Of a stretch of 38,513 bases of DNA, positions 1 through 38,513 are shown piece after piece. The stretch is from a virus. Each line of letters opens with the position of its first letter. Within the stretch, counting starts at the first letter, position 1. The notes beneath the pieces were generated by a model. That model was not told the origin of the DNA and did no database searches. It was given only the letters and a program-made list of their open reading frames with translations. The position numbers were made by a program, and so were the translations under genes. The stretch spans positions 1 to 38,513 of IMG/VR virus record IMGVR_UViG_3300008113_000654; one strand, given 5' to 3'.

Positions 1-224
1 TGGGCTTGCTCGACCTTGCCTTTGGTCAGGCAGGATTGGCAAAGAGGGTGGCGGCTGAGTTGCGCCGACCTAATCTGTGCCCAGGCTTTCGTGTTGTAAA
101 CCGAGTCGTAGTCCCGGCTCAGGCTTTCCCGTCCCCCGTGGGCGAGGCAGTAGCCGTTGAGCTTACTGCGCTCGGCTTTGCATCCAAGGTGGGAGCATTT
201 ACGGTTGAAGGGTGCGGTTGGGAT
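1..224 (-). CDS. HNH endonuclease, N-terminal part (runs off the left edge)
   Basis: This is an open minus-strand frame that continues past position 1. It encodes a Cys-rich start (CSHLGC, then YCLAHGG), then YDSVYNTKAWAQIR and the CxxC of HPLCQSCL, which is the usual N-terminal half of phage HNH endonucleases encoded just before the terminase. The catalytic H-N-H residues would lie outside the window. There is no ATG, GTG or TTG between the in-frame stop (243-245) and the first Cys codon. An ATC codon at 222-224 sits 4 nt after GGAGG and would give a natural N-terminus (M/I-PTAPFNRKC). The gene overlaps the end of the upstream small gene in another frame. HNH proteins of this group nick or cut DNA during packaging together with the terminase; that role is inferred. 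The start is uncertain: a rare ATC start, a frameshift from the upstream gene, or a mutated start. Confidence 0.6.
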   Translation of the reverse strand, partial: MPTAPFNRKCSHLGCKAERSKLNGYCLAHGGRESLSRDYDSVYNTKAWAQIRSAQLSRHPLCQSCLTKGKVEQA

Positions 225-343
225 ATGACCTCCCTGTATCCACTAGCGTATGCCGCCCGTGCGACTGATAGAGCCTTGGCTTTGGAAGGGAAGGGACCCT
301 TGCTGCCCCACATCCATCCCGCTTTGGTCTTGGTCAGGGGCAT
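119..343 (-). CDS. small basic phage protein
   Basis: This 74-residue protein starts with ATG two bases after the stop of the upstream DUF5856-like gene. Its first ~43 residues (MPLTKTKAGWMWGSKGPFPS, then KAKALSVARAAYASGYREV) resemble a very short protein common in phage terminase regions. The remaining ~30 residues (rich in S, T, P and A) look like overprinted sequence, because the HNH frame runs through the same DNA. No enzymatic motif is seen and I do not know its function. The opposite-strand frame over the same DNA lacks recognisable features and was not called. Confidence 0.6.
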   Translation of the reverse strand: MPLTKTKAGWMWGSKGPFPSKAKALSVARAAYASGYREVISQPHPSTVNAPTLDAKPSAVSSTATASPTGDGKA

Positions 344-345
344 GG

Positions 346-744
346 TTAGGCAAGGAAGCGCAGTTTGTAGAGCGTGCTATTGATGAGGTTGGCGATGTTG
401 TCCACCTCGTTCTGTAGCTCTTGGTCTTGCGGGAATCCCGGTGCCGCCCTCAGTGTCTCTACCTCTACCTTGAGCATTTCTAGGTATGCGGTCGGGTCAG
501 AGCCGGGTAGCTTGTAGTCGGCTACGAAGTCGTGCAGCAACCCAAACTTGCCTTGGAAGGCTTCAACGAATGCGTCAAGCAGGTCGGGCAGTTCTTCGTA
601 AAAAGTGCCAAGAGCCTGATGCTCGGCGTAACTGCGGGTCGTCCAGTGCAGGATGTGGGCGTTTGAGGCAGCGTGGAGCAGGTGCATGGTGAAAGCCATG
701 ATCGGGTCTTTTTGCTCGACTTGCTCGTTGACTGAAAAGCGCAT
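346..744 (-). CDS. DUF5856-like (Dps/ferritin-like fold) phage protein
   Basis: This 132-residue, mostly helical protein contains the stretch HLLHAASNAHILHWTTRSYA followed by EHQALGTFYEELPDLLDAF. This pattern (His-Trp, Ala-Glu-His, Glu-Glu spaced along helices) resembles the phage family DUF5856, which looks like a small Dps or ferritin-type helical bundle. Its role in phages is not established. It may start at the first ATG (744, with AGGGGG a few bases upstream) or at the internal ATG 15 codons later. It is the first gene of the minus-strand run that leads into HNH and the terminases, so it is probably transcribed from the structured intergenic region to its right. The family assignment is from memory of the motif pattern. 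Confidence 0.6.
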   Translation of the reverse strand: MRFSVNEQVEQKDPIMAFTMHLLHAASNAHILHWTTRSYAEHQALGTFYEELPDLLDAFVEAFQGKFGLLHDFVADYKLPGSDPTAYLEMLKVEVETLRAAPGFPQDQELQNEVDNIANLINSTLYKLRFLA

Positions 745-753
745 GGTGCCCCC

Positions 754-762
754 TGTGGATAA
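754..762 (-). promoter_or_regulatory. perfect DnaA box
   Basis: The minus strand reads TTATCCACA, the exact DnaA 9-mer of Gammaproteobacteria and Betaproteobacteria. It lies between the first late gene and the structured region, 10 bases upstream of the DUF5856-like ATG. A single 9-mer can occur by chance in a genome this size. Its place in the only large non-coding region and the absence of phage replication genes make it a candidate origin component or a DnaA-controlled promoter site. Confidence 0.4.
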
Positions 763-832
763 CTAAGGGCATTTTGCCCCTCTTTATCTACTACTACAAC
801 CTAAGAACCCTCTTTGGTGAACCTTGGAGCAA

Positions 833-872
833 AGCGGAGCCTAACCGTAGGCAACCTACAGTTCGCTCCGCT
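833..872. repeat. long hairpin
   Basis: The arms agcggagc (833-840) and gctccgct (865-872) pair perfectly. Inside them aac/gtt (843-845, 861-863) and gtagg/cctac (847-851, 855-859) continue the stem around a three-base loop, with one c-a mismatch. The total is about 16 base pairs. It has no T-run and is not a simple terminator. Confidence 0.7.
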
Positions 873-915
873 TGCGATAAGCACCCTCTTCGGAGCCACC
901 TCATCGCTTCGCGTT

Positions 916-948
916 GCCTAGACTTGCGCTAACCACCCGGCTCTAGGC
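916..948. repeat. hairpin, 7-bp stem
   Basis: gcctaga (916-922) pairs perfectly with tctaggc (942-948) around a 19-base loop. It belongs to the cluster of stems in the divergent intergenic region. Confidence 0.5.
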
Positions 949-960
949 TTAGCCCACCGT

Positions 961-989
961 CCCCGCTTTGGCTTGCTCATGTAGCGGGG
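961..989. repeat. hairpin, 7-bp G+C-rich stem
   Basis: ccccgct (961-967) pairs perfectly with agcgggg (983-989) around a 15-base loop. It is part of the same structured cluster, and no T-run follows on either strand. Confidence 0.5.
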
Positions 990-1039
990 TATCTCAAGCC
1001 TGACCACCGACGTACCGCATCAGGCCGTCCAAAAGCAAA

Positions 1040-1174
1040 AACCCCTAGAAGATGCTCTGCGGTCTTGGCTCTTGGCGAGAGCAGCAGCGAGGCGTTTGAA
1101 ACGATCAAAAGACCCGCCCACTGCCATGCAAGACCGCACAGCACCCACTAGGGGTTCCAATCGTTTCAGCGCCT
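1040..1174 (-). ncRNA. candidate structured RNA element with pseudoknot topology
   Basis: Stem A joins 1040-1067 to 1129-1156: 9 perfect pairs (aacccctag/ctaggggtt), a partly paired internal loop, then 10 perfect pairs (tgcggtcttg/caagaccgca). Stem B joins 1090-1105, inside the loop of stem A, to 1160-1174 outside it: 5 pairs plus 8 pairs (gaaacgat/atcgtttc). The order A5'-B5'-A3'-B3' is that of a pseudoknot or of two competing folds. A small hairpin (1068-1072/1078-1082) lies within. Read on the minus strand, stem A is followed at once by TTTTTGCTTTT, as in an intrinsic terminator. The element would then sit in the leader of the late operon and could act as a terminator/antiterminator or processive antitermination element. 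The strand and function are inferred; the base pairing is direct. Confidence 0.45.
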
Positions 1175-1225
1175 AGATGCCACTCTAGACAAGCGCATTG
1201 TGGCACAAGCAAGCGCAAAGCGAGT

Positions 1226-1254
1226 AATAAAAAAACCCGCAAAACCGAGGGTTT
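1226..1254 (-). terminator. Rho-independent terminator (minus strand)
   Basis: Read on the minus strand, AAACCC (1254-1249) pairs with GGGTTT (1238-1233) and the run continues as TTTTATTA. Inner pairs C-G and G-T extend the stem past one mismatch. It would stop minus-strand transcription coming out of the early genes before it enters the structured leader. Its stem is short, so its strength is uncertain. Confidence 0.45.
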
Positions 1255-1323
1255 ATCCTATAGTGTGACGCTGTTGTCGAACTACACTAGCATCATTGCA
1301 ACGACGACACTAAATGAAATGGC

Positions 1324-2106
1324 ATGGCTGATCAGCAAAGCAATGATGGACTTCGTGAACTCGCATTGTTCGCCGGAGCAGGTGGCGGCATCCTTGGGGG
1401 CAAGCTCCTCGGATGGAGAACCGTCTGCGCCGTCGAATGGGAACCCTATCCCGCAAGCGTACTGTGCGCCCGACAAAACGACGGTTTTCTCCCGCCTTTC
1501 CCGATTTGGGATGACGTTCAAACCTTTGACGGAAGACCGTGGCGAGGCATTGTTGATGTCGTATCGGGCGGCTTTCCCTGTCAAGACATTTCCGCCGCAG
1601 GAAGTGGAGCCGGGATTGACGGAGAGCGATCAGGGATGTGGCGAGAAATGGCGCGGATCGTTCGTGAAGTACGACCGCAGTACGTCTTCGTGGAAAACTC
1701 ACCAATGCTCACTTCTCGGGGGCTTGGACGAGTTCTTGGAGACTTGGCCGCAATGGGGTTTGATGCGCGATGGGGAGTGTTGGGAGGTGACGCCATCGGA
1801 ATCAACACAAAAAGAGATCGAATTTGGATTTTGGCCTACACCCACGAAGTCAGACGGCGTGCAACACGGCAAAGAAAAATGGATCGCAAATTCGCGGTCA
1901 AAACGAAGTTCCCTTGGAAAAACAGCGCCAACAGAGAGGATTACTTACGTTTATTTCGAAAGCAATATTCCGATGAAGTTTTATCCCGAGCTTTCAGAGG
2001 AATTGATGACATGGCCCAAAGGATGGACGCGCTTGGAGCCATTGGAAATGGACAAATTCCGGGAGTGGCAGCAACAGCATGGCTCGAACTGAGAAAACAA
2101 CTTTGA
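1324..2106 (+). CDS. dcm: DNA (cytosine-5) methyltransferase
   Basis: This 260-residue enzyme should transfer a methyl group from S-adenosylmethionine to carbon 5 of cytosine in phage DNA. The C5-MTase motifs are in order: motif I LFAGAGGG (15-22), motif II AVEWEPYPASVL (36-47), motif IV SGGFPCQDIS with the catalytic Cys86, motif VI ENSP (124-127, usually ENV), motif VIII KRDRIWILA (163-171), and motif X GNGQIP (241-246). It is shorter than typical enzymes (over 320 residues), with only ~60 residues for target recognition. The start is the ATG at 1324; a strong Shine-Dalgarno sequence is not obvious. It is the first gene of the plus-strand operon and most likely protects phage DNA from host restriction. 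A second protein-like frame lies inside it. Confidence 0.9.
   Translation: MADQQSNDGLRELALFAGAGGGILGGKLLGWRTVCAVEWEPYPASVLCARQNDGFLPPFPIWDDVQTFDGRPWRGIVDVVSGGFPCQDISAAGSGAGIDGERSGMWREMARIVREVRPQYVFVENSPMLTSRGLGRVLGDLAAMGFDARWGVLGGDAIGINTKRDRIWILAYTHEVRRRATRQRKMDRKFAVKTKFPWKNSANREDYLRLFRKQYSDEVLSRAFRGIDDMAQRMDALGAIGNGQIPGVAATAWLELRKQL
1511..2092 (+). CDS. nested gene overlapping dcm in the +1 frame; W-rich phage protein
   Basis: A 193-residue frame starting MTFKPLTEDRGEALLMSYRA lies wholly inside the methyltransferase gene. The frame is open from 1265 to 2092. It contains KYDRSTSSWKTHQCSLLG, FLETWPQWGLMRDGECWE, FWPTPTKSDG and a C-terminal MTWPKGWTRLEPLEMDKF. I recognise this arrangement from phage proteins usually annotated as hypothetical and often found with dcm genes. 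It encodes no known catalytic motif. The start could be this ATG or further upstream, and there is no clear ribosome binding site. Because dcm is conserved, a conserved shadow frame is possible. The long open frame, the well-formed tryptophan-rich C-terminus and the family resemblance favour a real overprinted gene. Confidence 0.5.
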   Translation: MTFKPLTEDRGEALLMSYRAAFPVKTFPPQEVEPGLTESDQGCGEKWRGSFVKYDRSTSSWKTHQCSLLGGLDEFLETWPQWGLMRDGECWEVTPSESTQKEIEFGFWPTPTKSDGVQHGKEKWIANSRSKRSSLGKTAPTERITYVYFESNIPMKFYPELSEELMTWPKGWTRLEPLEMDKFREWQQQHGSN

Positions 2107-2116
2107 AAGACAAGAC

Positions 2117-2212
2117 ATGAAACAAAAACTGATCGACATCGCCTTTGCCATCATCACCGGCTTGATTGGCTGCGCCTTTCTTCTTCATGCGCTCGATGCG
2201 CTTTGGGTGTGA
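2117..2212 (+). CDS. small single-span membrane protein
   Basis: This 31-residue protein begins MKQKLIDIAFAIITGLIGCA and is one hydrophobic helix from about residue 5 to 26, ending at TGA 2210-2212. Its ATG directly follows AAGACAAGAC, the same 21-base start region (2104-2124) that occurs again in front of the ERF gene (6200-6220). It fills the otherwise empty space between dcm and the next gene and ends inside that gene's start region. Its function is unknown; an inner-membrane location is inferred from the helix. Confidence 0.5.
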   Translation: MKQKLIDIAFAIITGLIGCAFLLHALDALWV

Positions 2213-2214
2213 TC

Positions 2215-2949
2215 GTGATTCACTACCACGGCACTCCCATTGGTGGCCCGCGCAAGGATGCGGCGCGATTCTTAGCCGGTCGCCACGCCCTTGTGCCTTT
2301 TAGCTACCCTGACGACATCGGCATCGTTGCCGAGGTCTGCCAGTCGTTTTGCCTAGACAACGGTGCGTTTACTGTGTGGAAACAGGGCGGCAAACTTGAT
2401 GTGGATGGTTATATCAGGTGGGTGGCAGAGTGGCACCGGCACCCCGGCTTTGACTTTGCTTTGATCCCTGATGTTATTGATGGCACGGCTCAGGAAAACG
2501 ACGCGCTAGTTGAGAGATGGCCGAAGGTGCTGAACGGTGTTCCCGTTTGGCATATGCATGAACCCACGCCAAGGCTCACTTGGTTGGCAAGACGGTTTAG
2601 GACGGTCGCTTTGGGGTCGAGCGGGGAGTTTTCTTCGGTCGGCACCCCGCAATGGTGGGGCAGGATGAAGCAAGCAATGAAAGCCGTGTGCGACGAGCAA
2701 GGCCGACCGTTTTGCAAGCTGCATGGGCTTCGGATGCTTGACCCTGACATCTTTACACGCCTGCCCTTGTCGTCTGCCGACTCAACCAATGCGGCAGTCA
2801 ATTCGGGATCACTTAGTCGGTTTGGTTCGTATCTGCCCCCTACCGTGGCGCAACGCGCAGAAGTCATTGCCGAGCGTATTGAGGCAAACAACTCAGCACC
2901 GGCATTCATTGAAACGCAGGAGGAACTGTGCTTTACATTGCAATCGTGA
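2215..2949 (+). CDS. tRNA-guanine transglycosylase/DpdA-like TIM-barrel protein
   Basis: This 244-residue protein starts GTG (2215; GTG 2209 is an alternative). Its motifs line up with the TGT superfamily: DNGAF (48-52) at the place of the DSGGF catalytic Asp, IPDVIDG (84-90), ALGSSGE (132-138) like the GG/AVGE loop, and LHGLRMLDPDIFTRL (169-183) leading to ADST (188-191), where the second Asp of TGT lies. TGT enzymes exchange guanine for a 7-deazaguanine base; phage DpdA proteins do this in DNA. It is much shorter than bacterial TGT (about 370 residues) and has no Zn-binding Cys cluster. The next gene, overlapping it by 22 bases, is a precursor transporter, which supports a 7-deazaguanine role. 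The family is likely; whether the substrate is DNA or tRNA is inference. Confidence 0.55.
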   Translation: MIHYHGTPIGGPRKDAARFLAGRHALVPFSYPDDIGIVAEVCQSFCLDNGAFTVWKQGGKLDVDGYIRWVAEWHRHPGFDFALIPDVIDGTAQENDALVERWPKVLNGVPVWHMHEPTPRLTWLARRFRTVALGSSGEFSSVGTPQWWGRMKQAMKAVCDEQGRPFCKLHGLRMLDPDIFTRLPLSSADSTNAAVNSGSLSRFGSYLPPTVAQRAEVIAERIEANNSAPAFIETQEELCFTLQS

Positions 2950-3407
2950 TCTATGCCGTTGCTATGACGGCAGCCAACCTAACCATCGCCGCATTTGGGC
3001 CGTGGGTCAGCCCGATCAATGCTTTTTTCTTGATTGGCCTTGACCTGACCCTGCGCGATTGGTTGCAAACGCGACTGAATCAGCTTCAGATGCTATGCCT
3101 AATCATTGCATCAGGGTTGGTTACCTATCTTGCCAACCCATCGGCGCACATGATTGCGATTGCCTCAGCAGTCGCGTTTACCGGAGCCGCCTTTGTGGAT
3201 TGGTCGGTGTTTACGAAGGCCAAAGGAACTTGGTTTGCTAAGGCCAACAAGTCAAATGTCGCCGGTGCTGCGGTTGATTCGCTGATCTTCCCGACCATTG
3301 CGTTTGGGTCATTGATGCCGCACATCGTCCTCATGCAGTTTGCGGCAAAAGTCGGCGGTGGCTTTGTTTGGTCTTATGTCTTCTCAAAAGTCAGGGGCAA
3401 TGGATGA
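2928..3407 (+). CDS. VUT-family (YhhQ-like) queuosine-precursor transporter
   Basis: This 159-residue integral membrane protein has about five hydrophobic spans. It starts GTG 2928 behind a strong GGAGGAA (2918-2924), inside the end of the preceding gene. Diagnostic stretches are FGPWVSPINAFFLIGLDLTL near the N-terminus and AGAAVDSLIFPTIAFG plus QFAAKVGGGFVWSYVF near the C-terminus, typical of the VUT/YhhQ family. E. coli YhhQ imports preQ0/preQ1; the phage protein is shorter than YhhQ (~220 residues) but keeps these signatures. Paired with the upstream TGT-like protein it would bring in the 7-deazaguanine base to be inserted into nucleic acid. The family call is good; the transported compound is inferred. 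Confidence 0.75.
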   Translation: MLYIAIVIYAVAMTAANLTIAAFGPWVSPINAFFLIGLDLTLRDWLQTRLNQLQMLCLIIASGLVTYLANPSAHMIAIASAVAFTGAAFVDWSVFTKAKGTWFAKANKSNVAGAAVDSLIFPTIAFGSLMPHIVLMQFAAKVGGGFVWSYVFSKVRGNG

Positions 3408-3748
3408 TCGCCCTTCCTGAATGGATCGACCCCGAGGCTTGGGAAGGCTTTTGCGAGATGCGTAAGGCAATGAAGAAGATTCCCTTCACCGACCGCGCAC
3501 AAAAGATGGTGCTGAAGTCCCTTTATGACCTACGCGCTGCCGGACATGACCCCAATGCTTCCCTCGACCAATCGACGCTGATGGGTTGGCGCGATGTGTT
3601 CCCGCCTAGAGCCAAGGAAATCCCTGTGGTGCGCTCTCAAGCCGAAGAAACATCACGCTATCTTGCCGAGCAAGAACGGCACCGCCAAGCAAATAAAAAC
3701 AGTTTTGCGCGAATCGCAGCACTCCAAGCGATTAAGTTGATCCGATGA
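3404..3748 (+). CDS. small protein resembling the C-terminal domain of phage replication proteins
   Basis: This 114-residue protein starts at an ATG overlapping the transporter stop (ATGA). The first ~65 residues (W-x-x-F-C-E-M-R-K ... TDRAQKMVLKSLYDLRAAGH ... ASLDQSTLMGWRDVFP) follow the pattern of the helical C-terminal domain of DnaT/O-like replication initiators, in which helices end in a conserved GW-x-x-xFP. The tail is charged (RSQAEETSRYLAEQERHRQA). It lacks the N-terminal DNA-binding part of such initiators. It may help load the host helicase; this is inferred from similarity alone. Confidence 0.5.
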   Translation: MIALPEWIDPEAWEGFCEMRKAMKKIPFTDRAQKMVLKSLYDLRAAGHDPNASLDQSTLMGWRDVFPPRAKEIPVVRSQAEETSRYLAEQERHRQANKNSFARIAALQAIKLIR

Positions 3749-4098
3749 TTAAAGTCAACGCCATGTGTCAAGCGCAGCTTGTGAAGCTGTTGCTTGAGGG
3801 CACCCACACTTGTTACGAACTTGCCCAAGCAACGGGGCTGCACTATTGCCGTGAGCTTCACAAAGCCGGTGCTGCCCACATTGCGATGTGGGAAAAAGAC
3901 AGCAGAGGACGCGATTTGCTCAAGGTCTACAAGTTGGGACAGGGCAAGGATGCCAAGCGTCGAAGGATGACTTCGGCAGAGCGTCAAAGGAAATACCGAG
4001 AAAAAAAGAAGCACGCTGAGATGCTGCAAGTAACGACAGGGAACGGTGAGTACGAAGCCCGCGCCAATGGGCGTATAGCTTTTAAGGTGGCATCGTGA
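3745..4098 (+). CDS. helix-turn-helix phage protein with basic tail
   Basis: This 117-residue protein starts at an ATG overlapping the previous stop by four bases. Residues 1-45 form a winged-HTH-like segment (QAQLVKLLLEGTHTCYELAQ, then ATGLHY), followed by a strand region (AAHIAMWEKDSRGRDLLKVY) and a very basic stretch (KDAKRRRMTSAERQRKYREK). Such proteins are common in phage early operons and probably bind DNA as regulators. The recognition helix looks shortened: after GLHY the sequence jumps to CRELHKAG, where related proteins have several more residues. It may therefore be altered in DNA binding. Confidence 0.55.
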   Translation: MIKVNAMCQAQLVKLLLEGTHTCYELAQATGLHYCRELHKAGAAHIAMWEKDSRGRDLLKVYKLGQGKDAKRRRMTSAERQRKYREKKKHAEMLQVTTGNGEYEARANGRIAFKVAS

Positions 4099-4346
4099 TT
4101 TCGTGCATGGGCGGGTGGTGCGACCGCAGAGAAAAGTGCCTGTACTACCAATACCCTTCTATCAACCATGTCGAGCGACTATGTGAGGACGGCAGCTATG
4201 ACGCATTTGTATCGAGAGTTTCACTTGCGCGACCTGAGCGTGTGGAACACCTTTGTGGCCTTCGTGGGGTCGAACGCGAAAGCAATGGCCGACGCGGGGA
4301 CTCCCCTGCGGCTTATCGTCACCACCGCAGAGACAAAGAGGAATAG
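4095..4346 (+). CDS. small Cys-rich phage protein overlapping ninB
   Basis: This 83-residue protein starts GTG 4095, overlapping the previous stop (GTGA). The first ~38 residues carry a compact Cys pattern (ISCMGGWCDRREKCLYY ... ERLCEDG), possibly a metal-binding knuckle, of a kind recurrent in phage early regions. The rest (150 bases) overlaps ninB in another frame and is Arg-rich with no recognisable pattern, so it may have been created by overprinting. Function unknown. Confidence 0.5.
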   Translation: MISCMGGWCDRREKCLYYQYPSINHVERLCEDGSYDAFVSRVSLARPERVEHLCGLRGVERESNGRRGDSPAAYRHHRRDKEE

Positions 4347-4611
4347 TGAACAAAACAAACGCTATTGGGGGCTTGTTCTCAAGACCATAGCCGCGACCGC
4401 TTGGGTCGATGGTCAGCAGTTCTCAGCAGATGTGTGGCATGAGTTCTTTGCTCGGAAATTTGGCGTTTGTGAGGATGTGACGCTGCCCGGCGGTGAGGTG
4501 GTGACCCGCCGCCGCAGTACGACAGACATGAGCGTGTCGGAGTTCACCACCTACATGAACGAAGTCGAGTCCTACGCCGTGCAGCAACTTGGAGTGACTT
4601 TTGATGCGTGA
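4198..4611 (+). CDS. ninB: NinB/Orf family recombination protein
   Basis: This 137-residue protein starts with ATG 4198. The hallmark is PLRLIVTTAETKRNSEQNKR followed by YWGLVLKTIAATAW, the core of the NinB fold, then W-H-E-F-F (fkar) and a C-terminal helix ending near the stop. Lambda NinB (Orf, 146 residues) binds single-stranded DNA and SSB and can replace RecFOR in loading recombinase. Length and motifs fit well. It is in the recombination part of the early operon together with SSB, ERF and YqaJ. Confidence 0.85.
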   Translation: MTHLYREFHLRDLSVWNTFVAFVGSNAKAMADAGTPLRLIVTTAETKRNSEQNKRYWGLVLKTIAATAWVDGQQFSADVWHEFFARKFGVCEDVTLPGGEVVTRRRSTTDMSVSEFTTYMNEVESYAVQQLGVTFDA

Positions 4612-5407
4612 TCCATTCAAAATCGACGGCCCGACCTGCATCAGCTTTTCGGGGGGGCGCACTTCGGCCTATATGTTGTGGCGCGTGCTCCAAAGCAATG
4701 GTGGCTTGCCTGATGAAGCTGTTGTGTGCTTTGCCAATACCGGCAAGGAAGATGAGGCAACCTTGGAATTTGTGCGTGACTGCCAAACGCATTGGAATGT
4801 AGAAATTAATTGGCTTGAGTTTCGTCCCGAGGCTCCGCACTTTGCTTTGGTGAACTTTGAGACCGCGAGCAGACAAGGCGAGCCGTTTGCATCTTTGATC
4901 GAAAAGAAAAAGTATCTTCCAAACACATTTGCTAGGTTTTGCACAACTGATTTGAAGATTGTGCCCATGAAGCGTTTTATGGCATCTCGCGGCATGGATG
5001 AACATTGCACTTTTATTGGAATCCGCGCTGATGAGCCAAGGCGAGTCGCCAAAATGCGCGACAACAAAGACGAAAAGATTACTCCGCTTGCATCTGCCAA
5101 TGTAGGCAATCAAGACGTTTTGGCATTTTGGAATGCTCAAGCATTCAATCTTAAAACGGTGACTGTGGAAGGAAATTCATTGTTAAGCAATTGTGATCTT
5201 TGCTTCTTGAAAAAACCTTCTCATTTGCTGAACTTGATCAAAGATGCGCCACAAAGGGCTACATGGTGGATCAATCAAGAAAATCGCATCAATGCTCGAT
5301 TCAATCAAGGCATTCCTTCCTATGCGGAAATGCTGAAGTTTTCTCAGTCACAAGCGGATATGTTTGATCCTAGTGAAGAAGCTATTGCGTGCTTCTGTGG
5401 TGAGTGA
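4604..5407 (+). CDS. PAPS reductase-like PP-loop (CysH-like) phage enzyme
   Basis: This 267-residue protein starts ATG 4604, 9 bases after GGAG and overlapping ninB by 8 bases. It has the PP-loop SFSGGRTSAYML near residue 16, FANTGKEDEATLEFV, CTTDLKIVPMKRF, FIGIRADEPRRV, a conserved CDLCF pair and a C-terminal CFC. This is the adenine-nucleotide alpha-hydrolase fold of PAPS reductases, common in phages, where it may act in sulfur transfer to DNA or RNA or in nucleotide metabolism. The gene is visibly richer in A+T than its neighbours (about 35% G+C at 5161-5220 against about 63% at 5761-5820, counted by hand), suggesting a recent arrival. No DndDE-type partners are present. Confidence 0.8.
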   Translation: MRDPFKIDGPTCISFSGGRTSAYMLWRVLQSNGGLPDEAVVCFANTGKEDEATLEFVRDCQTHWNVEINWLEFRPEAPHFALVNFETASRQGEPFASLIEKKKYLPNTFARFCTTDLKIVPMKRFMASRGMDEHCTFIGIRADEPRRVAKMRDNKDEKITPLASANVGNQDVLAFWNAQAFNLKTVTVEGNSLLSNCDLCFLKKPSHLLNLIKDAPQRATWWINQENRINARFNQGIPSYAEMLKFSQSQADMFDPSEEAIACFCGE

Positions 5408-5408
5408 A

Positions 5409-5714
5409 ATGCACAAGTATCCATACGTCAGGGACAAGCGCATCCTTGAGTTTTGCCGCACGCTTCCCTGTCAGTCATGTGGGATCGACAACGGCACCAT
5501 CGTGGCCGCGCACTCAAATCAAAGCATTCACGGCAAAGGTCGCGGGATCAAGGCTTCAGACCAGTACGTCGCAGCCCTTTGCTATGAGTGCCATTACGAG
5601 GTTGATCAGGGTCGCCTGTGCCGACAGACCAAACAGATGATTTGGAACGAAGCCCACGAGCGCACCAAAAGGCTTTTGCAGCTAGAAGGACTTTGGCCTA
5701 ATGAGCAACCCTGA
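5409..5714 (+). CDS. DUF1364/Ref-like HNH-type nuclease
   Basis: This 101-residue protein starts at ATG 5409 (GTG 5400 is an alternative), two bases after the previous stop. It contains PCQSCG, then AAHSN and GIKASDQYVAALCYECHYEV ending in the dipeptide DQ. This is the Cys-x2-Cys / His / Cys-x2-Cys-His arrangement of DUF1364 and Ref-like phage recombination nucleases with a beta-beta-alpha metal site. In the lambda nin region and P1 such proteins help recombination. Position between the PP-loop gene and another nuclease fits a DNA-processing role. Confidence 0.65.
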   Translation: MHKYPYVRDKRILEFCRTLPCQSCGIDNGTIVAAHSNQSIHGKGRGIKASDQYVAALCYECHYEVDQGRLCRQTKQMIWNEAHERTKRLLQLEGLWPNEQP

Positions 5715-6021
5715 AGAATTGTTCGCCTTGCATCTCCGCGCTTTGCGGGTGCCCGACCCGGTGCGGGAGTACAAGTTCCATCCCAAGCGCCGGTGGAGGC
5801 TCGACTTCGCGTGGCCTGATGAACTGATCGCCGTCGAGATCGAAGGCGGCGTGTGGACAGGTGGAAGACATACGACGGGCGTGGGCTTTACCCTTGACTG
5901 TGAGAAGTACGCCGAAGCGATCTGCCGAGGTTGGACGATCCTGCGGGTCACAAGCGCACAGGTCAGCAATGGTCAGGCAATTGATTGGCTTACTAGGGTT
6001 TTCACCCTTAAAACACGCTAA
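5701..6021 (+). CDS. PD-(D/E)XK-type phage endonuclease
   Basis: This 106-residue protein starts at ATG 5701, overlapping the previous gene by 14 bases. It shows the sequence YKFHPKRRWRLDFAWPDE, then IAVEIEGGVW, then a helix DCEKYAEAICRGWTILRVTS. LDFAW...VEIEGG supplies the Asp and Glu-x-Glu metal ligands of a short restriction-endonuclease fold, as in Vsr/DUF559-like or resolvase-like phage nucleases. The compact size is usual. Its exact DNA substrate cannot be told. Confidence 0.65.
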   Translation: MSNPEELFALHLRALRVPDPVREYKFHPKRRWRLDFAWPDELIAVEIEGGVWTGGRHTTGVGFTLDCEKYAEAICRGWTILRVTSAQVSNGQAIDWLTRVFTLKTR

Positions 6022-6054
6022 CATCTGACGACAATAGAGCTTTTACGGGACTAG

Positions 6055-6198
6055 ATGATGACGCTACCACTTTCCCCAAACAAACAACAAAACCCCCTTG
6101 GGTGGCCTTTTGGAGCCTTACCACCCAAGGAGCTTGCGCGCCTGCTTGCCGAGCAGAAACGCGACAAACTTGCCAAGGCTCCACCCTCTCCCTTCTAA
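6055..6198 (+). CDS. small hypothetical protein
   Basis: This 47-residue frame begins MMTLPLSPNKQQ and ends AKAPPSPF. It contains FGALPPKELARLLAEQKRDK, a short amphipathic helix with charged C-terminal half. It fills the gap between the nuclease and ERF and sits immediately before the ERF start region. A perfect 10-bp inverted repeat (6096-6105/6121-6130) lies in it. Function unknown. Confidence 0.45.
   Translation: MMTLPLSPNKQQNPLGWPFGALPPKELARLLAEQKRDKLAKAPPSPF
6096..6130. repeat. perfect 10-bp inverted repeat inside a small gene
   Basis: ccttgggtgg (6096-6105) and ccacccaagg (6121-6130) are perfectly complementary around 15 bases. On the minus strand the stem is followed by GGGTTTTGTTGTTTGTTT, so it could act as a weak terminator of antisense transcription. 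On the plus strand no T-run follows. Confidence 0.5.
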
Positions 6199-6212
6199 GT
6201 GAAAGACAAGAC

Positions 6213-6770
6213 ATGAAACAGATAGCACAAGCCTTCGTAAAGGCGCAAAAGGCATTCGCCCCTGCGCTCAAGACTTCCTCAAACCCTCACTTTAAAAGCC
6301 GATACGCCGACCTTGCCGCTTGCGTCGAGGCAGTCATTGATGCGCTGAATGCAAACGGCATCGCCCTGATTCAGCAGACGCACGAATGCACCGATGGCGT
6401 GATTGTGGAAACGTCTTTGCTGCATGAGTCGGGTGAGGTGATCAGTGGGGGCAAGCTCCATGTACCCGCCGCTAAGCAAGACCCGCAGGGCTATGGCTCG
6501 GCTTTGACCTATGCCCGCCGGTACTCGCTCATGGCGACCTGTGGCATCGCACCGGAAGACGACGACGGGAATGCCGCTTCTAAGCGTCCTGACCCCGATT
6601 ACGCCGCTTTTGAGCGTCAGTGGCTCCCTATGCTTCAGGATGCCGCAATGGAAGGCGTAGCGGCCCTAAATAAGCAGTTTGCGGCCATGCCCAACACGGG
6701 ACAGAAGCGAGCTTTGTGGGCGGCGCATGGGCCTTCCCTTAAGAATGCAGCAGAGAAGGCGGGCACATGA
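6213..6770 (+). CDS. erf: ERF-family single-strand annealing protein
   Basis: This 185-residue recombinase starts at ATG 6213 in the AAGACAAGACATG context. The longer upstream frame is an artefact, since homology begins at MKQIAQAFVKAQKAF. The ERF core is clear: SNPHFKSRYADLAACVEAV, LNANGIALIQQT, DPQGYGSALTYARRYSLMAT and CGIAPEDDDGN. ERF (P22 type) proteins form rings and anneal complementary single strands made by a partner exonuclease, here the YqaJ-type protein downstream. The C-terminal ~60 residues are variable and may bind SSB or DNA. Confidence 0.92.
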   Translation: MKQIAQAFVKAQKAFAPALKTSSNPHFKSRYADLAACVEAVIDALNANGIALIQQTHECTDGVIVETSLLHESGEVISGGKLHVPAAKQDPQGYGSALTYARRYSLMATCGIAPEDDDGNAASKRPDPDYAAFERQWLPMLQDAAMEGVAALNKQFAAMPNTGQKRALWAAHGPSLKNAAEKAGT

Positions 6771-7003
6771 GCGAAATCCAATCAGACATTGACCTTCTTT
6801 GGATGGTCAACAGCGCAGACATTGACGCCTTGGAAGATGCGCGAATGACCTTGCAATCAATCAAGGAAGCAGACCCCGGCACCTACGATGAAATCATTGA
6901 TCAGTCGCTGTCTTTGATCATGAAGGCGTTGAGCATGACGCCGGGTGGTGCGATTGAAAGAATTGTTGAAAAACTAAATGCAACGGAGGAAACATTGAAA
7001 TGA
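6767..7003 (+). CDS. small acidic hypothetical protein
   Basis: This 78-residue, strongly acidic and helical protein overlaps the erf stop (ATGA). Stretches such as DIDALEDARMTLQSIKEADP suggest two or three helices. No family is recognised. It lies between ERF and the YqaJ exonuclease in a chain of start-stop overlaps, so it is translationally coupled and may assist recombination. Confidence 0.6.
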   Translation: MSEIQSDIDLLWMVNSADIDALEDARMTLQSIKEADPGTYDEIIDQSLSLIMKALSMTPGGAIERIVEKLNATEETLK

Positions 7004-7182
7004 ACAAGCCCAAAGCAATAAGGATGGACATTACTGATCCGACTAAGAACAAAAACGACAAGTATTTGATCACGGTCAAGGTCACGAACACATCCAAGAC
7101 GCCAGTCGCCAAGTTGGAGTGTTACGGGTCTTACGACAAGACAACCGTGGATGCAATTTTGAATTTGATGGGGGTCAAGTGA
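7000..7182 (+). CDS. small hypothetical protein
   Basis: This 60-residue protein starts at an ATG overlapping the previous stop. A beta-rich central part (KYLITVKVTNTSKTPVAKLE) is followed by a short helix (KTTVDAILNLMG). It is Lys-rich at the N-terminus. It overlaps the next gene by a TGATG junction. Function unknown. Confidence 0.55.
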   Translation: MNKPKAIRMDITDPTKNKNDKYLITVKVTNTSKTPVAKLECYGSYDKTTVDAILNLMGVK

Positions 7183-7403
7183 TGAAAAACAAAGAAGCAA
7201 AAGCCTTGGAAAAGGAATACAACGAAACGATTGAACGTGGTCGTGAGTTGTGGGAGCAGATTCAGCCAATGGCTGACAGATGCAATGCGATCCTAAAAGA
7301 ACTGCGGGATGCAAAAGTGCCATTCGATGAAATCGCTTTGATCTTTGGCGGTGAATTGCAAGTGGAAACATCAGGCGGTGATGACAATGAGGTGTGGCAA
7401 TGA
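7182..7403 (+). CDS. small helical hypothetical protein
   Basis: This 73-residue protein starts at ATG 7182 in a TGATG junction; longer upstream starts run into the previous gene. It is a charged, probably coiled-coil helix (KNKEAKALEKEYNETIERGR ... ILKELRDAK) with an acidic end. It is coupled to the YqaJ gene downstream. No family is recognised. Confidence 0.55.
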   Translation: MKNKEAKALEKEYNETIERGRELWEQIQPMADRCNAILKELRDAKVPFDEIALIFGGELQVETSGGDDNEVWQ

Positions 7404-8005
7404 TGGAACAGAAATCACCTGAATGGTTCGCCGCCCGTCTAGGCAAGGCCACGGCATCTCGAATTGCCGATGTGATGGCAAAGACAAAGACAGGCTATGG
7501 GGCTTCGCGGGAAAACTACCTGATGGAGCTTGCCTTAGAACGCATCACCAATGCCCAAGCGCCGTCGTTTATGAACGCCGCGATGCAGTGGGGGGTGGAT
7601 CAGGAACCCGCAGCCCGATCAGCCTATGAGTCCACAACAGGGAACTTTGTGACCGAGGTGGGGATGATCGACCATCCGACGATCCCCATGTCCGGGGCGT
7701 CGCCTGACGGGTTTGTCGGGGAGGATGGGCTTATTGAGATCAAGTGCCCCGAGTCCAAGCAGCACCTGAAGAACCTGTCCACGCGCAAGCCTGACACGAA
7801 GTACGTCTATCAAATGCAGTGGCAGATGGCGTGTACGGGTCGGAAGTTCTGCGAGTTCGTGAGTTATGACCCACGCTTCCCTGACCACCTTCAGATGTTG
7901 ATTGTCAGGGTTGACCGCGATGACGCACTGATCGCGGAGATTGAAAAAGAAGTGCGTTTGTTTCTAGATGAAGTGACCAAGATGGTCGAAAGGATTTCCC
8001 AATGA
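7400..8005 (+). CDS. YqaJ-family phage exonuclease
   Basis: This 201-residue lambda-exonuclease-type recombinase nuclease starts at ATG 7400 (ATG 7403 possible) overlapping the previous stop. The motifs are in order: SPEWFAARLGKATASRIADV near the start, MQWGVDQEPAARSAYE, MSGASPDGFVG with the catalytic Asp, LIEIKCPESKQHL (Glu-x-Lys), and YQMQWQMACTGRKFCEFVSY. It degrades one strand of duplex ends to give single strands for ERF. Length and motif order fit the family, and erf plus ssb flanking it make a complete annealing-type recombination module. Confidence 0.92.
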   Translation: MMEQKSPEWFAARLGKATASRIADVMAKTKTGYGASRENYLMELALERITNAQAPSFMNAAMQWGVDQEPAARSAYESTTGNFVTEVGMIDHPTIPMSGASPDGFVGEDGLIEIKCPESKQHLKNLSTRKPDTKYVYQMQWQMACTGRKFCEFVSYDPRFPDHLQMLIVRVDRDDALIAEIEKEVRLFLDEVTKMVERISQ

Positions 8006-8403
8006 TGAAGCTAATTGGAGTCGGTCGCATTGGCCGAGATGTCGAGTTGCGCTACACGGGGGGTGGCGAGCCGGTCGCCAACATTTCCCTTGCGTGGAAT
8101 TACGGCATGAAGGATCAGACCGGCAAGATGCCTTCACAGTGGGTAGACGCCACGCTGTTCGGCAAACGCGCCGAGTCGCTTGCGCCCTACCTCAAGAAAG
8201 GCGTGACGCTGTTCGTGGACCTGAAGGATGTCCATGTGAAGACCTTCAAGGGCAACGACGGCAATCAAAAGAGCAGCTTGACCGGCATCGTGGACAGCGT
8301 TGCCTTTGCAGGGGACAGGCTCAAAGAGTCCCCGCCTTCCGCGTCGGGTCGTCGCCATGACCCCGACAACAACCCTGAAATCTTTGACGAGGTGCCTTTC
8401 TGA
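8002..8403 (+). CDS. ssb: single-stranded DNA-binding protein
   Basis: This 133-residue OB-fold protein begins MMKLIGVGRIGRDVELRYTG and contains ANISLAWNY, SQWVDATLFGKRAESLAPYL and GVTLFVDLKDVHVKTF. The C-terminus is acidic and ends DEVPF, close to the bacterial SSB tip (DDxPF) that docks host repair proteins. It protects single strands made by the exonuclease and probably recruits NinB and ERF. The ATG overlaps the exonuclease stop by four bases. Confidence 0.92.
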   Translation: MMKLIGVGRIGRDVELRYTGGGEPVANISLAWNYGMKDQTGKMPSQWVDATLFGKRAESLAPYLKKGVTLFVDLKDVHVKTFKGNDGNQKSSLTGIVDSVAFAGDRLKESPPSASGRRHDPDNNPEIFDEVPF

Positions 8404-8603
8404 TGAAAACTCTTTTCATTCTCCTCATCGCCGCCGCCAACCTCTCGCCGGTGGTGGCCTTCGCCCGTGCGGGTACGCTGATTTCTTGTGAGGGCATCAG
8501 CACCGCGCAAGGCTATCGGTATGTGGGAACGTACTGCGTGGACTACCAGTGCAAGTACACCACCACCCGAGTGTTCACTTCTTACTGCCCGTTCAGTCTC
8601 TGA
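8403..8603 (+). CDS. small secreted Cys-containing protein
   Basis: This 66-residue protein starts in a TGATG junction with ssb. The first ~22 residues (MKTLFILLIAAANLSPVVAF) form a Sec signal peptide with a likely cut after AFA. The mature part has four Cys (SCEG, YCVDYQCKY, SYC), suggesting two disulfides in the periplasm. It is unusual among the cytoplasmic DNA-metabolism genes. It could alter the cell envelope, for instance in superinfection exclusion. That is inference, and no family is recognised. Confidence 0.6.
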   Translation: MKTLFILLIAAANLSPVVAFARAGTLISCEGISTAQGYRYVGTYCVDYQCKYTTTRVFTSYCPFSL

Positions 8604-8605
8604 CC

Positions 8606-8758
8606 ATGAAATCATCACACTACAAGACACCCCGCACAATGGCCGAATGCGAGTTCGTGGTCGGCTATCCCATCATTGATCAAGACAAGCCTAGCGAATG
8701 GCGCATGGCCGCTGTTTGCATCGGCATCATCTTGGCAATCCTTTGGATATTTAGATGA
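8606..8758 (+). CDS. small membrane-anchored phage protein
   Basis: This 50-residue protein begins MKSSHYKTPRTMAECEFVVG and ends with one hydrophobic helix (MAAVCIGIILAILWIF). The motif KTPRTMAECEF recurs in small early proteins of many phages. The start ATG is two bases after the preceding stop, and the longer frame upstream is not needed. An inner-membrane location is likely. Function unknown. Confidence 0.65.
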   Translation: MKSSHYKTPRTMAECEFVVGYPIIDQDKPSEWRMAAVCIGIILAILWIFR

Positions 8759-9183
8759 GGCCACTCTACGAAACTCAGAAGCATCTGAGCGTAGAGCAAC
8801 AGATAGCGGATCGGTTTGCTGAAAGGGCGCAATGCCAAATGATGAAGCTGCCGATTCGCTATCACCTCGACTACGCAATGACGCGAGGAGAAAAAGCCTT
8901 CGCGTTTGCCGAAATCAAGACCACCAAGTACGACCTTGAGACACATGACCGCTATGGGGGTTTCAAGATCAGTCTAGCCAAGTGGTCAGCAGCAGAGCAG
9001 ATGTGCCGAATCGCTAGGTTGCCCTTCTACCTTGTGGTCGGCTTTCCTGATTGCATCGGCTATACAAGAACCACAGACTTTTCCCATGACGGGATCGTGT
9101 GGTGGGGCAGACAAGACCGGGGTGACTCTCAAGACATGGAACCGGCTATCAAGCTAAACATGACGCGATTCATGGGGCTGTGA
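8755..9183 (+). CDS. putative PD-(D/E)XK-like nuclease
   Basis: This 142-residue protein starts at an ATG overlapping the previous stop (ATGA). HLDYAMTRGEKAFAFAEIKT provides an Asp and a Glu-Ile-Lys in a strand-turn-strand, the arrangement of restriction-like nuclease sites, followed by helix SLAKWSAAEQMCRIARLPFY and the strand LVVGF. Small phage proteins of this kind are often called VRR-NUC- or resolvase-like. No characterised relative is recognised, so the activity is tentative. Confidence 0.5.
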   Translation: MRPLYETQKHLSVEQQIADRFAERAQCQMMKLPIRYHLDYAMTRGEKAFAFAEIKTTKYDLETHDRYGGFKISLAKWSAAEQMCRIARLPFYLVVGFPDCIGYTRTTDFSHDGIVWWGRQDRGDSQDMEPAIKLNMTRFMGL

Positions 9184-9374
9184 TGAACTACAAGAAACGA
9201 ATAGACGAAACGCACAAGGTCGCCGATGCTTTGCTTAACAAAATCTACGACGAAGCAAAAGCCATTTGTCCTGACGATGACATATCAAGGCTGAACCGAG
9301 AAATCGGTATGCTTCATGGAACCATCCGCAACCTGATGATTGACCTTGAGTTGTCCAAAGATGAAGTGCCCTGA
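9183..9374 (+). CDS. small helical hypothetical protein
   Basis: This 63-residue charged helical protein begins MNYKKRIDETHKVADALLNK. The start is in a TGATG junction. It is likely a coiled coil. It overlaps the zinc-ribbon gene by 14 bases. Function unknown. Confidence 0.55.
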   Translation: MNYKKRIDETHKVADALLNKIYDEAKAICPDDDISRLNREIGMLHGTIRNLMIDLELSKDEVP

Positions 9375-9633
9375 GTGTGGTTTGTTCCTTCGCACCCTTG
9401 AGACAAGGAAGACAGAGCAATGGACACGAAGGTCGCGAATGTGCAAGAACAAACACAAGGTCTTGACCCGTCAAAAGCCGGGACAGACCGAGACTATCGT
9501 GCGTCTGAGCAATTTCGTGCCGAGTGCGAAGCCCGCTACGTCCTGTCCAAACCCCTTGCAGAGCGTCGGGAGTATCTTCGCGGTGTGGAGGAACACCGAG
9601 GCATTGCAGGCCGCAAGTACCTTGAGCGAGTGA
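9361..9633 (+). CDS. zinc-ribbon phage protein
   Basis: This 90-residue frame starts MKCPECGLFLRTLETRKTEQ and continues RRSRMCKNKHKVLT. This is the C-x2-C ... R-R-x-R-x-C-x3-H pattern of short phage zinc ribbons related to the NrdR N-terminal domain or Ogr. After about 40 residues the DNA is shared with the next gene in another frame and the protein loses recognisable pattern. It probably binds DNA or RNA polymerase as a small regulator; this is inferred. Confidence 0.6.
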   Translation: MKCPECGLFLRTLETRKTEQWTRRSRMCKNKHKVLTRQKPGQTETIVRLSNFVPSAKPATSCPNPLQSVGSIFAVWRNTEALQAASTLSE

Positions 9634-9677
9634 TCCTGTCTGAGTGGCAAAAGAAAGCCCCCGCTAAGGGGGGCTAA
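9420..9677 (+). CDS. small phage protein overlapping the zinc-ribbon gene
   Basis: This 85-residue protein overlaps the preceding gene by 214 bases in another frame. Its second half (EQFRAECEARYVLSKPLAER, then REYLRGVEEHRGIAGRKYLE) is a helical, charged motif that recurs at the ends of phage early operons. The first ~25 residues look weaker, so the real start may be internal. It is the last gene of the plus-strand operon, and its end holds the terminator of the opposite late operon. Function unknown. Confidence 0.55.
   Translation: MDTKVANVQEQTQGLDPSKAGTDRDYRASEQFRAECEARYVLSKPLAERREYLRGVEEHRGIAGRKYLERVILSEWQKKAPAKGG
9647..9675 (-). terminator. Rho-independent terminator of the late operon
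   Basis: agccccc (9656-9662) pairs perfectly with gggggct (9669-9675) around gctaag. Read on the minus strand the stem is followed by TTTCTTTTG, a U-rich tract. It lies 40 bases past the last late gene and so should end the ~29-kb minus-strand transcript. On the plus strand no direct T-run follows, so it is a poor terminator for the early operon. Confidence 0.65.
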
Positions 9678-9715
9678 GGCCGAGTTTTGCCTATAACTCA
9701 GCAGGAGAGAGGCAA

Positions 9716-10768
9716 CTACGCTTGCATCATAGCGAGGTTGTTCTTGATGCGCTCGTCGTTTGGCACAAATTCCAAGGCTTTTTTGCAATGCTCAATTGCC
9801 TCTGCCTTTAGGCCAATGTGCCACGCCGCAATGCTCAAGTAGTCGTGAGGCTTTTCTGTCCACACTGACGGGTCCATTGTGTATACAGCGGCTTTGTCCT
9901 TGATGTCGAGGGCGGCGCGGCAAGCTGCGTAGCAGTCCGGCCAATTGTTGAAGGCGTAGGCCAACTCAGCTACCCGCACCCAAGGTTCTCGCGTGTAGGG
10001 AGCTTCTGCCGTAGCCCTGCGCGCCCAACTCATCGCCGCATAAAAGTCGCCTTTAGCTTGATAGGCTTCCGACAGCAGGCGCATCGCGTAGCAGCGTTCG
10101 TTCTGCCAAGTCGCCTCGGGCATCTTCAGGTAGTGATTGAGCCGGTCAATCGCCTCATCCCACAGACGATAGAACGTCAGTTCCCGAGCAAAGTAAAAAG
10201 CATTCCGAGGGCAGCGAGGGTCTTCAGCAACTGCCATCCTAAGCAGCGGAAGATACTGTCCCCGGCTCTTTGTCGGGTCCGGGTGGTGACTGACAAGCAA
10301 TCGGTCGGTGTCGGCATAGACTTCAGTGATTCGGTTGTCGGGCACCGGGTATTCGTGAACCGGGTGGTGCCACCGATAGCCGTGGCGGGCGTGTATCTTT
10401 TCGTACTTGAACCGGATGTTGTGACCCCAGTCGAACATATAGCGCAGCCGGGTCGTTTCTCCGAGCTTCCACTTGCGCTCAATTTCCTCGCGCCATCCCG
10501 GCTCTAGCACTTCGTCTAGGTCGAGACTGATGCAGACATCAATGTCTTTGGGGATCAGCGCCAAGGCCGCATCCCGTGCCTTATCGAAGCGCCAAGGGGT
10601 GATGCAGATGTCGTAGACCGTAGCGCCACACTCGGCAGCTTTGACTGCGGTGTTGTCCTCAGAGCCGGTGTCGGCAATCAGGATCAGGTCAGCGTCCTTA
10701 GCTGACGCGCAGAATCGTTCTACAAATTGTTCTTCGTTCTTGCTAATTGCGTATACGCATATTTTCAT
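9716..10768 (-). CDS. GT2-type glycosyltransferase with C-terminal TPR-like repeats
   Basis: This 350-residue protein starts at ATG 10768, preceded by ACAAGAC, the start motif seen elsewhere. The N-terminal GT-A domain has CVYAISKNEEQFVERF, DTGSEDNT and the metal-binding SLDLDEVLEPGW (81-92), then HHPVHEYP. From about residue 200, helical pairs (AFYFARELTFYRLWDEAIDR, YAMRLLSEAYQAKGDFYAAM and later units) form TPR-like repeats. This architecture resembles SunS-type and phage GT2 enzymes. As the last late gene, after lysis, it may glycosylate a virion protein or the host surface. The target is unknown. Confidence 0.8.
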   Translation of the reverse strand: MKICVYAISKNEEQFVERFCASAKDADLILIADTGSEDNTAVKAAECGATVYDICITPWRFDKARDAALALIPKDIDVCISLDLDEVLEPGWREEIERKWKLGETTRLRYMFDWGHNIRFKYEKIHARHGYRWHHPVHEYPVPDNRITEVYADTDRLLVSHHPDPTKSRGQYLPLLRMAVAEDPRCPRNAFYFARELTFYRLWDEAIDRLNHYLKMPEATWQNERCYAMRLLSEAYQAKGDFYAAMSWARRATAEAPYTREPWVRVAELAYAFNNWPDCYAACRAALDIKDKAAVYTMDPSVWTEKPHDYLSIAAWHIGLKAEAIEHCKKALEFVPNDERIKNNLAMMQA

Positions 10769-10776
10769 GTCTTGTC

Positions 10777-11235
10777 CTATAGAAGCGCACATTCAGCCTG
10801 TCTTCTGATCACAAGGCCGCGCAACACCTTGCCACCACCTCGGGTCCAAAGCATCAACTGCTCTTTAGCCCCTTCCCAATCTTGTGCGTTGATTTTGCGC
10901 CGAAGCGTCGATGTCTGCAATCGACCAACGCCAAGGTTATACGCAAAGTCTAAGATAGCATTTAACTTGCGCCAGTCGCGTGTTTGTGCGGCAAGCGCAA
11001 GCAGGATGGGGCATTGCCTGATCACGCCCGGAGCATAAGTGTTAAGTAGCTCATGCATCAAAAGCATACGGGCTTGCGGCTCATCTATGACCGCATCGGC
11101 CATCGTGACCTTGCGGCCATCGGCATAGTAGGTTGATCCATAGCCGATAGTTGCCACGCCTGCGGGGCAAATATAAGGCTTGCTACTAAAGCCCTCAAAC
11201 CTTCGGCAAAGCTCTGCCGCTAGGTCTAAGTTCAT
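10777..11235 (-). CDS. GH24 lysozyme (endolysin)
   Basis: This 152-residue muramidase cleaves peptidoglycan at the end of infection. The T4/P21-type active site is present: Glu14 in RRFEGF, then CPAGVATIGYGST, which fits the Glu-8-Asp/Cys-5-Thr spacing with Cys23 and Thr29. LDFAYNLGVGRLQTSTLRRK and GLVIRRQAE are also typical of the family. There is no signal or SAR helix at the N-terminus, so export must rely on a holin. The ATG overlaps the stop of the upstream membrane protein. Confidence 0.92.
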   Translation of the reverse strand: MNLDLAAELCRRFEGFSSKPYICPAGVATIGYGSTYYADGRKVTMADAVIDEPQARMLLMHELLNTYAPGVIRQCPILLALAAQTRDWRKLNAILDFAYNLGVGRLQTSTLRRKINAQDWEGAKEQLMLWTRGGGKVLRGLVIRRQAECALL

Positions 11236-11726
11236 AGCCCGCGCTGCTTAAGAGTGCGGTCGAGGAACCAGTAGTTGATAGTTCCTGAGACAAGCGCAGT
11301 GAAGTCTGCGGTCATCATGGTCATAAACACTTCCTTAGCAGGCGCACCACTAAGCCAAGAGTTCCAAGCAAACCAAATATGGATGAATGACCAAATGGCG
11401 ATGACCCAGTAGGTGACCACCGGGCGAACAGAAGCTGATAGCGCCGCAGCCCATCCACCCGCGGCCTTCGCCATTTCGGCTTGCTGATTGATGGCAGCGT
11501 TGAAGGCATCCATCACACCGACATCAAGAGCTTTATCTCGCTCGGCTCCAATCTCGGCTAGTTTTTGCTGACCCCGAATTTGCTCCAGTTCGCACTGACG
11601 GCTAAACATTGCCATCTCATGCTGACGCTCATTCTTTTTGTCAAAGAATTTGAGAACCTCGGGAGCCAGTCGAAAGATGCCGCCGAGTAATGAACCGAAG
11701 ATGCCGCCGCTAAATAGTTCTAACAT
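11232..11726 (-). CDS. 3TM-type holin-like protein
   Basis: This 164-residue protein has a hydrophobic N-terminus (LFSGGIFGSLLGGIFRL), a long charged coiled region (DKKNERQHEMAMFSRQCELE ...) and two C-terminal spans (VVTYWVIAIWSFIHIWFAW and TADFTALVSGTINYWFL). This layout matches the GTA/phage holin 3TM family. It overlaps the lysozyme gene by four bases, as expected of a holin-endolysin pair. The other small membrane proteins upstream could share the holin role. Confidence 0.7.
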   Translation of the reverse strand: MLELFSGGIFGSLLGGIFRLAPEVLKFFDKKNERQHEMAMFSRQCELEQIRGQQKLAEIGAERDKALDVGVMDAFNAAINQQAEMAKAAGGWAAALSASVRPVVTYWVIAIWSFIHIWFAWNSWLSGAPAKEVFMTMMTADFTALVSGTINYWFLDRTLKQRGL

Positions 11727-11727
11727 C

Positions 11728-12135
11728 TCAATCCCTCCGCGCCGTTACGGTGTCCGATCCTTTGGTCACGGTCACCTTGTCCCCGACCACATCCACCTTC
11801 ATTGGCAGTTCTTGCCGGTCAAGCTTGTCGAGCTTGTCAATCAGGCTCTTGATTACCTCAAATTCGGGCTTTTCCTGCTTGGGAGCAGCACCGGCAATCC
11901 CGTTGAGCATAGAGATCAAAGCCGTCAGAGCCGCGCCAAGCAAGCCCATGACTGCGGCAATCTTCTCATTCTCAAGAACGATAGACGCGCCCACACCAAT
12001 CACCACAATAGCCGTGATGTAAGCAAGACCGTGCTTGCCAATGGCTTTACCGGCTACCTCTTTAGCCGTACTTTGCGCCTCAAGCCGGTTGAGTTCAGCT
12101 TGGGCTTTGGCTTTAAATACGGCTAGATCGTCCAT
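11728..12135 (-). CDS. membrane protein of the lysis region
   Basis: This 135-residue protein has a basic helical N-terminus (FKAKAQAELNRLEAQS), two hydrophobic spans (LAYITAIVVIGVGASIVL and IAAVMGLLGAALTALISML) and a charged C-terminus ending in beta-rich sequence (MKVDVVGDKVTVTKGSD). Two close spans with charged ends suit a holin or antiholin. It lies one base upstream of the holin-like gene. Confidence 0.6.
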   Translation of the reverse strand: MDDLAVFKAKAQAELNRLEAQSTAKEVAGKAIGKHGLAYITAIVVIGVGASIVLENEKIAAVMGLLGAALTALISMLNGIAGAAPKQEKPEFEVIKSLIDKLDKLDRQELPMKVDVVGDKVTVTKGSDTVTARRD

Positions 12136-12356
12136 TATTTATCTGCCTTGTTGTCTAGCTTGGCAAAGATTTGGCGGCAGATGTCCTTGAGTTCGTCTAT
12201 GTCTCGGTGGTAATCCTCACGCGAGACATACTGTCGCGGCATCTCCCGAACATCCTTGTCTAGACGCTCGATAGCTTTGGTGATGTTGTTGAGCACCCAC
12301 CCGCCGAAGAAAGCCGCAAGTCCAATCACGGCATTGATGAACATTTGCAGTTCCAT
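12135..12356 (-). CDS. small membrane protein with coiled coil (lysis-associated)
   Basis: This 73-residue protein has one N-terminal span (FINAVIGLAAFFGGWVLNNI) followed by a charged amphipathic helix with heptad character (REDYHRDIDELKDICRQIFA). The start overlaps the upstream region tightly, and its stop is joined to the next gene as TAATG. It resembles small proteins next to holins that may be Rz-like spanins or antiholins. No lipobox is present. Confidence 0.6.
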   Translation of the reverse strand: MELQMFINAVIGLAAFFGGWVLNNITKAIERLDKDVREMPRQYVSREDYHRDIDELKDICRQIFAKLDNKADK

Positions 12357-12358
12357 GA

Positions 12359-12724
12359 TTAAACACTAGCAAGTTCTTTCCAAGAGGTCGTGGCCTCATC
12401 CCATTCGTACCGCTTGCCGTCAGTCGGATACGGCACAGGGCTGTCCCAGTTGCAAGTCACTTCGTTTAGCACCCAAGACGGGAAAGGCTTGGGAGGAATG
12501 AATGCATCTCGCGTTGAGTCGTAGGTAAAGCCTTGACCTGCGTAGTTCTTGCGGAAGTTGGCGTTATAAGAAGTCTGCACCCAAGTGCCGCCAAACAAGT
12601 TGCGGCAGAACTCCGCACCTTTGGCTTCAGACTCTTGCCCGTTCTCGTCAAGCAGTTCGTTGTTGTGAACAACGATGACTCGAAGCACTAAGTTGTCAAT
12701 TCCAAGTTCTGCAAAATGTGCCAT
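12359..12724 (-). CDS. conserved virion-associated protein of unknown function
   Basis: This 121-residue protein starts MAHFAELGIDNLVLRVIVVH and carries NELLDENG, then FCRNLFGGTWVQTSYNANFR, YAGQGFTYDSTRDAFIPPKP and WVLNEVTCNWDSPVPYP. This sequence type is widespread in marine and freshwater phages near tail fibre genes; I know it as a conserved hypothetical protein. The Trp- and Tyr-rich beta pattern suggests a small structural or fibre-associated domain. Confidence 0.7.
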   Translation of the reverse strand: MAHFAELGIDNLVLRVIVVHNNELLDENGQESEAKGAEFCRNLFGGTWVQTSYNANFRKNYAGQGFTYDSTRDAFIPPKPFPSWVLNEVTCNWDSPVPYPTDGKRYEWDEATTSWKELASV

Positions 12725-12739
12725 GTTGACTCCAAATTC

Positions 12740-13915
12740 TTAGTATGTCGGGAACGGTGCCGCAGGCGGCGTGAAGTTGGCGGTGTAGCGAGCGTATCCC
12801 TTGGTGATGCGGAGGTCGTCTATGTAACCATCAAGGGCATAAGTCCCCGGAGAGTTATACCCCAACCCGCCAATCGTTAATGGATTGCCAACCAAATAAC
12901 TGTTTGAGTCGGTATAAGTTGAACCCGTCTGCACACCATTTAAGAACATTTTGGTGCTTGTTCCGGTTCTGCTAACAGCAAGGTGATACCATTGTCCAGT
13001 AGAAACCGCAGAACTGGTTATTCTGTTTGCGCCACCTACATAATAAACCAATGTATTGCTTGTATCTACAAAAATACACGGATATGCGCCGTTTGTGCCG
13101 GAAGGACGAAAATCAATAATGCAATCGTATTGGGTAAGGCTGTTGAAGTAAACCCAACATTCGATTGTGAAATCTCCCGCCCCGAAAGCAAACTGAGGAG
13201 TCCCATAAGTTGTAAGGTAATCCCCCGTACCATCAAACGCCAGTGACCCACCACCAAACTTGCTCACGCTCGTGCTGATCTGAGCGTTACCCACCGTTTC
13301 TAGATCGTTCATCATCGCGTTGTCGATGATGCCGCCGTTGGTGTAGGAGAGCAGGAGACTAGTGTTGGTGATGGCGGTGAGAGGGGCGGTGGGAACTGCC
13401 GTATTTGCCGTTCCTTTGAGGATTCGGATGTCTCCGAAGTACCCTTGATATGGAGCAGCACCCGCATCAGAGCCGATATTCACGCTTTTGTTTGAAGATG
13501 TCGGAACCGATGTGGTTGTGCCAAGTGACACGCCATTCAGATATAGAGTTGTTGTGCTACCGCTTTTTACCAAGGCAAAGAACGACCACGCATTAAGTGG
13601 GGCACTTGTTGTAGATGTAATGACACCCGTGCCGTTCAGCAGATACCACAAGCCGTTGCCGCCAGTTTGGATGTTTGCGATGACGATCTTGTCCCCGGAA
13701 GATGCGCCGACATAAGCAAGCACATTGTTACCGGCAGAGTAGGCAGTGGGATAGAACCAACCCTGAATAGTCCAATCGCCCGTCGAAAGGTCTAGCGCCG
13801 AAGAAGTGGTGGATGTTAAATAATCCCCACTCCCATCGAAGTAACCACTCCCGCCATCAGTGCCTGCGGCATAGGGCGCAGTCGGATTGAACGGGCTGAA
13901 GCGTTGAACGCTCAC
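12740..13915 (-). CDS. LamG-type adhesin, C-terminal part (frameshifted from the upstream frame)
   Basis: This 391-residue frame holds two concanavalin/LamG-like domains: residues ~25-175 (YFDGSGDYLTS ... GYFGDIRILKGTAN) and ~225-390 (AFDGTGDYLTTYG ... LDGYIDDLRITKGYARYTAN). Its apparent GTG start (13915) has no ribosome binding site, and the protein pattern continues upstream in this same frame (LLDNSTNNFTITR, VDNVSVQRFSPF). The preceding gene ends just there in another frame. The two are most simply one gene broken by an indel near 13940-13970. LamG domains bind glycans, so this is a likely receptor-binding fibre part. Confidence 0.75.
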   Translation of the reverse strand: MSVQRFSPFNPTAPYAAGTDGGSGYFDGSGDYLTSTTSSALDLSTGDWTIQGWFYPTAYSAGNNVLAYVGASSGDKIVIANIQTGGNGLWYLLNGTGVITSTTSAPLNAWSFFALVKSGSTTTLYLNGVSLGTTTSVPTSSNKSVNIGSDAGAAPYQGYFGDIRILKGTANTAVPTAPLTAITNTSLLLSYTNGGIIDNAMMNDLETVGNAQISTSVSKFGGGSLAFDGTGDYLTTYGTPQFAFGAGDFTIECWVYFNSLTQYDCIIDFRPSGTNGAYPCIFVDTSNTLVYYVGGANRITSSAVSTGQWYHLAVSRTGTSTKMFLNGVQTGSTYTDSNSYLVGNPLTIGGLGYNSPGTYALDGYIDDLRITKGYARYTANFTPPAAPFPTY

Positions 13916-13949
13916 ATTATCAACGCGTGTGATGGTGAAGTTGTTGGTG

Positions 13950-14732
13950 CTATTGTCGAGGAGAGGTACTTGGGGTGAAATTGGAGGTATAAACAGCAGT
14001 ACCTACGACAAGACGAACATTTGAAATATAACCAGTGTAGTCTCTACCGTAGCCAGTTTCGGAACCAATCTTGAGAGGCTGTGCAGTATTCCCAAAAGCG
14101 CCTGAGTATGAGGCAGTTGATGTGGATACACCATCAATATACATTGTCAATGTGTTACTGTTCCTTACAACAGCGATATGGTGCCATGCGCCATCCCGGC
14201 AATTAACCGATCCTGAACTTAATACGGCAGCGGAAAATCCGTTAATATCAGCCGACCAAAAAGTTACGATTCCGTTTGCAGATGCTGTATTCAGCAATAT
14301 CACATACGAACCGGCAGTTGTACCGCCATCATCTCGTGTAAACAACGCGGAATATGGGGTGCTGTTTGTGGTATTTACCCATAACTCAATTGTCCAGTTA
14401 CCGCTGCCCAACTCCATTGCTGCTGCATCTGCAACTTCTAGACGATCACCAACCCCATCAAAGTAGTTCGACCAGTTCGCCCCATACGGCGTGAATGTCC
14501 CCTGCGTGGTGTTGCCGTTGCGGGTGATCGTGAAGTTGTTGGTCGATGAGTCTAGGAAGGTGTTGTTCTGCGCCCCGTTGGTGCCGTTGCCGGGGAGCAG
14601 CATGGTGACATACTCAAAGTAGTCGTCAGCAGGTCCGAATAGCGGAGGCCAGTTGTCGCCTTGCTCTGCACGCTTTTGCTTCTTCAGCGACCAAAGCCCG
14701 GAGGCTGATGATTGGGATGGAAACTGAGCCAT
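13950..14732 (-). CDS. LamG-type adhesin, N-terminal part (anchor plus first LamG domain)
   Basis: This 260-residue frame starts with an anchor (MAQFPSQSSASGLWSLKKQK, RAEQGDNWPP) shared with the next two upstream genes. It continues with MLLPGNGTNG, NNFTITRNGNT and one LamG domain (YFDGVGDRLEV ... GYISNVRLVVGTAVYTSNFT). It stops abruptly after FTPSTSPRQ, where related proteins run on into a further repeat. The continuation is found in the downstream frame. The anchor should attach the adhesin to the tail; the LamG domain should bind host sugar. Confidence 0.75.
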   Translation of the reverse strand: MAQFPSQSSASGLWSLKKQKRAEQGDNWPPLFGPADDYFEYVTMLLPGNGTNGAQNNTFLDSSTNNFTITRNGNTTQGTFTPYGANWSNYFDGVGDRLEVADAAAMELGSGNWTIELWVNTTNSTPYSALFTRDDGGTTAGSYVILLNTASANGIVTFWSADINGFSAAVLSSGSVNCRDGAWHHIAVVRNSNTLTMYIDGVSTSTASYSGAFGNTAQPLKIGSETGYGRDYTGYISNVRLVVGTAVYTSNFTPSTSPRQ

Positions 14733-14741
14733 GCTGCTGCC

Positions 14742-15650
14742 TTAGAAAGTGATGCTGCCGGATGCAGTGAAGGTGTAGATGGTTTGACCACCGGAGGTTG
14801 TGACTGTTGGTGATCCCGTAGTAGATGCAGCCGCTCGGGTAGAGGAGATGATCACAACGCCAGAACCACCTGCGCCGCCATTCCCGATTGAACTGGCCGA
14901 AGTACCTCCACCACCACCACCACCTCCGGTGTTTGCCGTACCTGCGGTTCCGCTTTGCCCCCCATTACCACCTGTGCCGCCGCCACCAGAGCCGCCTGCG
15001 CCACCAGATGTGTTATAAGCGCCGCCGCCGCCACCCCCGGCTCGGGTCACAGATGTGCCAGTAATTAAAGATGCTGTGCCTGCGCCACCGGCAGAACCCG
15101 AACCGCTTGTTGCATTACTACCTGCGGCAGAAGCTCCGCCACCACCCACACCGCCATCAAGTCCGGTATTTGAATTGCCCCCACTGTTACCTTGACCAAC
15201 AGTGCCTGCACCCCCCACTCCATCAAAATAGCCACCGCCGCCGCCGGAGCCTCCGGAAAGACCGGCTCTTGCAGCAGTGGAATTGCCGCCCGCACCACCA
15301 CCGCCTCCACCTGTGGCAGTAGACACAGCCCCAAAACTAGAGTTAGAGCCGTTGTTTCCCTGAGCGTTGTTAGTGGTTTGTGTTGCCCCGCCTGCACCTA
15401 CAGTAATGGTGTAGGTTGTGCCGATTGTTGGAATAAAACTGCTTGCGGCGCGGTAACCGCCTGCACCGCCGCCACCCGAACCACCATAATCAAGCGCAAA
15501 TGCTCTCCCTCCGCTTCCGCCGCCTGCGATAACAAGATAGTCAACAACAGGTGGCGGGGGTGCAGGCCAGTTATCCCCGGCCTCTGCGCGATACTGATCC
15601 ATCAGACCCCAAATGTCTGATGCCGATGTGGTGCTTGGGAATTGCGGCAT
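14742..15650 (-). CDS. glycine-rich tail fibre/adhesin with shared N-terminal anchor
   Basis: This 302-residue protein has the anchor MPQFPSTTSASDIWGLMDQY ... GDNWP at residues 1-32. It is followed by DYLVIAGGGSGG and about 200 residues dominated by Gly-rich repeats with Ala, Ser and Asn, typical of the phage glycine-rich receptor-binding domain (stacked polyglycine helices with variable loops). It closes with SGGSGVVIISSTRAAASTTG and a beta-rich end (QTIYTFTASGSITF). Its neighbour upstream is a clear paralogue. It likely recognises a host surface protein or glycan. Confidence 0.8.
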   Translation of the reverse strand: MPQFPSTTSASDIWGLMDQYRAEAGDNWPAPPPPVVDYLVIAGGGSGGRAFALDYGGSGGGGAGGYRAASSFIPTIGTTYTITVGAGGATQTTNNAQGNNGSNSSFGAVSTATGGGGGGAGGNSTAARAGLSGGSGGGGGYFDGVGGAGTVGQGNSGGNSNTGLDGGVGGGGASAAGSNATSGSGSAGGAGTASLITGTSVTRAGGGGGGAYNTSGGAGGSGGGGTGGNGGQSGTAGTANTGGGGGGGGTSASSIGNGGAGGSGVVIISSTRAAASTTGSPTVTTSGGQTIYTFTASGSITF

Positions 15651-15652
15651 GA

Positions 15653-16546
15653 TCAGAAGGTAATTGAGCCGGAGGCTGTGAAGGTGTAGATCGTGCGTCC
15701 ACCACTTGTGGTGACCGTTGGCGACCCAGTGGTAGAAGCTGCTGCTCGTGACGCAGAAATGATCACAACACCGGAGCCGCCTGAGCCGCCTGATCCCCCT
15801 GCGTGAGATTGTCCTGCGCCACCGCCGCCTCCGGTATTCGCGGTGCCCGATGTGCCGTTTGCACCCAGTGAACCGCCGCCACCACCGGAGCCACCCGAAC
15901 CACCCGTAGTGGTATATGCCGATCCACCACCGCCACCGGCGTAAGTGACGCTTGATCCAGTAATGGAAGAGGCAAGTCCATTGCCGCCATTACCTGCGGC
16001 AGAACTATTGCCTGAGCCACCTACAGCACCCGCACCTCCACCGCCGCCGCAGCCGTAATATGGAGCGCCTGAATTTGACATTCCTCCATTGTTGCCCTGA
16101 CCACTTACGGCTGTGCCGCCCGAAACAGGCGAGTTGTATGAAGTAATACCCGCACCGCCGCCTGAGCCGCCATTGCGTCCAATTTCAGATGCTGTTGTAC
16201 CGTAAGTGCCACCACCGCCACCGCCAGTGGTAGATGATATTGCGCCAAAAGAAGATGTACTGCCGTTTGCGCCGGGAACCCCACTTGTTGATCCTGCGCC
16301 GCCTGCGCCAACTGTAATGGTGTAAGTGGTGCCCGTTATCAACGATTGATTGCTACCACTTGACATTCCCCCCGCACCACCACCACCCGAGTGATAGTTA
16401 CCGGGACCGCCTGCGCCACCACCTGCTATAACTAGGTAATCAACAAGCACAGGCAAGCTAGGCCAATTCCCGCCCATGATGGCATCCCTCACATCCATGA
16501 GGTTCCACCGCCCGTAGGCACTCGTAGATGAAGGGAAGTCAGCCAT
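15653..16546 (-). CDS. glycine-rich tail fibre/adhesin, paralogue with shared anchor
   Basis: This 297-residue protein starts at ATG 16546 (MADFPSSTSAYGRWNLMDVR); the longer upstream frame overlaps the previous gene and lacks support. It has the same plan as its downstream neighbour: an anchor ending GGNWP, DYLVIAGGGAGG, a long Gly-rich repeat body and the near-identical end SGVVIISASRAAASTTG ... TIYTFTASGSITF. The differences are concentrated in the loops of the Gly-rich body, as expected for diversifying receptor contacts. Confidence 0.8.
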   Translation of the reverse strand: MADFPSSTSAYGRWNLMDVRDAIMGGNWPSLPVLVDYLVIAGGGAGGPGNYHSGGGGAGGMSSGSNQSLITGTTYTITVGAGGAGSTSGVPGANGSTSSFGAISSTTGGGGGGTYGTTASEIGRNGGSGGGAGITSYNSPVSGGTAVSGQGNNGGMSNSGAPYYGCGGGGGAGAVGGSGNSSAAGNGGNGLASSITGSSVTYAGGGGGSAYTTTGGSGGSGGGGGSLGANGTSGTANTGGGGGAGQSHAGGSGGSGGSGVVIISASRAAASTTGSPTVTTSGGRTIYTFTASGSITF

Positions 16547-16548
16547 GA

Positions 16549-16902
16549 TTAGGAGATGTCTTCGTAGGAGCAAACAGCCTCAAGGTCACTGTTTGCATTG
16601 GCAGTCAGACGAAGCGAATCACCTTCTTCAAGGTAGATCGGGTTGCTGATCACATCAAGCGTGGCATCAGCAGGCACCACGATGGTGGATGCAATGCGAT
16701 AAGCCACCGAAGACCGGAACACATCAACCGTGATTTCAGCGTTGTTGGTGCCGTCAATATTTGACACATACAAGGCGTTAACTTTGAACACCTTGTTGCT
16801 TGCTGCTGAGTTCGTCACGATTGCCGTTGCCGTAGTCGTAACAGCAAGTACGGCTGTCTTGCCGTAAATCGCAGTGACATTGACGATGTTTGGGTTTGCC
16901 AT
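16549..16902 (-). CDS. conserved virion structural protein
   Basis: This 117-residue protein begins MANPNIVNVTAIYGKTAVLA and contains TNSAASNKVFKVNALYVSNI, AEITVDVFRSS and YLEEGDSLRLTANANSDLEA. This beta-sandwich-like small protein is common near fibre genes of aquatic phages and looks like a decoration or fibre-network component. It lies between the collagen-like gene group and the adhesin genes. The exact role is unknown. Confidence 0.7.
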   Translation of the reverse strand: MANPNIVNVTAIYGKTAVLAVTTTATAIVTNSAASNKVFKVNALYVSNIDGTNNAEITVDVFRSSVAYRIASTIVVPADATLDVISNPIYLEEGDSLRLTANANSDLEAVCSYEDIS

Positions 16903-16904
16903 TT

Positions 16905-17174
16905 TTAGCCTCCGAACACAATCGCCATTGCGATTGCTTTACCAGTTGAAACATAGTTGGGGGTGAACCAAGAGGGCGCGGAAGTGCCGTTTGATTGCAG
17001 CAGTTGCCCCGAAGTGCCTGCCGAGACAAACGCAGTTGTGTTAGCAGCAGACTGATAAGCAAGCTGCCCTGCGCCACCTCCCGTCAGAGATGAAATAGAA
17101 CCCAACAATGTGTCGCCGGGTTGCAGTTCTTGGATGGTCGTGCCATTCAGAACAAGAGAATATCGAGTTGCCAT
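16905..17174 (-). CDS. small tail-fibre-like protein
   Basis: This 89-residue protein carries the sequence GGGAGQLAYQSAANTTAFVS followed by AGTSGQLLQSNGTSAPSWFT. This is the repeat typical of phage fibre connectors that recur in long fibres (GQLLxSNGxxxPSW). Here it occurs alone as a short protein. The C-terminus (GKAIAMAIVFGG) is hydrophobic. It may cap or join fibre subunits. Confidence 0.65.
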   Translation of the reverse strand: MATRYSLVLNGTTIQELQPGDTLLGSISSLTGGGAGQLAYQSAANTTAFVSAGTSGQLLQSNGTSAPSWFTPNYVSTGKAIAMAIVFGG

Positions 17175-17183
17175 GTTTTATCC

Positions 17184-19399
<2,216 letters not shown>

Positions 19400-19403
<4 letters not shown>

Positions 19404-19888
19404 ACCACCACCACACCGTCAGAGCGAACCAAGAACAGCAGGAAGATGATCGCGTCATCCTGCGGCGTGGAGCCGGTTGCCGGGAATGAGACTTTGATGC
19501 GCCCTGAGAAGCCTACGCAATCCTGAGCGTTGATCTCCAACTCGGGATCACTGTTGATCAGCGACCAAGTGCTGTCGTCAATCACAAGCGTGAAAGTTCC
19601 TGCCGCATCATTGCGGTTGGTGATCGTCAAGCTGACCGGCGTGGGAGTCGGGTTGTAATCCGCAATATCGAAGGTCAACCCGTTGCGGGTGTCTACGATG
19701 TTGGTGACTTCGCGCCGGACGATCTGAGCGTCAAGCGTTGCGCCCGTCAGAGCAATGGGCAGGCCGGTGGCGCAGTTGGTGAACGAAAGATTCCAATAGG
19801 TCTTTTGGTTCCAAACCAACTCACCCGCCAAAATCGGGTTGTCGAACCCGCTTACCTGAGCAAGCGTATTCTTGTTGAAGATCGCCAT
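19400..19888 (-). CDS. putative tail/baseplate structural protein
   Basis: This 162-residue beta-rich protein starts [20 protein letters not shown] with AGGGGA-type SD (AGGGGAATCGC) before the ATG. It contains a strand-rich core ([38 protein letters not shown]) and ends [12 protein letters not shown]. It overlaps the collagen-like gene start by four bases. It resembles small fibre-proximal proteins; no named family is recognised. Confidence 0.6.
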
Positions 19889-19964
19889 GCGATTCCCCTA
19901 TCCGGGTGGTGACGCTCCCCACATCTCTTGCGGGGCACGGGATGGTGTCTTGTCTTGCCAAATT

Positions 19965-20267
19965 CTAGGATCGGGCGTTGATTTGGTCAATGATAGACCA
20001 AAGATTTTCTAGCGTGATGCCGCCCATAGCCATGAGGTCGCTGTAATCAGTGATGGCAGGATCAAGCACTTGCCCCGTCATTACGGCAACCCTTTCGGGC
20101 TTGTCAGCAATAAAGCAAGTTTGAAATTGTTGAGGCACATCAAATTCAAATTTGCCATCAACTTGCTTGCCAGTTCCTATCAAGACTCGCACATAGTTGC
20201 CCACATTGTGGTCATAAGACTGAATTTCTTGATAAACGGTTTGACCATTAATCGTAATAGTTCTCAT
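19965..20267 (-). CDS. hypothetical tail-region protein
   Basis: This 100-residue protein starts at ATG 20267 (MRTITINGQTVYQEIQSYDH), seven bases after the J-like gene. The longer upstream start reads into that gene. A beta-rich first half (VRVLIGTGKQVDGKFEFDVP) is followed by a helical end (LMAMGGITLENLWSIIDQIN). It could be a fibre assembly helper, but there is no direct evidence. Confidence 0.55.
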   Translation of the reverse strand: MRTITINGQTVYQEIQSYDHNVGNYVRVLIGTGKQVDGKFEFDVPQQFQTCFIADKPERVAVMTGQVLDPAITDYSDLMAMGGITLENLWSIIDQINARS

Positions 20268-20274
20268 TTCTGCC

Positions 20275-21294
20275 TCACAGATAGCCGGGGAAATAAACAT
20301 ATCCACCATCATTGGTGGCAAGTCGAATCCACGCAGCACGGTTGTTGGGGTCGCTTGGCGCGGTGTTGTTGTTTACAAAATAGATGTAATTGTTGTTGCT
20401 TGTGCCTGCCGCGACTTGTACAAAAGCCGATGCGTGCTTGCCATCAACATAGTCAGCATTGAGATTGGCAACTAATGTTGAGTTGTCAATCACCATAGCA
20501 CCGCCCGCAACTTCTAGCGCAGTTGTTGCGCCGCTTGTGGCAAATGCCAAAACACCGGCTCGCGTACCCGCAGCAGTTGCTGAACCGATTGCCCCCACTC
20601 CGCTAGAGCCGCTTGCATTGCCTGCTGTACCTCTGCCATTGGCAAGAGAAGACACACCCAAAATTGCTAGATAAGCCGTTCCCGTTGATGTTGCTTTGAC
20701 AACCGAACCAAATAGGTCTTGGTTGTCTCCAGTGAATTCTGCTTTTCCAGTTCCAAAAATGTTGCCGGTCACATTGAGCGCCGTGCCATCCCAAGTCAAA
20801 GATTGTGTGCTTGAACCAACTGAGAATTTATAAGCAGCACCGGAATAGCCAAGGAAAAAACCAGTTCCTGCGTTGTAACCTGTTTGCCCACCTTTGATAT
20901 TGCCAAGGCTGCTGACAGTCAGCGAGTCCTGAACCGTCAAGGCTCCGGTGTTGACCGTGATAGCCGAGAGCGTGCCGACCTTCAGGCTTGAGATGTACGG
21001 CGCAGACCAAACAGTGTTTACACCGTTGAAGATGCCGTCAGCTTGATAAAGCGAGTTGTTGCTTGCCGGGTCCGGGTCAGATGCGTACCAAGTGACTTGG
21101 AACAGCGGACCCCAAGGCGCACTTTCTCCCGAAGTGGGTCGGTTGTCGCCGGTGACCGTTACCGTGGTAGGAACAGGCTGCGGGTTGTTGGCAATCCGCG
21201 CATACATGATCCGCGCCTGAGCGCCTGTGGCACCGGTTGGTCCGGTAACGCTTGCGCCTGTCGGACCAGTAATGCCCGCATATCCCGCAGCCAC
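20275..21294 (-). CDS. J-like tail tip protein, C-terminal part (frameshifted)
   Basis: This 339-residue frame continues the upstream J-like gene after a frameshift near 21461-21470. Before its first ATG the same frame already encodes [20 protein letters not shown], a repeat of a module in the upstream part. It contains a short Gly-Pro-Thr stretch, a fibre-like middle ([20 protein letters not shown]) and a C-terminal domain ([20 protein letters not shown] ... DGKHASAFV ... [18 protein letters not shown]) typical of phage fibre ends. It should form the distal receptor-contact part of the tail tip. Confidence 0.7.
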
Positions 21295-24149
21295 AATGCT
21301 TGCGGTTGACCAGTTGATTGTTGTGGTCGTGGCTGATGCTGCATCAATGATTGATGCTGTTGCCGACCATAGAGTAAAGCCGGGACTAGGAGAAGCCGTA
21401 ATCGTAGAAGACCATCCGGCAGGATCAGGCGTAAATGATCCCGTAGCCCATGTATAGGTCGATGTGCCACAGTTGTGCTAGTTGATCCACCAACATCTGA
21501 AACTGCCTTAGAAGCAATCCACAAATAAATTCCCGGCGTGCCCGGATTGGCTGAAAGCGTTACGCTCCATCCATTGCCGCCGGTATAGCTAGTGTTAACT
21601 CCGGTAGCCCACACATAAGTTGAACTGCCCGAAGGATTGCCCGGCTGAACGGGCGACCATTGATACAAATATGCAGTGGCGTATTGATTGCCGCCAACAC
21701 CTGTCGGACCCGTAGCGCCCTGAGAGCCAGTGGGGCCTGATGCGCCTGTCGGGCCTGAACTGCCGGTCGGGCCTTGGCTGCCGGTTGGTCCCGAACTCCC
21801 GGTTGGGCCTGCGTTGCCAGTTGGGCCTGAACTTCCGGTTGGTCCCGCGTTGCCCGTTGGCCCTTGTCCACCAGTGGGTCCAAGACTTCCAGTAGGCCCG
21901 GTGGGTCCAACCACGCCTGCGTCAAGGAAGATGAACTGAAGCGAATTGAACGCAGTCTGATAGACCGTGCCGGTGTTGTCTTTGTATCGAGCAGGCACTG
22001 ACAACAAAGCAGGCGAGCTTGTCATGGCCGTGGGGTCGCCCCACTGAGCATAGGTGCCCCCATCAGTGATAGCGCCCATGACCAACCCACCCGTGGTGGT
22101 GATGTCGCCATTACCCGTGGTGGCTGAATTGCCAATACGCCAAGTGTTGTTTACGAAAGCCGGGTCGGTGTCGGTCTGTGAGGTGACAAAGTTGACCTGC
22201 ACGCCGCCGAAGGTCAGGTATAGCTGCGGATTAATGTTGGTGAAACTCGGCACGCCACCCGTGCGGGGCACCTGAATGACCACAGGCGACCACGATGTTG
22301 CAATCAGCGAAGAAACAATCGGTGCCCAAGAGAACGGCGCAGATGTCGCCGACTTTTGCGAGGTAGAAATCTCGTTGTTGATCGAGAACGCGAAGTAGTA
22401 AGTACCCGCGCCAACAATCACATTGGTGAACTTGATTGCAGCGCCCGCAGGGAACGCGGATTCTGTAATCGGGGTCTGAACGCCCCACACATCCCAATCG
22501 GTCGTTGAGGGCGTGGCTGACTTGGTGTAGTACAGCGTTACGCCCGTGACTCGAACCGTGCTCGGGAGTTGGCAGGTGACGCTAAAGGTAGGAGGCGAAA
22601 GTGCAGGCTGCTGATCACTAAAAGTCGGAGCTGACAGAGCCGGGAAGTAGTAGCCTGACTGAAGGTCAGAGTTGGGCGCGGGCGTGAATGCCGTAATCGT
22701 GGCATCGTCATAAACCGCAGCGTTGTATTCGGTGCACTCAATACGCGCTCCGAGGTTGCCATCAGGCAGCGAAGCCTCGTTGACCTTTATGGCGCGGAAT
22801 AGTTTGTTTGTCCACCCGTAGGCTGAGTTGGTGACGCTGATGACATCGCCCGCATTGACTTGGATGCCGGTGTAAGCCGTGCTGAACGAAACCACCAGGT
22901 CTTCGCGTGCTTGCTCCAATATACGGTTGGCAAGATATTGCGCTTGCACCGAGTCGTTGACCATCGTGAACGACAGGGTGTATTTGTTATCCGGCTCATT
23001 CGGATAGCGCAGACCGGCAGGCGTTTCGAGGAACACATAGCCCGGTTTGTCCTTGTTGTCTTTCCAAGGGAACGAAGCCTCGATCTGATTGATGCTTGAG
23101 GTGATGTCGGTAGCCGATACCCGAATCTCGCCGATGATGTTGGAGTCGTCAAAAGCAAAGCCGGTCGAATCAGCTTTGTTGATCACGGGTGACCATTGAC
23201 CCGATTCGGCTTGATAGCTGATCCACGAGTCGCACGCCAACAAAATGTTTTCGATGTTGTTGAGTACGGTTTCGCCCGTGTCAATTACCCCGTTGATACG
23301 ATAGCGCGACTGTGTAGCAGTGCCGCCACCGGGCAGATCGTAGGTGATCAGTTGATCGGCGTATGTGTCAAGAGCAGCGCAGGCAGTGGTGTTGACATTG
23401 GAAATGTCCACCGCGCCACCGTACACCGTGTTCGTCAGGTAGTCCTGCAAGACCGATCCGGGCTTTGCCACGCCGGTGCCGTTCAATGCGTGCTTGACCT
23501 TGAAGGTGATGGGCTGCAAGCCCGTAGACCCTGCGTCTTGCGAATACTTCAAATAGACGATGGCAAAGGCAAGCCCGTTCATCTGCCGACCCGAGGCAGG
23601 CCACCGCAGACCGGCGGGAATGTCCACGCCGCCCATCGCCACATTGGGAGCCGTGCCTAGAACCGTGGTGATCGTCCCGGCTGCGTTTGAGGTGTAGAGG
23701 TTGATGTAGAGGTAACCATTGATCTTGGTGTCTACATTCCCCGCGCCGTCAGTCAGAGAGGCGACTTGGTTGGTGCCAGGAGCAAAGGTTACAAGCCGGT
23801 CACCGTAGTAAAACTGCGTAGTGTCGTATGTGAACTGACCGTTTGGCGAGATGTTGGAAATCGCCAAAACATAGTACATGGCTTGGTTGTCAGTGGTTAG
23901 CACCGCATCTACGAAGGTGCCTCCCATCCAAGCATCGCCATAGACGACAGGAATAGAGTTGTTGGCCGAAGGTGGAACTTGTTGCCGCACCCCATTGTCT
24001 TGCTGCCGAGGCGGCTTGGCTCCGAAAACTCGCGTGACCGTGTAGGAAACCGCGAAGTTGACCGCCATTGCAAAGAGAGTGCTCGCCTGATAAAGACCGA
24101 TTACCGTTCCTATCGCTTCTGCTGCCGCTATAACAAGTGTTGCAACCAT
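21159..24149 (-). CDS. lambda J-like tail tip protein, main part (reading frame shifts near 21465)
   Basis: This 996-residue frame starts with a hydrophobic segment ([20 protein letters not shown]) and has a J-like core: [55 protein letters not shown], and [20 protein letters not shown] with [20 protein letters not shown]. Fibronectin-like and collagen-like ([10 protein letters not shown]) parts follow. About the last 100 residues, after [12 protein letters not shown], are Arg/Leu-rich nonsense in the wrong frame. A single missing G in GTGGC (expected GTGGGC) would restore the reading into the next frame ([12 protein letters not shown]). The intact protein would be ~1290 residues and would contact the host receptor. 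Confidence 0.85.
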
Positions 24150-24152
24150 TTT

Positions 24153-24599
24153 CTATTCCTTGCAATAGGTAGAGTCAATCTTCTTGAAACCCCTATTTTC
24201 TAACTTGATCTGCGGGCTTTGCGGCATCAAAGAAATCAGAACCACTTCGGCTCGCTCTTGATCGACCAACTCTTGTGCTTTCTTGCCGTATGCCAAAAAC
24301 AACTTGCCACCGATTGTTCCATTCCGATGCTCGGGGTCAACCCACCAAGCCAACTCGCGCACCTCGCTTACCTCGGGGCACCAAATGTTCGGCGTGACGA
24401 TTGCCGCCGCCATGCCCCTGTAGTCGTTGTCCACGAGCACGAAGCCGCGCCCGACCATCAGGCTAAACAACAGGCTTCGGATGTGATCTTCGTTGTGGTA
24501 TTTCTTGTCCCTTAGTCTCTCAATAGGAGATTCCTCGGCGTATCGCCGCATCATCTCAACGCAAGCGTCAAGGTCGTGCTTGTAGGCTTCTCGGATCAA
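24153..24599 (-). CDS. GNAT-family acetyltransferase
   Basis: This 148-residue protein starts TTG 24599, overlapping the previous stop (TTGA). The GNAT fold is seen as MIREAYKHDLDACVEMMRRY, GFVLVDNDYRGMAAAI, VRELAWWVDPEHRNGTIGGK (motif A, here R-N-x-x-I-G-G-K) and LENRGFKKIDSTY at the end. GNAT enzymes move acetyl from acetyl-CoA to amines. Its placement inside the tail-tip genes, immediately before J, is common in some siphoviruses; it may modify a tail protein or a host target. The substrate is unknown. Confidence 0.75.
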   Translation of the reverse strand: MIREAYKHDLDACVEMMRRYAEESPIERLRDKKYHNEDHIRSLLFSLMVGRGFVLVDNDYRGMAAAIVTPNIWCPEVSEVRELAWWVDPEHRNGTIGGKLFLAYGKKAQELVDQERAEVVLISLMPQSPQIKLENRGFKKIDSTYCKE

Positions 24600-25255
24600 T
24601 TTGCTTGTATCGTGTCGTTTGGTTCTGTTACTGACGCGCCGCCGCCAGGAGTCGAAACACTGCCGGTCGAAGGCTTGCCGCCAAAGTCAAAGTAAGTGTT
24701 AGAAATCGCATCCACCCGGCTCATAGAGGTGTCGCCAGGGTAGAAGAACTGCCACACCGTTTTGTTGGTCTTGATGCCCGCAATCCGGTTTTCTAGGATG
24801 CGCCTCATGCTTGAACAAGTGATGACGCAAGTGGCAATCCGCGAACGCGCTTGCTCGTTCCAATCCTCGGAGATGCTGACATTGTTGACAATCCCCGTCC
24901 AACGCTTGAAGAACTGCGTTGTTGGCGTGGTGATGATCTGATTGTCAGAATCGAGGAAGCCGCGCCAAATTTCAACGATGCTGCCTTTAATGTCGCTTGA
25001 GAGGATCAGCGCGACATTGTTGGGGTCAATACCCGTGAGGGAAATCGACATATCAAACGATGTCGCCTTCACATCCCGCTGCACATCGCCAATCGTCAGG
25101 AGCGAGCCAAGATTGCTGAAGGTGATGCCATCAACCGTCACAGGCGCGGCTGCGTTGCAAAAGGTATAGATCGTTGGAGTTGTGCCAACAGACAGGCGCA
25201 CGAACTCTGCGTATCGGATGTTTGCGCTATTGAGCGCCGCCATTGTGGTGGTCAT
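24596..25255 (-). CDS. tail tip/baseplate protein (DUF2163-like)
   Basis: This 219-residue protein is coupled to its neighbours by ATGA and TTGA overlaps. It contains YAEFVRLSVGTTPTIYTFCN, VTVDGITFSNLGSLLTIGDV and SFDMSISLTGIDPNNVALIL, followed by VEIWRGFLD and RWTGIVNNVSISEDWNEQAR. This pattern matches hub-type proteins of siphoviral tail tips. It should lie between the distal tail protein and J. Confidence 0.65.
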   Translation of the reverse strand: MTTTMAALNSANIRYAEFVRLSVGTTPTIYTFCNAAAPVTVDGITFSNLGSLLTIGDVQRDVKATSFDMSISLTGIDPNNVALILSSDIKGSIVEIWRGFLDSDNQIITTPTTQFFKRWTGIVNNVSISEDWNEQARSRIATCVITCSSMRRILENRIAGIKTNKTVWQFFYPGDTSMSRVDAISNTYFDFGGKPSTGSVSTPGGGASVTEPNDTIQAN

Positions 25256-25902
25256 GGTGCGACATTCTCCCGAAACACAAACGGCTCATCCCAGTTGACA
25301 AATGCGCCATTGGTCATGGGCGTGAGGGTGTAGGTCGGGCAGACTTCCGCATAGACCGGAAAGTAGACATCCTTGCCCACTGCCGTGAGGTTGCCCGTAG
25401 CAGGCGTGCCAATCACCGGGCGATGCAGATTCACCGACACCGTAGAGCTTGAGCCGCGCAGAACCGATTGGGTGACTTTGTAGACATAGCTGCCGAGTTG
25501 CAGGAAGTCGCCTGCCGCGAAAACGACCGTGCTTGAGGCTACAGAGGGCAGATTGCCTACCGTGATGGTCTGCGAGTTAGCCGGGGGACCGCTTGCGAGC
25601 GTCAGGGCCGAAGCCTGACCCGTGCTTAGACCACCTTTGTACTCGGTGAACCACTGAAGGTTTGCCGTGTTGAAAGTGATGTTTGCCGCCGTCTGCCGGT
25701 CAAGGTTGTCAATTGTCTGAATGACATCTCGCACCTGCGGGTAATACAGGAAGTTGTGCGGCACGATGGTGAACACCCAAGGCACTGCCGTGAGGTATTG
25801 CGCCGTTCTGATCTGCCCGCTGCGGGTGACCTGTTGTCCGACAGTCCGGCGGTTGTTCACCGTCATGGACTGCTGAATGTCAACGATGGTTTGAAACGAC
25901 AT
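25252..25902 (-). CDS. minor tail/distal tail protein
   Basis: This 216-residue beta-rich protein follows the tape measure gene directly (the start shares base 25902). Its sequence (MSFQTIVDIQQSMTVNNRRT, FTIVPHNFLYYPQVRDVIQT, LQLGSYVYKVTQSVLRGSSS) has no strong family signature visible to me. Position after the tape measure and before the DUF2163-like protein is that of the distal tail protein. Confidence 0.6.
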   Translation of the reverse strand: MSFQTIVDIQQSMTVNNRRTVGQQVTRSGQIRTAQYLTAVPWVFTIVPHNFLYYPQVRDVIQTIDNLDRQTAANITFNTANLQWFTEYKGGLSTGQASALTLASGPPANSQTITVGNLPSVASSTVVFAAGDFLQLGSYVYKVTQSVLRGSSSTVSVNLHRPVIGTPATGNLTAVGKDVYFPVYAEVCPTYTLTPMTNGAFVNWDEPFVFRENVAP

Positions 25903-27887
25903 TACATTCTCCCTGCGCCCAAGGGCAAGCGTTTCTGAGCGTAGAGGTTAGCCGCCCACACTGCGTTAGAACTGCCCATGATGCGCTCTTCAAACGACTT
26001 CACATCAATGGCGTTGATGTAGTTGTTGGTCACCTGAGTTGTGCCGCCCATGCTCATGGCTTTGTTGGGAATGATTGAGCCACTCATGCGGGGCACGAAA
26101 AGTTCAGGCCCGCGCTCGCCCACGAGGTAGGCTTCATTGCCCGACACCGGGCCACCGTTTGCGCGTGGGATTGCGTCAACCACCGGGACGGTTGTGCCGC
26201 CTGCCGGGGCAGGACCGAAGCCAAACAGGTTGGCAAACAACTTCATGGCTTGCGCCTTGAGTTGAATGGCGATTAGGTCTTGAATGACGCTTCGAGCGAA
26301 ATCCTTAAAGTTGAGCTTGCCCGTGCGAACGAAGTTGTCTAGAGCTTGGCTCATATTGCCCATGAGCGAGCCGAACATGGCCGCGCCGGTTTCCATCTCG
26401 GTGGGCATCTTTTGGAAGAAGTCTTTAGCCGCCTCCATGAAGCCTTTGGTGATGTCGCCCGTGCGCCGCAATTCCTCGGTATCGCGCACCTTCTTGATCA
26501 AGCCTACTTGACGCTCGTAGAGTTGATTCTGATGCTCAATGCGCTTGGCTCTATCGTCAGGCATCAACTCCATCTGTTGAATCTCGCGCAACGCCTCAAT
26601 CTGCTGATGATTGAGTTCAATCATTTTGCGCCGATACTCAAACTCGTAGTCGGCCATGCCTTGTTTTTTAAGGTCTAGATCAAGCAATTGCTCTTCAAGA
26701 TCAAGCCTACGATCTTGTGCCTTTTCGTAATCAACCATTTTGCTGATTACTTTGCCGTATGCCACCTCAAGATTGTCGAGAGCATCTTGCTCCGCTTGAT
26801 AACGGCGCATAGAGTCTGCCCACATCTTCATCTTGGCTTTGAGTTCGGCTTCTAGTTCTTTGTTAACGCCTTCTTTGGTTTCGCGCCGCTGTCCCGTTGG
26901 TTGACCCGAAAGTGCCATCGGAGGATTGATAAAACCGCGACCGCCACCGGCACCGCCAAGAATCTTTTGCTCAAAGCGGTCTAGGTCTTCGCGGTCTTTT
27001 TTGGCTCGTTCAACTGCTTCTTTGTGAATTCTGCTGAACTTGTCAAGATCGCCAACAGCAAGAGCACCAATTTGCCTAGCGATTGTTTCAAACTCTTTAT
27101 AGACTTGAACAAACATATAGGCAATGTGAGCGCCCGCAAGCAAAACATTGTCAACAACACCCTTCAAAATGTTCTTTAGGGTATCTGCTCCTGATGTTAA
27201 TTTCTGTATGTAATCAAAGGTATCTGAGATTGATGTGCCAAACTCTTTAATGAAGCCAAGCAAGAAATCTCGACCGGCTTGAGCTAATTTGTCATAGAGT
27301 GCCGCCAACTGTTCGATAGCTTGGGCTTGCTTTTGAGCATCGGCGGTTGTCCTATCCATGCCATCTGCCAAGCCAACAAAGTCCACGCCTTTGCCTGCCT
27401 TGCCAAACACCTCCATGCCCTTGGCGGCTCGGGTAAGTGGGTCTTCTATGGCAGCAATGCCCTTGACTGCTTTGTTGAACAGTTCTTCGGTAGATAGCTT
27501 GCCGAGGTCTTGGAAAGACACGCCCAACTTGGCAAAAAGCTTTTGAGCCTCGAACGAGCCTTCAGCAGCCTTGTCTACATAGTTGGTGAATGAGGCAAGC
27601 AACTTGCCCGCGTCCTCGGCTTTGCCGCCCGAGCTTGCCAACGCATCCTGTAGCTTGATGACGCTATCAATCGCAAAGTCATTTGCCTTTGCTACATCGG
27701 CAATTTCATCTGCATAAGCCATTGCCTTGGTAGTCAAGGCGGCAAACGCAGCACCGGCAACCACCGCGCCTTGCTTCGCCTGAGCAGTAAACGCATCTAA
27801 TTTGCGCCCCGCCTCAGAAAGCCCCTTGTTGAACTCTGCGGTGTCTAGCCCGAGCAATACGCCCAGGCGGGCAATCATGTTAGCCAC
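25902..27887 (-). CDS. tape measure protein
   Basis: This 661-residue protein sets tail length. I chose GTG 27887 (MANMIARLGVLLGLDTAEFN), which has AGAGG seven bases upstream; the longer TTG start would overlap the chaperone further. It is Ala/Lys/Glu-rich and largely helical, with a hydrophobic segment near residues 230-275 (FLLGFIKEFGT ... DNVLLAGAHIAYMF), long coiled coils (EAELKAKMKMWADSMRRYQA ...) and a C-terminal motif ANGGPVSGNEAYLVGERGPE seen in many tape measures. By the usual scaling it implies a tail of roughly 100 nm. Confidence 0.9.
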   Translation of the reverse strand: MANMIARLGVLLGLDTAEFNKGLSEAGRKLDAFTAQAKQGAVVAGAAFAALTTKAMAYADEIADVAKANDFAIDSVIKLQDALASSGGKAEDAGKLLASFTNYVDKAAEGSFEAQKLFAKLGVSFQDLGKLSTEELFNKAVKGIAAIEDPLTRAAKGMEVFGKAGKGVDFVGLADGMDRTTADAQKQAQAIEQLAALYDKLAQAGRDFLLGFIKEFGTSISDTFDYIQKLTSGADTLKNILKGVVDNVLLAGAHIAYMFVQVYKEFETIARQIGALAVGDLDKFSRIHKEAVERAKKDREDLDRFEQKILGGAGGGRGFINPPMALSGQPTGQRRETKEGVNKELEAELKAKMKMWADSMRRYQAEQDALDNLEVAYGKVISKMVDYEKAQDRRLDLEEQLLDLDLKKQGMADYEFEYRRKMIELNHQQIEALREIQQMELMPDDRAKRIEHQNQLYERQVGLIKKVRDTEELRRTGDITKGFMEAAKDFFQKMPTEMETGAAMFGSLMGNMSQALDNFVRTGKLNFKDFARSVIQDLIAIQLKAQAMKLFANLFGFGPAPAGGTTVPVVDAIPRANGGPVSGNEAYLVGERGPELFVPRMSGSIIPNKAMSMGGTTQVTNNYINAIDVKSFEERIMGSSNAVWAANLYAQKRLPLGAGRM

Positions 27888-28227
27888 GGTTGAACCTCTT
27901 CTTGTCAAAGCCAGGAGCCATCGTCATAAAGGAAAGCAACTGCTCGTTGACTTGTTGCTTCTTTTGCTCTTCTGACAACGGGGGGAAGATGTAGTCGTGC
28001 GCGGGACCAAGCACCTTGGCAAGCGAGAACGGTGTAGCCGTTTCTGCCCGCAAATAGTTGAACACGCCGGTCACGAGCGTGCCGAGCAGATACACAAGGT
28101 TGTGGTTGCCCACCATGCCGTCTGCGTACATCGTCTGAATGTCAGACATGATGTCTTGATCCAAAGCCGCGATTGAATCTTGAGTGTGCCCGTTGAAGAT
28201 CATGGCGGCTTCTACCTGTTTCTTCAA
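27880..28227 (-). CDS. tail assembly chaperone, frameshift extension (gpT-like part)
   Basis: This 115-residue frame has no good start of its own (TTG 28227, no Shine-Dalgarno). It is reached by a -1 shift from the upstream gene at GGGAAAC (28239-28245). The result would be a fusion of about 278 residues, as lambda gpGT. The sequence (FNGHTQDSIAALDQDIMSDI ... YLLGTLVTGVFNYLRAET ... LSEEQKKQQVNEQLLSFMTM) is helical and acidic. The extension normally binds the tape measure during tail assembly; its end overlaps the tape measure start. Confidence 0.75.
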   Translation of the reverse strand: MKKQVEAAMIFNGHTQDSIAALDQDIMSDIQTMYADGMVGNHNLVYLLGTLVTGVFNYLRAETATPFSLAKVLGPAHDYIFPPLSEEQKKQQVNEQLLSFMTMAPGFDKKRFNRG

Positions 28228-28235
28228 CGAGCGAG

Positions 28236-28715
28236 TCAGTTTCCCCGCGATTCCCGATAGGTCGGGGAGATGACTTCGGTGATCTTCTCAATCAACGCAA
28301 GTTGCGTGGACATCGGAAACTCGGCTTCAATGTCCTCGTAGGTGATGTCGTCCATCGTGCCCTCGACCGGCACGAGCAACTTGATGTATTCGGTGATTCG
28401 CGCTTGCGTCATCACCTGAGTTTTGGCGGTCTGCTTGAGCGAGTTGCCATTGATGATGATGTCGTCTTCAAGGAACTCAAAGCCGGTCTTGTCGGCTTCA
28501 TCCTTAAACTGCATCATGGGCTGCGCCAACTTATCGTAGACGGCTTGAATCTTTGCCTCATCCGGCTCGCTGACGCGCTTGAAGATGGCATCAGTCTCGG
28601 CCACGACAGGCACGCGCACCTTGAAGGTGTGCCCGCCAAGTTCAAACTTGCGGGTGCGGAGTTCTTCACGCTTGGCTTGGTATGACTCACCAAGAGCCGC
28701 TGCAATCTTGCTCAT
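28236..28715 (-). CDS. tail assembly chaperone (gpG-like)
   Basis: This 159-residue protein lies between the neck/tube genes and the tape measure, where lambda gpG lies. It has an N-terminal TRKFELGGHTFKVRVPVVAE, typical of tail chaperones of the gpG/gp13 type, and a helical C-terminus (LALIEKITEVISPTYRESRG). The frameshift heptamer lies in its last two codons. It coats the tape measure before tube polymerisation. Confidence 0.75.
   Translation of the reverse strand: MSKIAAALGESYQAKREELRTRKFELGGHTFKVRVPVVAETDAIFKRVSEPDEAKIQAVYDKLAQPMMQFKDEADKTGFEFLEDDIIINGNSLKQTAKTQVMTQARITEYIKLLVPVEGTMDDITYEDIEAEFPMSTQLALIEKITEVISPTYRESRGN
28239..28245 (-). promoter_or_regulatory. -1 programmed ribosomal frameshift site GGGAAAC
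   Basis: In the gpG frame the mRNA reads CGG GGA AAC TGA, so the heptamer G GGA AAC (X XXY YYZ) is in the correct phase immediately before the stop. The -1 frame is open from here through the downstream 27880-28227 frame. This is the canonical arrangement of siphoviral G/GT chaperones. Confidence 0.85.
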
Positions 28716-29278
28716 TTCTTAGCTTTCCTTGACTTGTATTTTGTGATCTGTGCCGCCAAGACTTTTCCCAGGTCATTGGCAACACGCCCCGCATTGTTCT
28801 CTAGTGCAGGGCGCAAGTACGGTTGCGCGGGAGTTTTGGCGGTGCCAAATTCCTGCGCCATCGCTCTTGCATCGTAGGGGAAACCTTGCGACAAAGCAAA
28901 TTCGCGGAACTTGGCTTTGTATGCACTTTTGTTGCTTTCCAAAAGTGCTTTGTTTTCCTCATAGAACTGTCGGCGCAGTTTTTTGGGGAATGCCTTTGTC
29001 GTGACGGCGGCAATGACCGTATCAGTGGGATTGATGTACTTAGAACGCAAGTCCCGGCGGTTGGGTCGCCTTGCCTCAATCTGAAGATGCTTGGCAAGTG
29101 CGCCCGTGTCTTTAGGAGCCAAAACTTTGGCTTGATCCAAAACGGGTCGCATGACTTTGCGAACCGCAGGCACAAGAACCTTGCTCTTGGCTTCCTTGTC
29201 CCCTATCTCTCGGGCAAGTTCATCAAATACTTGCATGACATCCGACAGACCTTCAAACTTGAATGTGAAGCCTGCCAT
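28712..29278 (-). CDS. HK97 gp10-like neck/tail completion protein
   Basis: This 188-residue basic protein contains FEGLSDVMQVFDELAREIGD, VRKVMRPVLDQAKVLAPKDT and GALAKHL near the N-terminus and FGTAKTPAQPYLRPALENNA near the C-terminus. These are the hallmarks of the HK97 gp10 family, which acts at the head-tail joint. It overlaps the start of the chaperone gene by four bases. It should act in joining tails to filled heads. Confidence 0.8.
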   Translation of the reverse strand: MAGFTFKFEGLSDVMQVFDELAREIGDKEAKSKVLVPAVRKVMRPVLDQAKVLAPKDTGALAKHLQIEARRPNRRDLRSKYINPTDTVIAAVTTKAFPKKLRRQFYEENKALLESNKSAYKAKFREFALSQGFPYDARAMAQEFGTAKTPAQPYLRPALENNAGRVANDLGKVLAAQITKYKSRKAKK

Positions 29279-29284
29279 GATGAC

Positions 29285-29509
29285 CTACTGCGGCTTGATG
29301 ATCTTTTGAAAGATTTGGGCGTTGATTGCAATGGCGTACTCGACAACCTGATCGGGTGTCATCTTGTCGGCGTGCCGCGCTGCAATCTCATGCGCCAATG
29401 TAATAGCCGTCATCCTTTGCTGAGTGAACCCAAACCAATCCCGGCGGGATTCGGCTTGGGTCACTAGAAAGGAAAGAAGGTCGTTCGTGTTTTGTATTGT
29501 CGTGGTCAT
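29285..29509 (-). CDS. small hypothetical protein between tube and neck genes
   Basis: This 74-residue helical protein (MTTTIQNTNDLLSFLVTQAE ... TPDQVVEYAIAINAQIFQKI) starts at an ATG in the context CTAAGACATG. It is placed where small tail-assembly or chaperone-like proteins often occur. No family is recognised. Confidence 0.55.
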   Translation of the reverse strand: MTTTIQNTNDLLSFLVTQAESRRDWFGFTQQRMTAITLAHEIAARHADKMTPDQVVEYAIAINAQIFQKIIKPQ

Positions 29510-29512
29510 GTC

Positions 29513-30034
29513 TTAGGTGTTGTTCGACCAACCGTACTGATTGCCACGGGGGTGGATGCTAAAGATGCACTTAGCTTCCGCGCCGGGTTGGGCATCAATT
29601 TGGAACTGAGACACGCGACCGTTGAAGGCGTAAGCCACCACATTGGTGCCGTCATAAGCACTGACCACGAAGGTGCGGTCAATCGTGCCGTTAGCGGCAT
29701 CAGCACGCATCAGCAGCAAACCGGCATCCGAAGGATTCCAAGCAGCCGTGACCGTCAGCGAGGTGGGGGCAGACTGAGTGGGGATTTTGTCCGACTGACG
29801 CGAACCGGCAACCGAGAAGTTAGCCATTGCATCGTCTTGGCCGAACGCAGGCACGGCTTCAACATTGAGTTGCAATCCATCGGTGCCCAAGCCACCGGCA
29901 GAGGTGCCAACGATGTCCTGCACTTGAGCCGTCCAGGTGGACAGGTTGGTGGTGCTCAAGGGAGTCGGGGTTGCGCCCGTTTGTGCCCACAGGGCAGCAG
30001 AGAAACCGGGCAACACTTTATTCGGGAGAGCCAT
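29513..30034 (-). CDS. major tail tube protein
   Basis: This 173-residue protein starts MALPNKVLPGFSAALWAQTG after a strong GGAAAGGAAAG. It is beta-rich with VEAVPAFGQDDAMANFSVAG, SLTVTAAWNPSDAGLLLMRA, and VAYAFNGRVSQFQIDAQPGA, the general layout of lambda gpV-type tube proteins. Position between the tail terminator and chaperones supports it. It polymerises as stacked hexamers around the tape measure. Confidence 0.75.
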   Translation of the reverse strand: MALPNKVLPGFSAALWAQTGATPTPLSTTNLSTWTAQVQDIVGTSAGGLGTDGLQLNVEAVPAFGQDDAMANFSVAGSRQSDKIPTQSAPTSLTVTAAWNPSDAGLLLMRADAANGTIDRTFVVSAYDGTNVVAYAFNGRVSQFQIDAQPGAEAKCIFSIHPRGNQYGWSNNT

Positions 30035-30069
30035 TTTTCTTTCCTTTCCAAAAAAACAGGGGTGTTGTC

Positions 30070-30486
30070 TTAACTTGGAATGTCTAGCTGACAGTCAAGG
30101 AAAATCTGAGCTAGTTTTTCCTCGTTGTCATAAGAGTTGTAGAGCCAAGAAATATCCACCTTGGACACATAGATGCCATTGGGTGAACCTCCAAACAAGC
30201 CGCTAAAACCGTGCAGCGATTGTAGGATTTGATTGGAGATTGTGAAACCATCCTCGATCTGTTGCGTGAAGATGCTCACTTGGAAGATCGGTCGGTCAAT
30301 ACCCTTGTTGTTTTGGTTCTGACCTGTATACACATCCTGATGCACATTGCGAAGATTCCAAGTCACAAACTTGGGTTGAGTCGCAAAGTTGCGGTTGAAT
30401 GCTGCGTACACAGGCACAGGCGTAACCACGGCTTGCAATGCCGCTTGGATCGCCTTGCCGTAAACAACAGGATTGTTCTGTGCCAT
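30070..30486 (-). CDS. tail terminator-like protein
   Basis: This 138-residue protein (YGKAIQAALQAVVTPVPVYA ... WNLRNVHQDVYTGQNQNNKG ... PIFQVSIFTQQIEDGFTISN) has the alpha/beta order of tail terminator or DUF3168-like neck proteins, with a beta strand ...VSIFT followed by a helix. It lies between the head-tail adaptor and the tube gene. The call rests mainly on gene order. Confidence 0.55.
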   Translation of the reverse strand: MAQNNPVVYGKAIQAALQAVVTPVPVYAAFNRNFATQPKFVTWNLRNVHQDVYTGQNQNNKGIDRPIFQVSIFTQQIEDGFTISNQILQSLHGFSGLFGGSPNGIYVSKVDISWLYNSYDNEEKLAQIFLDCQLDIPS

Positions 30487-30487
30487 G

Positions 30488-30832
30488 TTAGACCGCCGCC
30501 ACCGGATCGTTGCGATAGCACATGAAGGTGATGCTCATGCGGTCGTTGGCTTCGCGGCAATCACTGATGCGCCACTCGTGCCCGCGCCAAGTGATCGAAT
30601 ACAAGTCTTGCCGGTCAACCATCTGCTTGGTGTTGGGCGTGTAGTTCAGCGTCAGTTGCACTAGGTCTTGGTAGAGCCGGTACTTTTCGCTGATCCGCAA
30701 GCTATTCGCCACATCGGAGACACGCGCGCGGGTGTCGAACCACTTGGTTTGAGTGGTTGACTGCTCGCCAAAATCCGACTTTGCGAAGGTCAGATTGTTG
30801 ACTGCGATGTTCTCAAACCGTGCGATTGCCAT
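30488..30832 (-). CDS. head closure/head-tail adaptor protein
   Basis: This 114-residue protein carries WFDTRARVSDVANSLRISEK and LTLNYTPNTKQMVDRQDLYS, then WRGHEWRISDCREANDRMSI, which is a beta-barrel pattern like the SPP1 gp16/HK97 gp9 stopper proteins (W-x-x-x-x-W-x-I). It is located directly after the connector gene. It probably seals the head after packaging. Confidence 0.65.
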   Translation of the reverse strand: MAIARFENIAVNNLTFAKSDFGEQSTTQTKWFDTRARVSDVANSLRISEKYRLYQDLVQLTLNYTPNTKQMVDRQDLYSITWRGHEWRISDCREANDRMSITFMCYRNDPVAAV

Positions 30833-31522
30833 TTACATCACCAACGGCTTGTAGGGCCGAAGCAGAGCGTTTACGCCAAACGGTATGTCGCGCAAACTGC
30901 CCTCAACGCTGTTGCTACGGTTGTTGTAGAGATGCGTGAGCAAGAGCAAACCGGCTTGCTTGATGACAGGATAAGCCGCCAAAGGGCTAGGCTGCACGGT
31001 GTATTCGCAGACCACCGGGGAGGTCATAAACGCATTCAGATCGCTCGGGAGGTCAGACAAGATGACCTTGTTGCCCGAGTTGTCGTACATATATTGCGTT
31101 GCCGTCAGCGTGGTGAAGATCGGCGGGCTATCGTCATTCCAATAGCCGATGCGGTCAATCACCACCCCGTTGTTACCGTAAGGCGAGCAGCCTTGAGTCG
31201 TGCCAGGGCTAACCTCGGGCAAGTCAAGTGACAGAGGAACCCCGTATAGGCTGTTGGCGTTGTAGTAGACGCGATACGACACCGGCAGGATTGGCAAGCC
31301 AATCAAGTCCTCAATAGCCTGACGGGTCGCCACCTCAAGCCCCGAAAGGTAGGTGTCTTGCGATTCGTCATTAAACAGGTTGAGTTGCTGCGTGATTTCC
31401 TCAAGCGTGAGCCAAGGAGTCACATTGTCGCGGTTAATCTGCTCAAACTTTGCGTAGTTAAAAGGGTTGCGGGTGGGCGCAAGGGCAGGCCCACCGTAGG
31501 TCAGGTAATTGTTGACCGACAT
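30833..31522 (-). CDS. head-tail connector protein (gp6-like adaptor)
   Basis: This 229-residue protein contains the N-terminal helix set (LTLEEITQQLNLFNDESQDT, LSGLEVATRQAIEDLIGLPI) of HK97 gp6-like adaptors, then a beta insertion (VYYNANSLYGVPLSLDLPEV) and a C-terminal helix (IKQAGLLLLTHLYNNRSNSV). It follows the capsid genes. A ring of about 12 copies attaches to the portal in this family. Confidence 0.75.
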   Translation of the reverse strand: MSVNNYLTYGGPALAPTRNPFNYAKFEQINRDNVTPWLTLEEITQQLNLFNDESQDTYLSGLEVATRQAIEDLIGLPILPVSYRVYYNANSLYGVPLSLDLPEVSPGTTQGCSPYGNNGVVIDRIGYWNDDSPPIFTTLTATQYMYDNSGNKVILSDLPSDLNAFMTSPVVCEYTVQPSPLAAYPVIKQAGLLLLTHLYNNRSNSVEGSLRDIPFGVNALLRPYKPLVM

Positions 31523-31531
31523 GACAACCCC

Positions 31532-32869
31532 TTACAGTTTGATCCGCACCCCGGCAAACGGGTCGCGCACGGTGCTGACCACGCGCTTTTCAGCGTACAT
31601 CGTCACGAAACCGGGCGAGGTCTGTTCCATCAGTTGCAGGCTGAATTCAGTGTGGTCACCGATGGTCAAGAAGCGAGGCCAGTTGGCTAGGTAAATCGGG
31701 TAGGTAGCCGACAGGTAGGGGTTGGGGATCACCGGCCAACCGAAGATGTGCGCCACCGCACCGCCGTCCTCATCACCCGTTTCGAGGAAGATGGGTAGGT
31801 TGTTGTTGTCCTTGAGTTCGCGCAGCAGTTCAATCGTGGCGGGCGAGATGTGCCAAGCCGTGCCCGGAAGGCTCCAATACTGACCCGGCAACTTGGAAGC
31901 CGCTGCGGTCAGGTCGTTGTAGGCAACTGCGGTCGTAGCCGTCTGCGTGGCAATCGTGTGGATGCCGTTGGTGATCGCCGTGCCCGAGGTGCCGAAGGCA
32001 GAGGTTGCACCGTCAAGGTACATATCCAAGCCGCGCAGACCGTTCGTTGCACCCGTGGTCGTGGTGGTCGAGCCTGCTTGGTCGGAGTTGACTGCCATGC
32101 TCGCGCCTTCCAGTTGCGCGAACTCAAGCATCAGGTCTTCCACAAGCGTGTCTTGCAGATTGTTCACATCCGACAGGACTGCGGAGCGAATGGGCAACTG
32201 AGCCGCCACCACGCGCACCGGCAACTGCCAAATGTTCGTGTTGGTGTCGGGAGAACCTTGGTTGTTCTGCACCGCATAACCCCAGGGGTTACCGGCTTGA
32301 TTCGTGGCGTTACCGATCTTGGCAACAAACTGAGCGTCAGAGCCGTCAACCGTGATGACACGGGCGGCTTGCCGGAACGGGTTTGCATAACGAAGCGCAG
32401 CAAACGCATCGTCAAACAGAACGCGACCACCAATGCCACTACCCGAGCCGGTCAGGGCAGAGGCTTCGGCAATGTCCACCGTGACACGCTTGTGCTCGGT
32501 GATAGCCGTTTTGATTGCGTCCATGAATGCTTCGGTGATTGCCGAAGGCTGATTTGCCGATTGCTTCATTTTGGCGTGTTCCTTTTCTGCCCAAGTTTTG
32601 CCGGGGTCGCCGCCCCACAATGCCCACGCGATTCGACCCGCTGAAGGGTATCCTTTTTCGCCGGGACTCCAACCCTCGCCTTTCTTGTCTACCTCGTGGC
32701 GTGCGAAGTAGCTAACCATCCGAGCAACCGTGGAGGGTGAAAGGTCTGCGCCTCGGGCAATATCTCGTGCCCTTGCCACACCGACCGCCGTTCCTCCGCG
32801 CTTGAATTCCTCGCGCCAAGCAAGTCCTCGCTTGGCTTCGGATTTCATTGCATCGTTTGGTTTTGGCAT
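31532..32869 (-). CDS. second major-capsid-like protein (HK97 fold) with a fused N-terminal domain
   Basis: This 445-residue protein has two parts. Residues 1-105 hold a separate module (KSEAKRGLAWREEFKRGGTA, RMVSYFARHEVDKKGEGWSP, SAGRIAWALWGGDPGKTWAE) that is found in several phage head proteins. Residues ~120-445 are an HK97-type capsid: FAALRYANPFRQAARVITVD, AVLSDVNNLQDTLVEDLMLE, GLRGLDMYL, and the end FVTMYAEKRVVSTVRDPFAG. The capsid part is paralogous to the next upstream gene (end FITFFGEKRLATSVRDPFAG). An intrinsic terminator precedes this gene, so it is probably made in smaller amount, perhaps as a minor subunit. Confidence 0.8.
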   Translation of the reverse strand: MPKPNDAMKSEAKRGLAWREEFKRGGTAVGVARARDIARGADLSPSTVARMVSYFARHEVDKKGEGWSPGEKGYPSAGRIAWALWGGDPGKTWAEKEHAKMKQSANQPSAITEAFMDAIKTAITEHKRVTVDIAEASALTGSGSGIGGRVLFDDAFAALRYANPFRQAARVITVDGSDAQFVAKIGNATNQAGNPWGYAVQNNQGSPDTNTNIWQLPVRVVAAQLPIRSAVLSDVNNLQDTLVEDLMLEFAQLEGASMAVNSDQAGSTTTTTGATNGLRGLDMYLDGATSAFGTSGTAITNGIHTIATQTATTAVAYNDLTAAASKLPGQYWSLPGTAWHISPATIELLRELKDNNNLPIFLETGDEDGGAVAHIFGWPVIPNPYLSATYPIYLANWPRFLTIGDHTEFSLQLMEQTSPGFVTMYAEKRVVSTVRDPFAGVRIKL

Positions 32870-32881
32870 GAAGTCCCCGCG

Positions 32882-32905
32882 AAAAAGGGGGAGCCGCAGC
32901 CCCCC
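32882..32905 (-). terminator. Rho-independent terminator between the two capsid genes
   Basis: On the minus strand GGGGG-GC, loop TGCG, then GC-T-CCCCC forms a seven-pair stem with one bulge, followed by TTTTT. It starts a few bases after the first capsid gene's stop. The CCCCC arm can instead pair with the GGGG that serves as ribosome binding site of the next gene (32874-32877), so the two structures exclude each other. Confidence 0.7.
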
Positions 32906-32911
32906 ACTTTA

Positions 32912-34255
32912 TTAAGCACCCGTTGCGGTAGAACGGTAGCGGATACCTGCGAAGGGATCGCGCACGCTCGTGGCAAGACGCTTCTCACCGAAGAAGGTGA
33001 TGAAGCCGGGAGCCGTTTGGTCGTACCGGCGCATGACCATGTTCAGACGGTCAATGATCGTGTGGAACCGGCTGAAATCTGCGAAGTACAGGGGGTACTT
33101 AGCAGTGGTTCCGGCAGATGCACCGGCTGCGGTGGGGGTGTCAACATAGGTGTTAACAACCACATCGAAGCCGAGCAGCTTGCCCACGATGCCGGGTTCG
33201 GCGGCGGGGTGCATACGCTCAAAGATCGGTGTGCCTTGGTTGTCCTTCAGGCCACGAATCGCAGAGAGCATGACCGGGTTGATCATCCACTTTGCGTTCG
33301 GGGTCCAGTAGGCTTGCGGCAGAGCGTAAACCACATTCACGAGGTCTTGGAAGGTCACATTGTTAGTGCTTGCAAAACCGTTCGTGGTCAGTTGGTCATA
33401 GGTTGCCAACGAGTGCAGGCCCGAGGTGGACGAAGTACCCGAGGAACCGAAAGCCGCTGTGGAGGTCGTGCCGCCCGTGTAGGAGGCGTTAGCACCACCG
33501 TACTGATCCAAGCCGCGCAGACCATCAGCACCACCAGTTGCCACCGAAGTGCCGGTGCCGGTTTGGTCATCGTTGATGATCATGGACAGGGCTTCGCTCT
33601 GAGCGAACTCGGCCAACATATCATCAACCACATTGGCTTCCAAACCATCAATGTCGTCCAAAGCCGCCGTGCGGATCGGGAACTGCACATTGATGTCCTT
33701 CAGCACCAGTTGCCAAATGGAGGTGTTTTCAGTCGTTGCTGCGCCGTTGTTTTGAATGGCGTAACCCCACTGAGCACCCGCATTGCCGGTCTTGACCCGG
33801 AACTGATACGAAGAGCCTTCGGTAGCCACGGTGCGCGACAGACCACGCATCGGGTTGTACATACGCAGAGCCACAAACACGGGGTCGTAAGCGGTACGAC
33901 CACCCTTGCCATCGCCGCCTGCCGTCAGTTGCGATGCTTCGTTCATGTATGCGAGGTACTGAGACTCATCAGCAAACATCTTGAGTTCTTTTTCAAAACT
34001 CTTGCCGCCTGCTGCGTAGTCACGCAGTTGCTCGCGCACCGAACGGTTCACATCGGCGCGAACAGACTTGGTGATGGGGCGAATGATGCCGGGAGCGTTC
34101 AGGCTTGCGACCTTGGCTTCCAGGGTAGCGACCTTCTCGGTCAGTTCAGCCTTGGCGGCTTCAACAGCCTCGTTAGCCTTGGCAGCGATTTCTTCTGCTT
34201 TGGAGAGAGTTTGCGCTTCGATAGCGTCCAACTTCTCGATGATTTCCTTAGACAT
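32912..34255 (-). CDS. major capsid protein (HK97 fold)
   Basis: This 447-residue protein begins with a charged coiled coil (residues ~1-50: KLDAIEAQTLSKAEEIAAKA ... ELTEKVATLEAKVASL), the scaffold-like delta domain that the prohead protease normally removes. The HK97 body follows: EQLRDYAAGGKSFEKELKMF, DPVFVALRMYNPMRGLSRTV, QFPIRTAALDDIDGLEANVV, GADGLRGLDQYGG and the end FITFFGEKRLATSVRDPFAG. It lies right after the protease. It is the best candidate for the main shell protein because it keeps the delta domain and precedes the terminator. Confidence 0.88.
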   Translation of the reverse strand: MSKEIIEKLDAIEAQTLSKAEEIAAKANEAVEAAKAELTEKVATLEAKVASLNAPGIIRPITKSVRADVNRSVREQLRDYAAGGKSFEKELKMFADESQYLAYMNEASQLTAGGDGKGGRTAYDPVFVALRMYNPMRGLSRTVATEGSSYQFRVKTGNAGAQWGYAIQNNGAATTENTSIWQLVLKDINVQFPIRTAALDDIDGLEANVVDDMLAEFAQSEALSMIINDDQTGTGTSVATGGADGLRGLDQYGGANASYTGGTTSTAAFGSSGTSSTSGLHSLATYDQLTTNGFASTNNVTFQDLVNVVYALPQAYWTPNAKWMINPVMLSAIRGLKDNQGTPIFERMHPAAEPGIVGKLLGFDVVVNTYVDTPTAAGASAGTTAKYPLYFADFSRFHTIIDRLNMVMRRYDQTAPGFITFFGEKRLATSVRDPFAGIRYRSTATGA

Positions 34256-34257
34256 GA

Positions 34258-35043
34258 TTAGCCTTTCAAACGAATGGAAAGATGTTTGAGAATTTCCCGC
34301 TGCTCAAGAGCCGCGAGCAATTCCGCTTCGGTCGCTTCCGCATCAGGCTCACCCTGAGTCGGCGCAGATTCAAGAGTGGCGGGAACAGCCTCACGCTGCT
34401 CTAGCACTTTCTTGAAGGTAGATGCGGCAGCGACCGCATCTTTCTTGGACAACCCTGCATCGCGCAGAGCCTTCTCCAAAATCTTCAGATCAGCAGAGCC
34501 ATCAGGTCGGAAGAATTCCAACTTGTGAACCTCTGCCATTGGATTGTTGGGGTGCATTACGACTGAGACTTCTCGGAGTCCCCCTTGCGTAATTTGGAAG
34601 TAACCTTCTTCCATATCATCGCAATCTTGTCCTTCAGCATCGACCATTTTGTATTCATCTGCGTATGCTCCTACTGATACGCCGCCGAACATGGCCGGGG
34701 ATTCGGTCATGACCTGATACAGGTCAGAGCCTTGAGTGGTGTTTAGGTAGAGCCGACCTTCTGCGGTCATGCCCTTGTCGTTGAATTCAAATGCGGTCCA
34801 CTCACCCACCGGCATTGCATCGGCGTTGTGGTTTACGAACATGGGCAGAGGCCGCTTGTTTTCGGCAAACTCTTTCGCCCACTGCATAAAGCCCTCGGGC
34901 TTATAGAAGAACTTGCGACCGTCAGCGCCTTCGCGTGCGCCCCATGTGGTGACGGTGGCTTCAATCTTTCCGGTTGGCTCTTGGCTTCCTGCGGCCTCGG
35001 GCAGAATTAGCCGAGCCTCGCAGATCATTTGGACTTTTTTCAT
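34258..35043 (-). CDS. HK97-type prohead protease (S78-like)
   Basis: This 261-residue protein starts at ATG 35043 (MKKVQMICEA), which has GGGG seven bases upstream; the longer TTG start lacks this. Catalytic residues fit the family: His72 in PMFVNHN and Ser123 in FGGVSVGA, followed by LREVSVVMHPNNP. The C-terminal third (KILEKALRDAGLSKKDAVAA ...) is helical and may act as scaffold. It should cut the capsid delta domain during maturation. Confidence 0.85.
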   Translation of the reverse strand: MKKVQMICEARLILPEAAGSQEPTGKIEATVTTWGAREGADGRKFFYKPEGFMQWAKEFAENKRPLPMFVNHNADAMPVGEWTAFEFNDKGMTAEGRLYLNTTQGSDLYQVMTESPAMFGGVSVGAYADEYKMVDAEGQDCDDMEEGYFQITQGGLREVSVVMHPNNPMAEVHKLEFFRPDGSADLKILEKALRDAGLSKKDAVAAASTFKKVLEQREAVPATLESAPTQGEPDAEATEAELLAALEQREILKHLSIRLKG

Positions 35044-35176
35044 TGATGACCCCTTCAAAGACTGTTGTGTTCATGTCTTGTATTTTCGGGGACAACAGGC
35101 GAGCCTGCACCGGCAATTCCGCAGGCTTGCGAACTTGATTCGCAAGTGCTGCAAGCAATTTTGCGTGAACTGCCAT
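34961..35176 (-). CDS. possible small gene overlapping the protease start
   Basis: This 71-residue frame starts at ATG 35176, six bases after the portal stop, and overlaps the protease gene by 83 bases. Its first part (MAVHAKLLAALANQVRKPAE, LPVQARLLSPKIQDM) looks protein-like; the end is Arg-rich and lies within the protease gene. An internal ATG at 35074 follows ACAAGAC, the start motif seen before other genes. Two hairpins lie in this DNA. It may be a small protein, a coupled leader, or only a leader region. Confidence 0.35.
   Translation of the reverse strand: MAVHAKLLAALANQVRKPAELPVQARLLSPKIQDMNTTVFEGVINEKSPNDLRGSANSARGRRKPRANRKD
35103..35146 (-). promoter_or_regulatory. two adjacent hairpins before the protease-capsid genes
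   Basis: cttgcgaa (35126-35133) and ttcgcaag (35139-35146) form a perfect 8-bp stem with a 5-base loop. gcctgc (35103-35108) and gcaggc (35121-35126) form a 6-bp stem directly next to it. No T-run follows. The place, between portal and protease, suits an mRNA processing or stabilising site that lets capsid genes be expressed above the terminase-portal genes. This role is inferred. Confidence 0.5.
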
Positions 35177-35182
35177 ATATGG

Positions 35183-36583
35183 TCAAGTTGTCCCGATGTT
35201 GGCGCGGCGTTTCTGATTGCCGCCACCGCCCCCGGTGTCTTGTGGTGAGGAACCCGGCAGAGGGTCTGCCGAGCCGCCTTTCTTGTCTAATTCGTCATTC
35301 CCGTCAATCGCGGGTTTGCCCAAATACTCGCGGGCTTCATTGGGCGTGAGTATGCCCGCATTTACCCCCGCGACCACATAATTCATCTGATCAAGCGGTG
35401 CGCCTTGCAGGAATTGTTGGGTGTCAAACTCCACGCAAAGCGAGGGATAGCCCACCAAAAGGTGCTGCTTGAGCTTTTGCCGGACATTGACGATTAGCGG
35501 GTACATGGTGGATTTGTAGAACTCATCCAACATGGTTTGCGTGTTGTTGTATTTGCCGTCCGCAATCCCAATCATCGCGGGAGGCACGCCGAACAAGCCG
35601 CAGATGCGCTTCATGGTCTGAAGTTTTAGGGCGGCTGCGTCTGCGTCCTGCAAGGAAAGCATCTTCAGCGGCTCGTACTTCATGCCCTGATCCAAGAGCA
35701 TCCCCTGACCGGGCTTGGACGGGTCGGTAGTCCGACTGCCGGTCATGCTCGACCATGCTTCTTTCAGGCGGGCGGCAATCTCTTTGTATTTGGCATCAGG
35801 AATGACCGACTCGGTGGTAAACATCCCCGAGGGCTTCGCGCCGTTCTGCATCACATAGTTTGCGTACAGGTCAATGTCTTGGTCTAGACCAATCAACTCA
35901 ACCGCCAGGATGCCTTTGTTGAAACCCGCCGAACCTTGCCACGGCATCTCTTTGATGTGCATGACTTGGTAATACTCAAGCGGCTCATCCTTGGAGAACC
36001 CGTAGGAAGGGGTCGAAAGCCGGTATGAGGGATAGCGGGTCGGGGTGATGGTGACCGCAATGAGAGTCGAATCGAGAATGAACATCTCGGTCGGGGTCTG
36101 CATCGGGTTCTTTTGGTCTTTGCGCCACCACAGGGTGAACGCCTCGCCCAAAAGGTCGTGCCACATCAACCACTGATACCAAAATTCGTATTGGCTTTGG
36201 AATTGGTTGGGGTTCTGCAAGAGGCTCAGAACCTGTTGCGCTTTGGTCTTGTTTCGGGTGCTGACCCGCGAATCCCTGACGGCATCCACCACGGTGCCAT
36301 CGTCCAACTCGCACATGATTCGGATGGGCAACTGCGCCAAAGCACGCGCCTTAGCCCCGACCGCAGCCATAACGGTGCCGTTTCGGGAGAGCGTAGAGAT
36401 GTCAACAATGCGCCCTGCGTCTGTAGTCGCGCTTGTGGTGACATACAGAATCTGCGTGTTGACCGTGGGGCGGCGGTTGTCGCCCTGATAGACGACATTG
36501 TTGCCTAGCGCGGTCTGCCCAAAAAGCGTGTTTGCTTCGTTGTTTTGGGCTTGTTTGCGCTTGAAAATGTCAAGGATTCCCAT
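35183..36583 (-). CDS. portal protein (HK97 type)
   Basis: This 466-residue protein has the portal pattern ISTLSRNGTVMAAVGAKARA near residue 65, EFWYQWLMWHDLLGEAFTLW, YYQVMHIKEMPWQGSAGFNK, and RICGLFGVPPAMIGIADGKY followed by NNTQTMLDEFYKSTMYPLI. The C-terminus (GILTPNEAREYLGKPAIDGN) and Gly-rich tail are typical. Twelve copies form the ring through which DNA enters. It lies between TerL and protease, as usual. Confidence 0.92.
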   Translation of the reverse strand: MGILDIFKRKQAQNNEANTLFGQTALGNNVVYQGDNRRPTVNTQILYVTTSATTDAGRIVDISTLSRNGTVMAAVGAKARALAQLPIRIMCELDDGTVVDAVRDSRVSTRNKTKAQQVLSLLQNPNQFQSQYEFWYQWLMWHDLLGEAFTLWWRKDQKNPMQTPTEMFILDSTLIAVTITPTRYPSYRLSTPSYGFSKDEPLEYYQVMHIKEMPWQGSAGFNKGILAVELIGLDQDIDLYANYVMQNGAKPSGMFTTESVIPDAKYKEIAARLKEAWSSMTGSRTTDPSKPGQGMLLDQGMKYEPLKMLSLQDADAAALKLQTMKRICGLFGVPPAMIGIADGKYNNTQTMLDEFYKSTMYPLIVNVRQKLKQHLLVGYPSLCVEFDTQQFLQGAPLDQMNYVVAGVNAGILTPNEAREYLGKPAIDGNDELDKKGGSADPLPGSSPQDTGGGGGNQKRRANIGTT

Positions 36584-36607
36584 GTTTGGCCCCCGTTTCC
36601 CGCGACT

Positions 36608-38287
36608 TTACCACTCTAGCGTGCGGAAGCCAAACGAATCGGCGGTGTAAACATTGTCCAAGTGGCAGTGCACGGCCATGATCATGGCGATGATGCCGTC
36701 AATCTTGGCTGACGGGTCGGCTGCGTTCTTCCTGACTTTGACATTGGCGTTGATGTCCACGAAGCATTCGCAGTTCCCCAGTTGCCAACCAATAAAGGGA
36801 TTACCCGAATGCTTGATTGCCCCCTTGAGAATCAACTGCTCAGTCGTCTTTGAGGGGTTAGACAGAACCGCCATGCCCTGCCCGACCTTTTTAACCGGCA
36901 AGCCCTTGCCGTAAAGATTCGCCACAAGAGCCGCTGCGTTATAAGGGTCGTACGCAATTTCCTTCACCTCGTACTTCTCCGATTGGGAGGTAATGTAAGC
37001 CTCCACTTCGTTTAAGTCGGTGACATTGCCTTGCGTCAACTTTAGGATGCCGCTTTGCCGAGCCTGATCAAAGATCGACAGGTAATGGTTGGGAACAAGG
37101 CTCAGGGACTCTTCGGGCAGGAAGAATTGAAACTCTGCATAGAAGTCCTCTTCCCCGTAGCGGTGCAGGGTGCAGACCGCGTTTAGGTCGCGGGAATGCG
37201 CCAAGTCAAAGGCGATGAAGGTGGATTCGGGCTTGTCCTCCGGCATCGGGGCTACCGAAGCATCCCAGTGCTTGCGGTCTACCCAGGCCGCGTTAGCCGA
37301 GACATACACATTGAGTTGCTTGCACAAGAACTCGTTAAGGCTTGCCGGTTTAGCCGCCGCCTCATCTGCCATGTGCTGAATGTGCTCAGTCGTGACCGAA
37401 ACCCCCAACATGGGGTTCGCCTTGCCCCAGGTGGACTGATCCCGCCAGTTGTCGCCCTGATCAATCGAATAGCACAACCCGAACCACTTGCCCGCATCCG
37501 GCACATCGCCCCGAAGCAGGCTGCGAAAGTAGGTCAGGTCTTCAAAGAACTTGGTTTCGCGGGTGAAAGAAGCGGTGGTCATGTAGACCCGAAGCGGGTT
37601 CTTCCGTGCCCCCATGCCCGAGTGCAGCACCTCAATGGAGGATCGCTCGGTGATCTGAGCCGCCTCGTCTATCAACGCACAAGAGGGATTCTTGCCGTCA
37701 CCCGTCTTGCGGGTGTCTCGAGACAACGCCCGATAGGTCGAGGTGGTGTCACCCTGCTTCTTAATCTCGCTGCGAAAGGTGATGAACTTAGCCGCAAGCG
37801 TTTCGTGCATCGCCTCCACGATGGCTTTGGAGGAATCGAAACAGATGCTTGCCTGCTCGCGGCTTGTCGCAAGCGTAAAGACTTCCGCGCCTGCATCGCC
37901 GAACATCAGTTCGTACAGGGCTACGATGGAGGCAAGTGTAGTCTTTCCCGACTTGCGCGGGACAAACAAAATGACATCGGTGACCCACCGCCGGGAATGG
38001 TCTGCCTTGTCCCGAAAGCCGTATACGCCCGCCAGGAACAGGACTTGGAACGGCTGCAAGACGATGGGCTTGCCCGCATCCGGTCCCTTTACATGGCGGC
38101 AGAACCCGACAAACTTTAGGATGTGCTCGGCTTTGGACGGGACGAATTCGTAAGGCGCATCCTTACGCTCTGCCATGTCCAAGAACCGCTGACAAGCTAA
38201 CCGAACATCCTCACAGGCGGCAATGTCGCCCCGAGTCACCGAGGCGGCATACTGAAACGCCGAGTCAAGCAGTGGCGAATAACTCAT
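36608..38287 (-). CDS. terL: terminase large subunit
   Basis: This 559-residue packaging motor starts at ATG 38287, overlapping TerS by 23 bases. The ATPase part has Walker A VPRKSGKTT (109-117), Walker B CALIDEAAQ (203-211) and the coupling segment VYMTTASFTRETKFFEDLTY. The nuclease part has FIAFDLAHSRDLNAV and VKEIAYDPYNAAALVANLYG, with KIDGIIAMIMAVHC near the end. This is the Terminase_1 family. It pumps DNA into the prohead through the portal encoded next. Confidence 0.95.
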   Translation of the reverse strand: MSYSPLLDSAFQYAASVTRGDIAACEDVRLACQRFLDMAERKDAPYEFVPSKAEHILKFVGFCRHVKGPDAGKPIVLQPFQVLFLAGVYGFRDKADHSRRWVTDVILFVPRKSGKTTLASIVALYELMFGDAGAEVFTLATSREQASICFDSSKAIVEAMHETLAAKFITFRSEIKKQGDTTSTYRALSRDTRKTGDGKNPSCALIDEAAQITERSSIEVLHSGMGARKNPLRVYMTTASFTRETKFFEDLTYFRSLLRGDVPDAGKWFGLCYSIDQGDNWRDQSTWGKANPMLGVSVTTEHIQHMADEAAAKPASLNEFLCKQLNVYVSANAAWVDRKHWDASVAPMPEDKPESTFIAFDLAHSRDLNAVCTLHRYGEEDFYAEFQFFLPEESLSLVPNHYLSIFDQARQSGILKLTQGNVTDLNEVEAYITSQSEKYEVKEIAYDPYNAAALVANLYGKGLPVKKVGQGMAVLSNPSKTTEQLILKGAIKHSGNPFIGWQLGNCECFVDINANVKVRKNAADPSAKIDGIIAMIMAVHCHLDNVYTADSFGFRTLEW

Positions 38288-38513
38288 CAACTTCGGTCGG
38301 CTTGTTCACTTTCTTCGGGCGACCACGGGAAACAAGACCCATCTCGCCAAGAATCTTGATGATCTTGTCAATGGACTCGTTGCGCAGCTTCGTCCAAGCC
38401 GAACTGCCGACACCCGAGGCATAGACCGCCACCGCGCCTTCCTCGTTGATTCGCTCTTGCGCTTGAATCAGGGACTCAGCCACCAAGATCAGAGCCGCGA
38501 TTAGGGTTTCATC
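38265..38513 (-). CDS. terS: terminase small subunit, C-terminal part (P27-like, cut by the right edge)
   Basis: The frame stays open from the right edge to the stop at 38265, giving at least 82 residues; the start lies beyond the window. It contains VAESLIQAQERINEEGAVAV, WTKLRNESIDKIIKILGEMG and the basic end SRGRPKKVNKPTEVDELFAT, typical of P27-type small terminases. It should bind DNA and hand it to TerL, whose start it overlaps. An internal TTG at 38486 is not a credible start, because the same protein pattern continues upstream. Confidence 0.75.
   Translation of the reverse strand, partial: DETLIAALILVAESLIQAQERINEEGAVAVYASGVGSSAWTKLRNESIDKIIKILGEMGLVSRGRPKKVNKPTEVDELFATA

Follow-up and report, generated by a model that had tools for sequence, protein, structure and literature searches.

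Several phage systems are known in which a structured RNA or a terminator close to a promoter governs entry of RNA polymerase into an operon. In the late-gene entry point of lambda (pR'/6S RNA/tR'), a promoter is followed by a short promoter-proximal RNA, a terminator and then the late operon, which is read only by polymerase that passes, by Q-dependent antitermination. The put RNA of HK022, about 70 nt long with two stem-loops, lies just behind an early promoter or about 270 nt further on (PMC9378689); it suppresses termination in cis through the beta' zinc-binding domain, without a protein. The P4 CI RNA, or c4 antisense RNA, is a small RNA in a phage operon leader that terminates transcription. 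Two further kinds of RNA are relevant for their architecture: the phi29-type packaging RNA (pRNA), whose families diverge in sequence while keeping their architecture, and the type III toxin-antitoxin RNAs, which form tandem pseudoknot repeats next to a ToxN-like gene.

Here we analysed a freshwater phage sequence, the 38,513-nucleotide virus record IMGVR_UViG_3300008113_000654, referred to below in its whole length as the window. Late genes (terminase, portal, capsid, tail) are on the minus strand, whereas an early operon (methyltransferase, O-like replication gene, NinB, Erf, exonuclease, SSB) runs on the plus strand from 1324. The early operon also holds a queuine tRNA-ribosyltransferase-like gene (2203-2949, plus; possible DNA modification) and a PAPS reductase-like gene (4601-5407, plus). 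The original prediction placed two crossing stems, A and B, at the head of the late operon, and this observation is confirmed. Stem A is exactly where it was proposed, with arms of 28 nt that are 86% complementary. Stem B is real too, but its core is 9 bp; the extra AGGCG/CGCCT pairs counted in the prediction belong instead, by covariation, to a 5' hairpin and to hairpin C. The position at the head of the late operon is also correct: in locus L002 (L numbers denote individual loci), the RNA, ORF132, a small ORF and the large terminase lie on one strand within 3.6 kb. The features of the locus are listed in the table.

Table. Positions in the window of the promoter-proximal RNA, its predicted helices and the elements behind it
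Feature	Positions	Strand	Remarks
-10 box (CACAAT) of the RNA's promoter	1197-1202	minus	transcription start inferred near 1190; 4/6 match, no clear -35
Whole small RNA (type T3)	1030-1193	minus	about 160 nt (about 1190-1030); 190 bits with the covariance model
5' hairpin HP1	1171-1190	minus	1190-1184 paired with 1177-1171, loop GUGGCA; all 7 pairs have double changes
Stem B, 5' strand of the pseudoknot	1160-1168	minus	TGAAACGAT
Stem B, 3' strand	1097-1105	minus	ATCGTTTCA; in the loop of hairpin C
Stem A, 5' arm	1129-1156	minus
Stem A, 3' arm	1040-1067	minus	closes the RNA; terminator stem
Hairpin C	1084-1124	minus	1124-1115 paired with 1094-1084; 7 of 10 pairs with double changes
Hairpin D	1068-1082	minus	GCTCTCGCCAAGAGC; almost invariant; loop CGCCA
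U-tract after stem A	1031-1041	minus	TTTTTGCTTTT; conserved in alignment A2
Second structured RNA, module alpha	816-1029	minus	starts right behind the terminator
Internal copy X of the sequence that follows alpha	881-891	minus
Downstream copy X'	801-815	minus	directly behind alpha's CACC end; same repeat as one (D2) found in the repeat search of the window
First gene after the leader	346-744	minus	DUF5856 / phrog_858

Either strand folds far better than shuffled sequences, the minus strand best (-88.3 kcal/mol, z -5.6, against -68.3 kcal/mol, z -4.7, for the plus strand). To search for homologs, we first scanned viral contigs with a degenerate pattern of the stem, which gave 10 relatives, and then with an invariant 25-mer, which gave 32. 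The alignment of these homologs already showed that stem B changes sequence while keeping its pairing. A covariance model of the nested stems only was built from a subset of the MAFFT alignment A2, which was one base out of register in stem A, and the sequences were realigned through it. This model gave 80 matches at E 1e-9 or better, although its E-values are rough, and additional scans gave further ones. In 72 distinct sequences, 96.8% of cells are paired over 48 nested pairs, 33 of which show compensatory double changes, and the covariation score is 0.352, against 0.149 +/- 0.004 in shuffles and at most 0.093 when partners are slid. The alignment of the 80 matches was fitted to this structure, which favours it; however, the unfitted alignments A1 and A2 show the same changes. 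Covariation in related phages had been named beforehand as a check on the prediction, and both stems show strong compensation.

Stem B was not part of the model and thus provides an independent test. It occurs as 55 distinct helices, each with a pair score of at least 8 (mean 11), against 5.6 +/- 1.4 when the 5' strand of one RNA is paired with the loop of another. The best helix of each RNA was picked by search, but the cross comparison was picked in the same way. The pseudoknot changes its letters constantly while always keeping its base pairing.

The functional strand is the minus strand. Many G.U pairs conserved on this strand (for example, alignment columns 52/146 in all nine sequences of the model) would be A.C mismatches on the plus strand, and the promoter and the U-tract point the same way. 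In 75 of 75 homologs with enough flank, a -10-like hexamer lies at a fixed distance before the RNA; 44 are perfect TATAAT, 20 have a perfect TTGACA and 23 more have five of six. The window's own promoter is weaker, which might mean activator-dependent late use, although this is inference. The 3' end, GGGGTTTTTGCTTTTG, has the form of an intrinsic terminator whose stem is stem A; a simple terminator scan does not list it, because its loop limit is 8 nt. Could the palindromes be a DNA-level element, such as an operator, a replication origin or a recombination site, that only looks like RNA structure? The inverted repeats and, in the window, the position between divergent operons would fit. However, the strand-specific G.U pairs, the promoter and U-tract fixed on one strand, the pseudoknot and the covariation in hairpins with bulges strongly disfavour this view, which we consider very unlikely.

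In RNA order, the element comprises HP1, the B 5' strand, the A 5' arm, hairpin C with the B 3' strand in its loop, hairpin D, the A 3' arm and the U-tract. The helix lengths derived from the alignment match, with about 28 bp for A and about 11 + 9-13 bp for C plus B, so that C-B can lie alongside A, with HP1 close enough for its loop to kiss the loop of D. This packing and the kissing contact are inferences, and the two loops hardly vary and so offer no covariation on the contact. The original prediction held that the two stems could switch between termination and readthrough, comparable in logic to put RNA or Q-type antitermination. Its interpretation is only partly supported: a structured element with pseudoknot topology, beyond chance and terminator-like on the minus strand, is borne out, whereas two alternative folds that switch are not supported. 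A and B share no nucleotide and can coexist, the homologs keep both, and the helix lengths fit a single compact fold.

The RNA matches no known family in the collections searched. Rfam 15 gave no match at gathering score or with a credible E-value on either strand, with no hits in the whole window and only chance matches at E 1.9 and 3.4 in 700-1400, and the result was the same for two relatives, L115 and L084. BLAST in phage and plasmid collections found nothing for this RNA (a piece carrying another RNA type, T1, with a beta module, both described below, matched one environmental podovirus), and genomes of 84,980 bacterial and archaeal species, at the sensitivity used, gave only two chance hits inside ordinary sequence. 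Literature searches, which left out most subscription journals and preprints, found no description of this family. By its structure it is not a put RNA, since it has about 160 nt, five helices, a pseudoknot and a closing terminator stem, although it too is a structured phage RNA and a candidate for acting on polymerase in cis; it starts at its promoter in 75 of 75 homologs and leads a late operon in the window, the timing of the promoter being undetermined. It is about the same size as pRNA, but it is not tied to a phi29-type packaging motor, as the phage has an ordinary large terminase, and neither pRNA nor P4 CI RNA is supported by an Rfam match. It does not fit a type III toxin-antitoxin RNA either: there is one copy per record, no tandem repeat of the element, and no toxin among the neighbours scanned.

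Behind every one of the 80 RNAs, 4-12 nt after its end, comes one of three motifs: alpha in 73 cases, beta in 6 and gamma in 1. Many of these loci were fetched with alpha or beta patterns; however, the 32 loci fetched with the RNA core alone also all have one. Alpha is a structured RNA in its own right, with double changes in 15 of 32 predicted pairs in 49 sequences. Since alpha covaries, it is taken to be transcribed, and no promoter fits between the two RNAs, so that polymerase must pass the terminator at least sometimes. The RNA is co-oriented with the downstream operon wherever examined: it lies at the head of the terminase operon in L002 and L008, and directly upstream of a replication-initiation gene in 43 of 80 loci. 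Many independent contigs (L010, L054-L058, L067 and others) begin about 410-460 nt upstream of the terminase start, suggesting a fixed physical genome end (cos-like).

The modules are exchanged. Alpha and beta patterns each matched at least 120 times in viral contigs, and other terminator-closed RNAs lie upstream of them. Type T1 (L127, about 280-400; L149, about 1990-2110; and about 40 other loci) is about 125 nt long, has its own promoter and shows a hypervariable pairing between its 5' hairpin loop and a downstream segment, with 13 distinct 7-8 bp helices (own score 7.3 against 4.1 crosswise). Type T2 (L115, 18130-18295), a different RNA of the same layout, occupies the same promoter in a close relative of the window phage and is followed by a beta module. 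T3 is found with alpha, beta or gamma, and T1 and T2 with alpha or beta. In L129, just upstream of 4024, a tRNA-like 3' end (GGTTCGATTCC) precedes a beta module instead of a T-type RNA. In L124, L212 and about 17 other beta loci, the beta module lies between a scaffold-like gene (no PHROGs match) and the major capsid protein gene, a context unlike the early/late junction.

Such exchange is well explained if the RNA is a stable trans-acting small RNA (decoy, anti-defence RNA or regulator), with unrelated RNAs plugged into the same place in different phages, as accessory loci do. The closing stem would then give a protected 3' end, and read-through would be mere leakage. The discrete promoter-RNA-terminator unit, the compact covarying fold, the replacement by T2 in the near-identical background of L115 and the absence of the family from 38 related records all agree with this view. 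Against it stand the conserved module that always follows and must come from read-through, the consistent orientation toward the operon, and the fact that no conserved single-stranded seed was recognised, the most variable part being base-paired. This strong rival cannot be excluded, but we hold it to be less likely than a role in cis.

Alternatively, the RNA and module alpha or beta may be two domains of one composite leader that stays with the polymerase, as put does, or is catalytic, the U-tract being only a linker. The narrow 4-12 nt spacing, the obligate pairing of the modules, the position of put just behind an early promoter and a coupled direct repeat at alpha's 3' boundary would fit. 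This repeat remains unexplained: alpha ends with CACC followed by X', and carries in a loop, after GGCTCC, a copy X of that flank. X and X' change together across 71 distinct loci (longest common run 7.3, against 4.4 crosswise). We found no complementary partner for them within about 500 nt, the hits at -17 coming from the T-rich terminator tail, a difference from the P4 CI RNA or c4 antisense RNA. However, the modules recombine freely, and all three T types inspected end in a GC-rich stem plus U-run, the hallmark of termination, which makes a composite leader doubtful.

Our preferred reading, to which we give a probability of about 0.5, is that of a promoter-proximal conditional-terminator leader, exchangeable between phages. 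Conditional termination at the operon head remains the leading idea, but for another reason than the one originally proposed: a second conserved RNA follows within 4-12 nt with no promoter of its own. The consistent orientation toward a major operon and the different RNA of the same layout at the same promoter in L115 also speak for it. Sequence comparison establishes the succession of a sigma70-type promoter, a compact pseudoknotted RNA whose closing stem plus U-tract has the form of an intrinsic terminator, a second structured RNA and the operon; what polymerase does there is inferred, in the absence of transcription data. In this view, host RNA polymerase would start at this promoter, make the RNA and stop at its end, unless a phage or host factor, or the folded RNA touching the polymerase, lets it pass to make alpha and the late genes. 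The pseudoknot would be an architectural closure of the fold, with stem C stacked on B alongside A, rather than an alternative to the terminator. By its sequence, the locus thus resembles lambda's pR'/6S RNA/tR', with an elaborate, exchangeable RNA in place of a plain leader and a second structured RNA behind it. However, the RNA is far more elaborate than a terminator needs, and no antiterminator gene was recognised: there was no Q hit among the window proteins scanned with PHROGs or Pfam, although several small ORFs have no match and not all ORFs were scanned. Furthermore, none of 38 records of relatives with a similar terminase carries this family, so this exact RNA is not essential; L115, the only one examined closely, carries another type.

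More broadly, it is possible, though tentative, that freshwater phages carry a general, unrecognised leader system. Interchangeable, terminator-closed RNAs (T1, T2, T3), at least two of them with a hypervariable pairing of the 5' region into an inner segment, would be plugged in front of a small set of second modules (alpha, beta, gamma) that decide entry of polymerase into major operons, with a module end that carries an internal copy of its own downstream flank. The promoter-terminator entry point is already known from lambda; the covarying pseudoknotted fold whose closing stem is the terminator is what differs here, and it defines a clearly supported RNA family present in at least dozens of environmental phages. 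What pressure changes the letters of stem B so fast while keeping the helix? If the leader reading holds, this family offers a new way to regulate entry into phage operons and a natural set of swappable terminator RNAs.

Follow-up and report, generated by a model that had tools for sequence, protein, structure and literature searches.

A phage C5-cytosine methyltransferase gene overlapped by a +1 reading frame that probably encodes the second subunit of the enzyme

A C5-cytosine methyltransferase gene in the window, a virus record of 38,513 bases, is overlapped over its entire length by a second reading frame, and selection acts on both. The methyltransferase frame is referred to as D and the protein of the +1 frame as W. 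With a probability of roughly 0.8, the pair is interpreted as a naturally split C5-methyltransferase, D and W being its subunits in a layout like that of M.EcoHK31I, with W carrying motif IX and probably the target-recognition domain (TRD). Judged from its sequence, the locus represents a known type of split methyltransferase in a variant with whole-gene overlap and twin starts. Among DNA phages, full gene overlaps with conservation of both proteins are rare, and proof of them is difficult.

Layout of the locus and start of the second frame

The features of the gene pair are as follows.

1324..2106, + strand: D, putative catalytic subunit of the C5-cytosine methyltransferase, 260 aa, with motifs I, IV, VI, VIII and X
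1319..2092, + strand: W, putative second subunit in the +1 frame, 257 aa, with its ATG 5 nt upstream of the D start
1511..2092, + strand: shorter W of 193 aa from an internal ATG, a possible second start suggested by conservation of the Met
1360..1389, + strand: D motif I (LALFAGAGGG), from the sequence and M.HhaI alignment
1567..1593, + strand: D motif IV (GGFPCQDIS, with the catalytic Cys), from the sequence and M.HhaI alignment
1687..1704, + strand: D motif VI (FVENSP), from the sequence and M.HhaI alignment
1813..1836, + strand: D motif VIII (RDRIWILA), from the sequence and M.HhaI alignment
1826..1969, + strand: probable counterpart of the target-recognition region in W (FWPTPTKSDG...), from W-like codon phase and LPTPxxxD blocks seen by eye; a variable linker in the D frame
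1970..2029, + strand: W motif IX (PMKFYPELSEELMTWPKGWT), from hhalign against the C-termini of single-chain C5-methyltransferases
2017..2091, + strand: D motif X (QRMDALGAIGNGQIPGVAATAW...), from hhalign against the same single-chain set

D matched Pfam PF00145 (E 5e-28) and PHROG 363 (E 2e-58) and has the catalytic PCQ and the cofactor motifs of the PF00145 fold by which a C5-cytosine methyltransferase is recognised; motifs I, IV, VI and VIII bear their customary numbers. Of the other two defining parts, motif IX was located in the +1 frame and the TRD, to judge by codon phase, probably lies there too.

The +1 frame is free of stops over 1265-2092 and can be read from the ATG at 1511 as described in the initial annotation, which had proposed a nested gene of about 580 bases (1511-2092). 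The second frame is real, but the overlap extends over the whole gene, and W of the window probably starts at ATG 1319 rather than 1511. A start was found in 126 of 131 distinct loci; counted upstream from the residue that aligns with ATG 1511, the first start codon is 52 codons away in 107 loci (as ATG) and 61 codons away in 13. In the commoner class, mostly ATG, GTG or TTG stands at D codon 10 and the bases that follow form the W ATG, immediately before which a W-frame stop was present in 107 sequences; the Asn codon 11 of D, from which this ATG is formed, was AAT in 109 of 109 cases, compared with 466 of 1095 Asn codons elsewhere. A single initiation site serving two frames is the evident reading of this class. 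The second class (MAWLISK...), in which the W ATG precedes the D ATG, includes the window, and no obvious Shine-Dalgarno sequence was seen by eye before 1319. The Met aligned to 1511 was present in 125 of 131 distinct loci, and of the 127 D sequences aligned, 120 had GAT at D codon 63, which lies over this ATG.

Upstream of the methyltransferase pair, the gap contains an inverted repeat of 28 nt (arms 1040-1067 and 1129-1156, 86% complementary, 61 nt apart) with no match in Rfam, and a DUF5856 protein whose function is not known is encoded at 346-744 on the - strand (PF19174, E 2e-19). Downstream, on the + strand, a queuine tRNA-ribosyltransferase-like protein (2203-2949, PHROG 887, E 2e-69) is followed by a transporter of the Vut_1 family (2928-3407, PF02592, E 2e-9), a pair that suggests that a 7-deazaguanine base is imported and used, possibly in the modification of phage DNA. 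Replication and recombination genes (O-like initiation protein of PHROG 678, NinB, PAPS reductase-like protein, ERF and YqaJ) and a large terminase, located at 3368-8002 (+) and 36608-38290 (-), identify the virus as a tailed phage.

Purifying selection on the +1 frame

An open +1 frame might be merely a shadow of D, produced by the D protein and base composition, and in the window alone the probability of a stop-free +1 frame was 0.0032 (20,000 synonymous shuffles of D, mean 4.0 stops), which leaves some room for this explanation. The N-terminal half of W also partly mirrors conserved D residues (e.g. TWPxWGL under DLAAMGFDARW of D), and W is less conserved than D over codons 13-120. The related loci were decisive. 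IMG/VR was scanned twice, by W and by D, and 80 loci were obtained from each scan. Scattered +1 stops in relatives, which the initial annotation had named as evidence against a second gene, were absent from 84 distinct loci (L081-L168, 80 fetched by D and then 8 by W, before de-duplication): over the stretch of the W hit, 0 were observed and 320.5 were expected from synonymous shuffles, while the +2 frame of the same loci contained 1078 stops against 900 expected. In a codon alignment of 127 sequences, D codons 63-254 contained 0 +1 stops against 576 expected, summed over four regions (0 against 157 in codons 63-120, 208 in 121-172, 92 in 173-225 and 119 in 226-254), and codons 12-62 contained 5 against 76. 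Between motifs IV and IX, none of the 180 motif-typed overlapping loci had a W-frame stop.

A scan of bacterial genomes with the W alignment provided 57 further loci (Pseudomonas, Acinetobacter and others), all 57 of which had a stop-free W hit, a proportion biased towards intact W by the use of W to pick them, and 56 of which showed the +1 relation to D. Among the exceptional bacterial loci, L226 is a fragment and L222 differs; the latter (L222:3001-3984, from a Gallionella MAG) joins the N-terminus of W and the C-terminus of D in one open frame and represents a frameshift or a fusion.

When the W sequences of 23 chosen loci were compared with that of the window, 20 scored higher than all 100 synonymous shuffles, and those of the distant phages L227, L229 and L233 were no nearer to it than shuffles. 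None of 19 single-chain ORFs had a stop-free +1 frame (86 stops against 115 expected), and this loss of the open frame in single-chain relatives counts against a shadow ORF, as does the better conservation of codons 169-240 in the W frame. A shadow origin is refuted for the family by the synonymous shuffles and the single-chain controls and is hardly credible for the window. The +1 frame is judged from these counts to be real and under selection, with purifying selection in both frames.

Distribution of conserved motifs between D and W

Synonymous constraint in the two frames, the measurement of which had been suggested in the initial annotation, was followed by codon phase in 57 matched pairs. 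Over D codons 13-120, the third position was more variable than the first in 57 of 57 pairs, which is the D-frame pattern; over codons 169-240 the first position was more variable than the third in 50 pairs, against 5 with the opposite, which is the W-frame pattern, the gappy alignment of codons 181-216 adding noise but no phase bias; and over codons 241-254 the D-frame pattern returned (53 pairs against 4). Within codons 217-240, the 4-fold sites of D showed differences of only 0.045-0.058, against 0.15-0.37 for D residues. Conservation thus follows the D frame in the catalytic part and at motif X, and the W frame between them.

The order D, W, D could also be the trace of a single reading path, on which programmed frameshifting would lead from D into W after motif VIII and back into D before motif X to give one chain, and single-chain relatives do exist. 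Such a path requires the frame to shift twice, in opposite directions, within the same gene, and it leaves unexplained why a W start is conserved next to the D start and why stops are depleted in the W frame upstream of motif VIII (codons 12-172) and in the D frame between motifs VIII and X; it is considered improbable.

Two subunits are favoured by the placement of the motifs. D aligned only to residues 10-176 of M.HhaI, i.e. motifs I-VIII, and its motif X was found by hhalign against the single-chain C5-methyltransferase set (E 6.3e-6); neither motif IX nor the usual TRD was detected in D by the M.HhaI alignment or by hhalign against that set. The methyltransferase frame, previously described as complete, is complete in its catalytic motifs and lacks a detectable motif IX and usual TRD. 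The C-terminus of W matched the in-frame motif IX of single-chain phage C5-methyltransferases with an hhalign probability of 95.1 (E 3e-8) over 20 columns only, and is motif IX; hhalign found no relation between W and D (E 0.47). This tryptophan-rich segment had been taken for the exact +1 shadow of motif X; it is more than that, 1970-2029 lying mostly upstream of motif X. W probably supplies the TRD as well, as indicated by the codon phase and the LPTP blocks seen by eye.

The assignment of W to a recurring phage family was borne out. The PHROG 1008 profile matched W of the window (E 3.8e-15, residues 44-202 on positions 7-161 of 329), other W proteins (K1H, 1e-55; Jacopo, 6e-72), gene 5 of phage Murai, which encodes the TRD and motifs IX and X (E 4e-42), and the in-frame C-terminus of the single-chain enzyme L241 (E 2e-59). 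W gave only a sub-threshold match in Pfam and none in NCBIfam, its profile gave 2 unrelated matches to PDB sequences (best E 0.19), and the A2 profile gave no meaningful match to PDB. W was also considered as a free-standing fold, which was rejected on the poor AlphaFold2 model of W alone (40 sequences; pLDDT 50.7, pTM 0.22). This model fits a subunit that would fold only with its partner and equally a peptide that does not fold.

W might instead be an overprinted accessory protein with a task of its own, e.g. anti-restriction or regulation, beside a D that is a complete enzyme. W is intact in five loci with a premature D stop (L039, L171, L178, L181 and L201, of which L178 was less closely inspected than the other four), which may reflect decay, error or a separate role of W, and no relative of W's N-terminal half is known outside this overlap. 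This explanation is unlikely in view of the motif IX at the C-terminus of W, the inclusion of the in-frame C-terminus of single-chain methyltransferases in the W family and the lack of a detectable motif IX in D. Of the two functions raised in the initial annotation, a methyltransferase partner is the best reading, and nothing points to an anti-restriction protein except through methylation. Overprinting, also raised there, applies in part: W looks overprinted in its N-terminal half, and so does D in the segment that separates motif VIII from motif X. The C-terminal part of W belongs to the enzyme itself, as motif IX and probably the TRD, both of which are encoded in the methyltransferase frame in single-chain relatives.

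In the proposed mechanism of the split enzyme, the two ATGs 5 nt apart would start translation of both chains, which would be made from one message and so in coupled amounts. D would bring the catalytic domain (motifs I-VIII) and motif X and W would bring motif IX and probably the TRD, and on assembly the two would form a single enzyme, which would methylate phage DNA at its target sequence and may protect it from host restriction.

Relatives and known split methyltransferases

The C-terminal half of W was found in 345 phage records at E up to 10, and in the annotated phage records inspected W lay in the +1 frame of D, both genes being annotated in K1H and Jacopo. Motifs were typed by regular expressions in 316 sequences (315 loci, of which L169 is the window, and the window slice; many are near-duplicates). 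Motif IX was in the +1 frame and motif X in the 0 frame in 180, all motifs were in one frame in 20, 2 were odd and 94 had an incomplete motif set; a further 20 had motifs IX and X in the +1 frame, a class of true splits of the Murai type and probable regex mispairings that was left out as a count of splits. To judge by these sequence searches, the two-frame arrangement is found widely among phages and prophages.

In Mycobacterium phage Murai (L230:801-1752), two nearly adjacent genes with a short overlap are in different frames: motifs I-VIII are encoded by gene 6, and gene 5, which is in the +1 frame, encodes the TRD, the W-like VNPAFAEWMMGWPDGW and motif X. The single-chain enzymes, which entered the sample via the scan with Murai gene 5, have LxxxxxEWMMGxPxGW and GNGVCPQQ in the catalytic frame, and W-like LLPTPxxxD blocks were seen by eye in the in-frame TRD of some. 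The model of one of them (L311, pLDDT 78.6) matched M.HhaI along its whole length (Z 22.7; rmsd 4.7 for 244 residues), with model residues 15-317 on chain residues 10-322 and the EWMMG segment between the TRD and motif X. The overlapping class formed one side of a branch with 99/99 support in a tree built from 49 catalytic domains, the other classes having been sampled through one query and not by a survey. A tentative extension, rather doubtful at present, is that the recognition segment is a dual-coded specificity cassette, functional in both frames, which a small indel would move into or out of the catalytic frame while the twin start sets the subunit balance; on this view, one enzyme family would occur in several frame states, namely single-chain, adjacent-split and fully overlapped.

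In M.EcoHK31I, the gene for the small chain is nested within that for the large chain in another frame, and M.EaeI is a naturally split C5-methyltransferase of the same kind; activity in this type depends on both polypeptides. M.EcoHK31I is described in an excerpt of PMC3404938 as two polypeptides, the larger with motifs I-VIII and X and a predicted TRD and the smaller with motif IX. Going by this description, D and W resemble it in the distribution of motifs I-VIII, IX and X and may differ from it in the bearer of the TRD, for which the codon phase over D codons 169-240 favours W; here the second frame also covers the whole gene, with adjacent starts. In M.AquI, according to the same excerpt (PMC3404938), motifs I-VIII and motif IX are likewise on separate chains, but motif X is on the small chain and not, as here, on the catalytic one; its counterparts in this sample are Murai genes 6 and 5. 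Enzymes of the M.HhaI type, whose motifs I-VIII are matched by D and whose whole fold is matched by the single-chain relatives, have one chain with every motif in one frame. PHROG 1008 ('DNA methyltransferase'), the nested 'Mte8-like protein' of K1H and gp57 of Paenibacillus phage Jacopo represent the family of W and its +1 nesting within D; in K1H and Jacopo, however, W begins within D and the N-terminal half of the +1 frame is partly closed, whereas in the class of the window it is open from the D start. The K1H protein appears only as a gene name in an excerpt of PMC5582158, and no published description of this overlap in phages was found in a literature search that did not exhaust the topics.

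The second protein of this overlap can be tested for a definite role, that of the half that a known enzyme lacks, and the single-chain form of the same enzyme provides a natural control set. The two-frame layout explains why either frame bears the public labels 'methyltransferase', 'Mte8-like' or 'hypothetical protein', and it suggests that clones of phage methyltransferases made from only the D frame may lack activity.
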